DNA of 64,000 nt from Tetradesmus obliquus (taxonomy: Eukaryota > Chlorophyta > Chlorophyceae > Sphaeropleales > Scenedesmaceae): assembly GCA_030272155.1 (NCBI GenBank), contig CP126196.1:3348001-3412000 (forward strand). The letters are read 5' to 3'. Every line of letters begins with the position of its first letter. Positions within the stretch are counted from its first letter, which is position 1. The translations under genes and the position numbers were made by a program. The notes below the pieces were generated by a model. That model was not told the DNA's origin and searched no databases. It saw only the letters and a list, made by a program, of their open reading frames with translations. Positions 1 to 64,000 of this stretch are shown in pieces.

Positions 1-28
1 CTGTCCTGCAATCCCTTCCACCGCGCAG

Positions 29-3000
29 GCGGCCACATTCCCTACCGTGACTCCAAGCTGACCCGCATCCTGCAGCCCTCGCTGGGTGGCAATGCCAAGA
101 CCGCCATCATCTGCAACATCACGCCAGCGTCCTGCCATGTGGAGGAGAGCCACAGCACGCTGCGCTTTGCCTGCAGGGCCAAGCGCGTGGTGAACAATGC
201 AGTCGTGAACGAGGTGCTGTCTGACGCAGCTGTGCTCAAGCGGCAGGCGAATGAGATTGCAGAGCTGCGGCGTGCGCTGGCTGCGAGCGGGTGAGTAACA
301 CAAGAGGGGAGCTGCATAGGGGCGCTGATAGGGATCATGAGGCTTTGGGATTACTGTCATGTACACCAACTGCCTGTCGTGCACATGCCTGCTGCAAGCG
401 TTTTGGTGTACGTGTATGCTCCTGTATGGTTGCTGCTGACCCTGTTGTGTTCTTGTACCTGTTCTGCAACCCGGCAGCAACGCTGACGTTGAGTGCCAGA
501 TCGGCCACCTGCGCGCACAGCTGCTGCGCTCTGAGCAGGACAACGAGCTCATGCGCATCAAGCTGGAGCAGGAGACAGCAGAGAGGGAGAAGGCACAGAA
601 GCAGGTGGGTTGATGAGTGATGAGCTTCTGGTGCCTGCATGCAACGTGTTTGCTGCAGCAGGCTGCAACATCGTAACTCGAGCTGGATGTTTGGGGCTCG
701 CTTGGAGGAGTTGTCCATCGATGCATTTATGGCTGGTATTCTGACAACAGGCTCGGGCAGTGTTGCAGGCTAGTGTTGCAGGCAGCTGCCATGCTTGCAG
801 GCAGCGCATCTGTTCAGCGTGTTGCTGTGTGCTGCTTATGCTCTGTACAAACGCACTGTACTGCTGCTTTGTGTCTTCAGGTTGAGATGGCCAAGAAGAT
901 CATGTTTGAGCAGCAGAAGGAGGAGCCAGCAGGCGCAGGCAGCCGCAAGAACAACAGGCGTGAGACCTGGTGTCCAGGGCGCTCCAACTGGGCACCACTG
1001 CCAGCAGGTACGGTGGCCGGGTGCTGTGAACCACGCAATTGCCGCCGAACTGTTGACATCAGCTGCAGCAAATGGGGCCATCCTGCATGGAGGATGACGC
1101 TGCTGCTGTGCAGACAACATCTGACCATGCTTTGACATACATCAAGGCTGACACCTTTTGTCATGTATGTTGCCCTGTATTCCATGCAGATGGCGCCAGC
1201 CGCAAGCGCCCAATGGGGGCTTTGAGCATGCTGGAGGAGGAGCCATCCTGCAGCATGCTCACGTCAGGTGTGCCAGAGGAGGGCCAGGAGGAGGCGTCAG
1301 AGCTGCAGCCTGCAGGGAAGCATGCCCGTCACAGCGAGCCAGGTAGGCGGCTGGCAGGGCAAATGAGAAGGTGTTTGTTGACTGCAGGGCGCGGAAGCCC
1401 TACACCTGCACCAAAGGTAGTGCAGCCATGCACTTGACTACGGCGGTGATAAGTGGCTGGCTGGCTGGCTGCCATGTCTGCTGACAGCTTGCAGTACTAC
1501 AACGTTGAAAACTGAGTAGCATTCTGTGTTCCTCCAACCCTACCTCTGTGTGCAGCCATGGGAGAGGGCGACAGCGCCACCTCAAATGATGACAGTGACG
1601 AGCCAGTGCTGGCCCTGCCCACATCCGTACACGTGCGCAAGTCATCAGTGGCTGGCGGCAAGGTAAGTGTGGCCTTTCAAAAGGCCCAAGCAGCAAGCAC
1701 AGCAGTTGCGAAATATGATGTACAGTAAACGCTATGAGTGAGGTAGTGTAGAAGTGTGCTGCTATGCCTTTGTTGATTGAGTTTTGCATCCATCTTTTAA
1801 TAACCTGCATGCCAAGCAGCAAGCTTTTGCGCTTCTCGTCTTTCAGCTTACTATGATACACCCCTTGATTGTGTTTACCATTGCTGTGGGGTGCTTTCTG
1901 CAGAACAATGAGCTGGTTGAGATGCTGCAGTCGCGTGTGCGCGAGCTGGAGGCAGACACAGAGGCTGGCAAGCACGAGCTGCTGGCAGCAGAGTCACGCC
2001 TGCAGGAGCAGGAGGAGGCACTCAAGTGAGCTGGCAGGACATTATGCTGCTACACTTGTAGGCTGCACAGGCACGGGAAAGTGATGTTTAGCTGTGTGCG
2101 GCAATTGTGTCAGTTGAGACAGCCATGCCAGTATGCTCACAATATCTAGTTGCATGGCAGCCACACAGAGCAGTGCATGCATCCTGGCAGTTGCTGACTG
2201 GTAATATGAATGAGACTTGTTTGACCGCATCCGATCTGGTGCGCTACTCGTCTCCTGACTGCTGCTGCTGCTGCCGCCCCCGTCAACTGCTGCTCTTAAT
2301 AGGATGGCCGGCGGCCAGGTTGAGGAGCTGAGCAGTGCCAAGGCAGAGCTCGCAGCAAACCTGGAGCAGGCAGCAGCAGAGAAGGAGAAGCTGGTGCCGC
2401 AGCTTGAGCAGGCACGGTGGCAGAACAGGCAGCTGGAGAAGAAGCTGGAGGAGGCAGCGGCAGCTAAGACCCAAGCAGAGCAGGTGCGCACCAGAACAGT
2501 ACAGTCGATGCAGCTGCGCGTGTTGATCAGCATTCAGCTGTGCTCCTAGTGAATTCACCCTGTCTCAGCTGCTATCAAGAGCAATTGCTCAGCCGTGACA
2601 CTTTGATCCTTCAAGCCCAACCTGTGCCGTGACTTGCCTAGCCTATTCTGGTGCTGTCAGTTCCTGTGTACCTGTACTCAACCATGGCATGTATATGTCT
2701 GCAGGCGATCAGCCAAGCTCAGCAGGCACAGTCCGAGGCAGAAGAGGCAGCAGCCATCAAGCAGCTGGAGTGGAGCAGCAGGCTGGAGGAACTGGCGGCT
2801 GAGAACGCCACATTGCGTGACAGCCTGAAGGAGGCCAACGCCAGCAACCTGGACCTGAAGGGGCAGCTGGAGGTGCAGGCCAAGCAGGTGGGTGAGCCGG
2901 TAATGAACCTACAGAGGCAGATTTTATAGCAGTACAGGGGCATACATGAGCAGCACGTGTGTGGGCGCTGCTTATTAGCAGCCAAGCATGCCTCGCAGCT

Positions 3001-6000
3001 TTGCCATTATCCTTGCTCGTGCCACACGGTACCTGCTGCTTAGAAAAATGTTGCGAGTAACTCTCGGCCTGTAATGCTTTGCAGGTTTCTATCCTGGAAG
3101 GTCGTGAGAAGCAGCATGATGCGCAGCTGCAGGAGCAGGCTGCCAAGACCAAGGAGAAGGCAGCAGAGCTGGAGCGGATCACCAAGCAGCTGGAGGTACG
3201 GTAGCTCTTTCTACTGTAGACGTGCCTGGCACCACGGCTGTTGATGCTGTTCTTTCTGGCTATGGGGTGCTGTGCTGCTTGCACAGGTGCTGCCGTGATT
3301 TATGTGGTTTGCACCCTGCTGTCACTGCATCAGGCATGCTGCAACTGTGTGTTCAGCGGCATCCCATCAAAGCATGCTGAAAATGCACCTATCACAGGTC
3401 TGCCTGCTCAAGTTTATCCTTCTGGCTTGGCCACATACTGTAGGCTGCTGACTGACCGACTTGCCTTTCTTGCCTTGCGCGCTGCTGCAATCTTCTTGCA
3501 GGCGATGACTGAGAAGCTGGAGGAGGTTGAGGAGCGCGCCAGGGAGCTGTATGACTGCAACCAGCGCCTGGAGGCACACGTGCACGACCTCGAGAGCCGC
3601 AAGCGCGCACCCCTCTACCAAAAGAAGCAGGTGCGCAAACACGAGCGCCAGCAAAGCTGCAAGTGCTGTATTGCATGCGTGCATGCGTGTCGTGAGGGCG
3701 CATGCTTGCTTTGCGCATATTGGCAATGAGCGGCAATGTGTGTTCAACTGTGCCTGATGCGGCGATGTACACACTCTGTGCTTAGCTGAGCCACGTGTGC
3801 ACTGCTGTTGCCCGCAGGAGGAGGAGCTGAAGGCTGCTGTGGACAAAGCAGTGGAGGCAGAGACACGCGCTCATGAGGCTGAGCTGAGGACCAAGGAGCT
3901 GAAGGTCAGCAGCATTGCGGCGCCAGCAGCAGGCCGTTGCTGGGCATGCAACAGACGGTCGTGCAGCTGGCAGGCTGGAGTACACAATGGCAGCTGCAGC
4001 ATCCTTGCTGTGTGCTGCGCAACCAGTGTAGCGCATGGTGTCTGTTTGGGGCAGGAATTGACTTGCATGTGGTTTACTACGTGCTGTCTCCCGGTTGCTG
4101 CTTCGCAGGAGTCCATGGAGGCCGCCAGCAAGGCCATGCAGGAGCTGCAGGAGGAGCTGGCAGCCACCAAGCAGGCTGCTGCTGATGAGGCCAGCAAGGC
4201 TGCTGAGGCTTCTGCCCTGGAGCTGCAGAAGATGCAGGTGGAGCGCACCAAGCTGGAGGTAAGGCGACAGCCAAGTCCTGCTGTGCTGTGCTTGGCGGCG
4301 TGTTATCCTTGGTCTCATTGGCTTGAGGGCCGAGCATGCTGCATACAGTCTCATGCCTAGCTCCAGTAAATCAGTCCCAAGTTGAGGTGAGCGTGTACCT
4401 GCGTGCATTCATCCGACGTTCAACAGTGCTTTTATAAGCTGCCTGTCTGCTATTGTGCAGAACCACGTCCAGCACTGCTGCTGGCGTTAGATAGCAACAT
4501 CACTCAGATGCTGGCCATCCCTGCTACCCTTCATCCCTCACATGCCACCTGTTGCCTGTCACTGCAGACCACGCATCAAGACACCATCACCAGCCTGCAG
4601 GCAGAGGTGCAGCAGGCCCAGCAGGCTTTCAAGGCCCTGCAGCAGCAGCTGGAGACGGAGCAGGCTGCTGCCACACAGCACCAAGAGCAGTTTGAGGCAT
4701 TGCAAGCGACACTGGCAGACGTGCAGGCTCAGCTGGGTGAGTGGGCAGAACGCGCTGCCTGCACATGGGTGCTGCGTTTACTGCTGCCTGTTGGTATACA
4801 ACTAGCAGGGCTTTTCTGCCCTCTCTTGTCAGGACAGCTGGCATGTTCAAACATGAAAGCAACACCTCTGCAATGTTGCTGACCTGGACGTCATGTGCTG
4901 CTGTCTGCTCTGCTTTGCTGCAGGCGAGAGCCAGGCCTGCGCGGCAGCAGCCAAGGAGCGTATTGAGGTGCTGGAGCAGGAGGCAGAGTCAACGGCAGCA
5001 CAGCACCAGCAGGCAGCTGATGCAGCAGAAGCAGTTCTCAAGGCAGCACAGGAAGCTGCAGCACAGCAGCTGCAAGAGGCACAGGAGGCAGCTGCTGGCC
5101 AGCTGCAGCAGGCCAGTGAACAGCGTGAGGCCGAGATCAGCAAGGTGCAGGCAGAGCTTGCTGCAGTGAAGGTGAGCAGGGATGGTAGCAGCACCACAGC
5201 CATCAGCCATGTGGCAGCAGCACCACAGCCATCAGCCATGTGGCATAGCATTGGACATGCTGTTGTTACTACGAGCCGAGCGTTGGCCCAACACACCACC
5301 GTAGTGCTGACGCTGCAGATGCCGCCCTGCTACCTCTGCCTTGCTGCTGACGTGTGCAGGCTGCAGCAGAGTCCGAGGTGCAGCAGCTGCAGTCCAGCCT
5401 GGAGAGCACCAGCGAGCTGCTGAAGAAGGTGATGGAGACAGCAACCGCAACAGAGGCTGAGGCAGCTGCCGCTAAGGAGGCGATGCAGAAGGAGGTCGAG
5501 GCAGTGAAGGCTAAGCTTGCCGAGGCTGCGGGAGTGCTGAATGCAAAGGAGGAGCTCAGGGAAGCCAGGTGCGTCGGCCCAAGTGTCGGGAGTGCAGACA
5601 CTGAACGTCGTATAGTCAAGCAGCACGAATCTGACGCGCAAGCTCCGCTCTGCAGGTCTGCTGCTTATACCACAGGAATGTGTGCCACGCCATAGTCGAC
5701 ATTGTGCATGCCCTGGTGTCCCTGGTGGCCACAAACATCCTGCAACTCGCCGTCCTGGCTGCCTTTTGCTGTTCCGCTTTCATGACCTGCAGGGTGAAGC
5801 ACAAGCAGGAGTTGGCCGCCATGAAGCAGGAGCTGCAGAAGCTGCAGCAGGAGAGCAAGGCAGGCAACAAGGGCAAAGAGGTAGCCTCCAAGGACCTGGA
5901 GGCCACCAAGAAGAAGCTGCAAGATGTGGAGGCCAAACTCAAAGTGGCAATGTCAGACAAGCAGGCTGCGCTGCAGGTAAGTGTCATTGGCTGAACAGTG

Positions 6001-9000
6001 AGCTGAGGGCACTGGGGCTGCAAGTAGCTGTGATGCTCTGCCCAGGCTGTGCTGTAACTAACCTTGACCCCAAGGAGGCTACCTTCATGCTTCAGCCTCA
6101 TCTGCATGATGAGACAGCCATGCACTGCTGGTTGCTGCTTTGTTGCTTCTGCAGGACAAGGCAAACCTGGAGCGCCAGCTGAAGCAGCTCAACAGCCGCT
6201 CGTCGATGCTGGAGAAGAACCTGGAGAAGAAGGACACGCAGGTGGGTGCAGGCTGCTGTGCGATTCGCCGGGTTGATTTTCCAATAACATGATAAAAAAC
6301 CACAGCAGAAACGCGCGCACTTTCGAGTTCAACAATCAGAAATATCAGCACCTTGCTGGCAAGTCACACGGATTTCAGCCGCAAGTTTATCTACTTGCTG
6401 ACAGGCTGGTGCTGTTCTGCATGCAGGCTGAGAAGCGGCGCGAAACCATTCTGGTCGGCCTGAACAAGACGCGCGATCAGCTGACCATTGCAGAGGAGCG
6501 CACCAAGCAGTTGCAGCTAGAACTGCAGCGCACCAACATGGACCTGCTGGCCAAGACAAGTGAGCCACACCTAGCTGCTGCTGCTGTTGTCTTGCCTGAC
6601 TGATGACTGTCACGCACCTGCTGTGCAGCGGTTACAGAACGCAAGGCTGCCTCTCCCTGTTTGGCGCATGAGCAAGCGCTAATCTCCTGTGGTATCTTAA
6701 TGTTTGCCTTTGCTGGTCCGCCCTGCCGTGTCAACTTGCTGCAGGCGAGTGCAGCACGCTGGAGAATCAGCTGTTAGAGCTGCGTGCGTCTGAGGCAGGG
6801 CTGTCCAAGGCCAAGACTGCCCTGGAGACCAAGCTGGCTGAGCTGGAGGAGCTGCTGGCAACCACCACCACAAGCAGGGATGAGCTCACAGGTGGGTGGC
6901 ACCCTGATGGCATGGTATGGTGCGCGTTGAAGTGAACCATGTATTGCTGCACTGTGTGTCCACCTCACCGGTGGTTCGGCACAATGTTGGCAAGGCAAAG
7001 CTGATGGCCATGCTGACTCACTGGTTGTTTCTTTGCTGCCATGATGCGTGCGCAGGCAACGTACAGACCCTGACCGAGCAACTGTCCAGCCTGGAGGCCT
7101 CGTCTGCAGACCTGGACAACAGCCTCAAGCAGCTGCAGGAGGAGCACAAGAAGGTGGGCTTGCCGGGTTGCTGTCTGCAGTGACCAGAACTGTAAACGGA
7201 TATGCAGCTCACTGTACCTGCAGATAGCGCTGCACAAGTGTGTGCTAGCAACACATGTATACTGCACGCACACTCGAACATGTGCATGCCTAACGACCTA
7301 CATGTGTCCAAACCTGCTGCACTCGCTTGCAGCTGTCTGCTGAGAGGCAGAGCATTACAGATGAGCTGTCACAGCTGCACACCAGCCACAAGCAGCTGCA
7401 GGAGCAGAAGGAAGCGCTGGACACAGAGCTGGGAAGCCTGAAGCCAGCGCATGCAGAGCTGCAGCAGATGCACGCCAAGGCAACCAGTGAGCTGCAGAGC
7501 ACCAAGGATGCCCTGCAGAAGTCGCAGGAGGCCCGCGTGCGTGCAGAGGTGGGTCTGCCTGCCCAGCTGTCTTATTTGCGCGCAGAAAAGCTGTTACGCA
7601 GGCAGCGGCACAGGAAGCAACTGCTGCAGTGTCTGAACAGCAGCTGTACTGTATGCAGTGTCATACCTAGCCACCACCTAGGGGTGCCAAGGCTACCCAC
7701 ATGCCCACTGTGTTCGTTGGCTTTTGCAAGTGTCATACTGATCCACCTCATTTTGCCTGCATGCACGTTGCTGCTCGCAGGGACGCCTGCCAGAGATCGA
7801 GGTGCTGCAGAAGCAGATCAGCAAGGCACACGAGGAGATCTCCGACCTGCGCTTCAAGCTGGAGGAGCAGCGCGCTGCAGCGGCTGCCAAGGAGCAGACC
7901 CTCACAACGGAAAAGCGCCAGCTGGAAAGCCAGCTGGAGGCAGCCACACACCAGAAGGACCGGCTGCAGCTCGAGGCGACGGCTGCCACTGCGCGTGCCA
8001 CACAGCATGAGAAGCAGCTGGAGGAGCTGTATGAACTGTGCACAACACAGCAAGGTCAGCATGCAGTGATATGTACAGCGCAAGTACAGCGCTCAGCAGC
8101 TGTTTCTGCAGCATGCTGCTTGGTGAAGTATGCACTGGTAGCTGTAGTCAAGCATGCTGCTGAAGCTGATTCTGCTGTTGAGGTGATTATCTCAGCACAA
8201 CCAGTTGCATCCTCCTGTTGCAGGTGTCCACTTAAAGCACCACTTGCAATGTCTGGTTGTGCCTGCTGTTGCACACTACAGGCAAGCTGCAGTCTGTCAT
8301 GGATGGCAAGAAGGCCCTGGAGCTGCGCGTGGAGAACCTTGCGGCTGAGCTGCAGAAGGCCAAGGGGCAGGCAGGCGACGCAGAGGCCAGCACGCAGCAG
8401 CTGCAGGTGTGTTTCCTGGCACCAGCCGGCATGCTGCTGCTTGCCATGTGCGCTCTGCTGTGCCTTGTGCTTGCTTCCATGACGTGCATACCAAAGTGAA
8501 TGCTTGCTTCTCAGCCTGTTGCTTTTGAGCATTGCTCACAGCTGTGCGTGTTTCCACCTGATATCCTGCAGGACAACATTGCGGACCTGAAGGTGCAGCT
8601 GCAGCAACAGCAGCAGGCTGCCACTGATGCAGCGCAGCAGCTGTCAGCCAAGGAGGAGGAGCTGACGCAGCTCAAGGCCACCAGCAGCAATGAGCTGCAG
8701 GCCTGGCAGAGTAAGATTGAGGAGCTGAAGACGGTGAGGGCTGCTGGCCTGCTAGTGAACATTGCTTTCGTCAGTCACCAGGGTGTACACGCCCCTGCTT
8801 GCATGCGCTTCAGACGAACTGCTGCCTACTGGTTATGCGACAAGACACTAACAGTAGGAACTGCGGTGCTACACCAGCAGCACATGGACGTCAACAGACG
8901 TTTGAATCTCAGGGGCTGGGGCCTCTACCACGACACGCAACAGCCCACACCTCACCACCTGCCGCACACTGCTGCGTGCGCATTGCTGCAGGCGCACCAG

Positions 9001-12000
9001 TCTGCTTTGGCTGAGGTCCAATCCCAGTTGGACCAGGCCTACAACGACCTGAGTGAGCTGCAGTTCAGCAGTGACCAGGACAAGGTGGCGCTGGAGGCGC
9101 AGCTGCAGCAGGCACAGGAGCAGCTCAAGGTGCGACACACCACAGCAGACGGTAGCTTCGTACTTGCCACTTGCATGTTGCAGAAGGTGGTTCGGGGGCC
9201 TGCAGCCCCCTGCCTGGCCAATGCAGACAATGCGCCAGCTGGCCAAGCACCACCACAAAAAGTAGCGCTTGATTGCAGCCTTGTGGCTGGCATCACACAG
9301 CCACTTTCTACTGATGTTATTGCCTCTACTTACGACCCTGCTTCTTGCTGCACTGTTATCTGGTAACACAGGGCGCCGAGCGCAAGGCCGCAGCCGACCA
9401 GGCGGCAGCCAACAACACCGCCGCTCAGGAGCTGCAGCAGCAGGTTGACCAGCTGTCAGCTGACCTCACAGCAGCGCAAGCGTCAGTAGAGCAGCTGCAG
9501 GAGGCACTGAACAGCAGCAATGAGCAGCTGGAAGCCATGCAGCAGCAGAAGGCTGGACTGGAGGGCAGCGTGGACAGCCTTACACAGCAGCTGCAGCAGA
9601 CCCAGCAGGCGCTGTCAGAGCTACAGCAGGCGGGCGGGCAGCTGCAAGAGATGCAGCAGCAACAGGCTGCAGCACAGCAGATGCTGGCAGAGCTGCAGGC
9701 AGGCCAGCAGGCAGCCATTGCGGCTGCTGATGCAGCCAAGCAGCAGCTGCAGCAGACGGAGGAGGAGCAGGAGACTGCAGCAGAGGCAGCTGAAGAGGAA
9801 CAGAAGCTGTTGCTGCAGCTGCAAGGGCAGGTGCAGCAGCTGCAGGAGGCTTGCGCTGCAGCAGAGGTGCGCAAGGCAGAGCTTGAGGGCCAGGCAGCAG
9901 CATTGGAGTCTCGTGCAGCAGACCTAGAGCAGAGCTGCCAGGCTGCGGTCCTGCAGAAGCAGCAGGTTGAGCAGCAGCAGTGCCAGGTGCAGCAGACCAT
10001 TGGTGAGCTGCAAGCTCAGCACGAGCGGCTGGTGCAAGAGCACCAGCAGGTGCAGGCTGCCCTGCAGCAGGCAGCAGCAGCAGCAGAGCCAGCTGCTGCA
10101 GCAGCTCCAGCAGCAGGCATTTCTGCAGATGACCTTGCGGCACTGCAGGAGCAGGCGGCACAGGCAGGCCAACTGCATGCTGAGGTGCAGGCGCTGCAGC
10201 AGTCGCTGCAGCAGCTGGAGCAGCAGTACCAGGAGAGCTTGGATGCTGCTGCAGCCGCTGGGTTTGGCGGCAACCTGCTCGACCCCAACACACCTGCACG
10301 CAGCAGGGATCACCTGAAGTGGGAGATCAGCAGCATGGACGACGAGCTCAAGGCGTCAGAGCAGCGCAGGAAGGCAGTAGAACAACAGCTGGCAGGCAGA
10401 GACGCTCAGGTGACCGAGCTACAGCAGCAGCTGGCAGCAGTGCAGCAGGAGCTGCAGGAGGCGACCACGAGGGCTGGACCTCCATCATCATATGCTGCAG
10501 CGCTGAGGGGCGAGGAGAGTGCAGCTGCTGGCGCAGGGACCTCGAGCACTGCCATGAAAGCTGATGCGGTGCAAGCGCAAGTGCAGCAGATGCAGCAGCA
10601 GCTGGCTGAACTGCATAGCAAGGCAGCTGCAGATGCTGTGGAGGTGCAGCGGCTGTCAGAGGCCCTGGCCGATGCACAGAGCAGTGCATCAGGGCTTGAG
10701 CAGCTGCAGCAGCAGAAGGATGCGGCCCTGCAGCAGGTGCAGGAGCTTGGGATACAGCTGCAAGAGCTGTCGCAGCAATGCCACGCACTGCAGCTGGCAG
10801 CTGAACAGCAGCAGACCGGCGCCGGCGCAGCGCAAGCAGAGCTGCAGGCAACACTTGCTGCTGTTCAGGAGGATAACAAGCAGCTGGTGGAGTCGCTGAG
10901 CAAGGAGCAGGCAAGCAGCGCTGGCCTGACTGCACAGGTGCGGCTCCTTGATGCATCCTCATGCCAGCAGTGCACATTGCTGCCGACAGCAACAACTTGT
11001 CAACTGGCTTGAGCATGTTTATGGCACGACGCTGCCATCGCGCAACACCTCTCTGCCAGCTTTGCGATTGCTGTGTCTGAGCTTTGTTACTGTTGCCGCG
11101 GTTTCTGCATCTGCCCTCAGGTTGCTGAGCTGCAAGCGACGGCTCAGCAGCTGGAGGCTGCCAATGCTGACCTGCGTCAGCAGCTGGCAGCTCTGCACGG
11201 ATCGCAGGCTGAACTGCAGCAGCTGCAAGACAGGCTAGCCCAGGCAGAGCATCTGAAAGAGGCTGTGACACGCCTCACAGCTGAGAACTCCCAGGTGAGT
11301 TGAGGTTGGCCCATGTAGCAGGCAGGAGTCGGAGGACATGCGTGCTGCTGCTCCCTGGACAGCTCAGCATGCAAACAGCAGCGCGTCAAAGGTTTGTCAG
11401 CCGCTAGAGTGAAAATACTGCTTCCATGGCATTGATGTAAGGTAATATGTGCTTGCAGGTGAAGCACCAGCTGCAGGAGCTGCAGGCAGCGGCAGGCACT
11501 GCTCAAGAGCTGCAGCAGCAGCTGCAGCAGCTGTCACACTCTGTGCAGCAGCTGCAGCAGCACAACGAGGAGCTGCAGGGTCAGCTGGCGGCCCAGAGCC
11601 AGGCCTCTCAGGAGGCGCAGCAGCAGGCAGACAGCGCCAGCAGGAACCTGCAGCAGCAGCTGGCGGAGGCCAACCAGCGCTACCATGAGGAAGTCCAGCA
11701 GCACAAGTGAGCTTGTGCTGCATATAGCAGTATAATTTCGTGCTTTCACCAACTATGGTGTGAATGTTGTCATGCAGTGATGCGGCGTGCTGTAAGATGG
11801 AATCCGTATGTGCATGCATCTTGTCTTACCAACAACTGCCGTCATTATAACTCGTGCCTGCTGCCCTTGCTGCTTGCAGTGCTGCTGTGGAGCAGCTGCA
11901 GGCACAGGCATCAGCGCTGCAGGCTAAGTCTGCTGCAGAGGTGAGGGTCGGCAGCAGCGGCAGCACAGTAACATGTGCATGTGACAGGATGATGCTTGCT

Positions 12001-13515
12001 CACATGGCAGCTGCAGACGTCATGCTTGTGAGGGATATCATACTATTGTCCGACTTTCTGTAGCTGCGACTGCCCTTGCATGGACAGCCTTGGTTGTTAG
12101 TACTGGGCATTACCTATCTCACCTGCGCAACTCCTTGGCCTGCCTGGCTGCTGCAGATTGATGCACTGCTGGCCCGTGACAACCACAACGCCCAGCAGGT
12201 ACAGGTGCTGCGTGCTGAGCTCGCCAGGCTGCGTGGCAGCAACAGGACTGAGACACTGGCAGCCATGCATGATGTGGCGCTGCAAGAGGTGCGATGCTGC
12301 AGGGTCTGCCTTAACTGTGGCTTACCTGTACAGGTCCGGCACACTGCACCTTGCCTTCCCTGACAGTGTATTTAGGCTCCCCACCTACCATTGACATGCT
12401 GCTGTGGTTATGCAGTTGATCGGCACGTGACATGTAACTAACAAGCAGTATCCTGCCGTCCTGCATGTGTGCGTGCAGGTGCGCCAGCTGGCTGAGGCCA
12501 AGGAGGCTGAGCTGAACGCCAGGGTGCTGCAGCTGGAGAGCCACATCCACTGGCTCAGCCAGGACAACCAGCGGCTGCAGGGCGAGCTGCAGCAGGCACA
12601 GGACAGCGCTGCTGAGGGCGCGGCAGCAGCGCAGGCAGCTGCAGCTGCTGCTGCCGGACAACAGCAGAAGGCGGCGGCCTCTGACCTTGCGGTGAGTGGG
12701 CCTGGCTTGAGGATGCTCCCATCTGGCATCTCCACCGTGTACGCCTGCACGTGCCCCTATGTGATGATGCAAAATGGCCCGCAACAGGGAGCAAGTGTAC
12801 TACTTAACGAATGCCTGTCCGGAAAGTTGCTAAATGCTCCTGCCATGCTTCCTTGCTGCTTGCGTGCAGGCGCGCGCCTCCGCTTTGGAGTCTGAGCTGC
12901 GCAAGAGCAAGCGCGCGGAGCAGAAGCTGCAGGCGTTGCTGTACCGGCTGCGGCAGGACGTGGCGGGCCTGGGCAGCAACCCCGGCCTGTTTGACAACCT
13001 GCAGGATGTGCGCAACCTGGAGTATGAGGTGGATTTCCTCACCAACAAGTGCAAGGTGAGTCGGGTGCAGGCCCTGCAGGAATCAGCTCTGCTTGGTAAA
13101 GGTCATATTGATCAGAAAAGGCTGCTGAGAGAAGGTTGCTTGAGGTGCTGACAAGCCATGAGTTGACCCAGCCTGGTGCTGCTGCAGCTGCGCATTGTCC
13201 AGGCCTATTGCTGTCTTGATCTGTGGTTCACCTGTTTTGTGGTTGGGCCACTGGGAGTAGATCGGTGTTTAGTTTCACTGAAGCACCCATGCCAGTCTGC
13301 TGCTTGCTCATTTGCTTCGTGTGTCGCTCCTTCCCCTGCCGCAGAAGTACGAGCGGCTGCTGCGCCAGACAGCTGAGCAGCAACAGCAGCGCGGGGCGGC
13401 CAAGACAGCTGCAGGCGCAGCAAGCACCAAGGCAGGCGCTGCGCCCCAGCCGGAGGTCAGCGCTGCTGACAAGGAGAATGTGCAGCACCTGCAGCAGCGC
13501 TCGGCTAATGTGTAG
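29..13515 (+). CDS. Kinesin-7 (CENP-E-like) heavy chain, 5' part outside window
   Basis: Plus-end-type mitotic motor by family. The window opens in an intron. Visible exons: 29-290, 478-604, 881-1007, 1190-1342, 1556-1662, 1904-2025, 2303-2483, 2705-2887, 3085-3195, 3502-3630, 3818-3904, 4109-4258, 4568-4736, 4924-5171, 5360-5568, 5793-5976, 6155-6241, 6427-6559, 6745-6891, 7056-7153, 7333-7548, 7781-8054, 8282-8406, 8572-8733, 8992-9129, 9372-10937, 11121-11294, 11459-11706, 11880-11940, 12157-12288, 12479-12691, 12870-13055, 13345-13515 (TAG). All phases join, giving about 2,225 residues. The first exon holds the motor end ([14 protein letters not shown], then [13 protein letters not shown]) and a CENP-E-like neck ([13 protein letters not shown]). 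The rest is heptad-rich Gln/Glu/Ala coiled coil. The 1,566-bp exon 26 is almost pure coiled coil. The Arg/Lys-rich C-terminal block before the stop ([19 protein letters not shown]) is less repetitive and probably functional. Kinesin identity is firm; the subfamily rests on the neck. Confidence 0.9.
5187..5244 (+). repeat. 29-bp perfect tandem duplication in kinesin intron
   Basis: Two identical 29-bp units (5187-5215 and 5216-5244) lie just after the exon ending at 5171. It is a small, recent-looking duplication close to a splice donor, in the style of the larger boundary duplications elsewhere in the window. Confidence 0.85.
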
Positions 13516-13747
13516 TTAGGTTGCTATGCAATCGTGTGGTGCACAGGTGCCACTGCTGATGGCTGGCTCTGTGTTGATGGCTCTGGATTTTGAGCGGCAA
13601 ATAGAAAGGCAAACTAGGGCACTAGCTTGGATGGTCGTCTCAGCTGCAGATCTTGTAGAAGCCAAGGGTTCTGCCGTCTTTATATATTGCCTGGCCTTCA
13701 CTTGTGGTGTATCTTGTCACAGATCCACAGGGTTTGAAAGGGCGCAC

Positions 13748-14058
13748 TGTAATAGAAAGGTGGCACGTGTGGATGGTCCGGGTGATCACTGATGGGCACG
13801 GCTGGCAGCCGTTGGCCTTTTGGCTGTAGCTTCGGCATAACATGGCTGAAACGCAGAGTTGCCACAGGTTGCATCTACAACAGCCTCGGCGGATGTCTTG
13901 CTGACTTGTGCTGGGATGTTTTACGTATTGCCAGCCCTACCCTTCGGCATGAGATCGCGGCCAGCAGAAACCAGCTGTTTTCACTTGAAAAGTGCGCACT
14001 CTTGCCTGTTGTCTGGAGCTCTGCGTTCATGTTGCAGGGCCTACCAGCGGTCATGTAA
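13748..14058 (+). terminator. Kinesin 3' UTR with two TGTAA polyadenylation signals
   Basis: TGTAA occurs at 13748-13752 and 14054-14058, which is 235 and 540 bp after the kinesin stop. TGTAA is the usual poly(A) signal in chlorophycean algae, and 3' UTRs of several hundred bases are normal there. Which signal is used cannot be told. Confidence 0.5.
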
Positions 14059-15178
14059 CGATCACCAGATTGTGTTGTGTTACCAGAGTTTGCTTACACT
14101 TGCATTGAACAGTCCACCTTACATACATCATGTTACCCATCAAGACAATACCCCGTGCCCCGCCCACCAAAGGAGAATACAGCACTGCTCCACGTGGAGC
14201 ATGGTGCACCATATTGCACATGCCCGCACAATGCATGCATGGTGACCATACTGTACAGTGCTCCGTTGCACAGGTAGCTGCAGCACTGCTGTTTTGAGAA
14301 CAGACACACCAACTTACAAACAGGTCGAGGTCATGCAGCTTGGGAAGGTCTAAAATTTGTTACCTGGCGGTCTGTAAACAGTGCTTTCAGAAGTCTCAAA
14401 GCAAGCCCGGCGGTAGCAGGGTCGGCAACATAAGACACAGCAGTCCGGCGCGTAATGTCTGCCCGCAGGGGGCACAGGACACACACATGCATGCAACATG
14501 ACAACAGGAACCATGGCAGCGCAGCGCCACACTCCTATTTGCGCACGCTGCAGCATGCACCACATTGGCACGAGCCTCCAAGTTGAAACACACAGCTCCC
14601 CACGGTTTCTTCCCCTACCCCCACAATTTCCCGGTCACATGCACTTGTCCGATGGCAGATACACAACTGCCAGTCAATGCACAAACTGGTGCACAGCCCT
14701 ACTAGCAGCCGGTGCTTGCACCTGTTGTTGCAAGCAACAGGGCCTGGCTGACAGCCATCACACTTTTATTGTGGTCACATCGTCCACGCCACGCACAGCT
14801 CTATGCCAATCATGCAGCATGCACAGCAATCGCATTGCAACAAGCAAGGCCTGCCCACGGCATGCAGGACACTGCCGTCAACCTGGTCCAACAACCTGCA
14901 CAACCTGCAGTGATGTTGGCCGCAGTACGAGTATTAAACCGTTGGGTATTTCTTCTCAAAGGATTCGCGACAACTGCTCAAGGGATACTGCAACCCATCA
15001 CAGAACAACAAGCCATCAACAGCCGCCGCAGGGACGTCTGCGCAGCAAGGAGCAGGCCACAGGCTGCTTCTCAGGTTGCTCAGCTGTATAAAGGGTTGTA
15101 GGTAACACACATTGCAGTAGCACAATTCAACATGCGCAGATTGCTCAGCGAATGTTGCTGTGCCTGGTGGAGGCAACT

Positions 15179-15232
<54 letters not shown>

Positions 15233-16613
15233 GATACACACACAGAAGCCCGCGGCAACTGCAGCCTGTCAGCATTTAAAGTACACATATCAAACTCAAC
15301 AAGCTTCTGTCGAGCGGCACAGTCACAGGGGCAGCGGTCCCACACATACATCCTCTGTGATATAACGCAATATATCAGATCACAGCAACACTAAGCGCTC
15401 CGCGCATCATACAGTAATGTAGTACATGTGTGCATATACGTGTGCTGGTTTGTACATGATAACAGGCAGGCCTGAGTGGGTGATGTGTGCACGCCAAAAA
15501 GCAGGCAGCAGCAGCTGCCATATCTCTGAAGCAGCCATGCTGCTATGCGCGTAGTAACAGAACGAAAAGAAAGAAACATGGATAGTGACATGGCAGTAGG
15601 CAGTAGGTAGCACACAGCCACAGCGGTGCACATGCGGTTGGGTAAAGATATGTGTGTAGCAGGCAAGCTGGCGGGGCTGTAGCAGCAATACACACTGCGT
15701 GGTTGCCTGCTATACCACCACCTCGGCAGTTCTCAGAGGGTGCACAACATCCAGGTGAAGTGCCCAGGAAAGAGAAGAAGGGCGATACAAGCAGCAACAA
15801 TCACACTGGGCCTTGCTGTGGCATGACCGTGCGCTGTGCTGCATTGAAAGCCACTCGCTCTGCATGCCCGGTAACTCGGTGTCCATGCTCGCTTTCCCTT
15901 CTGGCAACCCTCTTCACATCTGCCGTACAGAAGCCGCCGTTTCCCGGCCATCTTGACCCGACATAACAGCAAAACTGTGCACAACGATCACCATATGACA
16001 ACTGAACGTGCCTCTGGCCACCAGCAGCTGTCAACAGCCACCGCTGCTGCTGCAAATGCGAGAGCGGTCCTAGCACATGCCATGTACAGCAGCAGACTCA
16101 AAATTTGCGCATTGCGCAGCTTCCCCTAGCTGTAGTATCATCTGAGGTGCTCGGCAATCCAGCAGCACACTTAGCGCCGAACCTGCATCTAAGCCCTGAA
16201 TCTGAAGACGATGACGCGCCAGTACCGTCCCTGCCAACAAGAAGCAGCAATCCGACCTGCCGGTCCAGGCGTAGTCGTGCTCAAAGAAACACAGACTGTA
16301 GCCAGCACGCCTCCGTAAGAAAGCAACTGCACCACCAACAGACAAGAGATGTGCACAACCCACCAACGGACAAGAAAGTCTGCACAGCCACGCTGTGACA
16401 GCGGCAACAGCCATGGGTACACCAAACGATGTGCCTGTCCTGTTGAAGAGCCAGCGCCTCAAGCACAGATGCACACAAACTCTCGACTAGCACTTCCAGA
16501 CACCTCGTGTCACAAAAGAACAGCCAGCCATCCAGCCAGCCAGGTGGCATCCGCAATACAAGCCCCACATCAGTCTTCTCTGCTTTCGCTCTGCAACCAA
16601 ACAACTCACGCCT
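14059..16613. other. Intergenic, convergent 3' ends
   Basis: No exon series with consistent codon style is seen. This stretch separates the kinesin 3' end from the 3' end of the minus-strand Cys-rich gene. It holds a long CAG repeat and otherwise nothing I can support. Confidence 0.6.
15179..15230 (+). repeat. (CAG)17 microsatellite, intergenic
   Basis: Uninterrupted CAG units outside any supported gene. It is pure, in contrast to the mixed CAG/CAA/GCA tracts in exons. Confidence 0.95.
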
Positions 16614-18933
16614 TCAAACACACCGAACCTCGCGCTGTGCGCCCAGCCCAGCAGCAGCTGCAGCCGCCACCACAGCTGCAGCCCCAGTGCCGCCTGCCGC
16701 CCGCTGCTGTTGCTGCTGCTGCTGGTGTTGGTGGTAGTACGCAGCGCTGCTGCCGCTGCTGGCAACCGCAGCCGCAGCAGCAGCAGCAGCAAATGAGCCC
16801 TGGTAGCTACCCTGCAGCATGTGGCTGCCGCTGCTGTGGCTGCTGCCGGGGCTAGCCAGCCCATACGCACCACTGAGCGAGCCACTAAGTGATCCAATTG
16901 CACCCAAGACGGCCCCGAGGGACTTAGCATCCAAGCCAGCCAGGCGATCTGAACCTGAAGCAGCACCAGCCCAGTGTCTTTGGTGTGCAGACAGCACATC
17001 AGCATCCAGCTGCTGCTGCATGTCCTGCCGCTGCTGCTTGTCTGGCCCGCTGCTGCCGCCGCCGCCGCGCGCCAGCGCATCAAACGCTGCCGCCGCATTC
17101 ATGACGCTGCTGCTGGTGGCGGGGTTGAATTCAAAATCGTATTCAAAATCGTCGTAGCTGTTGTCGTTTTCGTCATCCTCGTAATCCTCAGGGTCACGCA
17201 GGCCTGCGGCCTGCATGGATGAGGCAAGCACTGATGGGTGCAGCTGTGACAGCTGGTAGCGCTGGCTGCTCACGTGCCTGCAGGAAAGCATGAAGCAGCA
17301 GCGGCGACAGCAAATGAGCCCAGGTGCCAGCGGCGGCAGCAGGTGCAGATGCAGCAGCATGAACAGCTCAAGCCTGCGGCCTGCATGGATGAGGCAAGCA
17401 CTGATGGGTGCAGCTGTGACAGCTGGTAGCGCTGGCTGCTCACGTGCCTGCAGGAAACACATGTAGCAGCAGCAGAAATGACAGCAGGCGACACAAGGTG
17501 AGCCAAGGTGCCAGCGGCAGCAGCAGGTGCACATGCAGCAGCAGAACAGCGACGTCCGCCAATGCTGCTTGGAACCGGCCGCAGGCTGTGCTAGCTGCTT
17601 CCCAGCAAATCTTCTGACCTGACTTCGCCACCACGCCCTGATCATCACTTAAAAAGCAGGCTTTTGAAAACAGCTTCAAGCACCAGCAGCGCTGCAAGCA
17701 CACAAGCTGCACCCACCTGACATTGCTTGCGGAGCGCAGCGGCGGCGCGCACCAGCAGCCAGCACCATTTGCACCAGCAGCAGCAGCAGCAGCGCCGCGC
17801 ACCACTCCCTCCCGCCCCATGCGCATCTGCAGGCTGCACGCCTCACATGTTGCATAGCCGCAGCTGGCGCATGCAGCAAAGGAGGCTGCACAGGGGTCGC
17901 ATGCTGGGCGCTTGCAGCAGTCGCAGGTGCCTGCACAAGCCTCACACATGCGGCCTGCAGCTGCTGTGCCGCTGCTAAGCTCACAAAAGCTGCGCAGTAG
18001 GCAGGGCGAAAGAGATTGCAGCAGGGCAGACAGGTGCATGTTTAGCGCACAAAACATGAGTGGGATGTGATGAGGAGGATTTGCCAGCAGGCCATGTTGA
18101 CATCAGTTTGCGCTGCAAGTGCGGTGGTCATGCTATGCGCGCTACGCATATGTGCGGGATTCAAGGCACCACACCACACCGCACACAGGGATCCGGCAGC
18201 CGGGCCAAACAGCGCAGCTGGAGCAAGCATGCTGCATGCAATCACAAGCACCATTTGGGGGCTGCCGTTTGCAGGAACATGTACAGCTAGTGCCAAATTC
18301 AGTGGATAACTGCTGCCTGCTGATGCATCCTCCTAGGTGTGCTCACCTGCAGATGATCGGCTTGCATGCGTTGCACAGGCTGCTGCAGTTGCTGCAGGAG
18401 CCTCCCAGGCCGCTGCGCCCTGCTGCCGGTGAGGCTGCCTTTGCAGAAGCCGCAGCAGCGTCCGGCACCCCATCCATCCTGCTGCTGCTGCACTCAGGCA
18501 GCACGCATGCCTTGCAGAACCTCCCGCCGCAGCCGCTGCAGCAGCCACCGTCTGCCTTTGCTGCGCCACAGCTAGAGCAGCAGGGCGGCGAGCGCCAGCG
18601 AACCTGCTGTTGGGCAGCGCTGCTGCTGCTGTGGTTGCCTGCAGGAGAGGATGCGGCAGCTTCTGGGCTGCCGGTGCGCGCAGGCTGCATCGCTGCTATT
18701 GCAAAGGGCGAGCAGTCTGCATTTGTAGGAAGCTCTCCAGAGGCAGTGCTGCTAGTAACAGCACGGCCCAGCTTAGCAAAGCGGCTGGTGCCAAGGCTGC
18801 TGCCACTGAGCATGCCTGCGGATTCTTCAAAAGATGCTGCTGTAGCTCCTGCTGCCTCGCCTGCTGTTGGCGATGTTGGGCGAGTCACCATTGGGGAAGA
18901 GATGGGGGTCAGCATGTACAGCTTGCCCGACAT
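16614..18933 (-). CDS. Cys-rich protein with acidic and Ala/Gln-rich tail, unrecognised
   Basis: Exons (reverse order): 18347-18933, 17717-17989, 16614-17277 (TGA). Phases join to 507 residues from the first in-frame ATG at 18933. The frame is open upstream to about 19035, so an earlier start or exon is possible. The N-terminal third is Ser/Ala/Thr-rich. Then comes a dense run of CxxC pairs across the exon 1/2 junction (CCSSCG, CCSGCGGRFCKAC, SCSNCSSLCNAC, MCEACAGTCDCC, CASCGYATCEAC), about 30 Cys in some 110 residues, as in zinc-binding RING/B-box-like modules. I cannot match a named finger. The tail has a conserved-looking segment (SSQRYQLSQLHPSVLASS), an acidic patch (DPEDYEDDENDN) and Ala/His/Gln runs. 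Function unknown; a zinc-binding scaffold is inference. Confidence 0.7.
17202..17551 (-). repeat. Tandem duplication across an exon start (about 170-bp unit)
   Basis: Units 17202-17371 and 17372-about 17551 are near copies. On the minus strand each holds the same splice acceptor, the first about 25 codons of the last exon of the Cys-rich gene, and upstream intron. Only the unit nearer the coding body (acceptor at 17277/17278) joins to the long downstream exon. The other copy (acceptor at 17447/17448) has no good donor and runs into a stop, so it is a ghost exon or an alternative premature-stop exon. Confidence 0.8.
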
Positions 18934-21900
18934 GTCTTCCGAAACAGTTGATACTGCTGTGTTGTGCAAACCAAGCGCCAAAGCTGACTGAACAGCAGCT
19001 GTTGGCCCTGACACTCCACTGCCTTCCTGGCTTCACTGTAGCTCAGGCCAGGTGATCAAGCTGCTGTGTTGACCTGCTGCTGTGGGGTCTTCGACGTGTT
19101 CATGGCAGCGGACCTTGCGCGCGCGCAGAGCTCGATGAGCATCATGCGCCTACAAAGCGAATGGGAGGCAAGCGGAAGCAACAGTTGGAGGTTGGACGAT
19201 GTGAGGGAAGCTGGAGACTACCACACTACTCCTCAAAAAAGGCGCAGCAAAGCCAGCTGCGACCCTCGTAGTTTGATATTTACGCAAGCTTGAGTTAATC
19301 AGCCGTAGATCTGGCGGACAGCTCAGCACGGCTTGCAAGCCCTCCAACTCCCACGTTGAAAACATGGAGAAGCAATGTGTCCGAGCTGAAAACTCAGCCT
19401 CACCTGATCCAAACACGTAATTCAAGGCCACCAATACAGATGCCGAGCTAAAAACTCAGCACCTACAAGCCAGCGCATCTGTCTGAGCTACCTGCAGCGC
19501 CAGAGCGCAACACTTTAAGGTTTGCTATTCGAACGGTAGCTGGATGCAGACGCTGGCTGCTTCAGCTTGGTGGGTGACGAGAGGTGACCTTGCTGTTTGA
19601 AAGCTTTCAAGTCTGATCTTGCTATGATCGAGGTCATGCCAAAACTGACAAAATATTACGAAAACCAACCAATGCACGTCTCCTGTAGCCCAGCCGGGAG
19701 TGTGGTTGTCGCCACGTCAGTAACGCGCGAGTCAAGAGGGTTTTATGCTTCTTTTTGCTTTTGGCACTCTCTTTTGCTTCTGGCACAATGATTGTAGCTA
19801 AGTAGTAAGCAAAAACTGCAAACATGCAACAACAAACTGAGGCCATCGGCCCGTATGCATGGCAGGCGAAGTACACAGCCACACAACCGCTGTAACAGCG
19901 CTGTGCGCCGCTAGTGGCTTTCTTCTCTGCCCAAGGAGCCTGTCGCCTCCCCACACGGCCGAGGTCACGTGATGACGTCGCGCAGTGAAAAGAGAACCAC
20001 AGCTGCTGTAAAAGCTTACATGCATGTACAGGCGTGAGTGGGAAATGCCATTTCAGTGTCGACTCTGACGTCATAATCAGCTCTGACAGATATGCCCCAT
20101 GTGCATCTGTGCACACCATCATATGCTCATGCTGCCGGCCTGCGAGTGAACACATTCCAGCTCCCGCTCGCGATCGTGTGTCTCTGGCCCACGCATGTGC
20201 GCCAGCTGGCGTGCCGCGCAGTGCAAAGAGAAGCATGGCCCTGCAGGGTGCACCCAGAGTGTTGCACAGCTAGTGACTCTGCTGCAGGGCCCTGCCTGGG
20301 CTGTGGCAGCACGCATGCATGCCGCATGTTTCGAACATTCAGCAAGCTGCTGCAGCTCAGTGTGCGCTGCACTGCATGATGCACTGCACTTCATGCTGAA
20401 GCATCACAATGACTGATCACAAGGTAACACCCCGATGAACCGTGGATTGCATCACTACAACCAATATTGCTGTGCTGCTGGCGTGCATCCAAGTGTATTT
20501 CCTTTGTCAACAAGTAGGGCGAGCAGGCGCCACACACAACCCCTCGCGTAACACAAATGCAACAATCACCAGACCAAGAGGCCAAGAGGCCACCTCTGGA
20601 CTGACGCATGGGCTCGGCAATGGGTCTTTCATACTAGCACAGCCAGCAGACAAAGCGGTGGTATGCTGTGCAAAGCACAATGTAGATAGCACTGATCACA
20701 GAAGATGCAACACACAACTGCAAACTCCATGCATACTCTGTACACTCTCTTCCAATGTTGTCTACTACCAAAAGACCGAAAGGAACCTGACCGGGATATG
20801 CTGGTGCGCACACTAACAGCTGACCGGGCTGCCAGCCCGGCTGGTATACACAGTGTGTATCAAACATGCAGTTTACTACCATCCCAGTTTGCACTCGCTC
20901 TCTGTGCCGTAGCTGGGTCTGACCAGACTCTGGCATGCGCGCAGCACCTCGTAAACCAGCTCTGCAACCAGGGCAATTGCCAGTGCTGCTGCAAGTATAT
21001 GTGACATAATATCTTTACATCAACATATGTGTGCAGGTGCACGTGCGGCACATCAGATACCTCCTCACAGAACACAGGATACGCAACATGCATGTTGACA
21101 ACAACATGCAGCAGGCAAAAAGATGCCACAAACCATCTGAATGCAACAACAAGAAAGCACAGATTGCACTTCCCTCTGTGCAAAGGCTGCTGTGAAGCAA
21201 ATGCTGCACTGCACTGTCTTCAGTGGCTGAGCAGCAGCAGTAACACGAAATGGCACTCACACTCTGCACAACGGGACCCACACTGCAGTCGTTTCACCGA
21301 TGCTTTTGACGCGCCCAGGATGATGGGGTTCGACCCAACACTTTTGCCATGCATGCATCAAAGATGCAAACACACACCCTTAACGTTTTTGCTCGATGTG
21401 GCTGTCCCTAACACAATGGACTCATACACGCTGCATCTGACCATGCTACGCAACCTTCAAAGCCAAGTGCAACTAAACCTAGAATGGCCACACCCCAGCA
21501 TGGCTGGGTGCCCCCCCCCCTCCCTGCAGTGTCACTGCACATGTGTTGCCACATCATGGGAAGTGTTAGGAAGCCAGGACATCACCAGCACAGGAGTTGG
21601 CAGGGGGCTGTGTGCAGCTGCTATGGATGCCACGCCTCGCACAGGAGGTGTGCTCAAAAGTGCTCAAATGCGTTTGAACGACCTGGCATCAATGGGGTTG
21701 GTTTTAAGCCACCCCAGGTGCCACTCGTGCTAAGTAGCACCAGGCACCTAAGAGATGTTAAATTGCGCTGCCATACCATGAATCATAAACACACCTTAGC
21801 AGAAGCGGTGGGTTGCGCTGCCACATTATCAACCATAAACACACCTTTAGCAGAAGCCACACAGGGTCAATGCACAAGCAGTGTAGCCTAATCTGATTGA

Positions 21901-22341
21901 AGCCCTGAGCAAGGAGCCAGCCGAGATCATGGTTCCATGCACATGCATAAGGCAGCACGCGCGAGCCCTCTGCTGTTGCAGGTGCCACCGCATTGCCATG
22001 CGGCGCACGCAAAGACAGACAAATCCTTCCAACACGTGACACTGTATTGATTTTAGGAAAGCCACATGCAGCGGCATGCAATACACCTGGTGTCATGCCT
22101 CATCAAACAGCCCCTCAAATCCCAAAAGACAACTCTGTAATGCTGACCCTCACAACCAAAGCGCACGCAGAATGTATCTGATGCATCCAATGTATCGCAT
22201 GCCTAAAAGGTGCCAACGATTTGCAGACACCCTGAGTTATTCCAGTTCCACCAACCATCAGACGGTTGAGCCTCTGCGACATCACATGCGCTATGGCGTG
22301 GCGAGGTCTCACGCTGATCTGTAGCAACTCTGGCAGTGTGC
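18934..22341. other. Long intergenic region
   Basis: Here lie the 5' side of the Cys-rich gene and the probable 3' UTR of the SpeD-SpeE gene. Open frames on both strands have random-looking composition and no splice-consistent series. Seen: CACGTGATGACGTC near 19967 and a TGACGTCA palindrome near 20067 (bZIP-type site shapes, no functional claim); an imperfect hairpin at 21716-21749; a tandem repeat at 21762-21858. Confidence 0.55.
21716..21858. repeat. Hairpin followed by a two-unit tandem repeat
   Basis: AGGTGCC at 21716 pairs with the AGGCACCT ending near 21749 around TGCTA..TAGCA, an imperfect stem-loop. Directly after it, two units of about 52 bp share TTGCGCTGCCA and CATAAACACACCTT, with a few differences. 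No coding potential. It may be the remains of a small non-autonomous element. Confidence 0.55.
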
Positions 22342-25300
22342 CTAATGCTTCACTGCATGCAGCATTAGCGCCTCTCCACTGTAAGATGGCACAAACACGC
22401 TGCTCCTGCCCACTCCCTGCCATCCTGCACTGCGCATGGCACTCTCCATCTTTGCAAAGTCCTGTTCAAACACGCGCATGTAAATTTCAACAATCTGAAT
22501 CAGCGCTGCCTGGGGGCGCATCAGCGCATGCAAAGCAGCATAGAACGCCTCACTGTGCAGCTTGCTTGCAGCCGCAAAAGTGAAGTCTGTGGAGTCGATG
22601 ATCACCACGTCATACCCTGCACAGTCCGTTGTGCTTTTTGAGCCATGGGGGCTGCCGCCGCCTTTGATGTGGCTGGATGGGGCAGCTATCTTGGAGCTGC
22701 CAGCAGTGTCAACAAGCAGCCGCCGCCCTTCCGCTGCTGCTGCAGGGTATTCAGTCGCTGCCGGTCCTGGTGCGTGAGGTGCGCTGCTGCTGTTAGATGC
22801 TTCGGTCCTCACCCCTGCATCGCTGCTGCACTGTGTAGCCTTCTGCAGTGCCCATTCGTACGCATCCTGATACTCCCAAGTGATGCGGGGATGCCTGAAG
22901 GGCGAGCCATGATGCATAATGTGCCGGAAATGCTGCTGCGTGACATCAGACACAGCCTTATCAAGCTCAACAGCCGTCACATGCTCAACATAATCGCCAT
23001 AGCAGCTGACAAGGTGGCCCGCAATCCAGCCATCACCACCACCAACTAGCAGCACTCGTGCCTTGCTCTTCTCAGATGCCCCAAGGCAACTCGGCATACC
23101 ACCAGCAGTGCTGGCAGTGCGTGCAGCACCGCCAGCTGCAGCAGCAGCTTGCATAATGTGATCAGGCGGCTGCAGCAGTGACTTGCGACAGGTCACGTGT
23201 CCCTCAATGGGCGATGATGCAGCAGGCACAGATGTGACTGGCGTAACAGACACTGGCAGCACATCTGCATCTGCTGCTGCAGCAGCAGCAGCGGCAGCAG
23301 GGCTGTTGCCTCTGGATTCCAAGTTTGTGCTTGCCGTCAGCCTGTCTGCTGCAGGGCCGCATCCGCGTACAGCTTGCAGCAGCTGCAGGGGGTGGCGGGC
23401 CATGTGGTCTGTGTAGCCATCTAGATCCTGGGAGCAGAACTGGATGGTGTCGTCCAGCATGAGACACCTGCCTAGCTGACCTGGAACCTCTATGACTGTG
23501 ATGGACTGGTAGCGGCTGGCGCTTGAGTGCAGGATTGGGACCTGCAGAGAGCAACAACGCAGTGGAAGAGGACAAGGGTTGCCTGCTGGCCTGGTGTATG
23601 CAGTGTGTGATGCTCAGCATCGTGCTTCAGTCCCTAAATGATGAGCTTGTGGAGAGCTGCAATGGAAGGATTGCATTGCGCTATGCTTCTGCTAATGTAA
23701 TGCACTTTACGGGCTGTGAACTTGACAAGTCAGCCACATACAATTGAGGTAGCCTTGGCGCAGGCATGCAGCTGTTGACGCACACAGCGCGTGTCCTGTT
23801 GGTGGGTCCATTGGTTTGAGTTCACATCGTGTGCAACTGCTCTTCTGCTCATGATAAGCCTCACACAGTGCTGCTGCTGCAGCTGCTTCTGCTGCTCCTT
23901 GCACATACTGGGGCCGCCGCCGCCACTTGCTGCTGCTGCTGCTGCTGCTGCAGCTGCCGACTCACCTGGTGCAACACCTGCCCCAAGCTTTCGCCGTCTT
24001 GGCCGTTGGCCATAAAAGTATGCAGCACCTGGCAGCAGTTGAAACCACAAAGTATTTTGATATAGCTGGTTGTGGCTGCTGTCCATGTTATCTGTGACAG
24101 CTGAACAGCACCCAGTGACAATGCTTTCCTGCTTGTAGCAGGCACACTGCCTGCTTGCACGCATAATCTCTGCACACGGTAACACACTGCTGCCTGCATG
24201 TTTTGCTGAGTGCCGCTGGAACGGCATCATCAACCAGCTACAGCATCAACTGCCGCTGCTGCTGCATACCTGCTTGCACAGCTGCAACACCTGCACCACT
24301 CGTACGCGCATCCTCCATCCTCCATGCATTGTCACCGCTGCAAATGCAACCCGAAATCCCACACCTGTTAACACTGCAGCCTCTTTCCTGCCTGCGCAGC
24401 CTCTTCAAGCTGCTGCCTCCCACCTTGCCTTTGCGCTGCTCATTTCTTTGATTTCCATCGAGCCGACTGGCAAACATTGCTAAGGAGCCAAAGACATTGT
24501 AAATCACTTGCTTTCTTGACAACTACTATGAGTACTATTTAATATACATGAGCCTACCTTGGCTTTGCGCTGCTCAGGAGAGAGCTTGTCCAGCTCCAAG
24601 CCTCCACGAGCCAGCTGCTGCCTTAGCACCAGCCCTGGCTGCAGCAGCTCGCGCAGGCCCTGCTCCATCACCTCAGGGTGGGCAGCTTTGCCGCACGTGA
24701 AGATGTCGAGCGCTGCATGAGGCGATGACAACACCGGGCAGCGATTTGGTCGTTACAGCTGTGTATGTGTGTTTGTGTTGAATTACAACAGGTGGGGCCC
24801 GGGCTCCGATTTCCTGCTGCAATGCTGTGTGAGGCATGCATGCATGCAGCTCACCGCAAGGTGTTAGATGACAGCAGAGCCGCCGCAGCTGACGGGGTGC
24901 AGCCTCGGTTGCTGCAGCTACTACCCTCTGCATGCAGTACAGTCAGAGGCCTGTATGGCGCAACCCGGCCATTTGTACACGTTGCCAGCCCACCTGCGTA
25001 GTGGTGCTCCGGCCAGGTGTGGAGGGACAGGTGTGACTCCGACAGCAGGAACACACACGTCACGCCTTGCGTACCGGCAAAGACGTGGCAGGAATGGCCT
25101 AGGTAGGTCATAGCGGACTGCTGGATGAGCACAGTGAGGGAGCGCTGCAGGGTGTCTATGTCTGTCAGGGGCGCGAAAAGGTGCTCGGGAATGTTGTAGT
25201 ACTCGAGGAGGGTGTGACGACCCATGGGGGCATGGGCAGCAGAGCTGCTGCTGCTGCTGCTGCTGCTGCTTGGTGGCTGGTGGGTTGCAGCGATGGCTGG

Positions 25301-26070
25301 TGGTGAAGCTGGCGCAATGTGCCGCACAGGCTGCTGCTGCTGTGGGTGTGCTGGCGAGGCTGCACCATGGATGACGGCTGACAGCAGCAACAGCAGGAGC
25401 AGAAAGAGGCAGCAGTAGCAGCAGCAGCAGTAGCAATGGGATGGCTGAGGCTTACTTGTCAAGGAGTGTAGTGGGATAATTGTCGAACATACAGCAGTGC
25501 GGCTACACCGCATCCATGGATGCAAACATGTTGCTGCTGTATTGGTCTTTACGCAGCAGGGCTGCTGGGTGTGCAAGTCTGCTGCATTGTTTTCTAGTGG
25601 CAGTGGCAATTCTACAGTATTCCTTGTTGCGCCCAGCAGTAGGTTGAGGGGTAGCACTGAAGCAGTACTTACAATGCCTCTTGCCAGTGGTTCAACTGCT
25701 GCTTGCAACGTGGAGCAGTGAGCAGCTTGCTGCACTGCTTGCAGTACCAAATGACGGTTGTACTGCGGACCAGGGCTGCTACATGCCGGCACATGTTTCT
25801 TCAGCAGTGAGTCATGCCTCTGCTGTGCCACATGCTGCCACATGTCTTCCACATGCCTAAGCCTCATGTCTGACATGTGAGTTCAACCGACAACCCTCCT
25901 TGCCAGCTGCCCACCCACGCACCAGTAAGCTTGCACCTGGAAGCGTGAAGTCCAGCCACATACGAAGCAGCACAGGCACAGGCGATGCACAGCGCGGCAA
26001 GCAGTAGCCCCTTCGCTGACTTTGGGCTAACGCTCCTCGTCTTTATAGTGCCAGACGGCGATGACCGCAT
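22342..26070 (-). CDS. S-adenosylmethionine decarboxylase (SpeD type) - spermidine synthase fusion
   Basis: Exons (reverse order): 25923-26070, 24994-25377, 24558-24712, 23966-24028, 22342-23541 (TAG); phases join to 649 residues. Start ATG 26070; residues 20-41 are hydrophobic (KGLLLAALCIACACAASYVA), a putative signal anchor. A Pro/Ser-rich linker leads to SpeD from about residue 102 (GRHTLLEYY). All three catalytic residues of the bacterial class stand at family spacing: pyruvoyl-forming Ser164 (SESHLSLHTWPE), His169 and Cys184 (LDIFTCG). Then comes an aminopropyltransferase: RYQSITVIE and LDDTIQF about 260-285, GGGDG about 417, VELD about 441, VVIIDSTD about 562. Two low-complexity inserts interrupt it. 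Expected chemistry: AdoMet to decarboxylated AdoMet, then aminopropyl transfer to putrescine or another amine. The exon 1/2 join is the least certain; the acceptor amine is unknown. Confidence 0.82.
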
Positions 26071-26852
26071 CTTGCTGCTTCTCGGCTATGTTGACGTAAC
26101 TTGGGTGCGCAACGCTGTCTCCGAGCTACGTAGCCCCGCCTTCGCTGCAGGCAGCAGGATGCTCTGTCCACAAGTGCCAGGCGTGTGCGATGGGCAGATC
26201 TTGATTTATTTAGCTAGCAGCTGGATACACCTTGGTGTTTTGAAAACTAGCGTTGCAATGGCGTGTGCAGTAGTCTGTGTTACAGATGGGTGGGTCACCC
26301 ACCGCGGGTGTGAAGACCAAAAGTTCGCACCGCCCTACTTTTATATTTGCAACAGCCATTCAACGTGCCGGCAGATGCTTCAACTTAATTGTGTCTTTCG
26401 AAGATCTAGTAGGCCGTATGCAGCACCAAGGCCTGCGCACAAGGAGGTCTTGACGTATGAGGGGCTAATGCCGCCTCCCAGCTCGCCACTATGGGCAGGC
26501 CAGTGCTTTTGCACCTTGATGAAGTAGTAGTTCCTTGCACGATACTTCTGATTGCGTGGAGCGTTGCTGCGGGTGACACTAGGACAGCAAATCTGCTGTC
26601 AACTGCAGCAGCAGCAGCCTGAGGACACAGCAGATCTCTAGAGAACACCCTGCAGCGTCTTGCAGGCGCAGCGCAGGGCACCCCATTGTTGCTCAAGCTG
26701 GTTTGGTGACTCCATTGATGTGTTTGTGGAAGCAATCACGATTGACAAGCCTCAACACCACCATGTTACCAATCACGTGACACTACAACACTACCTTGTC
26801 CCGCTTGCCCACATTTAAATCAATAACCTACATTATCCGTTGACAGTACAAC
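26071..26852. other. 5' flank of the SpeD-SpeE gene, no gene seen
   Basis: About 780 bp between the SpeD-SpeE start codon and the transposon. A plus-strand open frame overlaps it but has no recognisable content. The promoter of the fusion gene should lie here; I cannot place its elements. Confidence 0.5.
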
Positions 26853-26860
26853 CTTCACAG

Positions 26861-26877
26861 CAGGGTAGCACGAAACG
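26861..26877 (+). repeat. Left terminal inverted repeat (17 bp)
   Basis: CAGGGTAGCACGAAACG, a perfect inverse match to 29946-29962. The preceding 8 bp are the left target-site duplication. Confidence 0.85.
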
Positions 26878-27179
26878 CGTGGTTTGGCCAATTTGACGCG
26901 TTTCAAACGCGTTTCAAAACGTTTCGTTTCGAAACGAGCTGAAACGCGCTTGTGACAGGGCAGTACTCATGGAGGATGTGTTATTAGGACATCCTGATGG
27001 ATTTGTCGTGGAAAGAACATACATGATTATTTACTGGCAGTGGCATAGCCACTCTGTGCAGTGAAGGGGTGTTACATAACTGTGTTATTGGTCTGCTGCG
27101 TTTGCATGCGTGCAGTGCAGCAATTAGCTGGGCTGATCGTTGGATTGAAGGTTTGTAAAACTCCCAGTACCAGGACTCC

Positions 27180-27602
27180 ACTCACACTGTGGTGGTAGCT
27201 GGCCGCAAGGGCCACCCGTTGGACCCTGTGGCGTGGTGGTGTTTGTATGTTGCGTTGGTGCCGGCTCCTCAGGAGGCCGCCGCGTTTGGTTACACTTCTG
27301 AGGGTGTGTACGTGCCCTTGGTGCACACTGAGTTTGTCACCTGGGTCAGCAGCAAGTATGCTGGGCATAGCTTCCGGCGGGGCGCTGCCACGTTCTCGTT
27401 CCTGGTCGGCCTGCCCGACCGGCTGGTGAAAGAGATGGGCGCTTGGCGCAGCCAGGTGTACCAGGTGTACATGGACCTGTCCCTCTCGCAAAAGCTGTCT
27501 GTGCACTCCACTTGGTTTGACGCCATGGCGGCTGGGCAGCTGGGCGGTGAGCTGGTTCCGCCATCGTGCACGTGGGAGTGTGTTGGTGCTTTGGGTGGTT
27601 GA
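27180..27602 (+). pseudogene. Tyrosine recombinase relic A (C-terminal catalytic part)
   Basis: The translation shows the C-terminal half of a tyrosine recombinase: GHPLDPVAWW, a HSFRRG box (His-x-x-Arg), a W-containing MGAWRS segment and a Tyr shortly after. The family is the eukaryotic tyrosine-recombinase elements (Crypton or DIRS kin). No reverse transcriptase is seen, so the class is undecided. It is a broken remnant within the hAT-like element and is a different subfamily from relic B. Confidence 0.7.
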
Positions 27603-27974
27603 TGTGTGTTGTGATGGGGTTCTGATGGGCCTGCAGGCGTGCGTGTAGCTGTTCAGGTGGTCTACTGCTCAGCCCTGCCTGGCTGCGCTATGCCTTAGGA
27701 ATTCAGCTGACACGCAGCCTGTTGGTGCATGTGTGCATGCACTCACCCATTTACCCCCACACACACTCACGAGTGTGGCTGAGTAGCAGCAGCAGTTGTT
27801 TGGCATGACTGGAGGGCTGCTGGCTGCGGTTAGGTGGAGTGTGTGCAGCAGCAGCATGGTGTAGTAGTGTAACGTCATCATTATGTTACGGTGCAAGTGT
27901 ATGGGAGTGACCAGACAAATCCCAGCCTGAGCCACAGGCCCTGCAGCATGTACTGCCTTCATCGTAAAGCTCTT

Positions 27975-29776
27975 AATCTGGTGTGTTGCTGTTGGCGTAA
28001 AGTATGATTTACTTCTTTTCCCGTACTCGTAAATACCTACAAACATGCAGCTACCTTCATGCTGCATACTTGTCAGTGTCACAACATGTTTCCCAGTCAA
28101 ACATGTTGCACACCACCGTCAAAACAGGTCACCACCCTTATTTCCTTTAGTCAATGCGATACACAAAGAACATGCCAACGTACTACTGCATCTGCCTACA
28201 TGCAGCAGCTTGGGGGAAGTTGTGCATGGGCTGCTGCTCACAGAGCACTGCTGCTTCACTGCAAGCATGCTATGAGCCACCAGCCCACACTGCACAAAGC
28301 CAACAAACCCTGCAGTGCATACCAGCACTGCCTCCTCCCCCCAGGTGCATGGCCAACGACACACCTGGGAACATTAGGAGTGGGCGGGTGGGAAAGAAAA
28401 CAAGTATCTCCGCCACCTCATGAATCACGCAATTGTGCATTCATGAATAATTGTGACCTGTGCATCAGCTGATGAATCCAACAAGACCACACTGTGTCCA
28501 TGTTAGATGTCAGACAGCCATGCCCTAACACTCTCGCTAGCAAGCATGGCTGTTCTGCACCAACTGTTCGCTGCTACCACATTGACAGAAATACACCAGT
28601 GCATTTCACGCAATCTGGTGTGTTGCTGTTGGCGTAAAGTATGATTTACTTCTTTTCCCGTACTCGTAAAAACCTACAAACATGCAGCTACCTTCATGCT
28701 GCATACTTGTCAGTGTCACAACATGTTTCCCAGTCAAACATGTTGCACACCACCGTCAAAACAGGTCACCACCCTTATTTCCTTTAGTCAATGCGATACA
28801 CAAAGAACATGCCAACGTACTACTGCATCTGCCTACATGCAGCAGCTTAGGGGGAAGTTGTGCATGGGCTGCTGCTCACAGAGCACTGCTGCTTCACTGC
28901 AAGCATGCTATGAGCCACCAGCCCACACTGCACAAAGCCAACAAACCCTGCAGTGCATACCAGCACTGCCTCCTCCCCCCACAACCTCCCCCCTACGACC
29001 CACCAGCCGGCCAAGCGCGGTTCACCTGGCTCAGCATGGCAGCCGAGATCCGCAACATGTCACGCAAGCCCAGGGTGTAGTAGCGGAGGTAGCACTCCGA
29101 CTTCCAGTCACCCTGGAACCGCGTGAAGAACGGCGCCAGACCCGATGCAAGGGCCCCAGACGCACCACCACGCCGCAGCGAGTGTGACGCATACTGGCTG
29201 GGATCCAGCCCCAGCAGCGCCACCAGCTCCTTCACACCACTGGCCAAGCCGTCAAAAGTGAGCGGCTGCAGCACTCCATCCGCACCCCCAAACATGAAGA
29301 AAGGGTCAGTGGGGGCTGCGGGGTGCGCTGCCACATAATCCTGATACAAGCGAACAGGATCCAGCGGCGCACCCTGGCTGCCCGTCACAAAGATAACATG
29401 CTCCCGCTCGCGAAACTGCAGCGTCTTTGTCTCACGCAGCGTGAGGCGCAGCGCATACAGCTCAGGCACAAACACCACATCACAGCGACGCAGGTGTTTG
29501 CGCCCTTCAAACAAAGCACTGCTGCCAGGCACCAGGTTGGACCTGCGCAGCATGCCGAAAGAAAACAAGTATCTCCGCCACCTCATGAATCACGCAATTG
29601 TGCATTCATGATTAATTGTGACCTGTGCATCAGCTGATGAATCCAACAAGACCACACTGTGTCCATGTTAGATGTCAGACAGCCATGCCCTAACACTCTC
29701 GCTAGCAAGCATGGCTGTTCTGCACCAACTGTTCGCTGCTACCACATTGACAGAAATACACCAGTGCATTTCACGC
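27975..29776. repeat. Tandemly duplicated segment inside the transposon
   Basis: Unit 1 is 27975-28611 and unit 2 is 28612-29776. Both begin AATCTGGTGTGTTGCTG (about 365 bp shared) and both end with the same about 220 bp (28391-28611 and 29558-29776) closing in TTTCACGC. Unit 2 holds about 575 bp carrying recombinase relic B between these blocks; unit 1 holds only about 50 bp there. The shared blocks are nearly identical, so the duplication is young. Confidence 0.85.
28993..29586 (-). pseudogene. Tyrosine recombinase relic B
   Basis: Minus-strand translation gives a longer tyrosine-recombinase stretch: FGMLRRSNLVP, LTLRETKTLQF, GAPLDPVRLYQDY, then YASHSLRRGGASG (His-x-x-Arg box), GDWKS and a Tyr-rich end. 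It is related to the tyrosine-recombinase elements of algae and fungi (Crypton/DIRS kin) but differs clearly from relic A. It is an incomplete fossil bounded by the duplicated blocks. Confidence 0.72.
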
Positions 29777-29945
29777 TGGTGTACTTACGACACCAAAAAA
29801 ATAATAAGCTTTCGCGAGCAGATTGGGCCCTTTACGACGTGAATAAAGTGCAAACATGGGTTTTCCCGCGCATGTTTCATGTCAGTGGCATGAGAATCGA
29901 AACGTTTGAAACGCGTTTCAAAACGAAGCGTTTTGACGTCTGAAA

Positions 29946-29962
29946 CGTTTCGTGCTACCCTG
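29946..29962 (-). repeat. Right terminal inverted repeat (17 bp)
   Basis: CGTTTCGTGCTACCCTG, the exact reverse complement of the left end. It is followed by CTTCAAAG, the right target-site duplication. Confidence 0.85.
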
Positions 29963-30057
29963 CTTCAAAGTCGCTCAACAATGATTGGCGAGCGGGATGC
30001 ACGGCAACAAACCCAACAGGGCAGTAATGCTTCTGGTGTCTGCTGCTGACTGCTTTT

Positions 30058-30180
30058 TGCTTAAGGTTGTTAGATCCTTCACACAACTCAAGCACTGCCA
30101 GGTGGGTCACAGCACCATGCCTGGTGCTGGCCTTGGCGTGTGTCACACAGCACGGTGCTCGCACAGACATGCGAGAGTCG
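30058..30180 (+). pseudogene. Decayed copy of the SET-gene exon 2
   Basis: CTCAAGCACTGCCAGGTGGG, then ACAGCACCATGCCTGGTGC and CTTGGCGTGTG through GCACAGACATGCGAG, matches 34656-34735 of the SET-like gene at roughly three in four bases, with a short insertion. The upstream intron side also looks related. It lies about 90 bp outside the right end of the hAT-like element and within the 3' flank of the MATE gene. There is no open frame or donor, so it is a dead duplicate. Confidence 0.6.
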
Positions 30181-30286
30181 CCAGCAGCCCACATTCCACT
30201 GCACCATCAGTAGAACAGCACCCACTGCAACAGTCACAGCCACACCCACACCCACACCCACGATTCAATCACACAAAGTTTGTGTG

Positions 30287-30291
30287 TTACA
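30287..30291 (-). terminator. TGTAA poly(A) signal of the MATE gene
   Basis: TTACA on the plus strand (TGTAA on minus), about 55 bp after the MATE stop. A good signal at a short distance; usage is inferred. Confidence 0.45.
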
Positions 30292-30344
30292 CAACGGGAA
30301 CACAGCCCGTTTTCGAGCCAATGACAGGCTCATTGGGCAACCAC

Positions 30345-31931
30345 TCACTTCAGCAGCTGCAGCTGCACCCCCTCCTCTACATCTGCCTCCTCACCACCCC
30401 CTACCAGCTCCTCCGCCCTGCGCACTTCCTCCTGCCAATCAAACCTGTATGCAACAAGCCAGTGCAGCACTGCCGCCTGGCACCCCACAGCAGCGGTGAG
30501 GCCCCAACGAAGCCCCAACACTCCCCAGCCGAGCTTAAAGCCCAGTAGCCAGCTGACAGGCAGGCCAAAGGCCCAGTAGGCTACGAAAGTGATGATGGCA
30601 GCGATGCCTTGGCGTCCTGCAGCACGCAGGCAGCCGGTCATGACTGCCACCTGACCGTCACCTGCATTGTAGTAGGCAGCAGACAGCATGGTAGGTCAAG
30701 CCAGGCAGCATGTCTGCTACTGGCTGGCGGAGGCTGCTGCCGGGGGTAGTTAGCTGCATGGCATGTTGAACGTAACTACAGAACAGCCGTAGATTGCAGG
30801 ACATGTATTTGTGATCGTATATGATACAGGTTTGCTGGACGCATAAGAAAACGGTGGCAACACAGCCCAGTCCTGCCGCTAATACGTGATCACTTACATA
30901 TGATTGCAGCCACCACAGCAGGGAGCACATGCCCCAGCTCCCGCTGAATTTTACTGTCGTTTGTCAGTGCTGCCATCAGAGGCGCACGCAGCAGCCACAT
31001 GCCAGCGCACAGCAGCACTGAACACGCGAGAACCAGCGTGCACGCCAACCTGCAGGCAGGACAGGCCAAGCAAGCTTAGACCCAGAAGCAGCACTGCGCT
31101 CTAGTAGTGTGCTCTTATTCTTATGCTGTCACTTGAGCACACGCTAGGCAAGCAGCAGACGCCCTTCCAGGGAACTGCGCAACAGCAAGAGCCGGCAGCA
31201 GGCAAGGCCACTGCGTGTGCACTCGTGCACGCTGCACTTGTTGGTGCAATGCAAGCGTGCTGTGTGCGCATGCATCAGGCAGATCACCTAAGTATCCTCT
31301 CAGCGCGTGCTGCGCTGCCCCCGCCAAGGGCCTGTGCCACTCGAGTAGATGTAGCAGTCCCCAGGCTGTAGCAGAACACCCAGGGCAGCAGGTTCAGTTG
31401 TGTGCTCAGCCCCATGACTGCCACAGCAGTTTCAGCGTGAGGCAGCAGGCCAGCCATCAGCACCAGCACCTGCAAGCAATGCAGCACACATGAGCGCTGG
31501 TCAACGCCAAGGAAAACGCACCCAGCGTGTCTGGTTGCTTTGTGCAGCTCAGGACTGCTGTCGCAAGCTGGCATGGAATAGGTGCACAGCAGCACTGCCC
31601 ATCTTCTGCATGAAGGAGTGCCTGATGAGGCCCGACTATGTGACCTCGCAGCAGATGGAAGTTGAGCAAGTACCAGCCACGCAGCTTGAACATTGAATCC
31701 AGCGCAAGCAGCATGCTGACTGGGCAGCATAGAACAACACCCCACTGTTGCAGCACTCACCTCCCACACCCACCACTCGAGGCACACCATGGCCACACAA
31801 GGCAGGCCATAATACAGGTAGCTGCAGCAGCCTCGTGCTGCCTCCCACAGATTGAAGTCCTGCCAGGCATTTGGCTGGTCTGCTGCTGACCTGGCGCGCC
31901 AGCAGTCCCTGTGAGTCAGGGGTAGTCGGTT

Positions 31932-31991
<60 letters not shown>

Positions 31992-33435
31992 TCATGTAAT
32001 AGGCGTCAACTGCACCCTTCACAGTCTACCTAGAGGACAGCTGCTGGCTTGCACAAAGAAGCAATTGCTCTGCAGGGAAGCCAGGCAGTGGGCTCACACC
32101 ACACGACGCTTCAGCCAGCTTCCAAACATCCCACCTGCCATAACAGCAGCTACCAAATCCACTGCAGCTACCACTCCGCATGCCACTCCAAATACGCCAC
32201 GGCTGTGCAGCGCTTGTTCACCTGTGCAGCAGGTACGCCAGCAGCACAGCCACCAGCGTGGTATGTGTTGCCACAGCTGCCACGCCTGCCCCCTGCAGGC
32301 CGAGCCCCTGCCAGCCCCATAAGCCCCATACAAAGCCAAAGTTGTAGGCAGGGCACAGCACCAGGCCAACCAGGCTGCATATCATGCCTGGCAGAGCCTC
32401 TCCCTGCGCCAGCAAGTACTGAACCACTGTCTCGCTGATAATGCCTAGCAACAGGCTTGGCAGCAGCAGCTGCAGCAGCCTGCAGGGCGGGAGAGGTGTG
32501 GACCAGGTGCCAGTTGTATCGTTCGAGAGCAGGAGGGAGACAGCAAGGGGAGCGTCTGGTACGATTTGAAGTGTGGTTTTGCAACACCAGCGCAGGTAGG
32601 GGCAAAGACGAGGGACAGGACGCAATCAATTGGTGGACTACACACAACACATGGTGCTCCAGAAGCGTAAGGCAGCTACCATGCAGGTATGTTGTAGTAT
32701 GTAGGCACCATCAATCCAAACCGTAGAAAGATAACAAACCGCACCTGCTGGCGGGATCGCTCAGAGCTGCGTCCTGCCCAAGCTGTGGCAGCAGCCAGGC
32801 TAGGGAGCCCGACCCCCAAAGCACGATTGTGGGCAGTATGCATAGCAGGCACACCAGCTGCGCGCGAATCAGCATAACTGGCAGCAGGTTGTGATTGCCT
32901 GCGCCATATGCCTGCCCACACAGTGTCTCAAGCGCAGAGGCTAGGCCGTCAACGATGCTGTAGCCGCTGACATTGAAAATGGCCTGTGCAAGCAAGCAGT
33001 GGCACAGCAAGATACATGGTGAGTATGATCAGAGACAGATGATCAGGGCTTGCTTGCTGCGTCACTTGCAGTTTGGTACGTCAGCTGTGTATTTTTACTG
33101 TTCAGGAACTGCAGGATTGCCATGCCATCGTGCAACAATGATCAGCTGGCCTCTGTACCTGCCCGATGCTGCTGCAAGAGTACATAGCTGCAGCTGTAGA
33201 ACACGTGCTGCCCCTGTTGGTGTTGCGTAACATTCTATGCCAGCCCAACACGGGTAATCACCTGGGCCATGACTAGTGCTGGCAGTGCTGCAGGATCCTG
33301 CAAGTGCCCCACAGCAGCAGTGGCAACCAACTGCTCGCCCATTCCTGCAACACCCTCGATGAACAATGGCCCAGCAATCACCGCCAGCCTGCAGCAACGG
33401 CAGAGGCGGCAGCAATGCCGCAGGGGCGGTGGCAT
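30345..33435 (-). CDS. MATE-family multidrug/toxin efflux transporter
   Basis: Exons (reverse order): 33262-33435, 32745-32983, 32222-32479, 31761-31890, 31288-31469, 30898-31049, 30345-30661 (TGA). Phases join to 483 residues, the usual length of a 12-helix MATE cation- or proton-coupled exporter. Family stretches: TAAVGHL in helix 1, [12 protein letters not shown] in helix 2, VCLEWWVWE at the start of the C-terminal half, [11 protein letters not shown], and [10 protein letters not shown] near helix 10. The ATG at 33435 reads directly into helix 1 ([13 protein letters not shown]). It follows a Cys/Arg-rich leader, and TTGCTGCAG at 33389-33397 could instead be an acceptor from a missed upstream exon, so the N-terminus is tentative. 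Substrate cannot be read from sequence. Divergent from the SET-like gene. Confidence 0.87.
31933..31990 (+). repeat. (CAG)13-(CAACAG)n microsatellite in a MATE intron
   Basis: Thirteen CAG units, then CAA/CAG alternation. It lies in the intron between exons 31761-31890 and 32222-32479, about 40 bp upstream of the acceptor on the minus strand, where it reads as CTG and acts as pyrimidine-rich sequence. Confidence 0.9.
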
Positions 33436-34354
33436 GTCAGCCGCAGCAGGTGTTAGGAGGTAAGCATTCTCAGCATGAGATTGCTTGTTACATCAACGTA
33501 CGTGTTCCTGTCAACAGAAGGGGCACCTGTCTGTGTTGAGCCCAGGATTCTGCTTTGTCCGCTGCCAATGTCTCTGTGCTTACTGTTTGCACTCTTGCAC
33601 CAGGCTGGGATGGGACTTCACGCCAGCTGCCGCCTTCTTCTGCTGCTGCCTTTCTGTTGCATCTTTTGGGAAGCGGGCTGCCTGGTGCAGGGGAATGTTT
33701 GCCGGGTGTGTCTGCTGCAGCAAGGAGCCGAATTCATCCCGATTTATAAAGCTGTGCGAGTGCCTCGAAGCTAAGGTCCCGGCGTCTGCACGCGGCGATC
33801 CTTGTGACAACCGAGCCATCAGTAGCTGCTGCTGCTTCTGTTGCTGGCTGTGCTCGTGTCGCTGCTGCAGCTGCAGCTGCTGCGAGTGAACATCGGACTA
33901 GACAAGTTCAGCCACTTTAGACGTGCAAGAGCGTTCTCTTGAATAATTAGCAGTGGAAAAAGGGAATATGTTTGATACAGGGCAGGGCAAGTTCTCACCC
34001 GCGAGCGAGGCACTGCCGTCTGGCCCAAAGCGTTGTAGGCCTAGGGGTGACTAGTGGGGAGCATGCAGACCAATTCCCTGAATAGAATTGATGTTCTTAA
34101 TTGAGCTGTTCAGGTTGCTCAGTTGTGGTGTACGAGCGTTGGGCTATGGATTGGCCGAGTGTGAACAGCAAGTTCGCACTGCCAGGCAGTGCCTTTCCAC
34201 ACGGCCTAAGGCGCCCTGCGACTCGCCATCAGGCTTCTAATTCGACAGTATAGTAATCTTAGCAGCACCTGGCGCAATCCAACATCACAGACTGCAGCAG
34301 GAGCAGGTACCAGTTGCAGGCAGGGCAGCTTGCTCAGCCTGGCAGACTTGCAGA
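33436..34354. promoter_or_regulatory. Divergent intergenic region between MATE and SET-like genes
   Basis: About 920 bp separate two divergent start codons, so promoters of both genes should lie here. Open frames in it carry no recognisable protein. A TTTATAAA string occurs near 33741 but is not at a convincing distance from either start. No other element is supported. Confidence 0.4.
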
Positions 34355-34842
34355 ATGGGCAGGCCGCTGCTGCTGAGCGTCTTAGGATGTATGCTCGTCA
34401 TGGCATTGGTGCTAAGGATGCGCGCTGGCGACGAGGCAGGCAACGCAGTGGCAGGTGCCAACCAGCGCAGCTCGCATCAGCAGCAGCAACCCACCAGCCT
34501 TGCACAAGGTATACCCCTACCATGTATGCCAGGTGAGCTGAGCAATTTTGCCACTACGAGTCCGAGTGACACTACAACGACCTATCAAAGCAGCTGCTGT
34601 CTTGAAGCATCCAAGTGATATTGCAACACCCAACCAGCTGCTGCCTTGCTTGCAGAGTTCAAGCACTACTGGGTGGGCAACAGCACCATCCCTGGTGCAG
34701 GCCTGGGCGTGTTTGCCCGCACAGACATGCCTGCTGGCACAATATGGAACCCTGAAGACGCCCATGCAGACAACACCATTGCGATAAACCTGTGAGTGAT
34801 GCAAGCAGCGCTAATTCTGCTGCTGGGCTGAAGGAGTGCAGC

Positions 34843-34892
<50 letters not shown>

Positions 34893-36767
34893 GGCTAATT
34901 GCATCACGTGCTTGTGCAGGCAAGGTGTGGGCTAACCAGCCCATGGGCGCTGATTGGTGCCGCGCTGTGCACTCAGGCACACCTTCTTTGCTTGCGGTCA
35001 TTGCGTGCTTGTGTAATGTTGTTTAGGTGTTTCGTGTTTTATGATAGAGCTGAGCTGTGTCTCTATATCTGTGCTTGCAGGCGTCAGTGGCAGGGGCTCT
35101 TAGGCCTTGAGGAGCACCTGCGTCAGGCAGGTGGGGCGCAGAACCGTGCGCGCTGCTGACTGAAGCAGAGGTAGCGCAGCGCTCGTTGCTACCATGGCTG
35201 CAGCAACTGCTACATCGTATTCTTGCCGCCCCAAGGCTAATCTGCTCAGTGCACGTGAAGTGTTGAGAGCAAGTGACGTGTAGTGGCTCTTTCACAAGCA
35301 TCATAGTGTCACTCATACTGCAGCAGTCTTTACTCACCACCAACCTGCCTGCTGCCTGTTCCTTCCATTGCCTCGCTTGCAGGACACAGCAGCCACCCTT
35401 TCACAACGCTGCGCGCGTTTTTTGATGAGTACCCCTACATATGCGACGACTACTTCATTGCCTCTCTGACTGGCACTACCTTCACAAACCATGCGCCATC
35501 AGCACCTACAGCAAGCAGCAAGCTTCCAGCAGCTAGCCTGTGCAGGAAGACGTCTGCAGGCAATGCACGGAAGCTGCAGCAGCACGCGCGGTCACTCGCA
35601 GCAGCAGCTGCTGACCATGTGCGGTATGCAAATAGCGGGGATGTCACCCCGGAGATGGTGGCTGCGAAGGGGCTAAGTCCATGGCACTTGTGTACCCTGG
35701 TTGTTACACTGAGAGATGTACGAGCAGGAGAAGAGATGCTAGAGGACTACACTCCATACAACACGCCATGCTCAACTGACAAGAGCTGCCCAGAGTACAT
35801 GCAGCAGCAAGGACACACAGCAGGCGCCAGTGGTGAAAAAGCTGCAAGCAGCCAGCAGCCGCAGCAAGAGTGGAGCCGAGCAGTGCAGGTGCCGTCATCT
35901 GACGTGATTGTTGGCAACAGCAGCAGCAACAGCAGGCCTGGCGGTGGGCTGGGTGTGTTTGCTGCAAGGCACCTGCCAGCCGGCACAGTCTGGAACAAGG
36001 AGGATGCAGCACACGCGCTGACCGTCACCAGGTGCGTGGCGTGCTCTGCAGTGTCAGAGATTCTACTGTGGTCATCTCATATTTGCATTTTTGAAACACG
36101 GCCTTTCTTGCCGTTCTTCAGTAAACAGCACAAGAACTTTCCCAAGTTTCTTGTGCATTGCATGTCTTCCATCAATACTGGGCAGCAGGCGTTGTGTCGC
36201 TGTAGATAATCAAGACAGTGCCAATCTTACCACCGCCAATGGCCACCACAAGCGCACACAGCTCTTGCTGCCCCTCTACAGCACGCTGTTTTCTCACAAT
36301 TCATTGCACTGCCTGCGCGAATGCTGCTTTGCAGGGGCCAGTGGAGCACGCTGTCCCGCCTAGAAAGATCTCTGGCAGCAGCTCATGCCAGCAAGCCGCT
36401 CATCTCAGCACTCGTCAGCATACTCAGGACGCATGGCATCTACTGCCCGCTGGACGACCGCATGTATCTGCCGCTGTCACGCTCACTGCTTACGCGGCGA
36501 GCAGCAGCAGGCAGCTCGAATGCGCAGCACAACAGCAGCAGCGGCTGGTTGCATACGGCCCAGCGCGAGGCAAAGAATACAGCAGCAAACTCTGTATGGG
36601 TGATAAATCAAGGAGCTGGCGCTGCAGCTGCTGCTGGAGCTGCTGCCCGCTGCATGTGGCTGCAGACGGTAGCTGATGTGCGGGAGGGCGAGGAGCTGGT
36701 CGTGGTGCAGCAGCAGCAGCAGCTTGGTGACTGTGATTGGCCAGGGCTGCGGCTATCCACATCTTGA
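34355..36767 (+). CDS. Protein with two SET-like modules and an N-terminal signal anchor
   Basis: Exons 34355-34508, 34656-34791, 35081-35130, 35383-36031, 36335-36767 (TGA); phases join to 473 residues. Residues 4-21 are hydrophobic (PLLLSVLGCMLVMALVLR), a putative signal anchor. Module 1 has the SET start (GNSTIPGAGLGVFA, about 59-72), FTNHA (about 147-151) and GEEMLEDY (about 229-236), matching the N-H and E-x-x-x-D-Y core motifs of SET methyltransferases. Module 2 repeats the start (GGGLGVFAARHLPAGTVW, about 305) and ends in REGEELVV, but has no FTNHA equivalent, so it looks degenerate. By family it would transfer methyl from AdoMet to protein lysine. A membrane or secretory location would be odd for that and is inference. 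Ser/Gln runs separate the modules. Confidence 0.78.
34844..34890 (+). repeat. (CTG)15-16 microsatellite in SET-gene intron 2
   Basis: Pure CTG run in the intron between exons 34656-34791 and 35081-35130. Confidence 0.9.
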
Positions 36768-36926
36768 CAGTCCAGCCGTCAGCTGTGTTCCGAGTTTGCC
36801 GTAGACGGTTTACTGCTGCAGATGCTGGAGCCCTGGCCGCACTACGTCGCAGTTGCAGCCTGAGGTGTCTCAACCATCAGCTGGCGCTCAGCGGGTTTTG
36901 ACGCAGAAGAAGTGGGGACTGAAACA

Positions 36927-36949
36927 TGTAATGAACGTGTACGGTGTAA
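36927..36949 (+). terminator. Two TGTAA poly(A) signals after the SET-like gene
   Basis: TGTAA at 36927-36931 and 36945-36949, 160-180 bp after the stop. The remaining bases up to the minus-strand gene at 37631 hold its 3' UTR and no further gene that I can support. Confidence 0.5.
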
Positions 36950-37324
36950 CTGATGGTTGTTTGGTGTTTCAGCACGTCACGGTGTGATGCTTGCTGGTGA
37001 CTGGCCCAGCATCAGACCTGCGACTGTTGAACGGCACAGTCCAAGCTGCCAGCCCAAGTTGGGCCGCCATGTTGCGTGTGTCAGGGACAGACAGCGCCGC
37101 TGGTACATGTGCGAGTTGATGACTGTGCAAGCTCTGCACAGAAGCAACTGCATTGCAGAAGGGCACCCAGTGGATAGCAAGCTTGCCCTTAAGGGCCTGC
37201 TGCTTCACCATGCTGACCCCTTGTTTCGACGTGAAAGACACCGCAATGCGTGCTACAGATGTCGTATACACTGGCTGGGAGTAAAGGCCTGCACATGATC
37301 CGTAATTGTGGAGTTGCGCAGTGC

Positions 37325-37424
37325 TTACATTGAGTATGAGCGCGCACGCTGCATCTAGGCCTACCCCTGGTTTCCCCTGCACAAGGGTGAGGCGCGGTAC
37401 CAATGACAAGGAGTATATACTCCT
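37325..37424 (-). terminator. 3' end of the 37.6-38.8 kb gene: TGTAA and a 16-bp palindrome
   Basis: TTACA at 37325-37329 is TGTAA on minus, about 300 bp past the stop at 37631. The perfect palindrome AGGAGTATATACTCCT sits at 37409-37424 inside the presumed 3' UTR. Confidence 0.4.
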
Positions 37425-37630
37425 ATGAATACCCGCGATACCTGAGCGGCTGACAAGGATTTTGAAAAGGATGATCAAAGTCACAGGCTGAATCTTGATC
37501 TAGGCCTGCCAGGCCTGGCAGTGACAGGTGGTGCATGCCACAAAGCTGACACATGCCACACATGCAGCCGCCACTTGTGTACACAAACTCAGCACAGCTG
37601 CAAACATCGTGGCACCAGCCAAAAACACCT

Positions 37631-38446
37631 TCACTCCAAAAGAGCAATTGCCAGCTGCCAGACTACGGCAACTGTGTGTGCAAGCTCAGGTTCAGCCCGC
37701 CTGCGTGTGGCTTGCAGGAATGCCGCAAGCTGCTGCTGCTGCACCTCTGCAAGCAGCTCATGGCCCATGAAGGCAGCTATGCCCCTGCCTGCCGCCATCC
37801 GCCGCAGCTGCTGCTCTGTGAGGTGCGCTGTGCTGCGCGTGATTCACACGGGTTCTGGAAACACATGACAGAGGTACGTGCGCAGCAGCAGCCGGTGGCG
37901 GATGGGCGAGCATGGCAGCAATTGAGCAATCAGAGGGGCGTGTGCTGCAAACCGCCTCTGGCCTTCCATCCATGACCGGCTTGCAGCGGCAGCTGAAGGC
38001 AGCAACCGCCTCTGCTACTGCACACTGCACACACACTTGTACATGCATTCCCAGCCGGATGTTGCCGCAAGCGGCTGCTCAGCATCGCATTCGGTTTCAA
38101 ACACAGCAACATTCGAGCCAGCACAACATGTTCTGTATGTGCCGCTTTTCTGTGCTCAGCACAGGCTGCTAACATACACTCGCACTGTCTGCTGGGGCTT
38201 ACCTGCCACGAACAGGCTGTGCATACCTTGGTTGGCCCATGCAGGCGGGTGGGCATACGCCAGCAGGCGGGCATAACAGCCCAGCTCAATCGGGTCGCCT
38301 CAGTCGGATGTATCAAACACAAACGTGCCAGTAAGCGGTCTGCACACAATGTCGATTGTCACATGGAGGGTACTATGCTGCTGCAGCAGGCCTTGCACTG
38401 CTGGCTGCGCCTCTTGAGGGAACAACTCTGTGGGGAGACAGCTTCG

Positions 38447-38482
<36 letters not shown>

Positions 38483-38792
38483 CTGTGTGGCTGGCTAGCT
38501 GGCTGGTTGGCGGGCTGTTTTCCGCCATTGCACAGTCGGCCTGGCACCCGCCTGCAGCTTTTCTGCTGATGCTCTGATTGCTGCAGCTAAACCTGCTACT
38601 GCTGCTGCTTGTTGGCGCACTCACAGCTGGTGCCTCACTGCCGCTTTGCAGCAGCAGGGCCTGGCCTGCCAAATGGCAGCCAGAAGCAGCAGTCCTGACG
38701 CTGCCAGCTACGGCAGCCAGCCATCCGCAGGGCAGTGCATTGACGGCCCCCGGCACGGTTGCAGCAAAGCATGATGATGCCGCACAGTGCAT
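37631..38792 (-). CDS. Unrecognised small protein with two in-frame TGA codons
   Basis: Exons (reverse order): 38639-38792, 38203-38427, 37631-37944; phases join to 231 codons including the final TGA. The first exon (ATG 38792) is Ala/Ser-rich with few acidic residues, like an organelle transit peptide. Exons 2-3 look strongly coding: HVTIDIVCRPLTGTFVFDTSD, GDPIELGCYARLLAYAHPP, LLRTYLCHVFPEPV, TAHLTEQQLRRMAAGRG, HTVAVVWQLAIALLE. Two TGA codons interrupt the frame, at 38300-38302 (between TSD and GDP) and 37844-37846 (after PEPV), with sensible protein on both sides. Options are a young pseudogene, two very short introns (30-45 nt, unlike the others here), stop read-through, or selenocysteine (algae do use it). 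I do not recognise the family. The exon 1 join is tentative. Confidence 0.5.
38448..38481 (+). repeat. CTG microsatellite in an intron of the 37.6-38.8 kb gene
   Basis: Eleven pure CTG units about 20 bp upstream, on the minus strand, of the acceptor for exon 38203-38427. Confidence 0.85.
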
Positions 38793-38999
38793 TGCACCAG
38801 CTGCATCCCACTCAAAGGCTGGCTGCTGCACACCGCTGGCTGCTGCACGCCTGCAGCTGTTCCTGCTGCACGCCTGTCTTCTGCTGGCTGTTGCACGCCT
38901 GTCTTGTGCTCACTGCACTTGTGCATCCTCTGCGTGGCGCTGTGCTGCCACTCGCAGCAGCAACAGCAACCATGCACTCTGTTGGCCCGGGGCTGAAAC

Positions 39000-39992
39000 C
39001 TACGGCTTGAGCTGCGGCCTGTGCATGTACCATATTGTCAGCTGCGCTCCGCCAACCTCCTGCACCTCCAAAACCTCAAAGCCCTGGCTCTGGTACAATC
39101 CCAGCGCCTTGCTCTGCGCTGTGTAGAGAATCAGTGGCCCTCCCTGCTGCGCATCCCAGGCAGCAAGGATCGCCTGCAGCAGCTGCCTGCCGATGCCCCT
39201 GCCCTGGTATGCCGGCGTTACACCCAGGAATGACAGCTCAGCTGTTATTCCGAGGTGTGTGTGCTCCTCTGCAACTTCTGACGCGTCCGAGGTTTGCCAC
39301 ATGCGCCGCAGGCAGCTGAGGGAGGGCCACTGGCGGCCGAGCAGCAGGCCGTGTGTGGCATATGTGAGCAGGCTGGGGTAGGCTTTTAGGGGGGTGATGC
39401 TGGCTGCTCCAATGAGCTCCTGCAACACAGTGCATACACATTCACGGCCATCAGGAGCTTACTGGCACAAACACTGTGTTGCTGCTTGAGCGTTGCCTAG
39501 GCAAGCGTAAGGAAGGCGTGTGTTATGTGATTGTTATGAAATCCCTGTCTGCAACTTTATCATCCAAGCACACTCATATCCCCCCTATCCGCTGCTGCAA
39601 GGTTTGTGGCAGGTTGGCACTGCCGCCCCTGCTGCGGCAGCAGTACAAAGCTGCTGCCAGCAGCACCAGCGTACCTGTGTGGCTGCATCGACAGCACACC
39701 ACGATGGGCATCCTTTGCGGCAGAAGAACATCCGAGTGCACTTGCTGTACAGCATTTGCACGGCTGGCTTGTACTGGTGCGGCTTTACTCCTTTGTAGAT
39801 GTACTGTATCTCTGGGTCTTCTTCAAATGCAGCAGCAAACATAGCTGCAGCAGCTGCCGTGTCTGCCGCGCACGCCGGCCTGAAGTTTACGTTGTGCGGG
39901 ATTGGGGCCGCAGATGGTCGGCGGGATGATGAAAGGGCAGGTGCTGCAGCAGGGGCTGGCACCTCTGCTCCTGCTGCCGCAGCCTGTGGCAT
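39000..39992 (-). CDS. GNAT-family N-acetyltransferase
   Basis: Exons (reverse order): 39675-39992 and 39000-39419 (TAG); 245 residues. The N-terminal 35 residues are Ala/Pro/Ser-rich, possibly a transit peptide. The GNAT fold starts at NVNFRPA and AAMFAAAFEEDPEIQYIYKG (about 37-73). The acetyl-CoA pyrophosphate-binding loop is clear: LGVTPAYQGRGIGRQLL (Q-x-x-G-x-G). After it come LYTAQSKALGLYQSQGFEV (the usual A-x-x-L-Y-x-x-x-G-F end) and LTIWYMHRP. The substrate amine is unknown. The start was chosen as the first ATG giving a plausible leader; the frame is open upstream but without ATG. Confidence 0.85.
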
Positions 39993-41923
39993 AGCTGTGG
40001 CTGGTGATGCGTTGCGCGACTCGGATAGTTTTTGGTGATGAATGCGAAAAACCGTGCGCGATGGTGCGCAGCTTGATCGCGTGCAAAGTTCGTGGTTGGC
40101 GTTGCCAGGCAGTTCGCGACTCAGCTGCAACACACAGAAGCAGTGGCACCGGGCCTTATACAATTCAACACAATACTTCGTCGCGGTCCGGTTTGCTAGC
40201 ATGGTGTGGTCCGTGCCAGCCTCGCACCCTGGATGTAGAAGCACAACACAACCCTAGGGCACATGGGCCCCTGCTGCTGTAATGCACACAAGGACAAGAT
40301 GCAGTACAGCCAAGTGCAAGTAGCGTTACACACGATCAGCCGGACTCACCATGCTATCCCGCCGCACTCAGCATCAGGCGCGCTTTGCGCCAGTGCCAGT
40401 GAAGATCAAAAGCATATACTGTAGTCAATGCAGTACAGTACTGCTACTTTTGACAGAGAGTTCTGTACTTGAGACAAGCCTTCACATCGCCTTGGACAAG
40501 GCCTCAGACGTCCGATATGCTAGATTTGATCAGCCCGCCTGCAGGCCAAGCTGGCACGTATCCATTGCATGCGTGCTAACCCTCTCGGCTACGCCACTGC
40601 TGGCAGCTGCAGCCTGTCACTAACGGCCGCATAACTGTCACATGCGACCACCCTGCACACATGTCAGCAGCACAAAGCCACTGCAAGCTGTGCGCTGTGC
40701 AGAACCCTGACCCATCAAAACCATGCCAGCAGCGAGTAAGCAGCCCTCTAGCAAAACACACAGGGTACGCCACCCGGGTGTCAAAAGACCGTTGTTTTGC
40801 TTTGCACTACTAGTAGTAGGACATTTTGCTGGCTTACTCGCATGTACTCGATTGCAGACATGTTGTCTACACATCACGCGAGCACCGTTTGGCCGCCCGC
40901 ACAGCCCGCCAGGCATGGCATGCTGCATGTGTTGACACACACAACATCCTCGCAGGTGCATGCACCTGCGCAGCATGCAGCACGTGCTGTTGCAGCATGT
41001 AAGCCAGGCCGGCTGTCATCATGGGTGCCATAATCTGCCTGAGGGCACACCGGCACTCCTTGGTGCCGGCTGCTTGCTGCACACTCCTGTTTTTGCTGGT
41101 CATCAGCTCGCAATAATGCAACGTACCAACTTTTCAAGCGCACTATTCAGAGCTGAGCTGCGGTACAGCACAAATAAACTAGCAGCCAGCTTGGCCTTCA
41201 AGCTACCACCGCCTATATGTATAGCCAGGCCGGGCCTCGCTGCAGCCTCGCCGGCAGCAACAACAGCCTCTGACAACACAACCACAATGCCCAGCAGTGT
41301 GCTGCCACAGCAGATAGAGGGCAGCAGGGTCAAACCACACCGCTGCAAACCATTCACTGAATCAAATCACGTGCCAGCTGGCTGTGTGGACTGCCCTTTT
41401 GCCAGGCTGGCATACTGCACAACAACACTTTATTGGCCAACAGTCCAAAACACAGCCATTCACTATAGGATCACGCCTGACTATACTGCACATCTATCAG
41501 GGCGACAACATTTCTAGCCAGCTGCACACACCACTGGCACAGCTGTGGTTCACATGCGCTAGAAGCATCTTCCATTTGCAGCTCAACAACTGATTGTTGG
41601 TGCAGCGATATGCCGTGGTTAGTCTTTCAGCACAGCAGGCAGGCCATGCTGGAGTCCTGCATATCAGATGTGCCCACCTATGCTGCAGAGGCGCAAGCGA
41701 CATGCTGGCAGCACATAACAACTGCCATGCAGCCGCCTTTCGCAATGCTGGCATGCAACGCGGTGGCCTTGGCAAGCGCTGCTTGTCAGCACAACTTGTG
41801 ACGGCGGCTGCACAAAGCTGCTGCCTTGCCGCAAACCAGCACAACCCCACAGCTGCTTGAAGAACTGCTTAGAGCGCGCCAGCATCACTGCCATGGGATG
41901 ATGGCCAAGCTGCCTGGAAACCC
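39993..41923. other. Intergenic, 5' of GNAT and 3' of the His-rich gene
   Basis: About 1.9 kb with no supportable gene on either strand. It should contain the GNAT promoter and the His-rich gene 3' UTR. The only TGTAA (minus) I see is at 40326-40330, far from the stop at 41924. Confidence 0.5.
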
Positions 41924-43837
41924 TCACAGCTGCGCACCGCCGTCTGTGCTTGCTGGCGTAACGTACGGCGAGCCCTGCTGCTGGCTGCCAGGGATGCTGC
42001 TGCGCGCGCTGCTGCCTGTTGCGCTGCTGCCGCCGCCGCTGCTGCTGTACACATTTCTGTAGGGTCCAGCATAGTACTCCAAAGGCGCGGCATAGACCGC
42101 TGCGATGTTGCCGCTGCTGCTGCTGCTGCCGAGGCCGCCGGAGCTGCCGCAGCCTGGCTTGGAGGACATGGGATACTTCTCAAAGCCAGGATATTTTGGA
42201 AGCATCTTGTTCATGCGCCTGGCGGGGCTGCGGGAGTATCTCTTCAGCAGCGCGTGCCCTGCCAGTGCTGCTGCGGCGAGCATCGGGCACACGACAAAGA
42301 CGAGCAGCGCTACTGTGCCGCTGAGGCCCATGCCGCTGCTGCTATGGTGCTGGCCGTGCTCGTGGCCGTAGTAGCCGTGGAACATCTCGTGGTCATCATG
42401 GTCAAAGTGGTCACTGTGGTGGCTGTCATAATGATTACTGTCATAATGATGACCAGTGTGGTGCTGGTCTGGATGATGGCTGTCGTGCTGCTGATGCGCA
42501 TTATGGCCATGCTGGTGCGCTTCATCATGATGAGCATCATGAGAGCCAAACATCTCCCACGCGTCCTCGATCTCGCGCTCGTTGTCCGGCATGGGCTGCA
42601 CCTGCACCTCATCAATCAGCCACTGCTCCCGGAACTCCGGACTAAGGCTCTTGGTGTGCAGCACTGCCATTGCGTGGTCGGTCTGCTGCAGCACCCGAGC
42701 AGGGTTCAGCTCATCAGGGATCAGCAGATCCGGGTAAACCACAAGCTCGACTTCAAGAGGATTTCCGGGGATCCAATTGATGGTGCGGAGCTCTGCAATG
42801 CCCTCTGGCAGAAGCTCGTGCACAGCTGCTTTGAGGGAGGAGCCAAAGTTGTCAAGCAGGCCGTGGTTGCTGGCTGACGAGAACTGCGTGAGCAGCGCCA
42901 CATCACCCTCGTGAGGGCTGTGAGAGGTCTTAAACCACATGTGGAAGGTGTAGGACAGCCTAAACCCGCGCTCCAAAGATTCCTGGACCTGTGCGGAGTG
43001 GCTGGCAGCATCTGCGTACACGTCCGCGTGGCTGACGGTGTGTGTTGCCTCATCACTCTGCGCTGCATAGTTTAGAGGGTCCATGCCAGCTTGCTTGGCT
43101 TCATGCAGGATCTCTGCTTCTGCTGCATCCTCTTCAGTGGGAGCTAAACCAGTTTCTGGATCAATGCCATATGGCCTGTCCAGCTTATCTTCCTCAGTTT
43201 CCTTGTGCGCCTCAGACCCCCAGGAGTGGCAAGAGGTGGGCTTGCCGTCAGGGCCGATCGTCGACGGCTGCGCGGTGAGCTGCGGGGCTGCTGCTGCGTC
43301 ATGTGCGCCGTTGTGGCTGCCGCTGCCGCCAGGCGCTGCGTGGATTGGGTGGTGGTGGCCAGGGGTGTCAAAATGCGCGCCGTTGGCGGTTACTGCGGCT
43401 ACACTGCTGGCGCCTTTGATGTGCTGGTGCTGTGTAGCAGGGTGATGCTGCTGTGCGCCGCCGCTGTAGTGTGCGTGGCGGGCTGTTACCGGGTGGTGGG
43501 CTGCCTGGTGGGCTGCTGGCTCATCAGGGCAGGGCACGCCCTTGCCACAGCCTGTGTGGTGCGGCTGTGCGTGGATGTGTGCAGCTGGTATCTGCGTGGT
43601 GACTGCCGCAGCTGGCACAACGAATGCTGCTGCTGCAAGCAGTAGCACTGCCAGGGCGGTGAGCTGCGGTGCGCTGACGCGCCGGCCGCTGCGTAGCTGC
43701 GACATGCCGGGATGCTGCCAGCAGCGCTGCTGTTGCTGCTGCTGCGTGCTGCTGCAAGCCTCCATACTGCTACACATAGCTGAAGCTAGCACTGCTGCTG
43801 CGCCTGCTGTTGCTTGTGCGCCGCTGTCTGACTTCAT
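41924..43837 (-). CDS. His-rich secretory/membrane protein, unrecognised
   Basis: A single exon of 637 residues if started at ATG 43837. A 'ctctgcag' acceptor-like site lies just upstream, and ATG 43894 or 43705 are alternatives; the one at 43705 would put a classical signal peptide (LTALAVLLLAAAAFVVPAAA) at the very start. After the leader comes a His/Ala-rich region, then an acidic, conserved-looking globular part (RLSYTFHMWFKTSHSP, LEVELVVYPDLLIPDELNPA, SPEFREQWLIDEVQVQP). Next is an extreme His/Asp stretch (about 25 His in about 67 residues), immediately followed by one transmembrane helix (GTVALLVFVVCPMLAAAALAG), a basic stop-transfer segment and a Ser/Gly-rich tail. The topology suggests a type I membrane protein with an exterior His cluster fit for binding Zn, Ni or Cu; that is inference. 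Confidence 0.8.
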   Translation of the reverse strand: MKSDSGAQATAGAAAVLASAMCSSMEACSSTQQQQQQRCWQHPGMSQLRSGRRVSAPQLTALAVLLLAAAAFVVPAAAVTTQIPAAHIHAQPHHTGCGKGVPCPDEPAAHQAAHHPVTARHAHYSGGAQQHHPATQHQHIKGASSVAAVTANGAHFDTPGHHHPIHAAPGGSGSHNGAHDAAAAPQLTAQPSTIGPDGKPTSCHSWGSEAHKETEEDKLDRPYGIDPETGLAPTEEDAAEAEILHEAKQAGMDPLNYAAQSDEATHTVSHADVYADAASHSAQVQESLERGFRLSYTFHMWFKTSHSPHEGDVALLTQFSSASNHGLLDNFGSSLKAAVHELLPEGIAELRTINWIPGNPLEVELVVYPDLLIPDELNPARVLQQTDHAMAVLHTKSLSPEFREQWLIDEVQVQPMPDNEREIEDAWEMFGSHDAHHDEAHQHGHNAHQQHDSHHPDQHHTGHHYDSNHYDSHHSDHFDHDDHEMFHGYYGHEHGQHHSSSGMGLSGTVALLVFVVCPMLAAAALAGHALLKRYSRSPARRMNKMLPKYPGFEKYPMSSKPGCGSSGGLGSSSSSGNIAAVYAAPLEYYAGPYRNVYSSSGGGSSATGSSARSSIPGSQQQGSPYVTPASTDGGAQL

Positions 43838-45701
43838 GCACGGCTCCTGCAGAGACAGTATGCACACAAAATGCACACTGCAGGTCAGTAACATGTTGCA
43901 CTGAACGGTTCTACGTGTGCTGGTGTCTCCTTTTGCAGTTGTAGGCAGCCTGACACCGCTGCATCAGTAACAGCCACATTTCCACAGCAGAGTGATGTGC
44001 ACTGGTGCCTTGCTGGCACAGACAAGGCATGCAACACAGAGCCATAGCTCCTACAGACTGACCCATAAACACATATTACCACATATATTGTTCAATCGAG
44101 GTAGTTGACGATATAAGCAGCGCTGTTCCTCGCACACCTGCTCCTGAGTCTGCTCCAGTACAAAATGTCCGTTTCACACTCCAGGGCGGTGAGCAGCAAT
44201 CTGAGTCGCTAAAGCTGTTGATAAGCTTCTCTAAAAGCTTTATAGCTAGCTGTAGCAGCTGCTGTTGATTGATTGCTCGAGTTCGGCCAACAACTACCTT
44301 CTGGTGACTCTGCCGGGGTGCCGTGGGTGGTCAGAAAACAAAGCAGACCATCCAAATCAAACAGCGCGTAATAACCTACTGTAAGCGGCTGATGGCCATA
44401 TCTGTCATCGCTGCAAAGGCAGCCAACAACAGTCAAATAACTGATGTTCAAGTTCTGCTTTGATCATCACCGGAGGCTAGGGGGTTGCGCGAGAAACCCT
44501 TGACTGCAATGTTGGTGAAAACAGCTACACACGCCAAGCATTCAGGGGCGGCAGAGCGTTGAGCACCCACATGTTGCAACAGCACAGGAGCTCAGATTGG
44601 CTACAGCCTTGACACCCAAAACAATTACAGCCAGGGCAGCAAGGTCTTTCACTTCCAAGTACATTGAAAGCATAAAAATACACCAAAACAATCAATCTGT
44701 AGTATGTTACATCATAAATGCGTAGGAGCCAGCGCACTAGCACCAAGCTGCTCAGCTTCTTGTGCAGACAGTTGCAGGAAGCACACTCTGCAAAAGCTTC
44801 CTGTCAAACACGCCTGACGTGATCTGCAGACTCAAGTGTCAGGCGCCTCATGTCTATTGCAACAAAAAACCTAATTAAAAACCAAATTCCACACAGGTGC
44901 ACCACGTGGACAAACTGCTGAAAGGCAATTACAGGATGCACCTGGATATCAATGTGCATCCTGTTCTGGCCATGCTTAAACGTTCAAACCTCACACCAGG
45001 TACATACAACATGTACACAACACGTCATGAAGCATGGCGCCTCACATCAGGTGCTGCCTGCAGCTGACGCAGCCGCAAATGTGCAGCCAGGTCAGAGCCA
45101 GCACATCCAACAACACAAAAGAAGCACGCTGACAACGCCAGCTCAGCAGAGCTGGCACAATCAAAAGGCCTCTTCAAGGTCGACCACACTGTTCGATGCT
45201 AAACAAAAAGAACAAATAAGCCATGCTGCCCATGTCCAGCACTCCATCCTTTCCAGTTTACACAGGCTAATATCAGTTCGCACAGGCATATACCAATCTG
45301 CAGTGGCGTATATGTGCTGCCTTGTGGCAGATTGCACATGCATACACCAGTTTGCAGCGGCACATGCATGTGATCTGCACACCAGCACAACATCATGCAC
45401 TGCTGCCACCAGCACCAACAGCACGAACTGCAAATGTGCAGTAGGCTGCAACAGCTGTTAACTACAGCATTATATGCCGCTTTTCCACCTTCTTCAGCCC
45501 AGGAATCTTCAAGTTGCACCCCTGCCCCTGCTGCACCACACGCAGCACACAATAACACACAACAGTATGAAGCAAACCTGTCACATCCGTAAATGCCAAG
45601 CGTAACATGCCCGCTCACACCCGGAAAATACGTGCAGGGGTGACTGAACCACAACACAGCAAGACCGACTTTGTTGCTGCCAACACTGCAGCCACGACAC
45701 C
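43838..45701. other. Intergenic
   Basis: This holds the promoter side of the His-rich gene and the 3' UTR of the RAP-domain gene. TTACA at 44929-44933 (TGTAA on minus), about 770 bp past the RAP-gene stop, is a plausible poly(A) signal. No further gene seen. Confidence 0.5.
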
Positions 45702-48700
45702 TCACTCATCCTCCTTTTGCGGCGCCTCTGCCGGCGCTGCTGCAGCCGCAACAGGCATGCCGCTGGCCACGCCAGCGTCACCGCTGGACAAGCTCCCGCC
45801 AAAGTTCTCACCAAAGTTCTCACCAGACTTCACACCCAAGTTCACACCACTGCCACCCTCCAGCAGCCACAGCTTTGCCTGTAAATGATCCACCTCAGCA
45901 TCTAGAAAGCCATCCAGCAGCAGCCACTGCTGCCAGCTGACTGTGACCACCCAGTAGCCGCGAGCAGCCAACGCCCTGGCCCTGAACATGAGATCACCTG
46001 TGCTTGCAGCTCGCAGGCACTCCTGCAAGCGGCTGCCGCCACTGCTGCTGGTAGAAGGTTGTGCTGCATGAGTTGACGCCTCCAGACCCTGCTGCTGCTG
46101 CTCCAGAGGTTCATCTGAATCATCCAGCAGCAGCACCGCCACCGGAATGCCCTGAACCCTGGCCGCCACATCCACCACCAACCAGCCATCAGCAGTCGCT
46201 GACTGCAGCTGCAGCGCATCAAGGCCTGGCAGCTGCTGCAGTGCTGTTGCAACAGCAGCCAGCCGCCGGCCCACCCCTGGTGCTGCAGTCTGCAGCTGCT
46301 GCCATGCAGCACATGTTTCCTGCAGCTGCTCTGCAGACAGCACGCCTTCAAGCCCTGCTGCCTCAGCACTGCTGCTGCCTGCTGGTGCTGCTGTTGAGGA
46401 GCGACTAGTAGCAGGCTGCGCTGGCAGTGCCGCACTGCCGCCTGCAGCTGGCGGCTGCTGCTGCTGCTGTAGCTGCATCTGCTGCCTGTCTGACAGCCAC
46501 ACATGCAGCTGGAACAGACGCGCTGCAAGACCTGATTGCCGCTGCTGCTGCTGCTGCTGCTGCTGCAGGCAGTTTGGCCCGGCAGCCGCAGCTGCTTGTA
46601 GAGCAGCCATGCCGGCTGCTGCAAGCTCCCTAGCAGGCTGCAGCAGCTGCGGCACGTCCATTTCTGCCACGCACCAAGCCAGCAGCAGCAGATCTTCCGC
46701 CCCCAGCTGCTGCTGCTGCAGCCCCTTCTGCTGCCCCTTCTTTACGTGCTGCTGCTGTCCAGTGGATGCTGCCAGTTGCTGTGCAGCAATGCTGACCGTG
46801 TGCCCCAGCAGCTGATCCACCCTGCAATTCAGGGCAGCAGCACAGCAGCAGATCTGCACTAGATGCTGCGGTGTGATTTTCTCCAGCCTGGATCGCCTCC
46901 GCTGCTGCTGCTGCTGCTGCTGCTCTGGTGATTTATGATCAACCGTGTCTTGAGCAGCAGCAGCAGCAGCTGCTGCTGCTGCTGCTGCTGGTGCAGCTGG
47001 TGCTGCCAGCAGGATGTCTGCTGCTACTGCTTCAAAGAACCGAGGCTGAGCCACCCCTAGCTGCAGTGCTGCTGCTGCCGCTGCAGCCACATGCTCTCCC
47101 TTCCAGCCACTAAGGAAGCTTGCAGCATCAGCTGCAGCACCAGCTGCTGCAGGAGATTGGTTCCACTGACTACGCATGTCTGGATCGTCTGCTGCTGCTG
47201 CTGCTGGCGCTGCATCTGCTGGCATTTGTGGCGTCATCAGCTCCTTGAACAACCCTCGTGCAAAGTCTTTTGCTAGTGGGCGTTCCAGCGACAGCAGCAG
47301 TACCGATTGTACTGCCTGATCACCTGCCAGCTCTGCTACAGCCTCCAAGCTACTGGCCACCTGTTTGGCTGTAGCACGGCCCAGCCTTGGCAGCAGCCCG
47401 TCTAGCAGTAGCTGCTGCAGCAGCTGCTGCACCTGCTGCTGCGGGCCCCACACACCAAACTCGCTCTGCTTAGCCGCCTTGCTCCTCTTCTTTGACTGAG
47501 GAGTACTAGCTGCTGCTGCTGCTGTTGCTGCTGCTTGTGCTGGGCGTTCTATATTGCTCGAGGTAGTTGGCCGCAGCCGGCTGAGCTCTGCTGCTGCTGC
47601 CAGGCTGGCAACAAGTGAAGCGGCTGCTGCATTATCCTTCATCACAGCTAGCGCTTCCTCATCTGCTGCTGCAGCAAGCAGCTGCTGCAGCTGAGCAGGC
47701 TCAGGGGGTAGCTGCAGCACTGCATGTAGCTGCAGCAGCCGCTGAGCCAGCAGCAGTGAGTCAGGCTTCCCTGGCTGCAGGCCTGAGGGTTCAGGGTTTG
47801 ACCGCTGGTCAACAGGCACGCCAGCAGTGCTGCTTGGATGCTGGCTGGTTGTACGCTGGCGCTGCTTTACACTGCTGCTGCTGCTGCTGTTTGGATGGTG
47901 CTGTGATGCTGCTTGTGCTGTGTCGCCAAGCAGCTTGGCTGTGCATTGCTGTAGCACCTGCTGCAGCAGCTCCCTGCTACAGCCGCTGAACACCTTTGGC
48001 AATGCACGGCCAGCAGCCGCCATTGCTGTCACCACAGCAGCAGCATCTGCTGCAGAAGCTGACGCAGCAGCAGCAGCAAACAGCCGCAGGCAGCTGCCTG
48101 ACAACTGGCTGTCTTTGTGCTGCAGCTGCGCAGTAGCCCACACAACAGTAGCTGCAGCTGATGCTTGCTGAGCACTGCTGTCCTCCTGCCGCTGCCGCTG
48201 CTGCCGCTGCTGCTGCTGCTGCACACCCTGCAGCTGCACAGCCATTGCACTGATCAGCTGGCAGCACTGGCGAACCTGCTTCTCAACTGCCTTAGGATCT
48301 CCAACCGCCTCGACCTGCTGCTGCTGCTGCTGTTTGGGCGCCTTGCTGTTGCTGCTGCTGCTCTGTGCTGGCTCCGTCCCTGCTGGCTGCTGCTGCTGCT
48401 GCAGCTCCACAAGGTGCCGCAGGGCTGCTGCGATGCATGAGAGGTCTGCAGCAGCTGCTGCTGCCGGTGACTCCAGCAGCTGCAGAAGTGCAGGCACAGA
48501 TGCTGCACGGCTGATGGCTGTCTCAAACAGCCAGCCGGGGACCTGCAGGAATAAATAGCAGCAGCAGCAGCAGCAGCAGCACCCAACAGGCTCAGGAGAA
48601 GCAGCAGCAGCAGAGCAGATCAGTCAATGCTCAGCCTGTGGCCAGCTTCGTACTGCAGTATGTCAGCAATGTGCTGTGGGGTGAGGTACTGAAATCAGCC

Positions 48701-49016
48701 GATTGATCCATATGCATGTGCAAGCGTGCAACGACATGGTGCGTTGAACACAAGGAGATGTGGCTCTCACCTGGCTTCCCAGCAGGGCCAGCAGCGACTG
48801 CAGCTGGCTGTCTGGCAAGGTCATGCCAGCAGCCTGATAAGACCACACCACCTGATATGCAGCAGTGGCAGCACACACCCCTGTATCCGCCGCTGCTGCT
48901 GCTGCACTGCTGCTGCTGTCTGCTGCAGCCTGCTGCTGCTGCTGAAGCCTCTGCACAACCTCATCGCTGCACCTGATCAATACCGACCGCCAGTAGTCTG
49001 GCTCCTTAACATCCGC

Positions 49017-49049
<33 letters not shown>

Positions 49050-49243
49050 TGCTGCTGCCAGCAGCGACCCCAAAGCCTGCAGCACAGTAGTGCTGCTGCT
49101 GCAGGCCACAGGTACAGCTTGCAGTGCCCGCATGAAGCCAGCAACATATGCTTTGGCGAGACTCATCCCAGGCTGCAGATACTGCAGCTGTGCTGCTGCC
49201 CAAAGCACTGTGCAGCAGGTGCGAGCCACTTCATCAAGTGACA

Positions 49244-49278
<35 letters not shown>

Positions 49279-50554
49279 GTGGCTGTTTTGTTTCTGCTGC
49301 TGCTGCTGCCAGTCAGCTTGCTGATGCTGCTGGGCTGATCAAGCATGTCAAACAATCTGCTGAGTACTGCCTTTGGCACCCGCACCCCTGCTGTAGCAAG
49401 TGCCCATACTGTCATCACTACAGTAGACGGCTCCACGCCTGCTGTGCCTGCCGCTGCAGTTGCTGCTGCGCCGCTGGCTGCTGCTGCCTGCTGCTGCTGC
49501 TGCTGCAGCAGCAGCCGGCACACCTGGAATGCACACTCCTTAAGCACTGCATGCTGCTGCTGCTTGGGGAAGCCGCTGGCCTGTGCACTGATGCCTTGAG
49601 CAGTGCAGCTGCTGCTGAATGCGGCAACAGCGTACATCACTGCTGCTAGCTGAGCATCACTCGCCTGCTGCAGCTGCGGCCCATTCGCAATTGCAGCTGC
49701 TGCTGCAGCGTACGTTTGCCCATCCATGGTACCCATGCGTGCTGCTGCAGCTAGGACACATGCCAGCTCAGCCGCTGTACCATCCTGTGCCAACTGCTGC
49801 AGCCGCCCGTACAGCTTCTTAGCCATTCTGTTGCCAAGTGCCAGCTCCGCACGCGCTGCTGCTGCTGCTGCTGCTGCTTCCTCTGGCCCTGCTACTGCAG
49901 CTGCTAGCTGCCGCTGCTGCTCTGTCAGTTCTGACAGCCTGTGCAATGCTGCTGCCAGATATGTGTAATCATATCGGCTGGGGTGCGTTATCATGCCCTG
50001 CAGCTGCCCAATGCTGCCTGCTGCCTGTAGGTCTGTGATTGGGTGCAGCCACGCAGGCGCCTGTACACAGCATGCACAGCACAGCAGATGCATCAGTTGA
50101 TGCAAGGAAACAAAATTTTTTGCTGATGTTCAACAGTGGCAGAGGATGAGTGGAACATGGCCGCAGGCACCCAACCTTCTAGCAAGAATGGGTTGGCATG
50201 CCCACCCGTGCCTGCTACAGTGTTGCTTGCAGCTTTTGCTTGTACAGATCCTTTGCAAGCAGTTCAGCTCACAGTGCAGGGGTACAACATTGCTCATTGG
50301 CAAACAAACTTTTGTACTGCATACTACAGCCTGCCATACCTGGTGTCCAAGCAGGCCGACCACATGTGGAATTAAAGAGCTTGCCAGAGGCACACGCGCA
50401 GACACATGCGCAGCAAGGCCAGCCGCCACCTGCTGCCGCAGCTCTGACGCAGCAGCATCAGCCGCCGCATCTGCATGCGCTGCTGCCGCTGCTGCAGCAG
50501 CGGCACGCCGCGTCCTGCCGCTGCTGCTGCTGGGTGCTGCTGCGGGCTGCGCGG

Positions 50555-50593
<39 letters not shown>

Positions 50594-52327
50594 TGCTGGC
50601 GAGTGAGCGCTCTACATGTGCCACCAGGTGTGTCATGGTGCCACTAAAGAGTGCACCCAGTTGGTGCTGGTCCAGGCCCTGCACCTGTGGGAAGCAAAGG
50701 CAGCAGTAGTAGGCGTGCAAGCTGTTGAAGCACGTCCTGCAACATGTTTGATTGCACCAGGCCTACCAGAGCTCTTCAAGCCAGGCGGTTTCCACTATGT
50801 ATTTGCAGCCGCATCCCCTAGTAGGAACAATCAGCACCAAACCTCCGCCAGCGTCTGCTAGAGTTGCATATCACCATCAAACACAACCAGCAGGCGAATG
50901 TGGCATGCAGCCGATCGCATTGATGACAGCTGCTCACCTGGTGGCTGTTCCTGCTGCAGCAGCGCACCAGCGACAGTGCCGCCATGAGCCCAGCCATGTC
51001 AGCAGGGCTGGCCTGCAGCTGCTTGTCAAGGAAGCTCTGCACGCAGCTGCGGTTCAGCGCGGCGATGTTCAGCTGGCGGCTGGCGGCAGCCGTCAGCAGC
51101 CGCGTGGCGGCGGCCGGCGGCTCGTCCTGCAAGCGGCATAACATGTTGTAACACAGTTGTGCACGAGGAGGTGTGTTGTGCATGCACAGTTGGGTCAAGC
51201 AGGTTAAAAACTGTCATATAAACAAAGCACGTGGCTGCCGTATGATTGCGATGCAGGCGTGCTGAAGTCTGCATGTTGAGGCGTGCTGAGCATACGATTC
51301 CCCTGCTGCGTATGCTTGCGCCAAGTCAGCTCAGGGGCAGCACAGCCCACATTGCGGCATTTGAGCTGTGCTGCTGCGGTTGAGAGCCCACCTCATGCTG
51401 CTAAGAAACAGTTGAGGCTTGCTGGCATAAAACCTAGCCACAGCTTGCAGGAGCTTGCAGGAAAGCTGCGTGCCTTGCTGCTGCAGCCCTCACCTGCAGG
51501 TGTGCATGGATGAGGCCCACCAGGAAGTCCTGTGCGTCATCACACCTGGCACGCAGCTGCCGCAGCTGCTGCAGCTGCTCACTCTCAGCCATGTTGAGGT
51601 CTGGGACCCTGCTGGAGCTGTCTGCTGTGCCCTCGCTTTGCTGCTGCTGCTGCTGCTGCTCATCCTCCTGCTGGCTAGCAGTTGCTGAGGCAGGCAATGA
51701 GCTGCTTGGGCTCCTCTGCGTGCTTGTGCTGCGCCTAGTACTGCTGCTGCTGCTGTCATTGCGCCGGCCGGCAGTTAGCTTCCACTTTGTGCGGTGGATG
51801 GTGGCTTGGCAGCGGCGCTGCTCCTGCAGCAGCTGCTGCATGATGTGGCGCAGCTGCTGGTACGCAGTCAGCAGCCCATCTGTGCACGGCTCTGCATCCA
51901 GGCTTGCAACAGAGTGCTGCAGCTGCTGCAGGCTGGTTTCGATGCGCTGCGCTGCATCCCACGCATCAGCACGCTCCTCTGTCCTGGCTGCTGCTGGCTG
52001 TGCTGCTGCCGCTGCAGCTGATTGCAATGCAGGGCCTGCAGGGGCATGCACAAACAACGAGCTTGGGCAGTGATTCATTAGCATCAATTGACACGGCTTA
52101 CACGCAAGATAGCACAAATGCCGGCAGAAATTTGCCTGACACGCTGTGCAGGAAAGAAGCAGCAGTATCGACTGCTCACCTAGGACATTCGCCCGATCCA
52201 GCCGTGGACACAAAGAAGAACGCCCATGAGTTGAGCAGAGCCCAATGCGCCAAGTATGGCCCTGGGCAACTGGCCAATGCACGTTCCGAGGCGCACTGCC
52301 ATGCGTCAAGCACCTGCCTGCCCTCAT
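45702..52327 (-). CDS. Giant poly-Gln RAP-domain protein, probable organelle RNA factor
   Basis: Exons (reverse order): 51494-52327, 50938-51126, 50340-50684, 48771-50060, 45702-48542 (TGA). All junctions are phase 0; about 1,832 residues from ATG 52327, or about 1,751 from ATG 52084 (the upstream part looks weakly coding). Scattered LWA-type helical repeats (VMTVWALATAGVRVP, CCTVLWAAAQLQ, VAELAGDQAV) resemble the helical-repeat region of RAP/FASTK-like and OPR-type proteins. A C-terminal RAP domain is clear: VDVAARVQGIPVAVLLLDD, LMFRARALAARGYWVVTVSW, then FLDAEVDHLQAKLWLL. In green algae such proteins act in chloroplast or mitochondrial RNA stability, splicing or translation. Long Gln and Ala runs are inserted throughout, more than family norm. 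The target RNA is unknown. Confidence 0.82.
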
Positions 52328-52742
52328 TTGCGCTACCCCTTCAAGTTTCGGATTGATCACATGAAAGTAAATGTCGTTGTCGTAGAAAGGTTGGGAGATT
52401 GGAGGACAATCAAGCAAACGGGGCAGTGGCTGTGTTTGACCGTCCCGCTTGAAGTCTGTGGTCGTTTAGTGTTATTGTAACACTCAAAACAACTGGACAA
52501 TTGACTAAGTCGTTCGTCTTGGGTAGTAAAGCAGGGACCGAAGGTGGCAGTTAAAGCTGCTGTTGTTATTCCGCTCACGGGGTCAGCAAGCTGAAGGTCT
52601 GTGGAGTTTCGTCAGCCTCTGATCGCCTTGTTATGCCTTTCCGGTGAGTTTTTTAGCCGCCAGCCTTCTCAATGAGCTGACGATGTGGAGTACCATGGTT
52701 GCCAAGGTGCCAGGTTAAGGGCATGCTGAAACAGACGCCGAT
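52328..52742. promoter_or_regulatory. Short divergent promoter region, RAP gene / golgin-like gene
   Basis: About 415 bp separate the two ATGs (660 bp if the RAP gene starts at 52084). The composition is less CAG-rich than its surroundings. Shared regulation is possible. No TATA or operator element is convincing. Confidence 0.45.
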
Positions 52743-55700
52743 ATGAAAGGATTCTTCAACCAAGTCGTCGACAGAAGCAAGCAGGTGGCCACCAACGTTG
52801 CCAGCAACGTGCAGCACCTGGTAGAGCAGAACGCTCTGGGCACACCCGCAGGCAGGCATACAGGTAGGTTGATTGCGAATATGTTGATGCTTGAAGCTTC
52901 TGACAAGCAGTTTCTCATCACATTGCTTATGGGGTGTAGAGCATGCAGGTGCAGGTAGCCCTGACAAGGGGCAGCAACAGCATGACCAACCTGCAGATGG
53001 GGTGAGTTGCAATTGTGCCGTGCTCAGCAGCATCTTTGGTGTTGATGGCAGCAACCTGTTACTCCATCACTCTCAAGACTCCAACTTATATCCTGACGTC
53101 TATTAGAAACACAGCATCTAAAACTTCATCAACCACCTGCCAGCACAAGTGGCAGCGCCGCATCACAACAGTCAGGCCTGCTTGTGTGGCCAAAGTACTG
53201 CGCACACGCATCCACTACTCTATGGAGCAGCAACAGGTCTACTGCTTCTTGCCTCCCTTTGCTTACGTTGCCCCTTCCTCTCCCTTCCTGCGCATCTGAC
53301 GGCTGTCTGATGTTTGGTGCACGGCAGGGCTTGCAGGCACGGCTTGCTGCCATGTCAGAGCAGCAGCTGCGCCAGAAGCTGGTGCAGCTCATGGCAAGGC
53401 TGGGGCCCATGCAGGCGGAGATCAAGGTGCGAGCAGCAGCAGCAGCAGCAGCGGCAGCAGCAGGCCAAGCACTCTGTACCTGCAGTGTGCACAGCAAGCA
53501 ATCACAAGCTGCTGCAGCAGCAGCTCATCATAAGCAGGCCAGCAGCACTCTGTACCTGCAGTGTACACAGGGAAACTGATGCCAGCATGCCAAGGTGCGA
53601 GCAGCAGCAGCAGCTGCAGCTGCAAACAGCACACAAGCCGTTGCAGCAGCAGCTCAGCAGCAGCAGGCACAGCAGCATTCGGTACCTGCAGTCCTCGCAG
53701 CTGCCTGCATCCCATGGCAATCGCACATGCATCAACCTCACCCATGTGCCTTGACGTTATCTGCGTTGTTGTTTGCCGCAGGAGTCGCGGGAGGTGCACG
53801 CCAAGCTGCATGCTGAGGCCTCCTCACTGCGGGGCCAGCTGGACACAGCAAACAGGCTGCTGGCTGCGCCAGACAAGCCGGCACTGGACAGCGCCCTGCA
53901 CAACGCGCTGCAGGTGTGCAGGACAGCAGCCACACCTCGAGCAAAAGCATTGGCAGCAGCAGTAGTAGCATGCAGACAGGCATGCATGCATGCAGGCAGG
54001 CAGGCAGGTCTCGAGTGTGTAGCAAGCGGGGCTGCTGCAGCAGGAGGCACAGGCAGTGCTGGTTCCTGCAGGAGGTATTGGTCACTGAGCCGCATCTGTT
54101 GCTGCTCAGTTGCTTCGCACATTGTGTCACGTGCTGCCGCGTTGCTGCTTGGCTGTTTGCCTTTGCAGGATCTGTCGGACCAGAACAAGCACTTGACGTT
54201 GCAGCTGGCAGAAGCACATGATGCGCAAAGCAGCCTAAAGTGAGTGCAGCGCAGGCGCCAACAGCAGCAGCAGCAGCGCAACGGCAGTCCAGCAACAGCA
54301 GCAGCAGCTTGCATTGGCGCAGCCGCGTGCGTATGTTAATATGAAGTGTTTGCGTGTCAGGTGTTTGTGCATGCAGGACAGGAGCTGATGCCAGGACAAG
54401 CGTCGGTCAGCTTGCTTCTAATGGTGGCTGGCTTATGGATGTCATATCTCTGTATATCTGATGGTTTTAGGGCTTTTGTTGTCTCATCGCAGGCGCCATG
54501 CAGCCCAGCTGGAGGACCGTCTGTTGAGCAGCCAGGAGCAGCAGCAGCAGCAGCAGGCAAGGCAGCCCGGCGCAGCAGCAGAGGAGGGCATGCCCAGTGA
54601 CGCAGTCGCTGCCAAAATTGCTGCGCTGCAGTCTGAGCTGGCGGCGTCTCAGGCAGCGCTGCTGAAGCTGGAGCAGGAGCTGACCAGCCACCAGTACAAG
54701 GTGGAGGTGAGCGCCTGCTGCTGCTGCTGCTGCGGGGTGTGATCAGGCAACTCAGCCTGCATCTTTTGGTGCTGGTGGAGAACAGTCGGGCAGGTTTCAG
54801 AATGGCATCATTCGCTACAGGTGTCGCTGCAGGCGCCTGGGGACTCGGTGCCATTGATGTTGCCTGCTGCGTCATGCATATGCTTGCGGTACCACACAAC
54901 CACTGCTGCCGTTCTTTCTGCTGCCCTTGCTGTCCTTTCTGCTGATTGGCACCGCAGGTGGGCTCTGCCAGCTCCCAGGATGTAGTGCTGCTGCGGGGGC
55001 AGCTGGAGGCAGCACGCAGCGAGGCTGAGTCAGCAGCGCTGCAGTGGGCAGCAGAGCGTGAGGGCCTGGTGGCTGCTGCCACTGACCTGTACGGCGAGAT
55101 GCAGCAAACACATGCAGCGCTGGCAGCAGCAGTGGCTCAGGTGAGAGTGAGGCCGCATGCCACAGCAGGAGGTGTTTGCAGAAATGACGCTGCACCATCG
55201 CGCGACCCCTGTTGCTGTGCGACTGATGCGACAGCCCAGTAAGCTAGCTGGTGCATGCTGCGGCTGCTGTGTGCTGTGCCAGATGTTGCTGTGCCACTAG
55301 TATATACATGTGCTGGCTTGTGTTGCCTGCCGTGCTGCTGATGTGTTGCTGCGGCTGCAACGTCGTCAAGTTGCTCGTCAAGCTGAGGGTTTTAAGCTCT
55401 GTAAGGTGCTGAGATGTGGGCAACTGCTGCTGTGTCACTGGTGCCACAGCAGGACCTGCCTGAGCTGGACTCGCAGTGCCAGCGGCTCAAGGCAGCACTG
55501 GACCACCCGCCAGCAGCAATTGCCACAGCAGCAGCAGCAGCATCTGCGGCCAGCACTAGCCAGTCCTCACAGCAGCAGCAGCAGCAGCACGTGCAGCTTA
55601 CTGCTGAGCTGGCAGCCAGCAAGGATGCTACTGCCAGGTCAGAGAGGCGCATTGCTGACCTGACTCAGCAGCTGGCTGAAGCGCGTGCCAGCTTGGCAGC

Positions 55701-58700
55701 AGCTGGCACAGCAGCAGCAGGCGATGCAGCAGCGCAGGCAGCACTAGATGAGGCAAAGCAGGCGCGAGCAGACGCGAAGCAGCAGCTGCAGGCAGCAGCT
55801 GCAGATGCAGCAGTGGCTGCTGCAACGCATGCAGAGCAAGTGAAGGAGCTGCAGCAGCAGCTGGTGCAGCAGCGCGAAGCAGCAGCATCTGCGGAAGAGG
55901 CAGCTGCTGTTGCAAAGGCTGCAGCGGATGGGCTGCGTGCGGAGCTGCGGCAGCATCAGGAGCTGACGGCAGCAGCAAACACAGCAGCAGCTGAAGCTGC
56001 AGCCAACGCAGCAGCAGAGGGCGAGCGCCTGCAGTTGCAGCTGCAGCAGCTTCAGGACGCATCTGCGGCAGCGGAGGCTGCTGCCAGGGCAGAGGCACAG
56101 TTGCTGCGAGAGCAGCTGCAGCAGCAGCAGGATGATGCTGCGCTGTCATCTGCTGCTGCTGATGAGTCTGCCAAGTCTGATGTTGATGAGCTTCGTGGGG
56201 AGCTGTCGCGAGTATATGAGCAGCTGCAGGAGTCACAGCAGCAGCTGGACGTCCACAAGGAGCGGATCAAACAGCTGGAAAGCGAGGTGACTGTTGCTGA
56301 GACTGCTGAAGCTGCAGCAGCCACAGCTCCAGCAGCTCAGGAGCAGGTGGCGAGTCTGTCGCAGCAGCTGGCTGCAGCGCAGGAGGCGGGTGCTGCAGCT
56401 GAGCAGCAGCGAGCGCAGCTGCAGCAGCAGCTGGCTGCAGCGCAGGAGGCAGCAGCTGCAGCTGAGCAGCAGCAGGCTCAGCTGCAGCAGCAGCTGGGTG
56501 CAGCACAGGCGGCTGCCGCTGCAGCTGAACAGCAGCAGGCTCAGCTGCAGCAGCAGCTGGGTGCGCTGCAGGCGGAGCTGCAGCAGCTGCAGCAGCAGCT
56601 GGCTGAGGCTGATGACAAGCTGCAGCAGGCTGCTAGTGCTGCTCAGGTGGCAGTGAGGGAGCTCAGCAAGGCCCAAGCTGAGACTGAGGCTTCGCAGAAG
56701 CAGCTGGCGGCTGCCAATGAGCGAGTGAAGGCGCTGGAAAGCGCAGCAGCAGCGACGGCGGCAGCAGCTGCGGGACGAGACGGTGAGGGGCGGTGGCTGC
56801 TGCTGCGGATGCATGCTGTGGCTGCAGGGATGTTGGCTGGCACAGAGACAGGATGTTGGCTTGTAGCCATGTGTGCTCGGTGCAGGCTGGCTGGCTTTGC
56901 TTCTACTCTCGATACAAAAGGAACCACAGTTGCTGTGCCTGAGCTGGGCTTTTGAAATGCTCACAAGCGTCTCCCTTCTGTCCTGCTGCTGCTGCTGCTG
57001 CTGCTGCTGCAGGCACTGACGGCGGCGCTGTAGGTGCTGCTGGCGCTGCTGAGCTCTCTGTGGTGGTGGCAGAGCTGCGCAGCCAGCTGGCAACAGCCAC
57101 GGCTGCAGCTGCTGAGTCACATCAGGCCAACCTGACGCTTGGCGCTGAGCTGGCAGTGATGGAGCGCAAGCAGCGCAACCAGGTGGGCTGCCATAGCACT
57201 GTGTTGGATCGTGCAGCTTGCGGAGTTGCATTGGTGTTTGTTGCTGTGAGATTTTAATGTTATTGCGGAGCTGAGGTGGCAATGATGGAGTGCAAGTAGC
57301 GCATTTAGGTGGGCATTGACAGCAGTGTGCCACTGTCTACACATACGATTGAATCATGCTGGTGATTGTCAGCATGAAATCTGTAAAGCTGTCAGAGCGT
57401 CAGCTGTAATACCAGCAGCAATGGATCACAGCAATGCTACGGCATGTCTACAGCAAACCAGTCACCCTGCAATTGCGGCATTTGAACTGCTGGCTGACAA
57501 ATGTGCTACTCATGCCACTTTTCTTGCCGGTACACTTGCTGTGCTGCTGCTGCAGGCTGAGCGGCTGGCTGACATGACAGACCTGCAGCGCAACGCAGAG
57601 AAGATGACAGCACGCCTTGAGGAGCTGCAGCTGGAGCTGGAGGCAGCAGCAGCAGAGGCAGAGGCCGCACGGGGGCAGCTGGCTGCAGCAGCAGCTGACC
57701 TGGCAGCTGCGCAGGCAGATGCTGAGGCAGCACGGGGGCAGGTAGCAGCTGTGCGTGAGGAGGCGGCTGCAATCCAGGCAGATTTATCTGCGTCAGAGGT
57801 AAGCAAGGCGTATGCAGCTGTCTTCTCTTTTGCAGTAATGTAGCTGCGTGCTGCGTCTGTGCTGCGGGCGCCTCCCGGGTAGTGTTGGGTTTGTGCCTGT
57901 TAAATGCGTGGCGTACCTTGCACCAGACTGTGTTGCTTTCTTCAGTTGCCCTTGCGCATTGCGAAAAATCATGATGAAGCTCTGCTGTATATGCTGCTGC
58001 TGTATTTTATTGCAATGTGAGATGTGTGTATGTCGCTGGGCCGCCTGCAGGCCGACGATAGGTTCTGCGCATCCAGATAGAACCCTGCGCAAGGGAGTTG
58101 TAACTCGATGTAGCTGCTGCTGTGTGCTGCTGCTGTGCAGGCCGAGTATGAGGATCTGTGCAACCAGATAGAACCCTGCGCAAGAGACTCTTTATCGTGA
58201 TGCAGCTGCTGCTGTGTGCTGCTGCTGTATGTTGTTTGTGCTGTGCAGGCCGACTACGAGGACCTGCGTAACCAGATTGAGCCCATGGCGGCGCTGGTGC
58301 AGCAGCTGCAGCAAGACAAGGCGCAGGTGGCTGCACAGCTGAAGGAAGTGCGGGCTGCTGCTTGCTGCTGCCGCTGCTGCTGCTGCTGCTGCTGCTTGCT
58401 TCTGCTTCTCAACCACTCCACGTTGCGTTGCATTTGAGCTGCTCTATTCTGTCTAGGTGCCTGGTGGCAACCGCATGCATGCAGCAAGTAAAAATGATGC
58501 GCATGCAACGCTTATGCGCGCTGTGTTCGCAGGAGTAGCGCGCATGCTGACCGCGTGTGCTGTGTGCGTCCTGCCTGCCCTGCTGCATCCAACCAGGCCG
58601 CGCAGCGCGAGCAGCAGCTGCAGGAGAAGCTCATAGCAGCAGAGGCAGCAGCAGCAGCAGCCAAGCAGGCTGTGCACAGTGGCAGCGAGGCATCCACGCC

Positions 58701-61700
58701 TGTGCATGGCCAGCTGGCGTCCTTTGGCAGCCACGGCAGCGCCAGCCGTAGCCACATGCCAACACCCTTTGGCAGTGCAGCTGCAGCAGCGTCTGTGGAA
58801 GCGCACCGCTGGTGAGCAGCAGCAAAGTCGGCAAACGCAGTCAATGCGGTTATTGCCCAGAGCATGTTGGCGTGCTTGTGCTCACTGGCGTTAGCATCTC
58901 CTTTTTCCCAGGCTGTGCTGCTTCGAACCTGCTCTTGATCTGTGGTGCATTGCGTTTCGAGGCTAGTGATGCGGCGGGCAGCGCAGGAGCTGCGGCACCT
59001 GCTGCCGCAGCTTGCACGGCCTGATTGCGTCATCCAGACATGCTGTGTGTCAGCCTGCATCACACCCTCACATTGCATGTATGGTCTGCCAGCTGACAGC
59101 ACGGACGCGCAGCAGTCGCTGCTTGCAATGGAGCGCTTCTTCTAAGCCACACAATTATTGCCAGTACAACATTTTGGACCTCTCTCCTTCTGAACGGCTG
59201 CAGGCTGACAGCATCTGACAGCGCAAATGCACAGGAGTCCTTATCTGCCGAGCTGGAGCGCAGCAAGGCCACACACCACTAACTTTGAGACGTGCTTCGG
59301 CCCAGGTGTGGCTGACGTGTGTACCTGCCTGCCTTCCTCGCTGTGTGTGCAGGCTGACAGCGTACGACAGCGCGGATGCGCAGGAGTCGCTGTCAGCTGA
59401 GCTGGAGCGCAGCAAGGCCACGCGCCGCCATTCTTGAGACATGCTTCGGCTGCTGCTCACCACCATCTTGACACATGCTATGTGCGCAGGCTGACTTTTG
59501 ACAGCGCGGATGCGCAGGAGTCCTTATCTGCCGAGCTGGAGCGCAGCAAGCCCATACTCACCCAGCCTTTGTCAATTATACATTATGCACTGCACTTTTC
59601 TAACCAGCAATGCTTTGACAAAACTGCAGGCTGACAGCGTCTGACAGCGCAGACGCGCAGGAGTCCTTGTCAGCTGAGCTGGAGCGCAGCAAGGCCAGCG
59701 TGGCTCGTCTGCTCAAGGAGCGTGACGACCTGGAGGACAAGCTGAAGCAGGTCGGCAAGGAGCTGAAGCAGGCCATCAACGAGAAGAGCGTGCAGGTGGG
59801 GCGTCAGGAGGGCTGTTTCTGATGTTTGATCAGGTTGGGGATTTGGCGCATGTTGGGGGTGCAGGCTTGGGTTGTTCTGGTGTCGGACAGGGCTGTGTTG
59901 GGTATCCCAGTGGGGTGTGCCGCAGCGTGGTGTTGAGAGCGCGCTTGTGGATGTGGCGCTGGTCATGCCGCAGACATGCTCAATGTCTGTTTCAATGTGA
60001 TCACACAGTGCGCCAACCTGCGCTGCTGCCGCCGCTGCTTCATTTGTGCTGCTTGTGCTCAACAGGACATCCAGCTGCGCGACCTGAACCGCACCCGTGC
60101 AGCGCTGAATGAGGCCAAGGAGGAGTGTGCACGCCTGCGGCAGCAGATCGCACTGGCACACCAGTGAGTTGGATCGTTTTGCTGCTTCCGCTTTTTGTGC
60201 ACAGCTGTGACTTTCTGGCTGGCTGGTTGGCTGGCTGGCTGGCTGGTTGCTGTGGATTGTTATCTTGCTGACTGTTGGGCTACACATGTAGTCGGCTGCA
60301 CCTGCTCCAGCAGGTGTCCTGCAGTAAATAACGGCACCGTATCTTGCTGATGAATGCTCCTGCTGCACCGCCTTGCAGGCTGGCGGGCGCAGAGGACGAG
60401 CAGCAGCAGCAGCAGCAGCAGCGCGGCCCCCGCGCGTCGTCCACCAGCCTGTCAGTGCTCAGCACGCCCAGCGGCAGCGCTGCCAACACGCCACGCAGCG
60501 GCGCTGAAAAGGGCGGCGCGCAGCCCCGGCTGTCTCATGGCCATGGCAAGGATGGAGATGCCCTGCCGGGCAGTGTGAGGTGAGGGGTCGAGTGCAGGCA
60601 GGGTGTCTCCAGCTGCAAGTGTCTTTATATAGTGTATGTGCGTTTGTGTGATCACATGCACCAGGGCATGCCTGGGTGTGTGCCTCAGCCTGTCAGTGCT
60701 CAGCATGCCCAGTGACAGCGGTGCTGACGTGACTGCTGGGCACCCTCGGCTGTGGCATGGCCACGGCGAGGCGGGTAATGGGGATGCCCTGCCGGGCAGC
60801 GTACGGTGAGGGGGCAGGGTGCAGAAGTGGCGGGTTGGGCGTAGAGCAGCGTGTGTAGCTGCAACCATCTCCTTGGTGTATGTATATGTTTGTGCAGCTA
60901 GCTACTGTGTATGCCTAACGTTGTGTTTGATGGCGATGGCGACTTCGCGGAGTTGTTATCAGTGCTGCCCTTCTATCTTCAATTTCAACCTTTGGTATAT
61001 TGTATCGCCTGCAGGGACATCGCCCGCGGCATGAGTGCCAACTACGAGCATCAGCAGCACGTGTCAGATGCTCCATCTCTGACAGCGCTCAAGATGCGCC
61101 GCAGCAGCGATATGTCAGGCATTGGCTCAACGCCAACAGCGCGCGGCAGCAGCAGCTCCCTCACGCCATCACATGGCAGCGGCGGCGCAGCGCAGCAGCA
61201 GCAGCAGCAACATACACTGCAAGCCACGGCAGAAGATGATCAGCATCAGCAGGAGCAGCAGCAGCATCCACAGCAGCAAGAGCAGGTTGATGCTGCAGCT
61301 GTGGCAGCAGCTGCTGAGGCAGCTGCAGCAGCCGAGTTTTTGGACCTGACAGCAGAGGAGCGGCTCAACCACATTGCATTGTTCTTTGAGGCTCACCACC
61401 CGCACCTGCTGAAGCTGATACCAGGCTGGAAAGGCAGCAAGAGGCAGCAGCAGCAGCCGCAGGTTCAGCATGCTGGCTCTGATGCTGCTGCTGCTGTCGA
61501 GGCAGCAGCTGCTGTTGAAGCTAGCCGTGCTTCTGACGCTTCCAGTGCTGCCGATAACGCTGCAGCATTAGGTGCAGCTAACCAGGTGCCCGCAGCAGCT
61601 GCTGCATCAGGGGTGCCTGGGGCAGCAGCCGAGGCTGCAACAGCAGGCGCGCCTGGCCGTGCTGCGCCGCTGCGGCCGCAGCACCAGGCCATGTCGCTGC

Positions 61701-61870
61701 TCAACTCTGTGTATGCGTACGCAAAGCTGTCAGACGAGCGGCTGGCAGTTATAAACCGTGTAAAGAGCCGCCGGGCTGGCAGCTCCCGCCAGGGCTCGGT
61801 GGTATCAAGCATCCGTAAAGCAGGCAGCGTCAGCAGCACCGGCGGCCACAACACGCCGCCGAGCGCCACC

Positions 61871-61901
<31 letters not shown>

Positions 61902-64000
61902 GGTCTGGCGGCAGCTTGCTGGCTACCATCCTGCAGCAGAGGCATGTGCAGCAGCACCAGGGGCATGTGCATCCACATCCGCATGCGCATCACCCCGGGC
62001 TCGAGAGTGTGCATGAAGGCGCTGCAGTGTCATCAGGCACTTCATCGCCTCGCCGCATTCCTGCAAGTGCTGCTGCTGCATTAGAAGAGCTCGAGGCGCT
62101 GTCTGTTGACGCATCAGTCGGCAGCCGCATGTCTGCTGAAGGCATGGCAGCAGCGACAGCGGCGATCCACCACTACCTGAAGAGCGAGGTCACATCGCTG
62201 GTCAGCAAATGCGCTGACTTGGAAGCTGAGTTGTCAACGCTGCGGCTGCTGCATTCAGCGAAAGGCCAGCAGCAGCTGGAGCAGCAGCAGCAGCAGCAAC
62301 CGGCGCAGCTGCCGACAGCTGCCCCAGGAACGCCGCCCGCCGCTCCACTGAGCCCGCTTGGACCACTGGCACAGGCGTCGGCAGCAGCAGCAGCAGCAGC
62401 AGGTGTGGCTGGTGGCAGCGCCACTGCTGCTGCAGCTGCGGCAGCACCTGCCGCTGCTACTGCTGCAGTGCAGCATCTCATGGAGCAGCAGCAGCTGGAG
62501 CTGGAGGCTGCACTCAAGATGCTGCAGGATAGGGAGGAGGCAAACCAGCAGGTGCTGTCAGATGCACAGAGGGAGTGTGCAGCTGTCACTGCTGAGCTGC
62601 AGCGGGTGCATGCAGCATACCAGCAAGCACTGGAGCAGCAGCAGCAGCAGCAGGCTGGACAGGAGCAGCAGCGGGAGCCTGATACTGCAGCTGCAGCTGC
62701 TGCAAGTGTACAGGATGACAACCAACAGCAGCAGCAGGTGAACGAGCTGCAGCAGCAGGTGCAGCAGCTGCAGGCGCAGCTGGCAGCAGCAGAGGAGGCT
62801 GCTGCTGCGAAGGCTGCAGCTGCTGAGGCAGACAAGCAGCTGCTGCAGGCACAGCTTCAAGCTGCAACTGACAAGCTGGCTTCTGCAGAGAAGGCTTCTG
62901 TGGCTGCTGCTGCTCATGCGCTAGAGACAGCCAGCCAGCTGGCAGCAGCAGCGCAAGCAGAGGTGGCAGGCCTGGCGCTGCAGCTGCAGACTGCTGTCAC
63001 TGATGCCAAAGCTGCAGTGGCTGAGCTCAGGGTTAGTCAAGAGAAGCTGGCTAGTGCTCACGAGCAGCAGGAGCAGCTGCAGCAGCAGCTGGCAGAGACG
63101 GCCAGCAAGCTTGCTGTAGCAGAGGCGGCTGTAGCAGAGGCAGCTTCCTCTGCTGACCATCTGGCATCTGAAGCTCACGCTGGCGCAGCAGAGACCGAGC
63201 AGCAGCTGCACAGTCTGCGGCTGGAGCTGGATAAGGCACAGCATGATCTAGAGTCTGCTAAGGGTGATCTGGCATCAGCCGAGGCAGCGCGCGCTGCAGC
63301 AGCAGCAGAGGTGGAGGCAGCCCGGGCAGCAGCAGCAGACGCTGACACAGCGCTGGCATCAGCACGAGAGGCGCAGGCCGCTGCAGCAGCAGAAGCAGCA
63401 ACTGCTAAAGCGCAGCTGGCAGAACTCCGAGCAGCGCTAGAGAATGCGGAAGCCGTGAAAGTAGTTGCAGCAGCAGAGGCTGATGCAGCACGGTCAGATC
63501 TGGAGTCTCAGAAAGCTGATCTGGAAGCGTTGCGTGGTGAGCTGGCAACATTGCAAGCAGCACTGGACAATGCAGAAGCTGTGAAAGCAGTCGCAGCAGC
63601 AGAGGCTGACGCCGCACGGTCGGATCTAGATTCCCTGAAAGCTGACCTAGACACTGCACGTGGTGAGCTGGCAGCACTGCAAGCAGCACTGGACAATGCA
63701 GAAGCAGTGAAAGCGGTCGCAGCAGCAGAGGCTGATGCAGCACGGTCAGATCTGGACTCTCTAAAAGCTGACCTGGAAATGGTGCGTGGTGAGCTGGCAG
63801 CAGCAGAAGCAGCAAGAGCGGCAGCAGTCGACGAGCTGCAGGCAGCCAAAGCGGCATTACAGGAAGCTGTACAAGCTGCAGCAGCAGCACAGGAGCAGGC
63901 AGCAGCTGCAGCAGCAGAGCTAGAGGCTGAAGCTGCTGTTGCTTCCAGCAAACATGAAGCTGCAAGGGCAGCAGCTGCTGAGGCAGACACAGCCAAGGAA
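52743..64000 (+). CDS. Giant coiled-coil protein, golgin-like; 3' end outside window
   Basis: Exons 52743-52863, 52949-53001, 53328-53426, 53782-53913, 54169-54239, 54493-54706, 54958-55140, 55450-56782, 57013-57182, 57556-57798, 58249-58347, 58597-58811, 59630-59795, 60066-60163, 60379-60579, 61015->64000. Phases join to 2,128 residues with no stop at base 64000. The N-terminus MKGFFNQVVDRSKQVATNV could form an amphipathic helix, as at the membrane end of some golgins. Heptad-rich coiled coil follows (QARLAAMSEQQLRQKLVQLM onwards). A less repetitive middle segment (FLDLTAEERLNHIALFFEAH, AMSLLNSVYAYAKLSDERL, residues about 1160-1360) may be a folded contact site. Then more Ala/Gln/Glu coiled coil, with a 42-residue tandem repeat near the end. 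Role unproven: golgin-type tether, centrosomal or flagellar-base scaffold are all possible. The locus is full of ghost exons. Confidence 0.72.
53421..53745 (+). repeat. Tandem duplication spanning exon-3 donor
   Basis: The true donor context AAGGTGCGAGCAGCAGCAG at 53424 recurs at 53594. The intron bases after it, including TGTACCTGCAGTG and TTGCAGCAGCAGCTCA-like strings, recur too. The unit is about 170 bp. The second copy keeps the donor but has no exon before it. Confidence 0.65.
57263..57330 (+). repeat. Ghost copy of the end of exon 57013-57182
   Basis: GAGCTGAGGTGGCAATGATG and the following AGGTGGGCATTGACAGCAG match the exon end plus donor at about 57141-57205, with about 80 percent identity. 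It contains an in-frame stop and no acceptor, so it is a decayed tandem duplicate. Confidence 0.7.
58051..58248 (+). repeat. Two ghost copies of exon 58249-58347
   Basis: GCCGACGATAGG (58051) and GCCGAGTATGAGGATCTG (58141), each after a usable 'gcag' acceptor, copy the start of the real exon GCCGACTACGAGGACCTG (58249). They share intron sequence (AACCCTGCGCAAG, GCTGCTGTGTGCTGCTGCTG) between copies. Both run into stops soon. They are serial tandem duplications with only the last copy intact. Confidence 0.85.
59091..59560 (+). repeat. Four ghost copies of exon 59630-59795
   Basis: Copies start near 59093, 59204, 59353 and 59490. The true exon starts at 59630. Each keeps a CAG acceptor (GCAGGCTGAC in the last three) and encodes variants of SADAQESLSAELERSK. 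Copies 2-4 would read in the correct phase from the previous exon but reach stops and have no matching donor. Identity to the true exon start is high in copies 2-4 and lower in copy 1, implying stepwise duplication. Confidence 0.85.
60685..60805 (+). repeat. Ghost copy of the 3' half of exon 60379-60579
   Basis: CAGCCTGTCAGTGCTCAGCA through GATGCCCTGCCGGGCAG and the donor G|GTGAGG repeats the end of the preceding exon. It holds a similar LSVLS.PS.S reading but starts without its own exon head. It could act as a small extra exon if a preceding CAG were used; phase was not established. Confidence 0.75.
63455..63832 (+). repeat. 126-bp (42-residue) tandem repeat, three units, in frame
   Basis: Units start at 63455, 63581 and 63707, each reading VKxVAAAEADAARSDLxS, then KADLxxxRGELAALQAAL. 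Forty-two residues equal six heptads, so each unit extends the coiled coil without breaking register. A partial fourth unit precedes them. High similarity means recent expansion. Confidence 0.9.

Follow-up and report, generated by a model that had tools for sequence, protein, structure and literature searches.

The freshwater green alga Tetradesmus obliquus carries, in a single spliced reading frame, a class 1b S-adenosylmethionine (AdoMet) decarboxylase (SpeD) joined to an aminopropyltransferase (APT), two polyamine-pathway enzymes that are usually separate in plants. This would appear to be the first SpeD-APT fusion found in green algae, with the active-site residues in place and with sequence signs of a lumenal, membrane-anchored enzyme. 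The gene lies on the minus strand of contig C6, in a genome of 104.66 Mb on 17 contigs, within a window of 64,000 nucleotides (G000:C6:3348001-3412000) that is the whole stretch of DNA in question and to which the coordinates below refer unless another contig is named. Five exons, separated by GT-AG introns throughout, give a frame of 649 codons in which both family profiles score above their cut-offs, bearing out the five-exon nuclear frame proposed in the initial annotation. From the sequence, we hold with high confidence that the fused gene is real. Its parts are as follows.

Exon 1, 25923..26070, minus strand: a putative exon with the ATG and a signal-anchor-like N-terminus, a basic stretch and then GLLLAALCIACACAASYVAGL; no counterpart in relatives.
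Exon 2, 24994..25377, minus strand: a Pro/Ser/Gln-rich stretch, then the first part of SpeD with the Glu163-Ser164 processing site and His169.
Exon 3, 24558..24712, minus strand: the remainder of SpeD, including catalytic Cys184.
Exon 4, 23966..24028, minus strand: a linker of 21 residues, possibly optional.
Exon 5, 22342..23541, minus strand: the aminopropyltransferase domain and the stop codon.
APT insert 1, 23074..23367, minus strand: a low-complexity segment (exon-5 residues 59-156) in which three cysteines are conserved, in the contexts GCG, CR.SLL-like and CLG.
APT insert 2, 22624..22812, minus strand: bounded by conserved cysteines 488 and 557.

The donor of exon 1, GTGCGTG, is the sole copy of this sequence within 1 kb upstream of exon 2 and is in phase with the ATG frame; its frequency on the gene's strand is 0.094 per kb across the window. 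Public gene models begin at MGRH or later, and exon 1 is without comparative support. The acceptor of exon 2 is backed by P0024 (SAVIHGAA) and P0025 (TAIIHQG), both of which continue upstream of the same point, while the VPILHS acceptor is reached by P0003-P0005, and P0022 runs through an intron at the SpeD site of exon 3. The 24994/24712, 24558/24028 and 23966/23541 junctions match, at the protein level, P0002 (NCBI protein OEZ86_003988, T. obliquus) and P0018, which come from the OEZ86 and OEZ85 gene sets of T. obliquus, respectively. P0006, from Scenedesmus sp. NREL 46B-D3, matches the first junction (24994/24712) and then passes from exon 3 directly to exon 5; it is a gene model of a JGI pipeline that is described as weighing homology and transcriptome support (PMC7955037). 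Exon 4, present in P0002 and P0018 and missing from P0006, keeps the frame if skipped and may be optional; P0018 differs from the window at three residues, two of which fall in this exon. The third-position GC of exon 5 is 0.57 (0.44 in insert 1), compared with 0.79 in exon 2 and 0.78 in exon 3, giving exon 5 the weaker coding signature.

Residues 101-214 are assigned by profile to the class 1b AdoMet decarboxylases. The core that was scored, 549 residues starting at residue 101, reaches 88.9 bits with AdoMet_dc PF02675 (cut-off 25) and 88.5 bits with TIGR03330, the equivalog model for AdoMet decarboxylase (AdoMetDC) of the B. subtilis type (cut-off 75.65). The motifs SESHLS, HTWPE and FTCG start at residues 162, 169 and 182, and the spliced frame thus confirms the canonical spacing first noted for Ser164, His169 and Cys184, which we take to be the pyruvoyl serine, the processing histidine and the catalytic cysteine. 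These residues are matched in 117, 116 and 116 of 117 other rows, respectively, a conservation that partly reflects how the rows were found. In animal spermine synthase (SMS), by contrast, the AdoMetDC part is described as non-functional (PMC12803844); with its catalytic residues in place, the algal domain does not have the mark of a dead one.

Both the PF01564 Spermine_synth profile (51.3 bits, cut-off 22.9) and the predicted fold place residues 251-649 in the aminopropyltransferase superfamily. The scores fall below the speE equivalog cut-offs (52 of 249.55 bits with TIGR00417 and 94.8 of 260 with NF002010), and the usual C-terminal stretch is absent. An Asp pair, a Tyr and a Gln are invariant in a 7-row alignment (A2), and GGGDG, at residue 417, is almost invariant in a 17-row alignment (A4); presumably the Asp pair is catalytic and the Tyr and Gln are ligand residues. 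In the predicted structure, 57 of the 98 residues of insert 1 belong to segments with pLDDT below 50, the mean over its VTCRKSLL block being 86, and pLDDT stays below 50 across exon-5 residues 244-305 at insert 2. Foldseek ranked a T. cruzi enzyme first for the untrimmed APT model (17% identity, rmsd 5.9) and likewise for the trimmed one. Both halves are likely to be active.

The N-terminus and the cysteines bear on where the enzyme may work. Putative exon 1 encodes a basic stretch followed by a hydrophobic one at residues 21-41 (best 19-residue hydropathy 2.18), after which comes the Pro/Ser/Gln-rich stretch. Among 8 algal rows, leaving out P0001 (same species), each of the eight exon-5 cysteines is unchanged in every row that covers it, compared with 124 of 345 scored positions; the chance of this would be 2.4e-4 if cysteines were ordinary positions, but cysteines are generally well kept. 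The Trp residues of exon 5 are also invariant (4/4). Five of the eight cysteines are within the inserts or at their edges, P0008 deviating around the Cys in insert 1, and the eight non-algal rows of this alignment have Cys at few of these columns. In the SpeD half, Cys146 and Cys157 are present in all five algal SpeDs; among the 117 others only 2 have Cys at position 157, and 75 have Phe at position 146. The hydrophobic N-terminus together with the ten conserved non-catalytic cysteines suggests disulfides and a lumenal site. Cysteine conservation is, however, no test of localisation, and we place the enzyme in the secretory lumen only tentatively, at somewhat less than an even chance. A review of plant sulfur transporters covers AdoMet import into plastids and mitochondria, and its relevant passages name no Golgi AdoMet carrier (PMC4158793).

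The same genome encodes the polyamine pathway in separate genes as well. A plant-type AdoMetDC (PF01536), of a larger decarboxylase family different from the SpeD of the fusion, is located on C10, so the two types, contrasted in the initial annotation, occur side by side in this alga. On C8 are two genes that, from their sequence motifs, we take to be a canonical spermidine synthase (SpdSyn) and an ACL5/thermospermine-synthase-like gene. Since separate AdoMetDC and SpdSyn genes are present, the fusion would be an extra route, and the spermidine synthesis first suggested for it is unlikely as its main, housekeeping role.

We consider it probable that this gene encodes a single fused enzyme that has both activities and serves one particular compartment. 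A single chain would be anchored by its N-terminus in a secretory (ER/Golgi) membrane, followed by a stem and then the two lumenal enzymes. The SpeD half would cleave itself at Glu163-Ser164, converting Ser164 to the pyruvoyl group, and decarboxylate AdoMet; the neighbouring APT half would move the aminopropyl group of decarboxylated AdoMet to an acceptor amine, perhaps in several rounds. What it makes may be for compartment-specific use, for example as cell-wall polyamines of Scenedesmus, while the cytosol would be supplied by the stand-alone genes for plant-type AdoMetDC and spermidine synthase. Pediastrum belongs to the same order as Scenedesmus. Conjugated putrescine, spermidine and spermine are described from Scenedesmus walls (Burczyk et al., via PMC6356823), and the Pediastrum wall is said to be silica-reinforced (PMC10598416), which makes a use of the fusion product in the wall plausible. 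A more specific version is speculative and rather doubtful: scenedesmacean algae would have evolved, independently of diatoms, a membrane-anchored, disulfide-bonded, one-chain polyamine synthase within the secretory pathway. It would make long or unusual wall polyamines directly from AdoMet, and these might aid silica or algaenan deposition as in the related Pediastrum walls.

The absence of support for exon 1 from relatives also fits a bifunctional spermidine/norspermidine synthase of the cytosol or chloroplast, similar to the bacterial fusions and with no secretory role, whose N-terminus would be a transit peptide or misassigned. Such fusions are indeed known from bacteria, as stated at the outset: they are described in several articles (PMC12803844, PMC6356823, PMC12029483), and the same domain order was found in 40 of the 80 best genome-contig loci out of at least 592, a count not to be read as a frequency. 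Scenedesmus acutus, moreover, is listed with 29.4% norspermidine (PMC6356823). Against such an enzyme stand the hydrophobic N-terminus, the separate AdoMetDC and SpdSyn genes and the ten conserved cysteines outside the catalytic set, which non-algal rows seldom have; we regard it as unlikely, though worth keeping in view.

P0002, P0018 and P0006 each drop parts of the APT exon, including GGGDG, and do so at different places; the dropped stretches include about 23466-22894 and about 23478-22615, at codon level. With these catalytic parts missing, domain annotation overlooks the APT, and PF02675 is the only domain annotated in the three proteins. The cuts could be real splicing or isoforms. The APT half might then be inactive as an aminopropyltransferase or often spliced out, leaving in effect another AdoMet decarboxylase, with which the low speE equivalog scores and the very long branch of the algal APTs (see below) would agree. 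We consider this quite improbable. The GGGDG region is kept as protein in seven relatives' sequences (P0003, P0004, P0005, P0007, P0008, P0019 and P0020), for which reason the cuts are taken as prediction errors; the catalytic Asp pair and the Tyr are in place, and the three excisions differ among themselves.

SpeD and APT are joined in all three of these public models, from two genera. In two more relatives, gene calls give the SpeD exon and the APT exon separately, on contigs of equal size (18041 bases for P0004/P0028 and 5130 bases for P0019/P0025), which is strong evidence, but not proof, that the two exons share a contig. Halves lying as separate genes in close relatives, which the initial annotation would have counted against the join, were not seen, and the fusion has very probably been retained in relatives. 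The conserved intron positions seen in P0022, P0024, P0025 and P0003-P0005 also speak for the join. The frame of exon 5 extends without interruption from a stop codon further upstream, and its first ATG is at residue 28, past the first two strands. This Met28 is Leu in P0003, P0004, P0005 and P0008; in P0004 and P0008 a Met stands ahead of it by four residues, still after the first two strands. With no ATG before these strands, the APT needs an upstream exon for its whole fold. That gene finders joined two separate tandem genes is hardly credible, given the phase-matched introns, an APT exon that has no start codon of its own ahead of the first strands, and the recurrence of the join. A protein search with the full core, which scored the 7990 candidates sharing most words, gave 12 matches, of which eight belong to the algal type and the other four are distantly related fusions. 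The named matches of the algal type are from T. obliquus and a Scenedesmus, and within the limits of this search the fusion may not extend beyond Scenedesmaceae and closely related algae.

The initial annotation proposed an old transfer plus fusion, which is one of two possible origins. In a quick tree of 86 rows, the algal APTs form an isolated long branch, and the nearest outside row is 5.46 changes per column away. In a 44-row subset, without P0021 (itself a long branch) and with about a third of the bacterial fusions and half of the standalone rows, five algal APTs are again isolated, at 4.54 changes per column. Constraining the algal APTs to group with the alga's own SpdSyn gave an AU p value of 0.471, with its TspmSyn-like gene 0.217 and with the fusion P0009 0.557; none of these groupings was rejected. 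The 44-row tree places the algal APTs with two reverse-order APT-SpeD rows at a support of 85, a grouping that we do not regard as shown. In the SpeD tree (124 rows, 115 columns, at most 25 viral rows), the algal SpeDs have as their closest neighbours standalone SpeDs or SpeDs from viral contigs, at distances of 2.3-2.9. A single fusion, P0016, is among them at 2.83; its GGGDG stretch fails to align and looks frame-shifted. Both domains in one open reading frame, as judged by profile, were found in none of 80 viral-contig loci out of at least 595 confirmed. The gene may have been acquired by transfer as a fusion, or a transferred SpeD may have fused locally with a eukaryotic APT; divergence of the APT half is too great for it to be placed, so the two origins are not told apart.

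Compared with the bacterial fusions, the algal gene has the same domain order and a class 1b SpeD, but differs in having introns, ten additional cysteines and two large inserts within the APT domain, in lacking the C-terminal APT tail, and probably in its N-terminal anchor-like exon. Algal SpeD-APT fusions are described from diatoms (PMC6356823, PMC12803844, PMC12029483, PMC12533330), so that the algal enzyme class, at first suggested to be unrecognised, was already known in part. For green algae, no report of such a fusion was found in the open-licence literature (titles and starts of abstracts), where no paper combining 'S-adenosylmethionine decarboxylase' and 'Tetradesmus obliquus' was found either. 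A section on green, red and glaucophyte algae in one article mentions no fusion (PMC12803844), and a diatom paper of 2025 repeats the suggestion that SpeD-APT fusions are unique to diatoms (PMC12533330). In the diatom fusions of AdoMetDC with APT, which have been proposed to make long-chain polyamines, an alga likewise has SpeD joined to an APT (PMC6356823, PMC12029483, PMC12533330). Here, however, the alga is green and has one such gene, in which no methyltransferase domain was found; the likeness is one of described architecture, and no protein-search match was named as a diatom protein. Michael is said to have reported signal peptides for the diatom fusions in 2011. Another polyamine-enzyme fusion in a green alga, of AdoMetDC with ornithine decarboxylase in Micromonas, was reportedly described by Green et al. 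in 2011; its partner enzyme and its reaction are different. A green-algal fusion with active-site residues and lumenal hallmarks would mean that algae gained this architecture on more than one occasion, by origin or by acquisition. The gene would offer a tractable handle on where wall-bound polyamines are made, and a second AdoMetDC-APT route in a biotechnology alga would be a practical target for polyamine work.

A genome-wide search with PF02675 retrieved two places, the fusion locus, where a single exon scored 58.5 bits, and a lower-scoring place on C7. The latter (G000:C7:364002-364331, minus strand; L015 4002-4331) is a diverged second SpeD-like exon, DESHATAHCFS...LLAVDVFTCG, scoring 32.9-33.2 bits with PF02675, above the cut-off, and 34.3 bits with TIGR03330, below it; it had no match in a phage collection. 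There may thus be three AdoMetDC-like genes in this alga. As a source of the SpeD half the C7 exon was dropped, its best identity being 33% and its end branch 7.3.

Other arrangements of these domains were also encountered. P0010 and P0012 have the reverse order, APT and then SpeD, and have the DSTDF motif in common with the algal APT. P0021, of 817 residues, joins a DSTDF-type APT to a flavin amine oxidase and is possibly an enzyme that both makes and oxidises polyamines. In the window itself, about 1.1 kb beyond the 5' end of the fusion gene, an open frame at 27159-27599 on the plus strand has no Pfam match; its ending (HSFRRGAATF...GAWRSQVYQVYM) contains what we take to be a tyrosine-recombinase-like motif.
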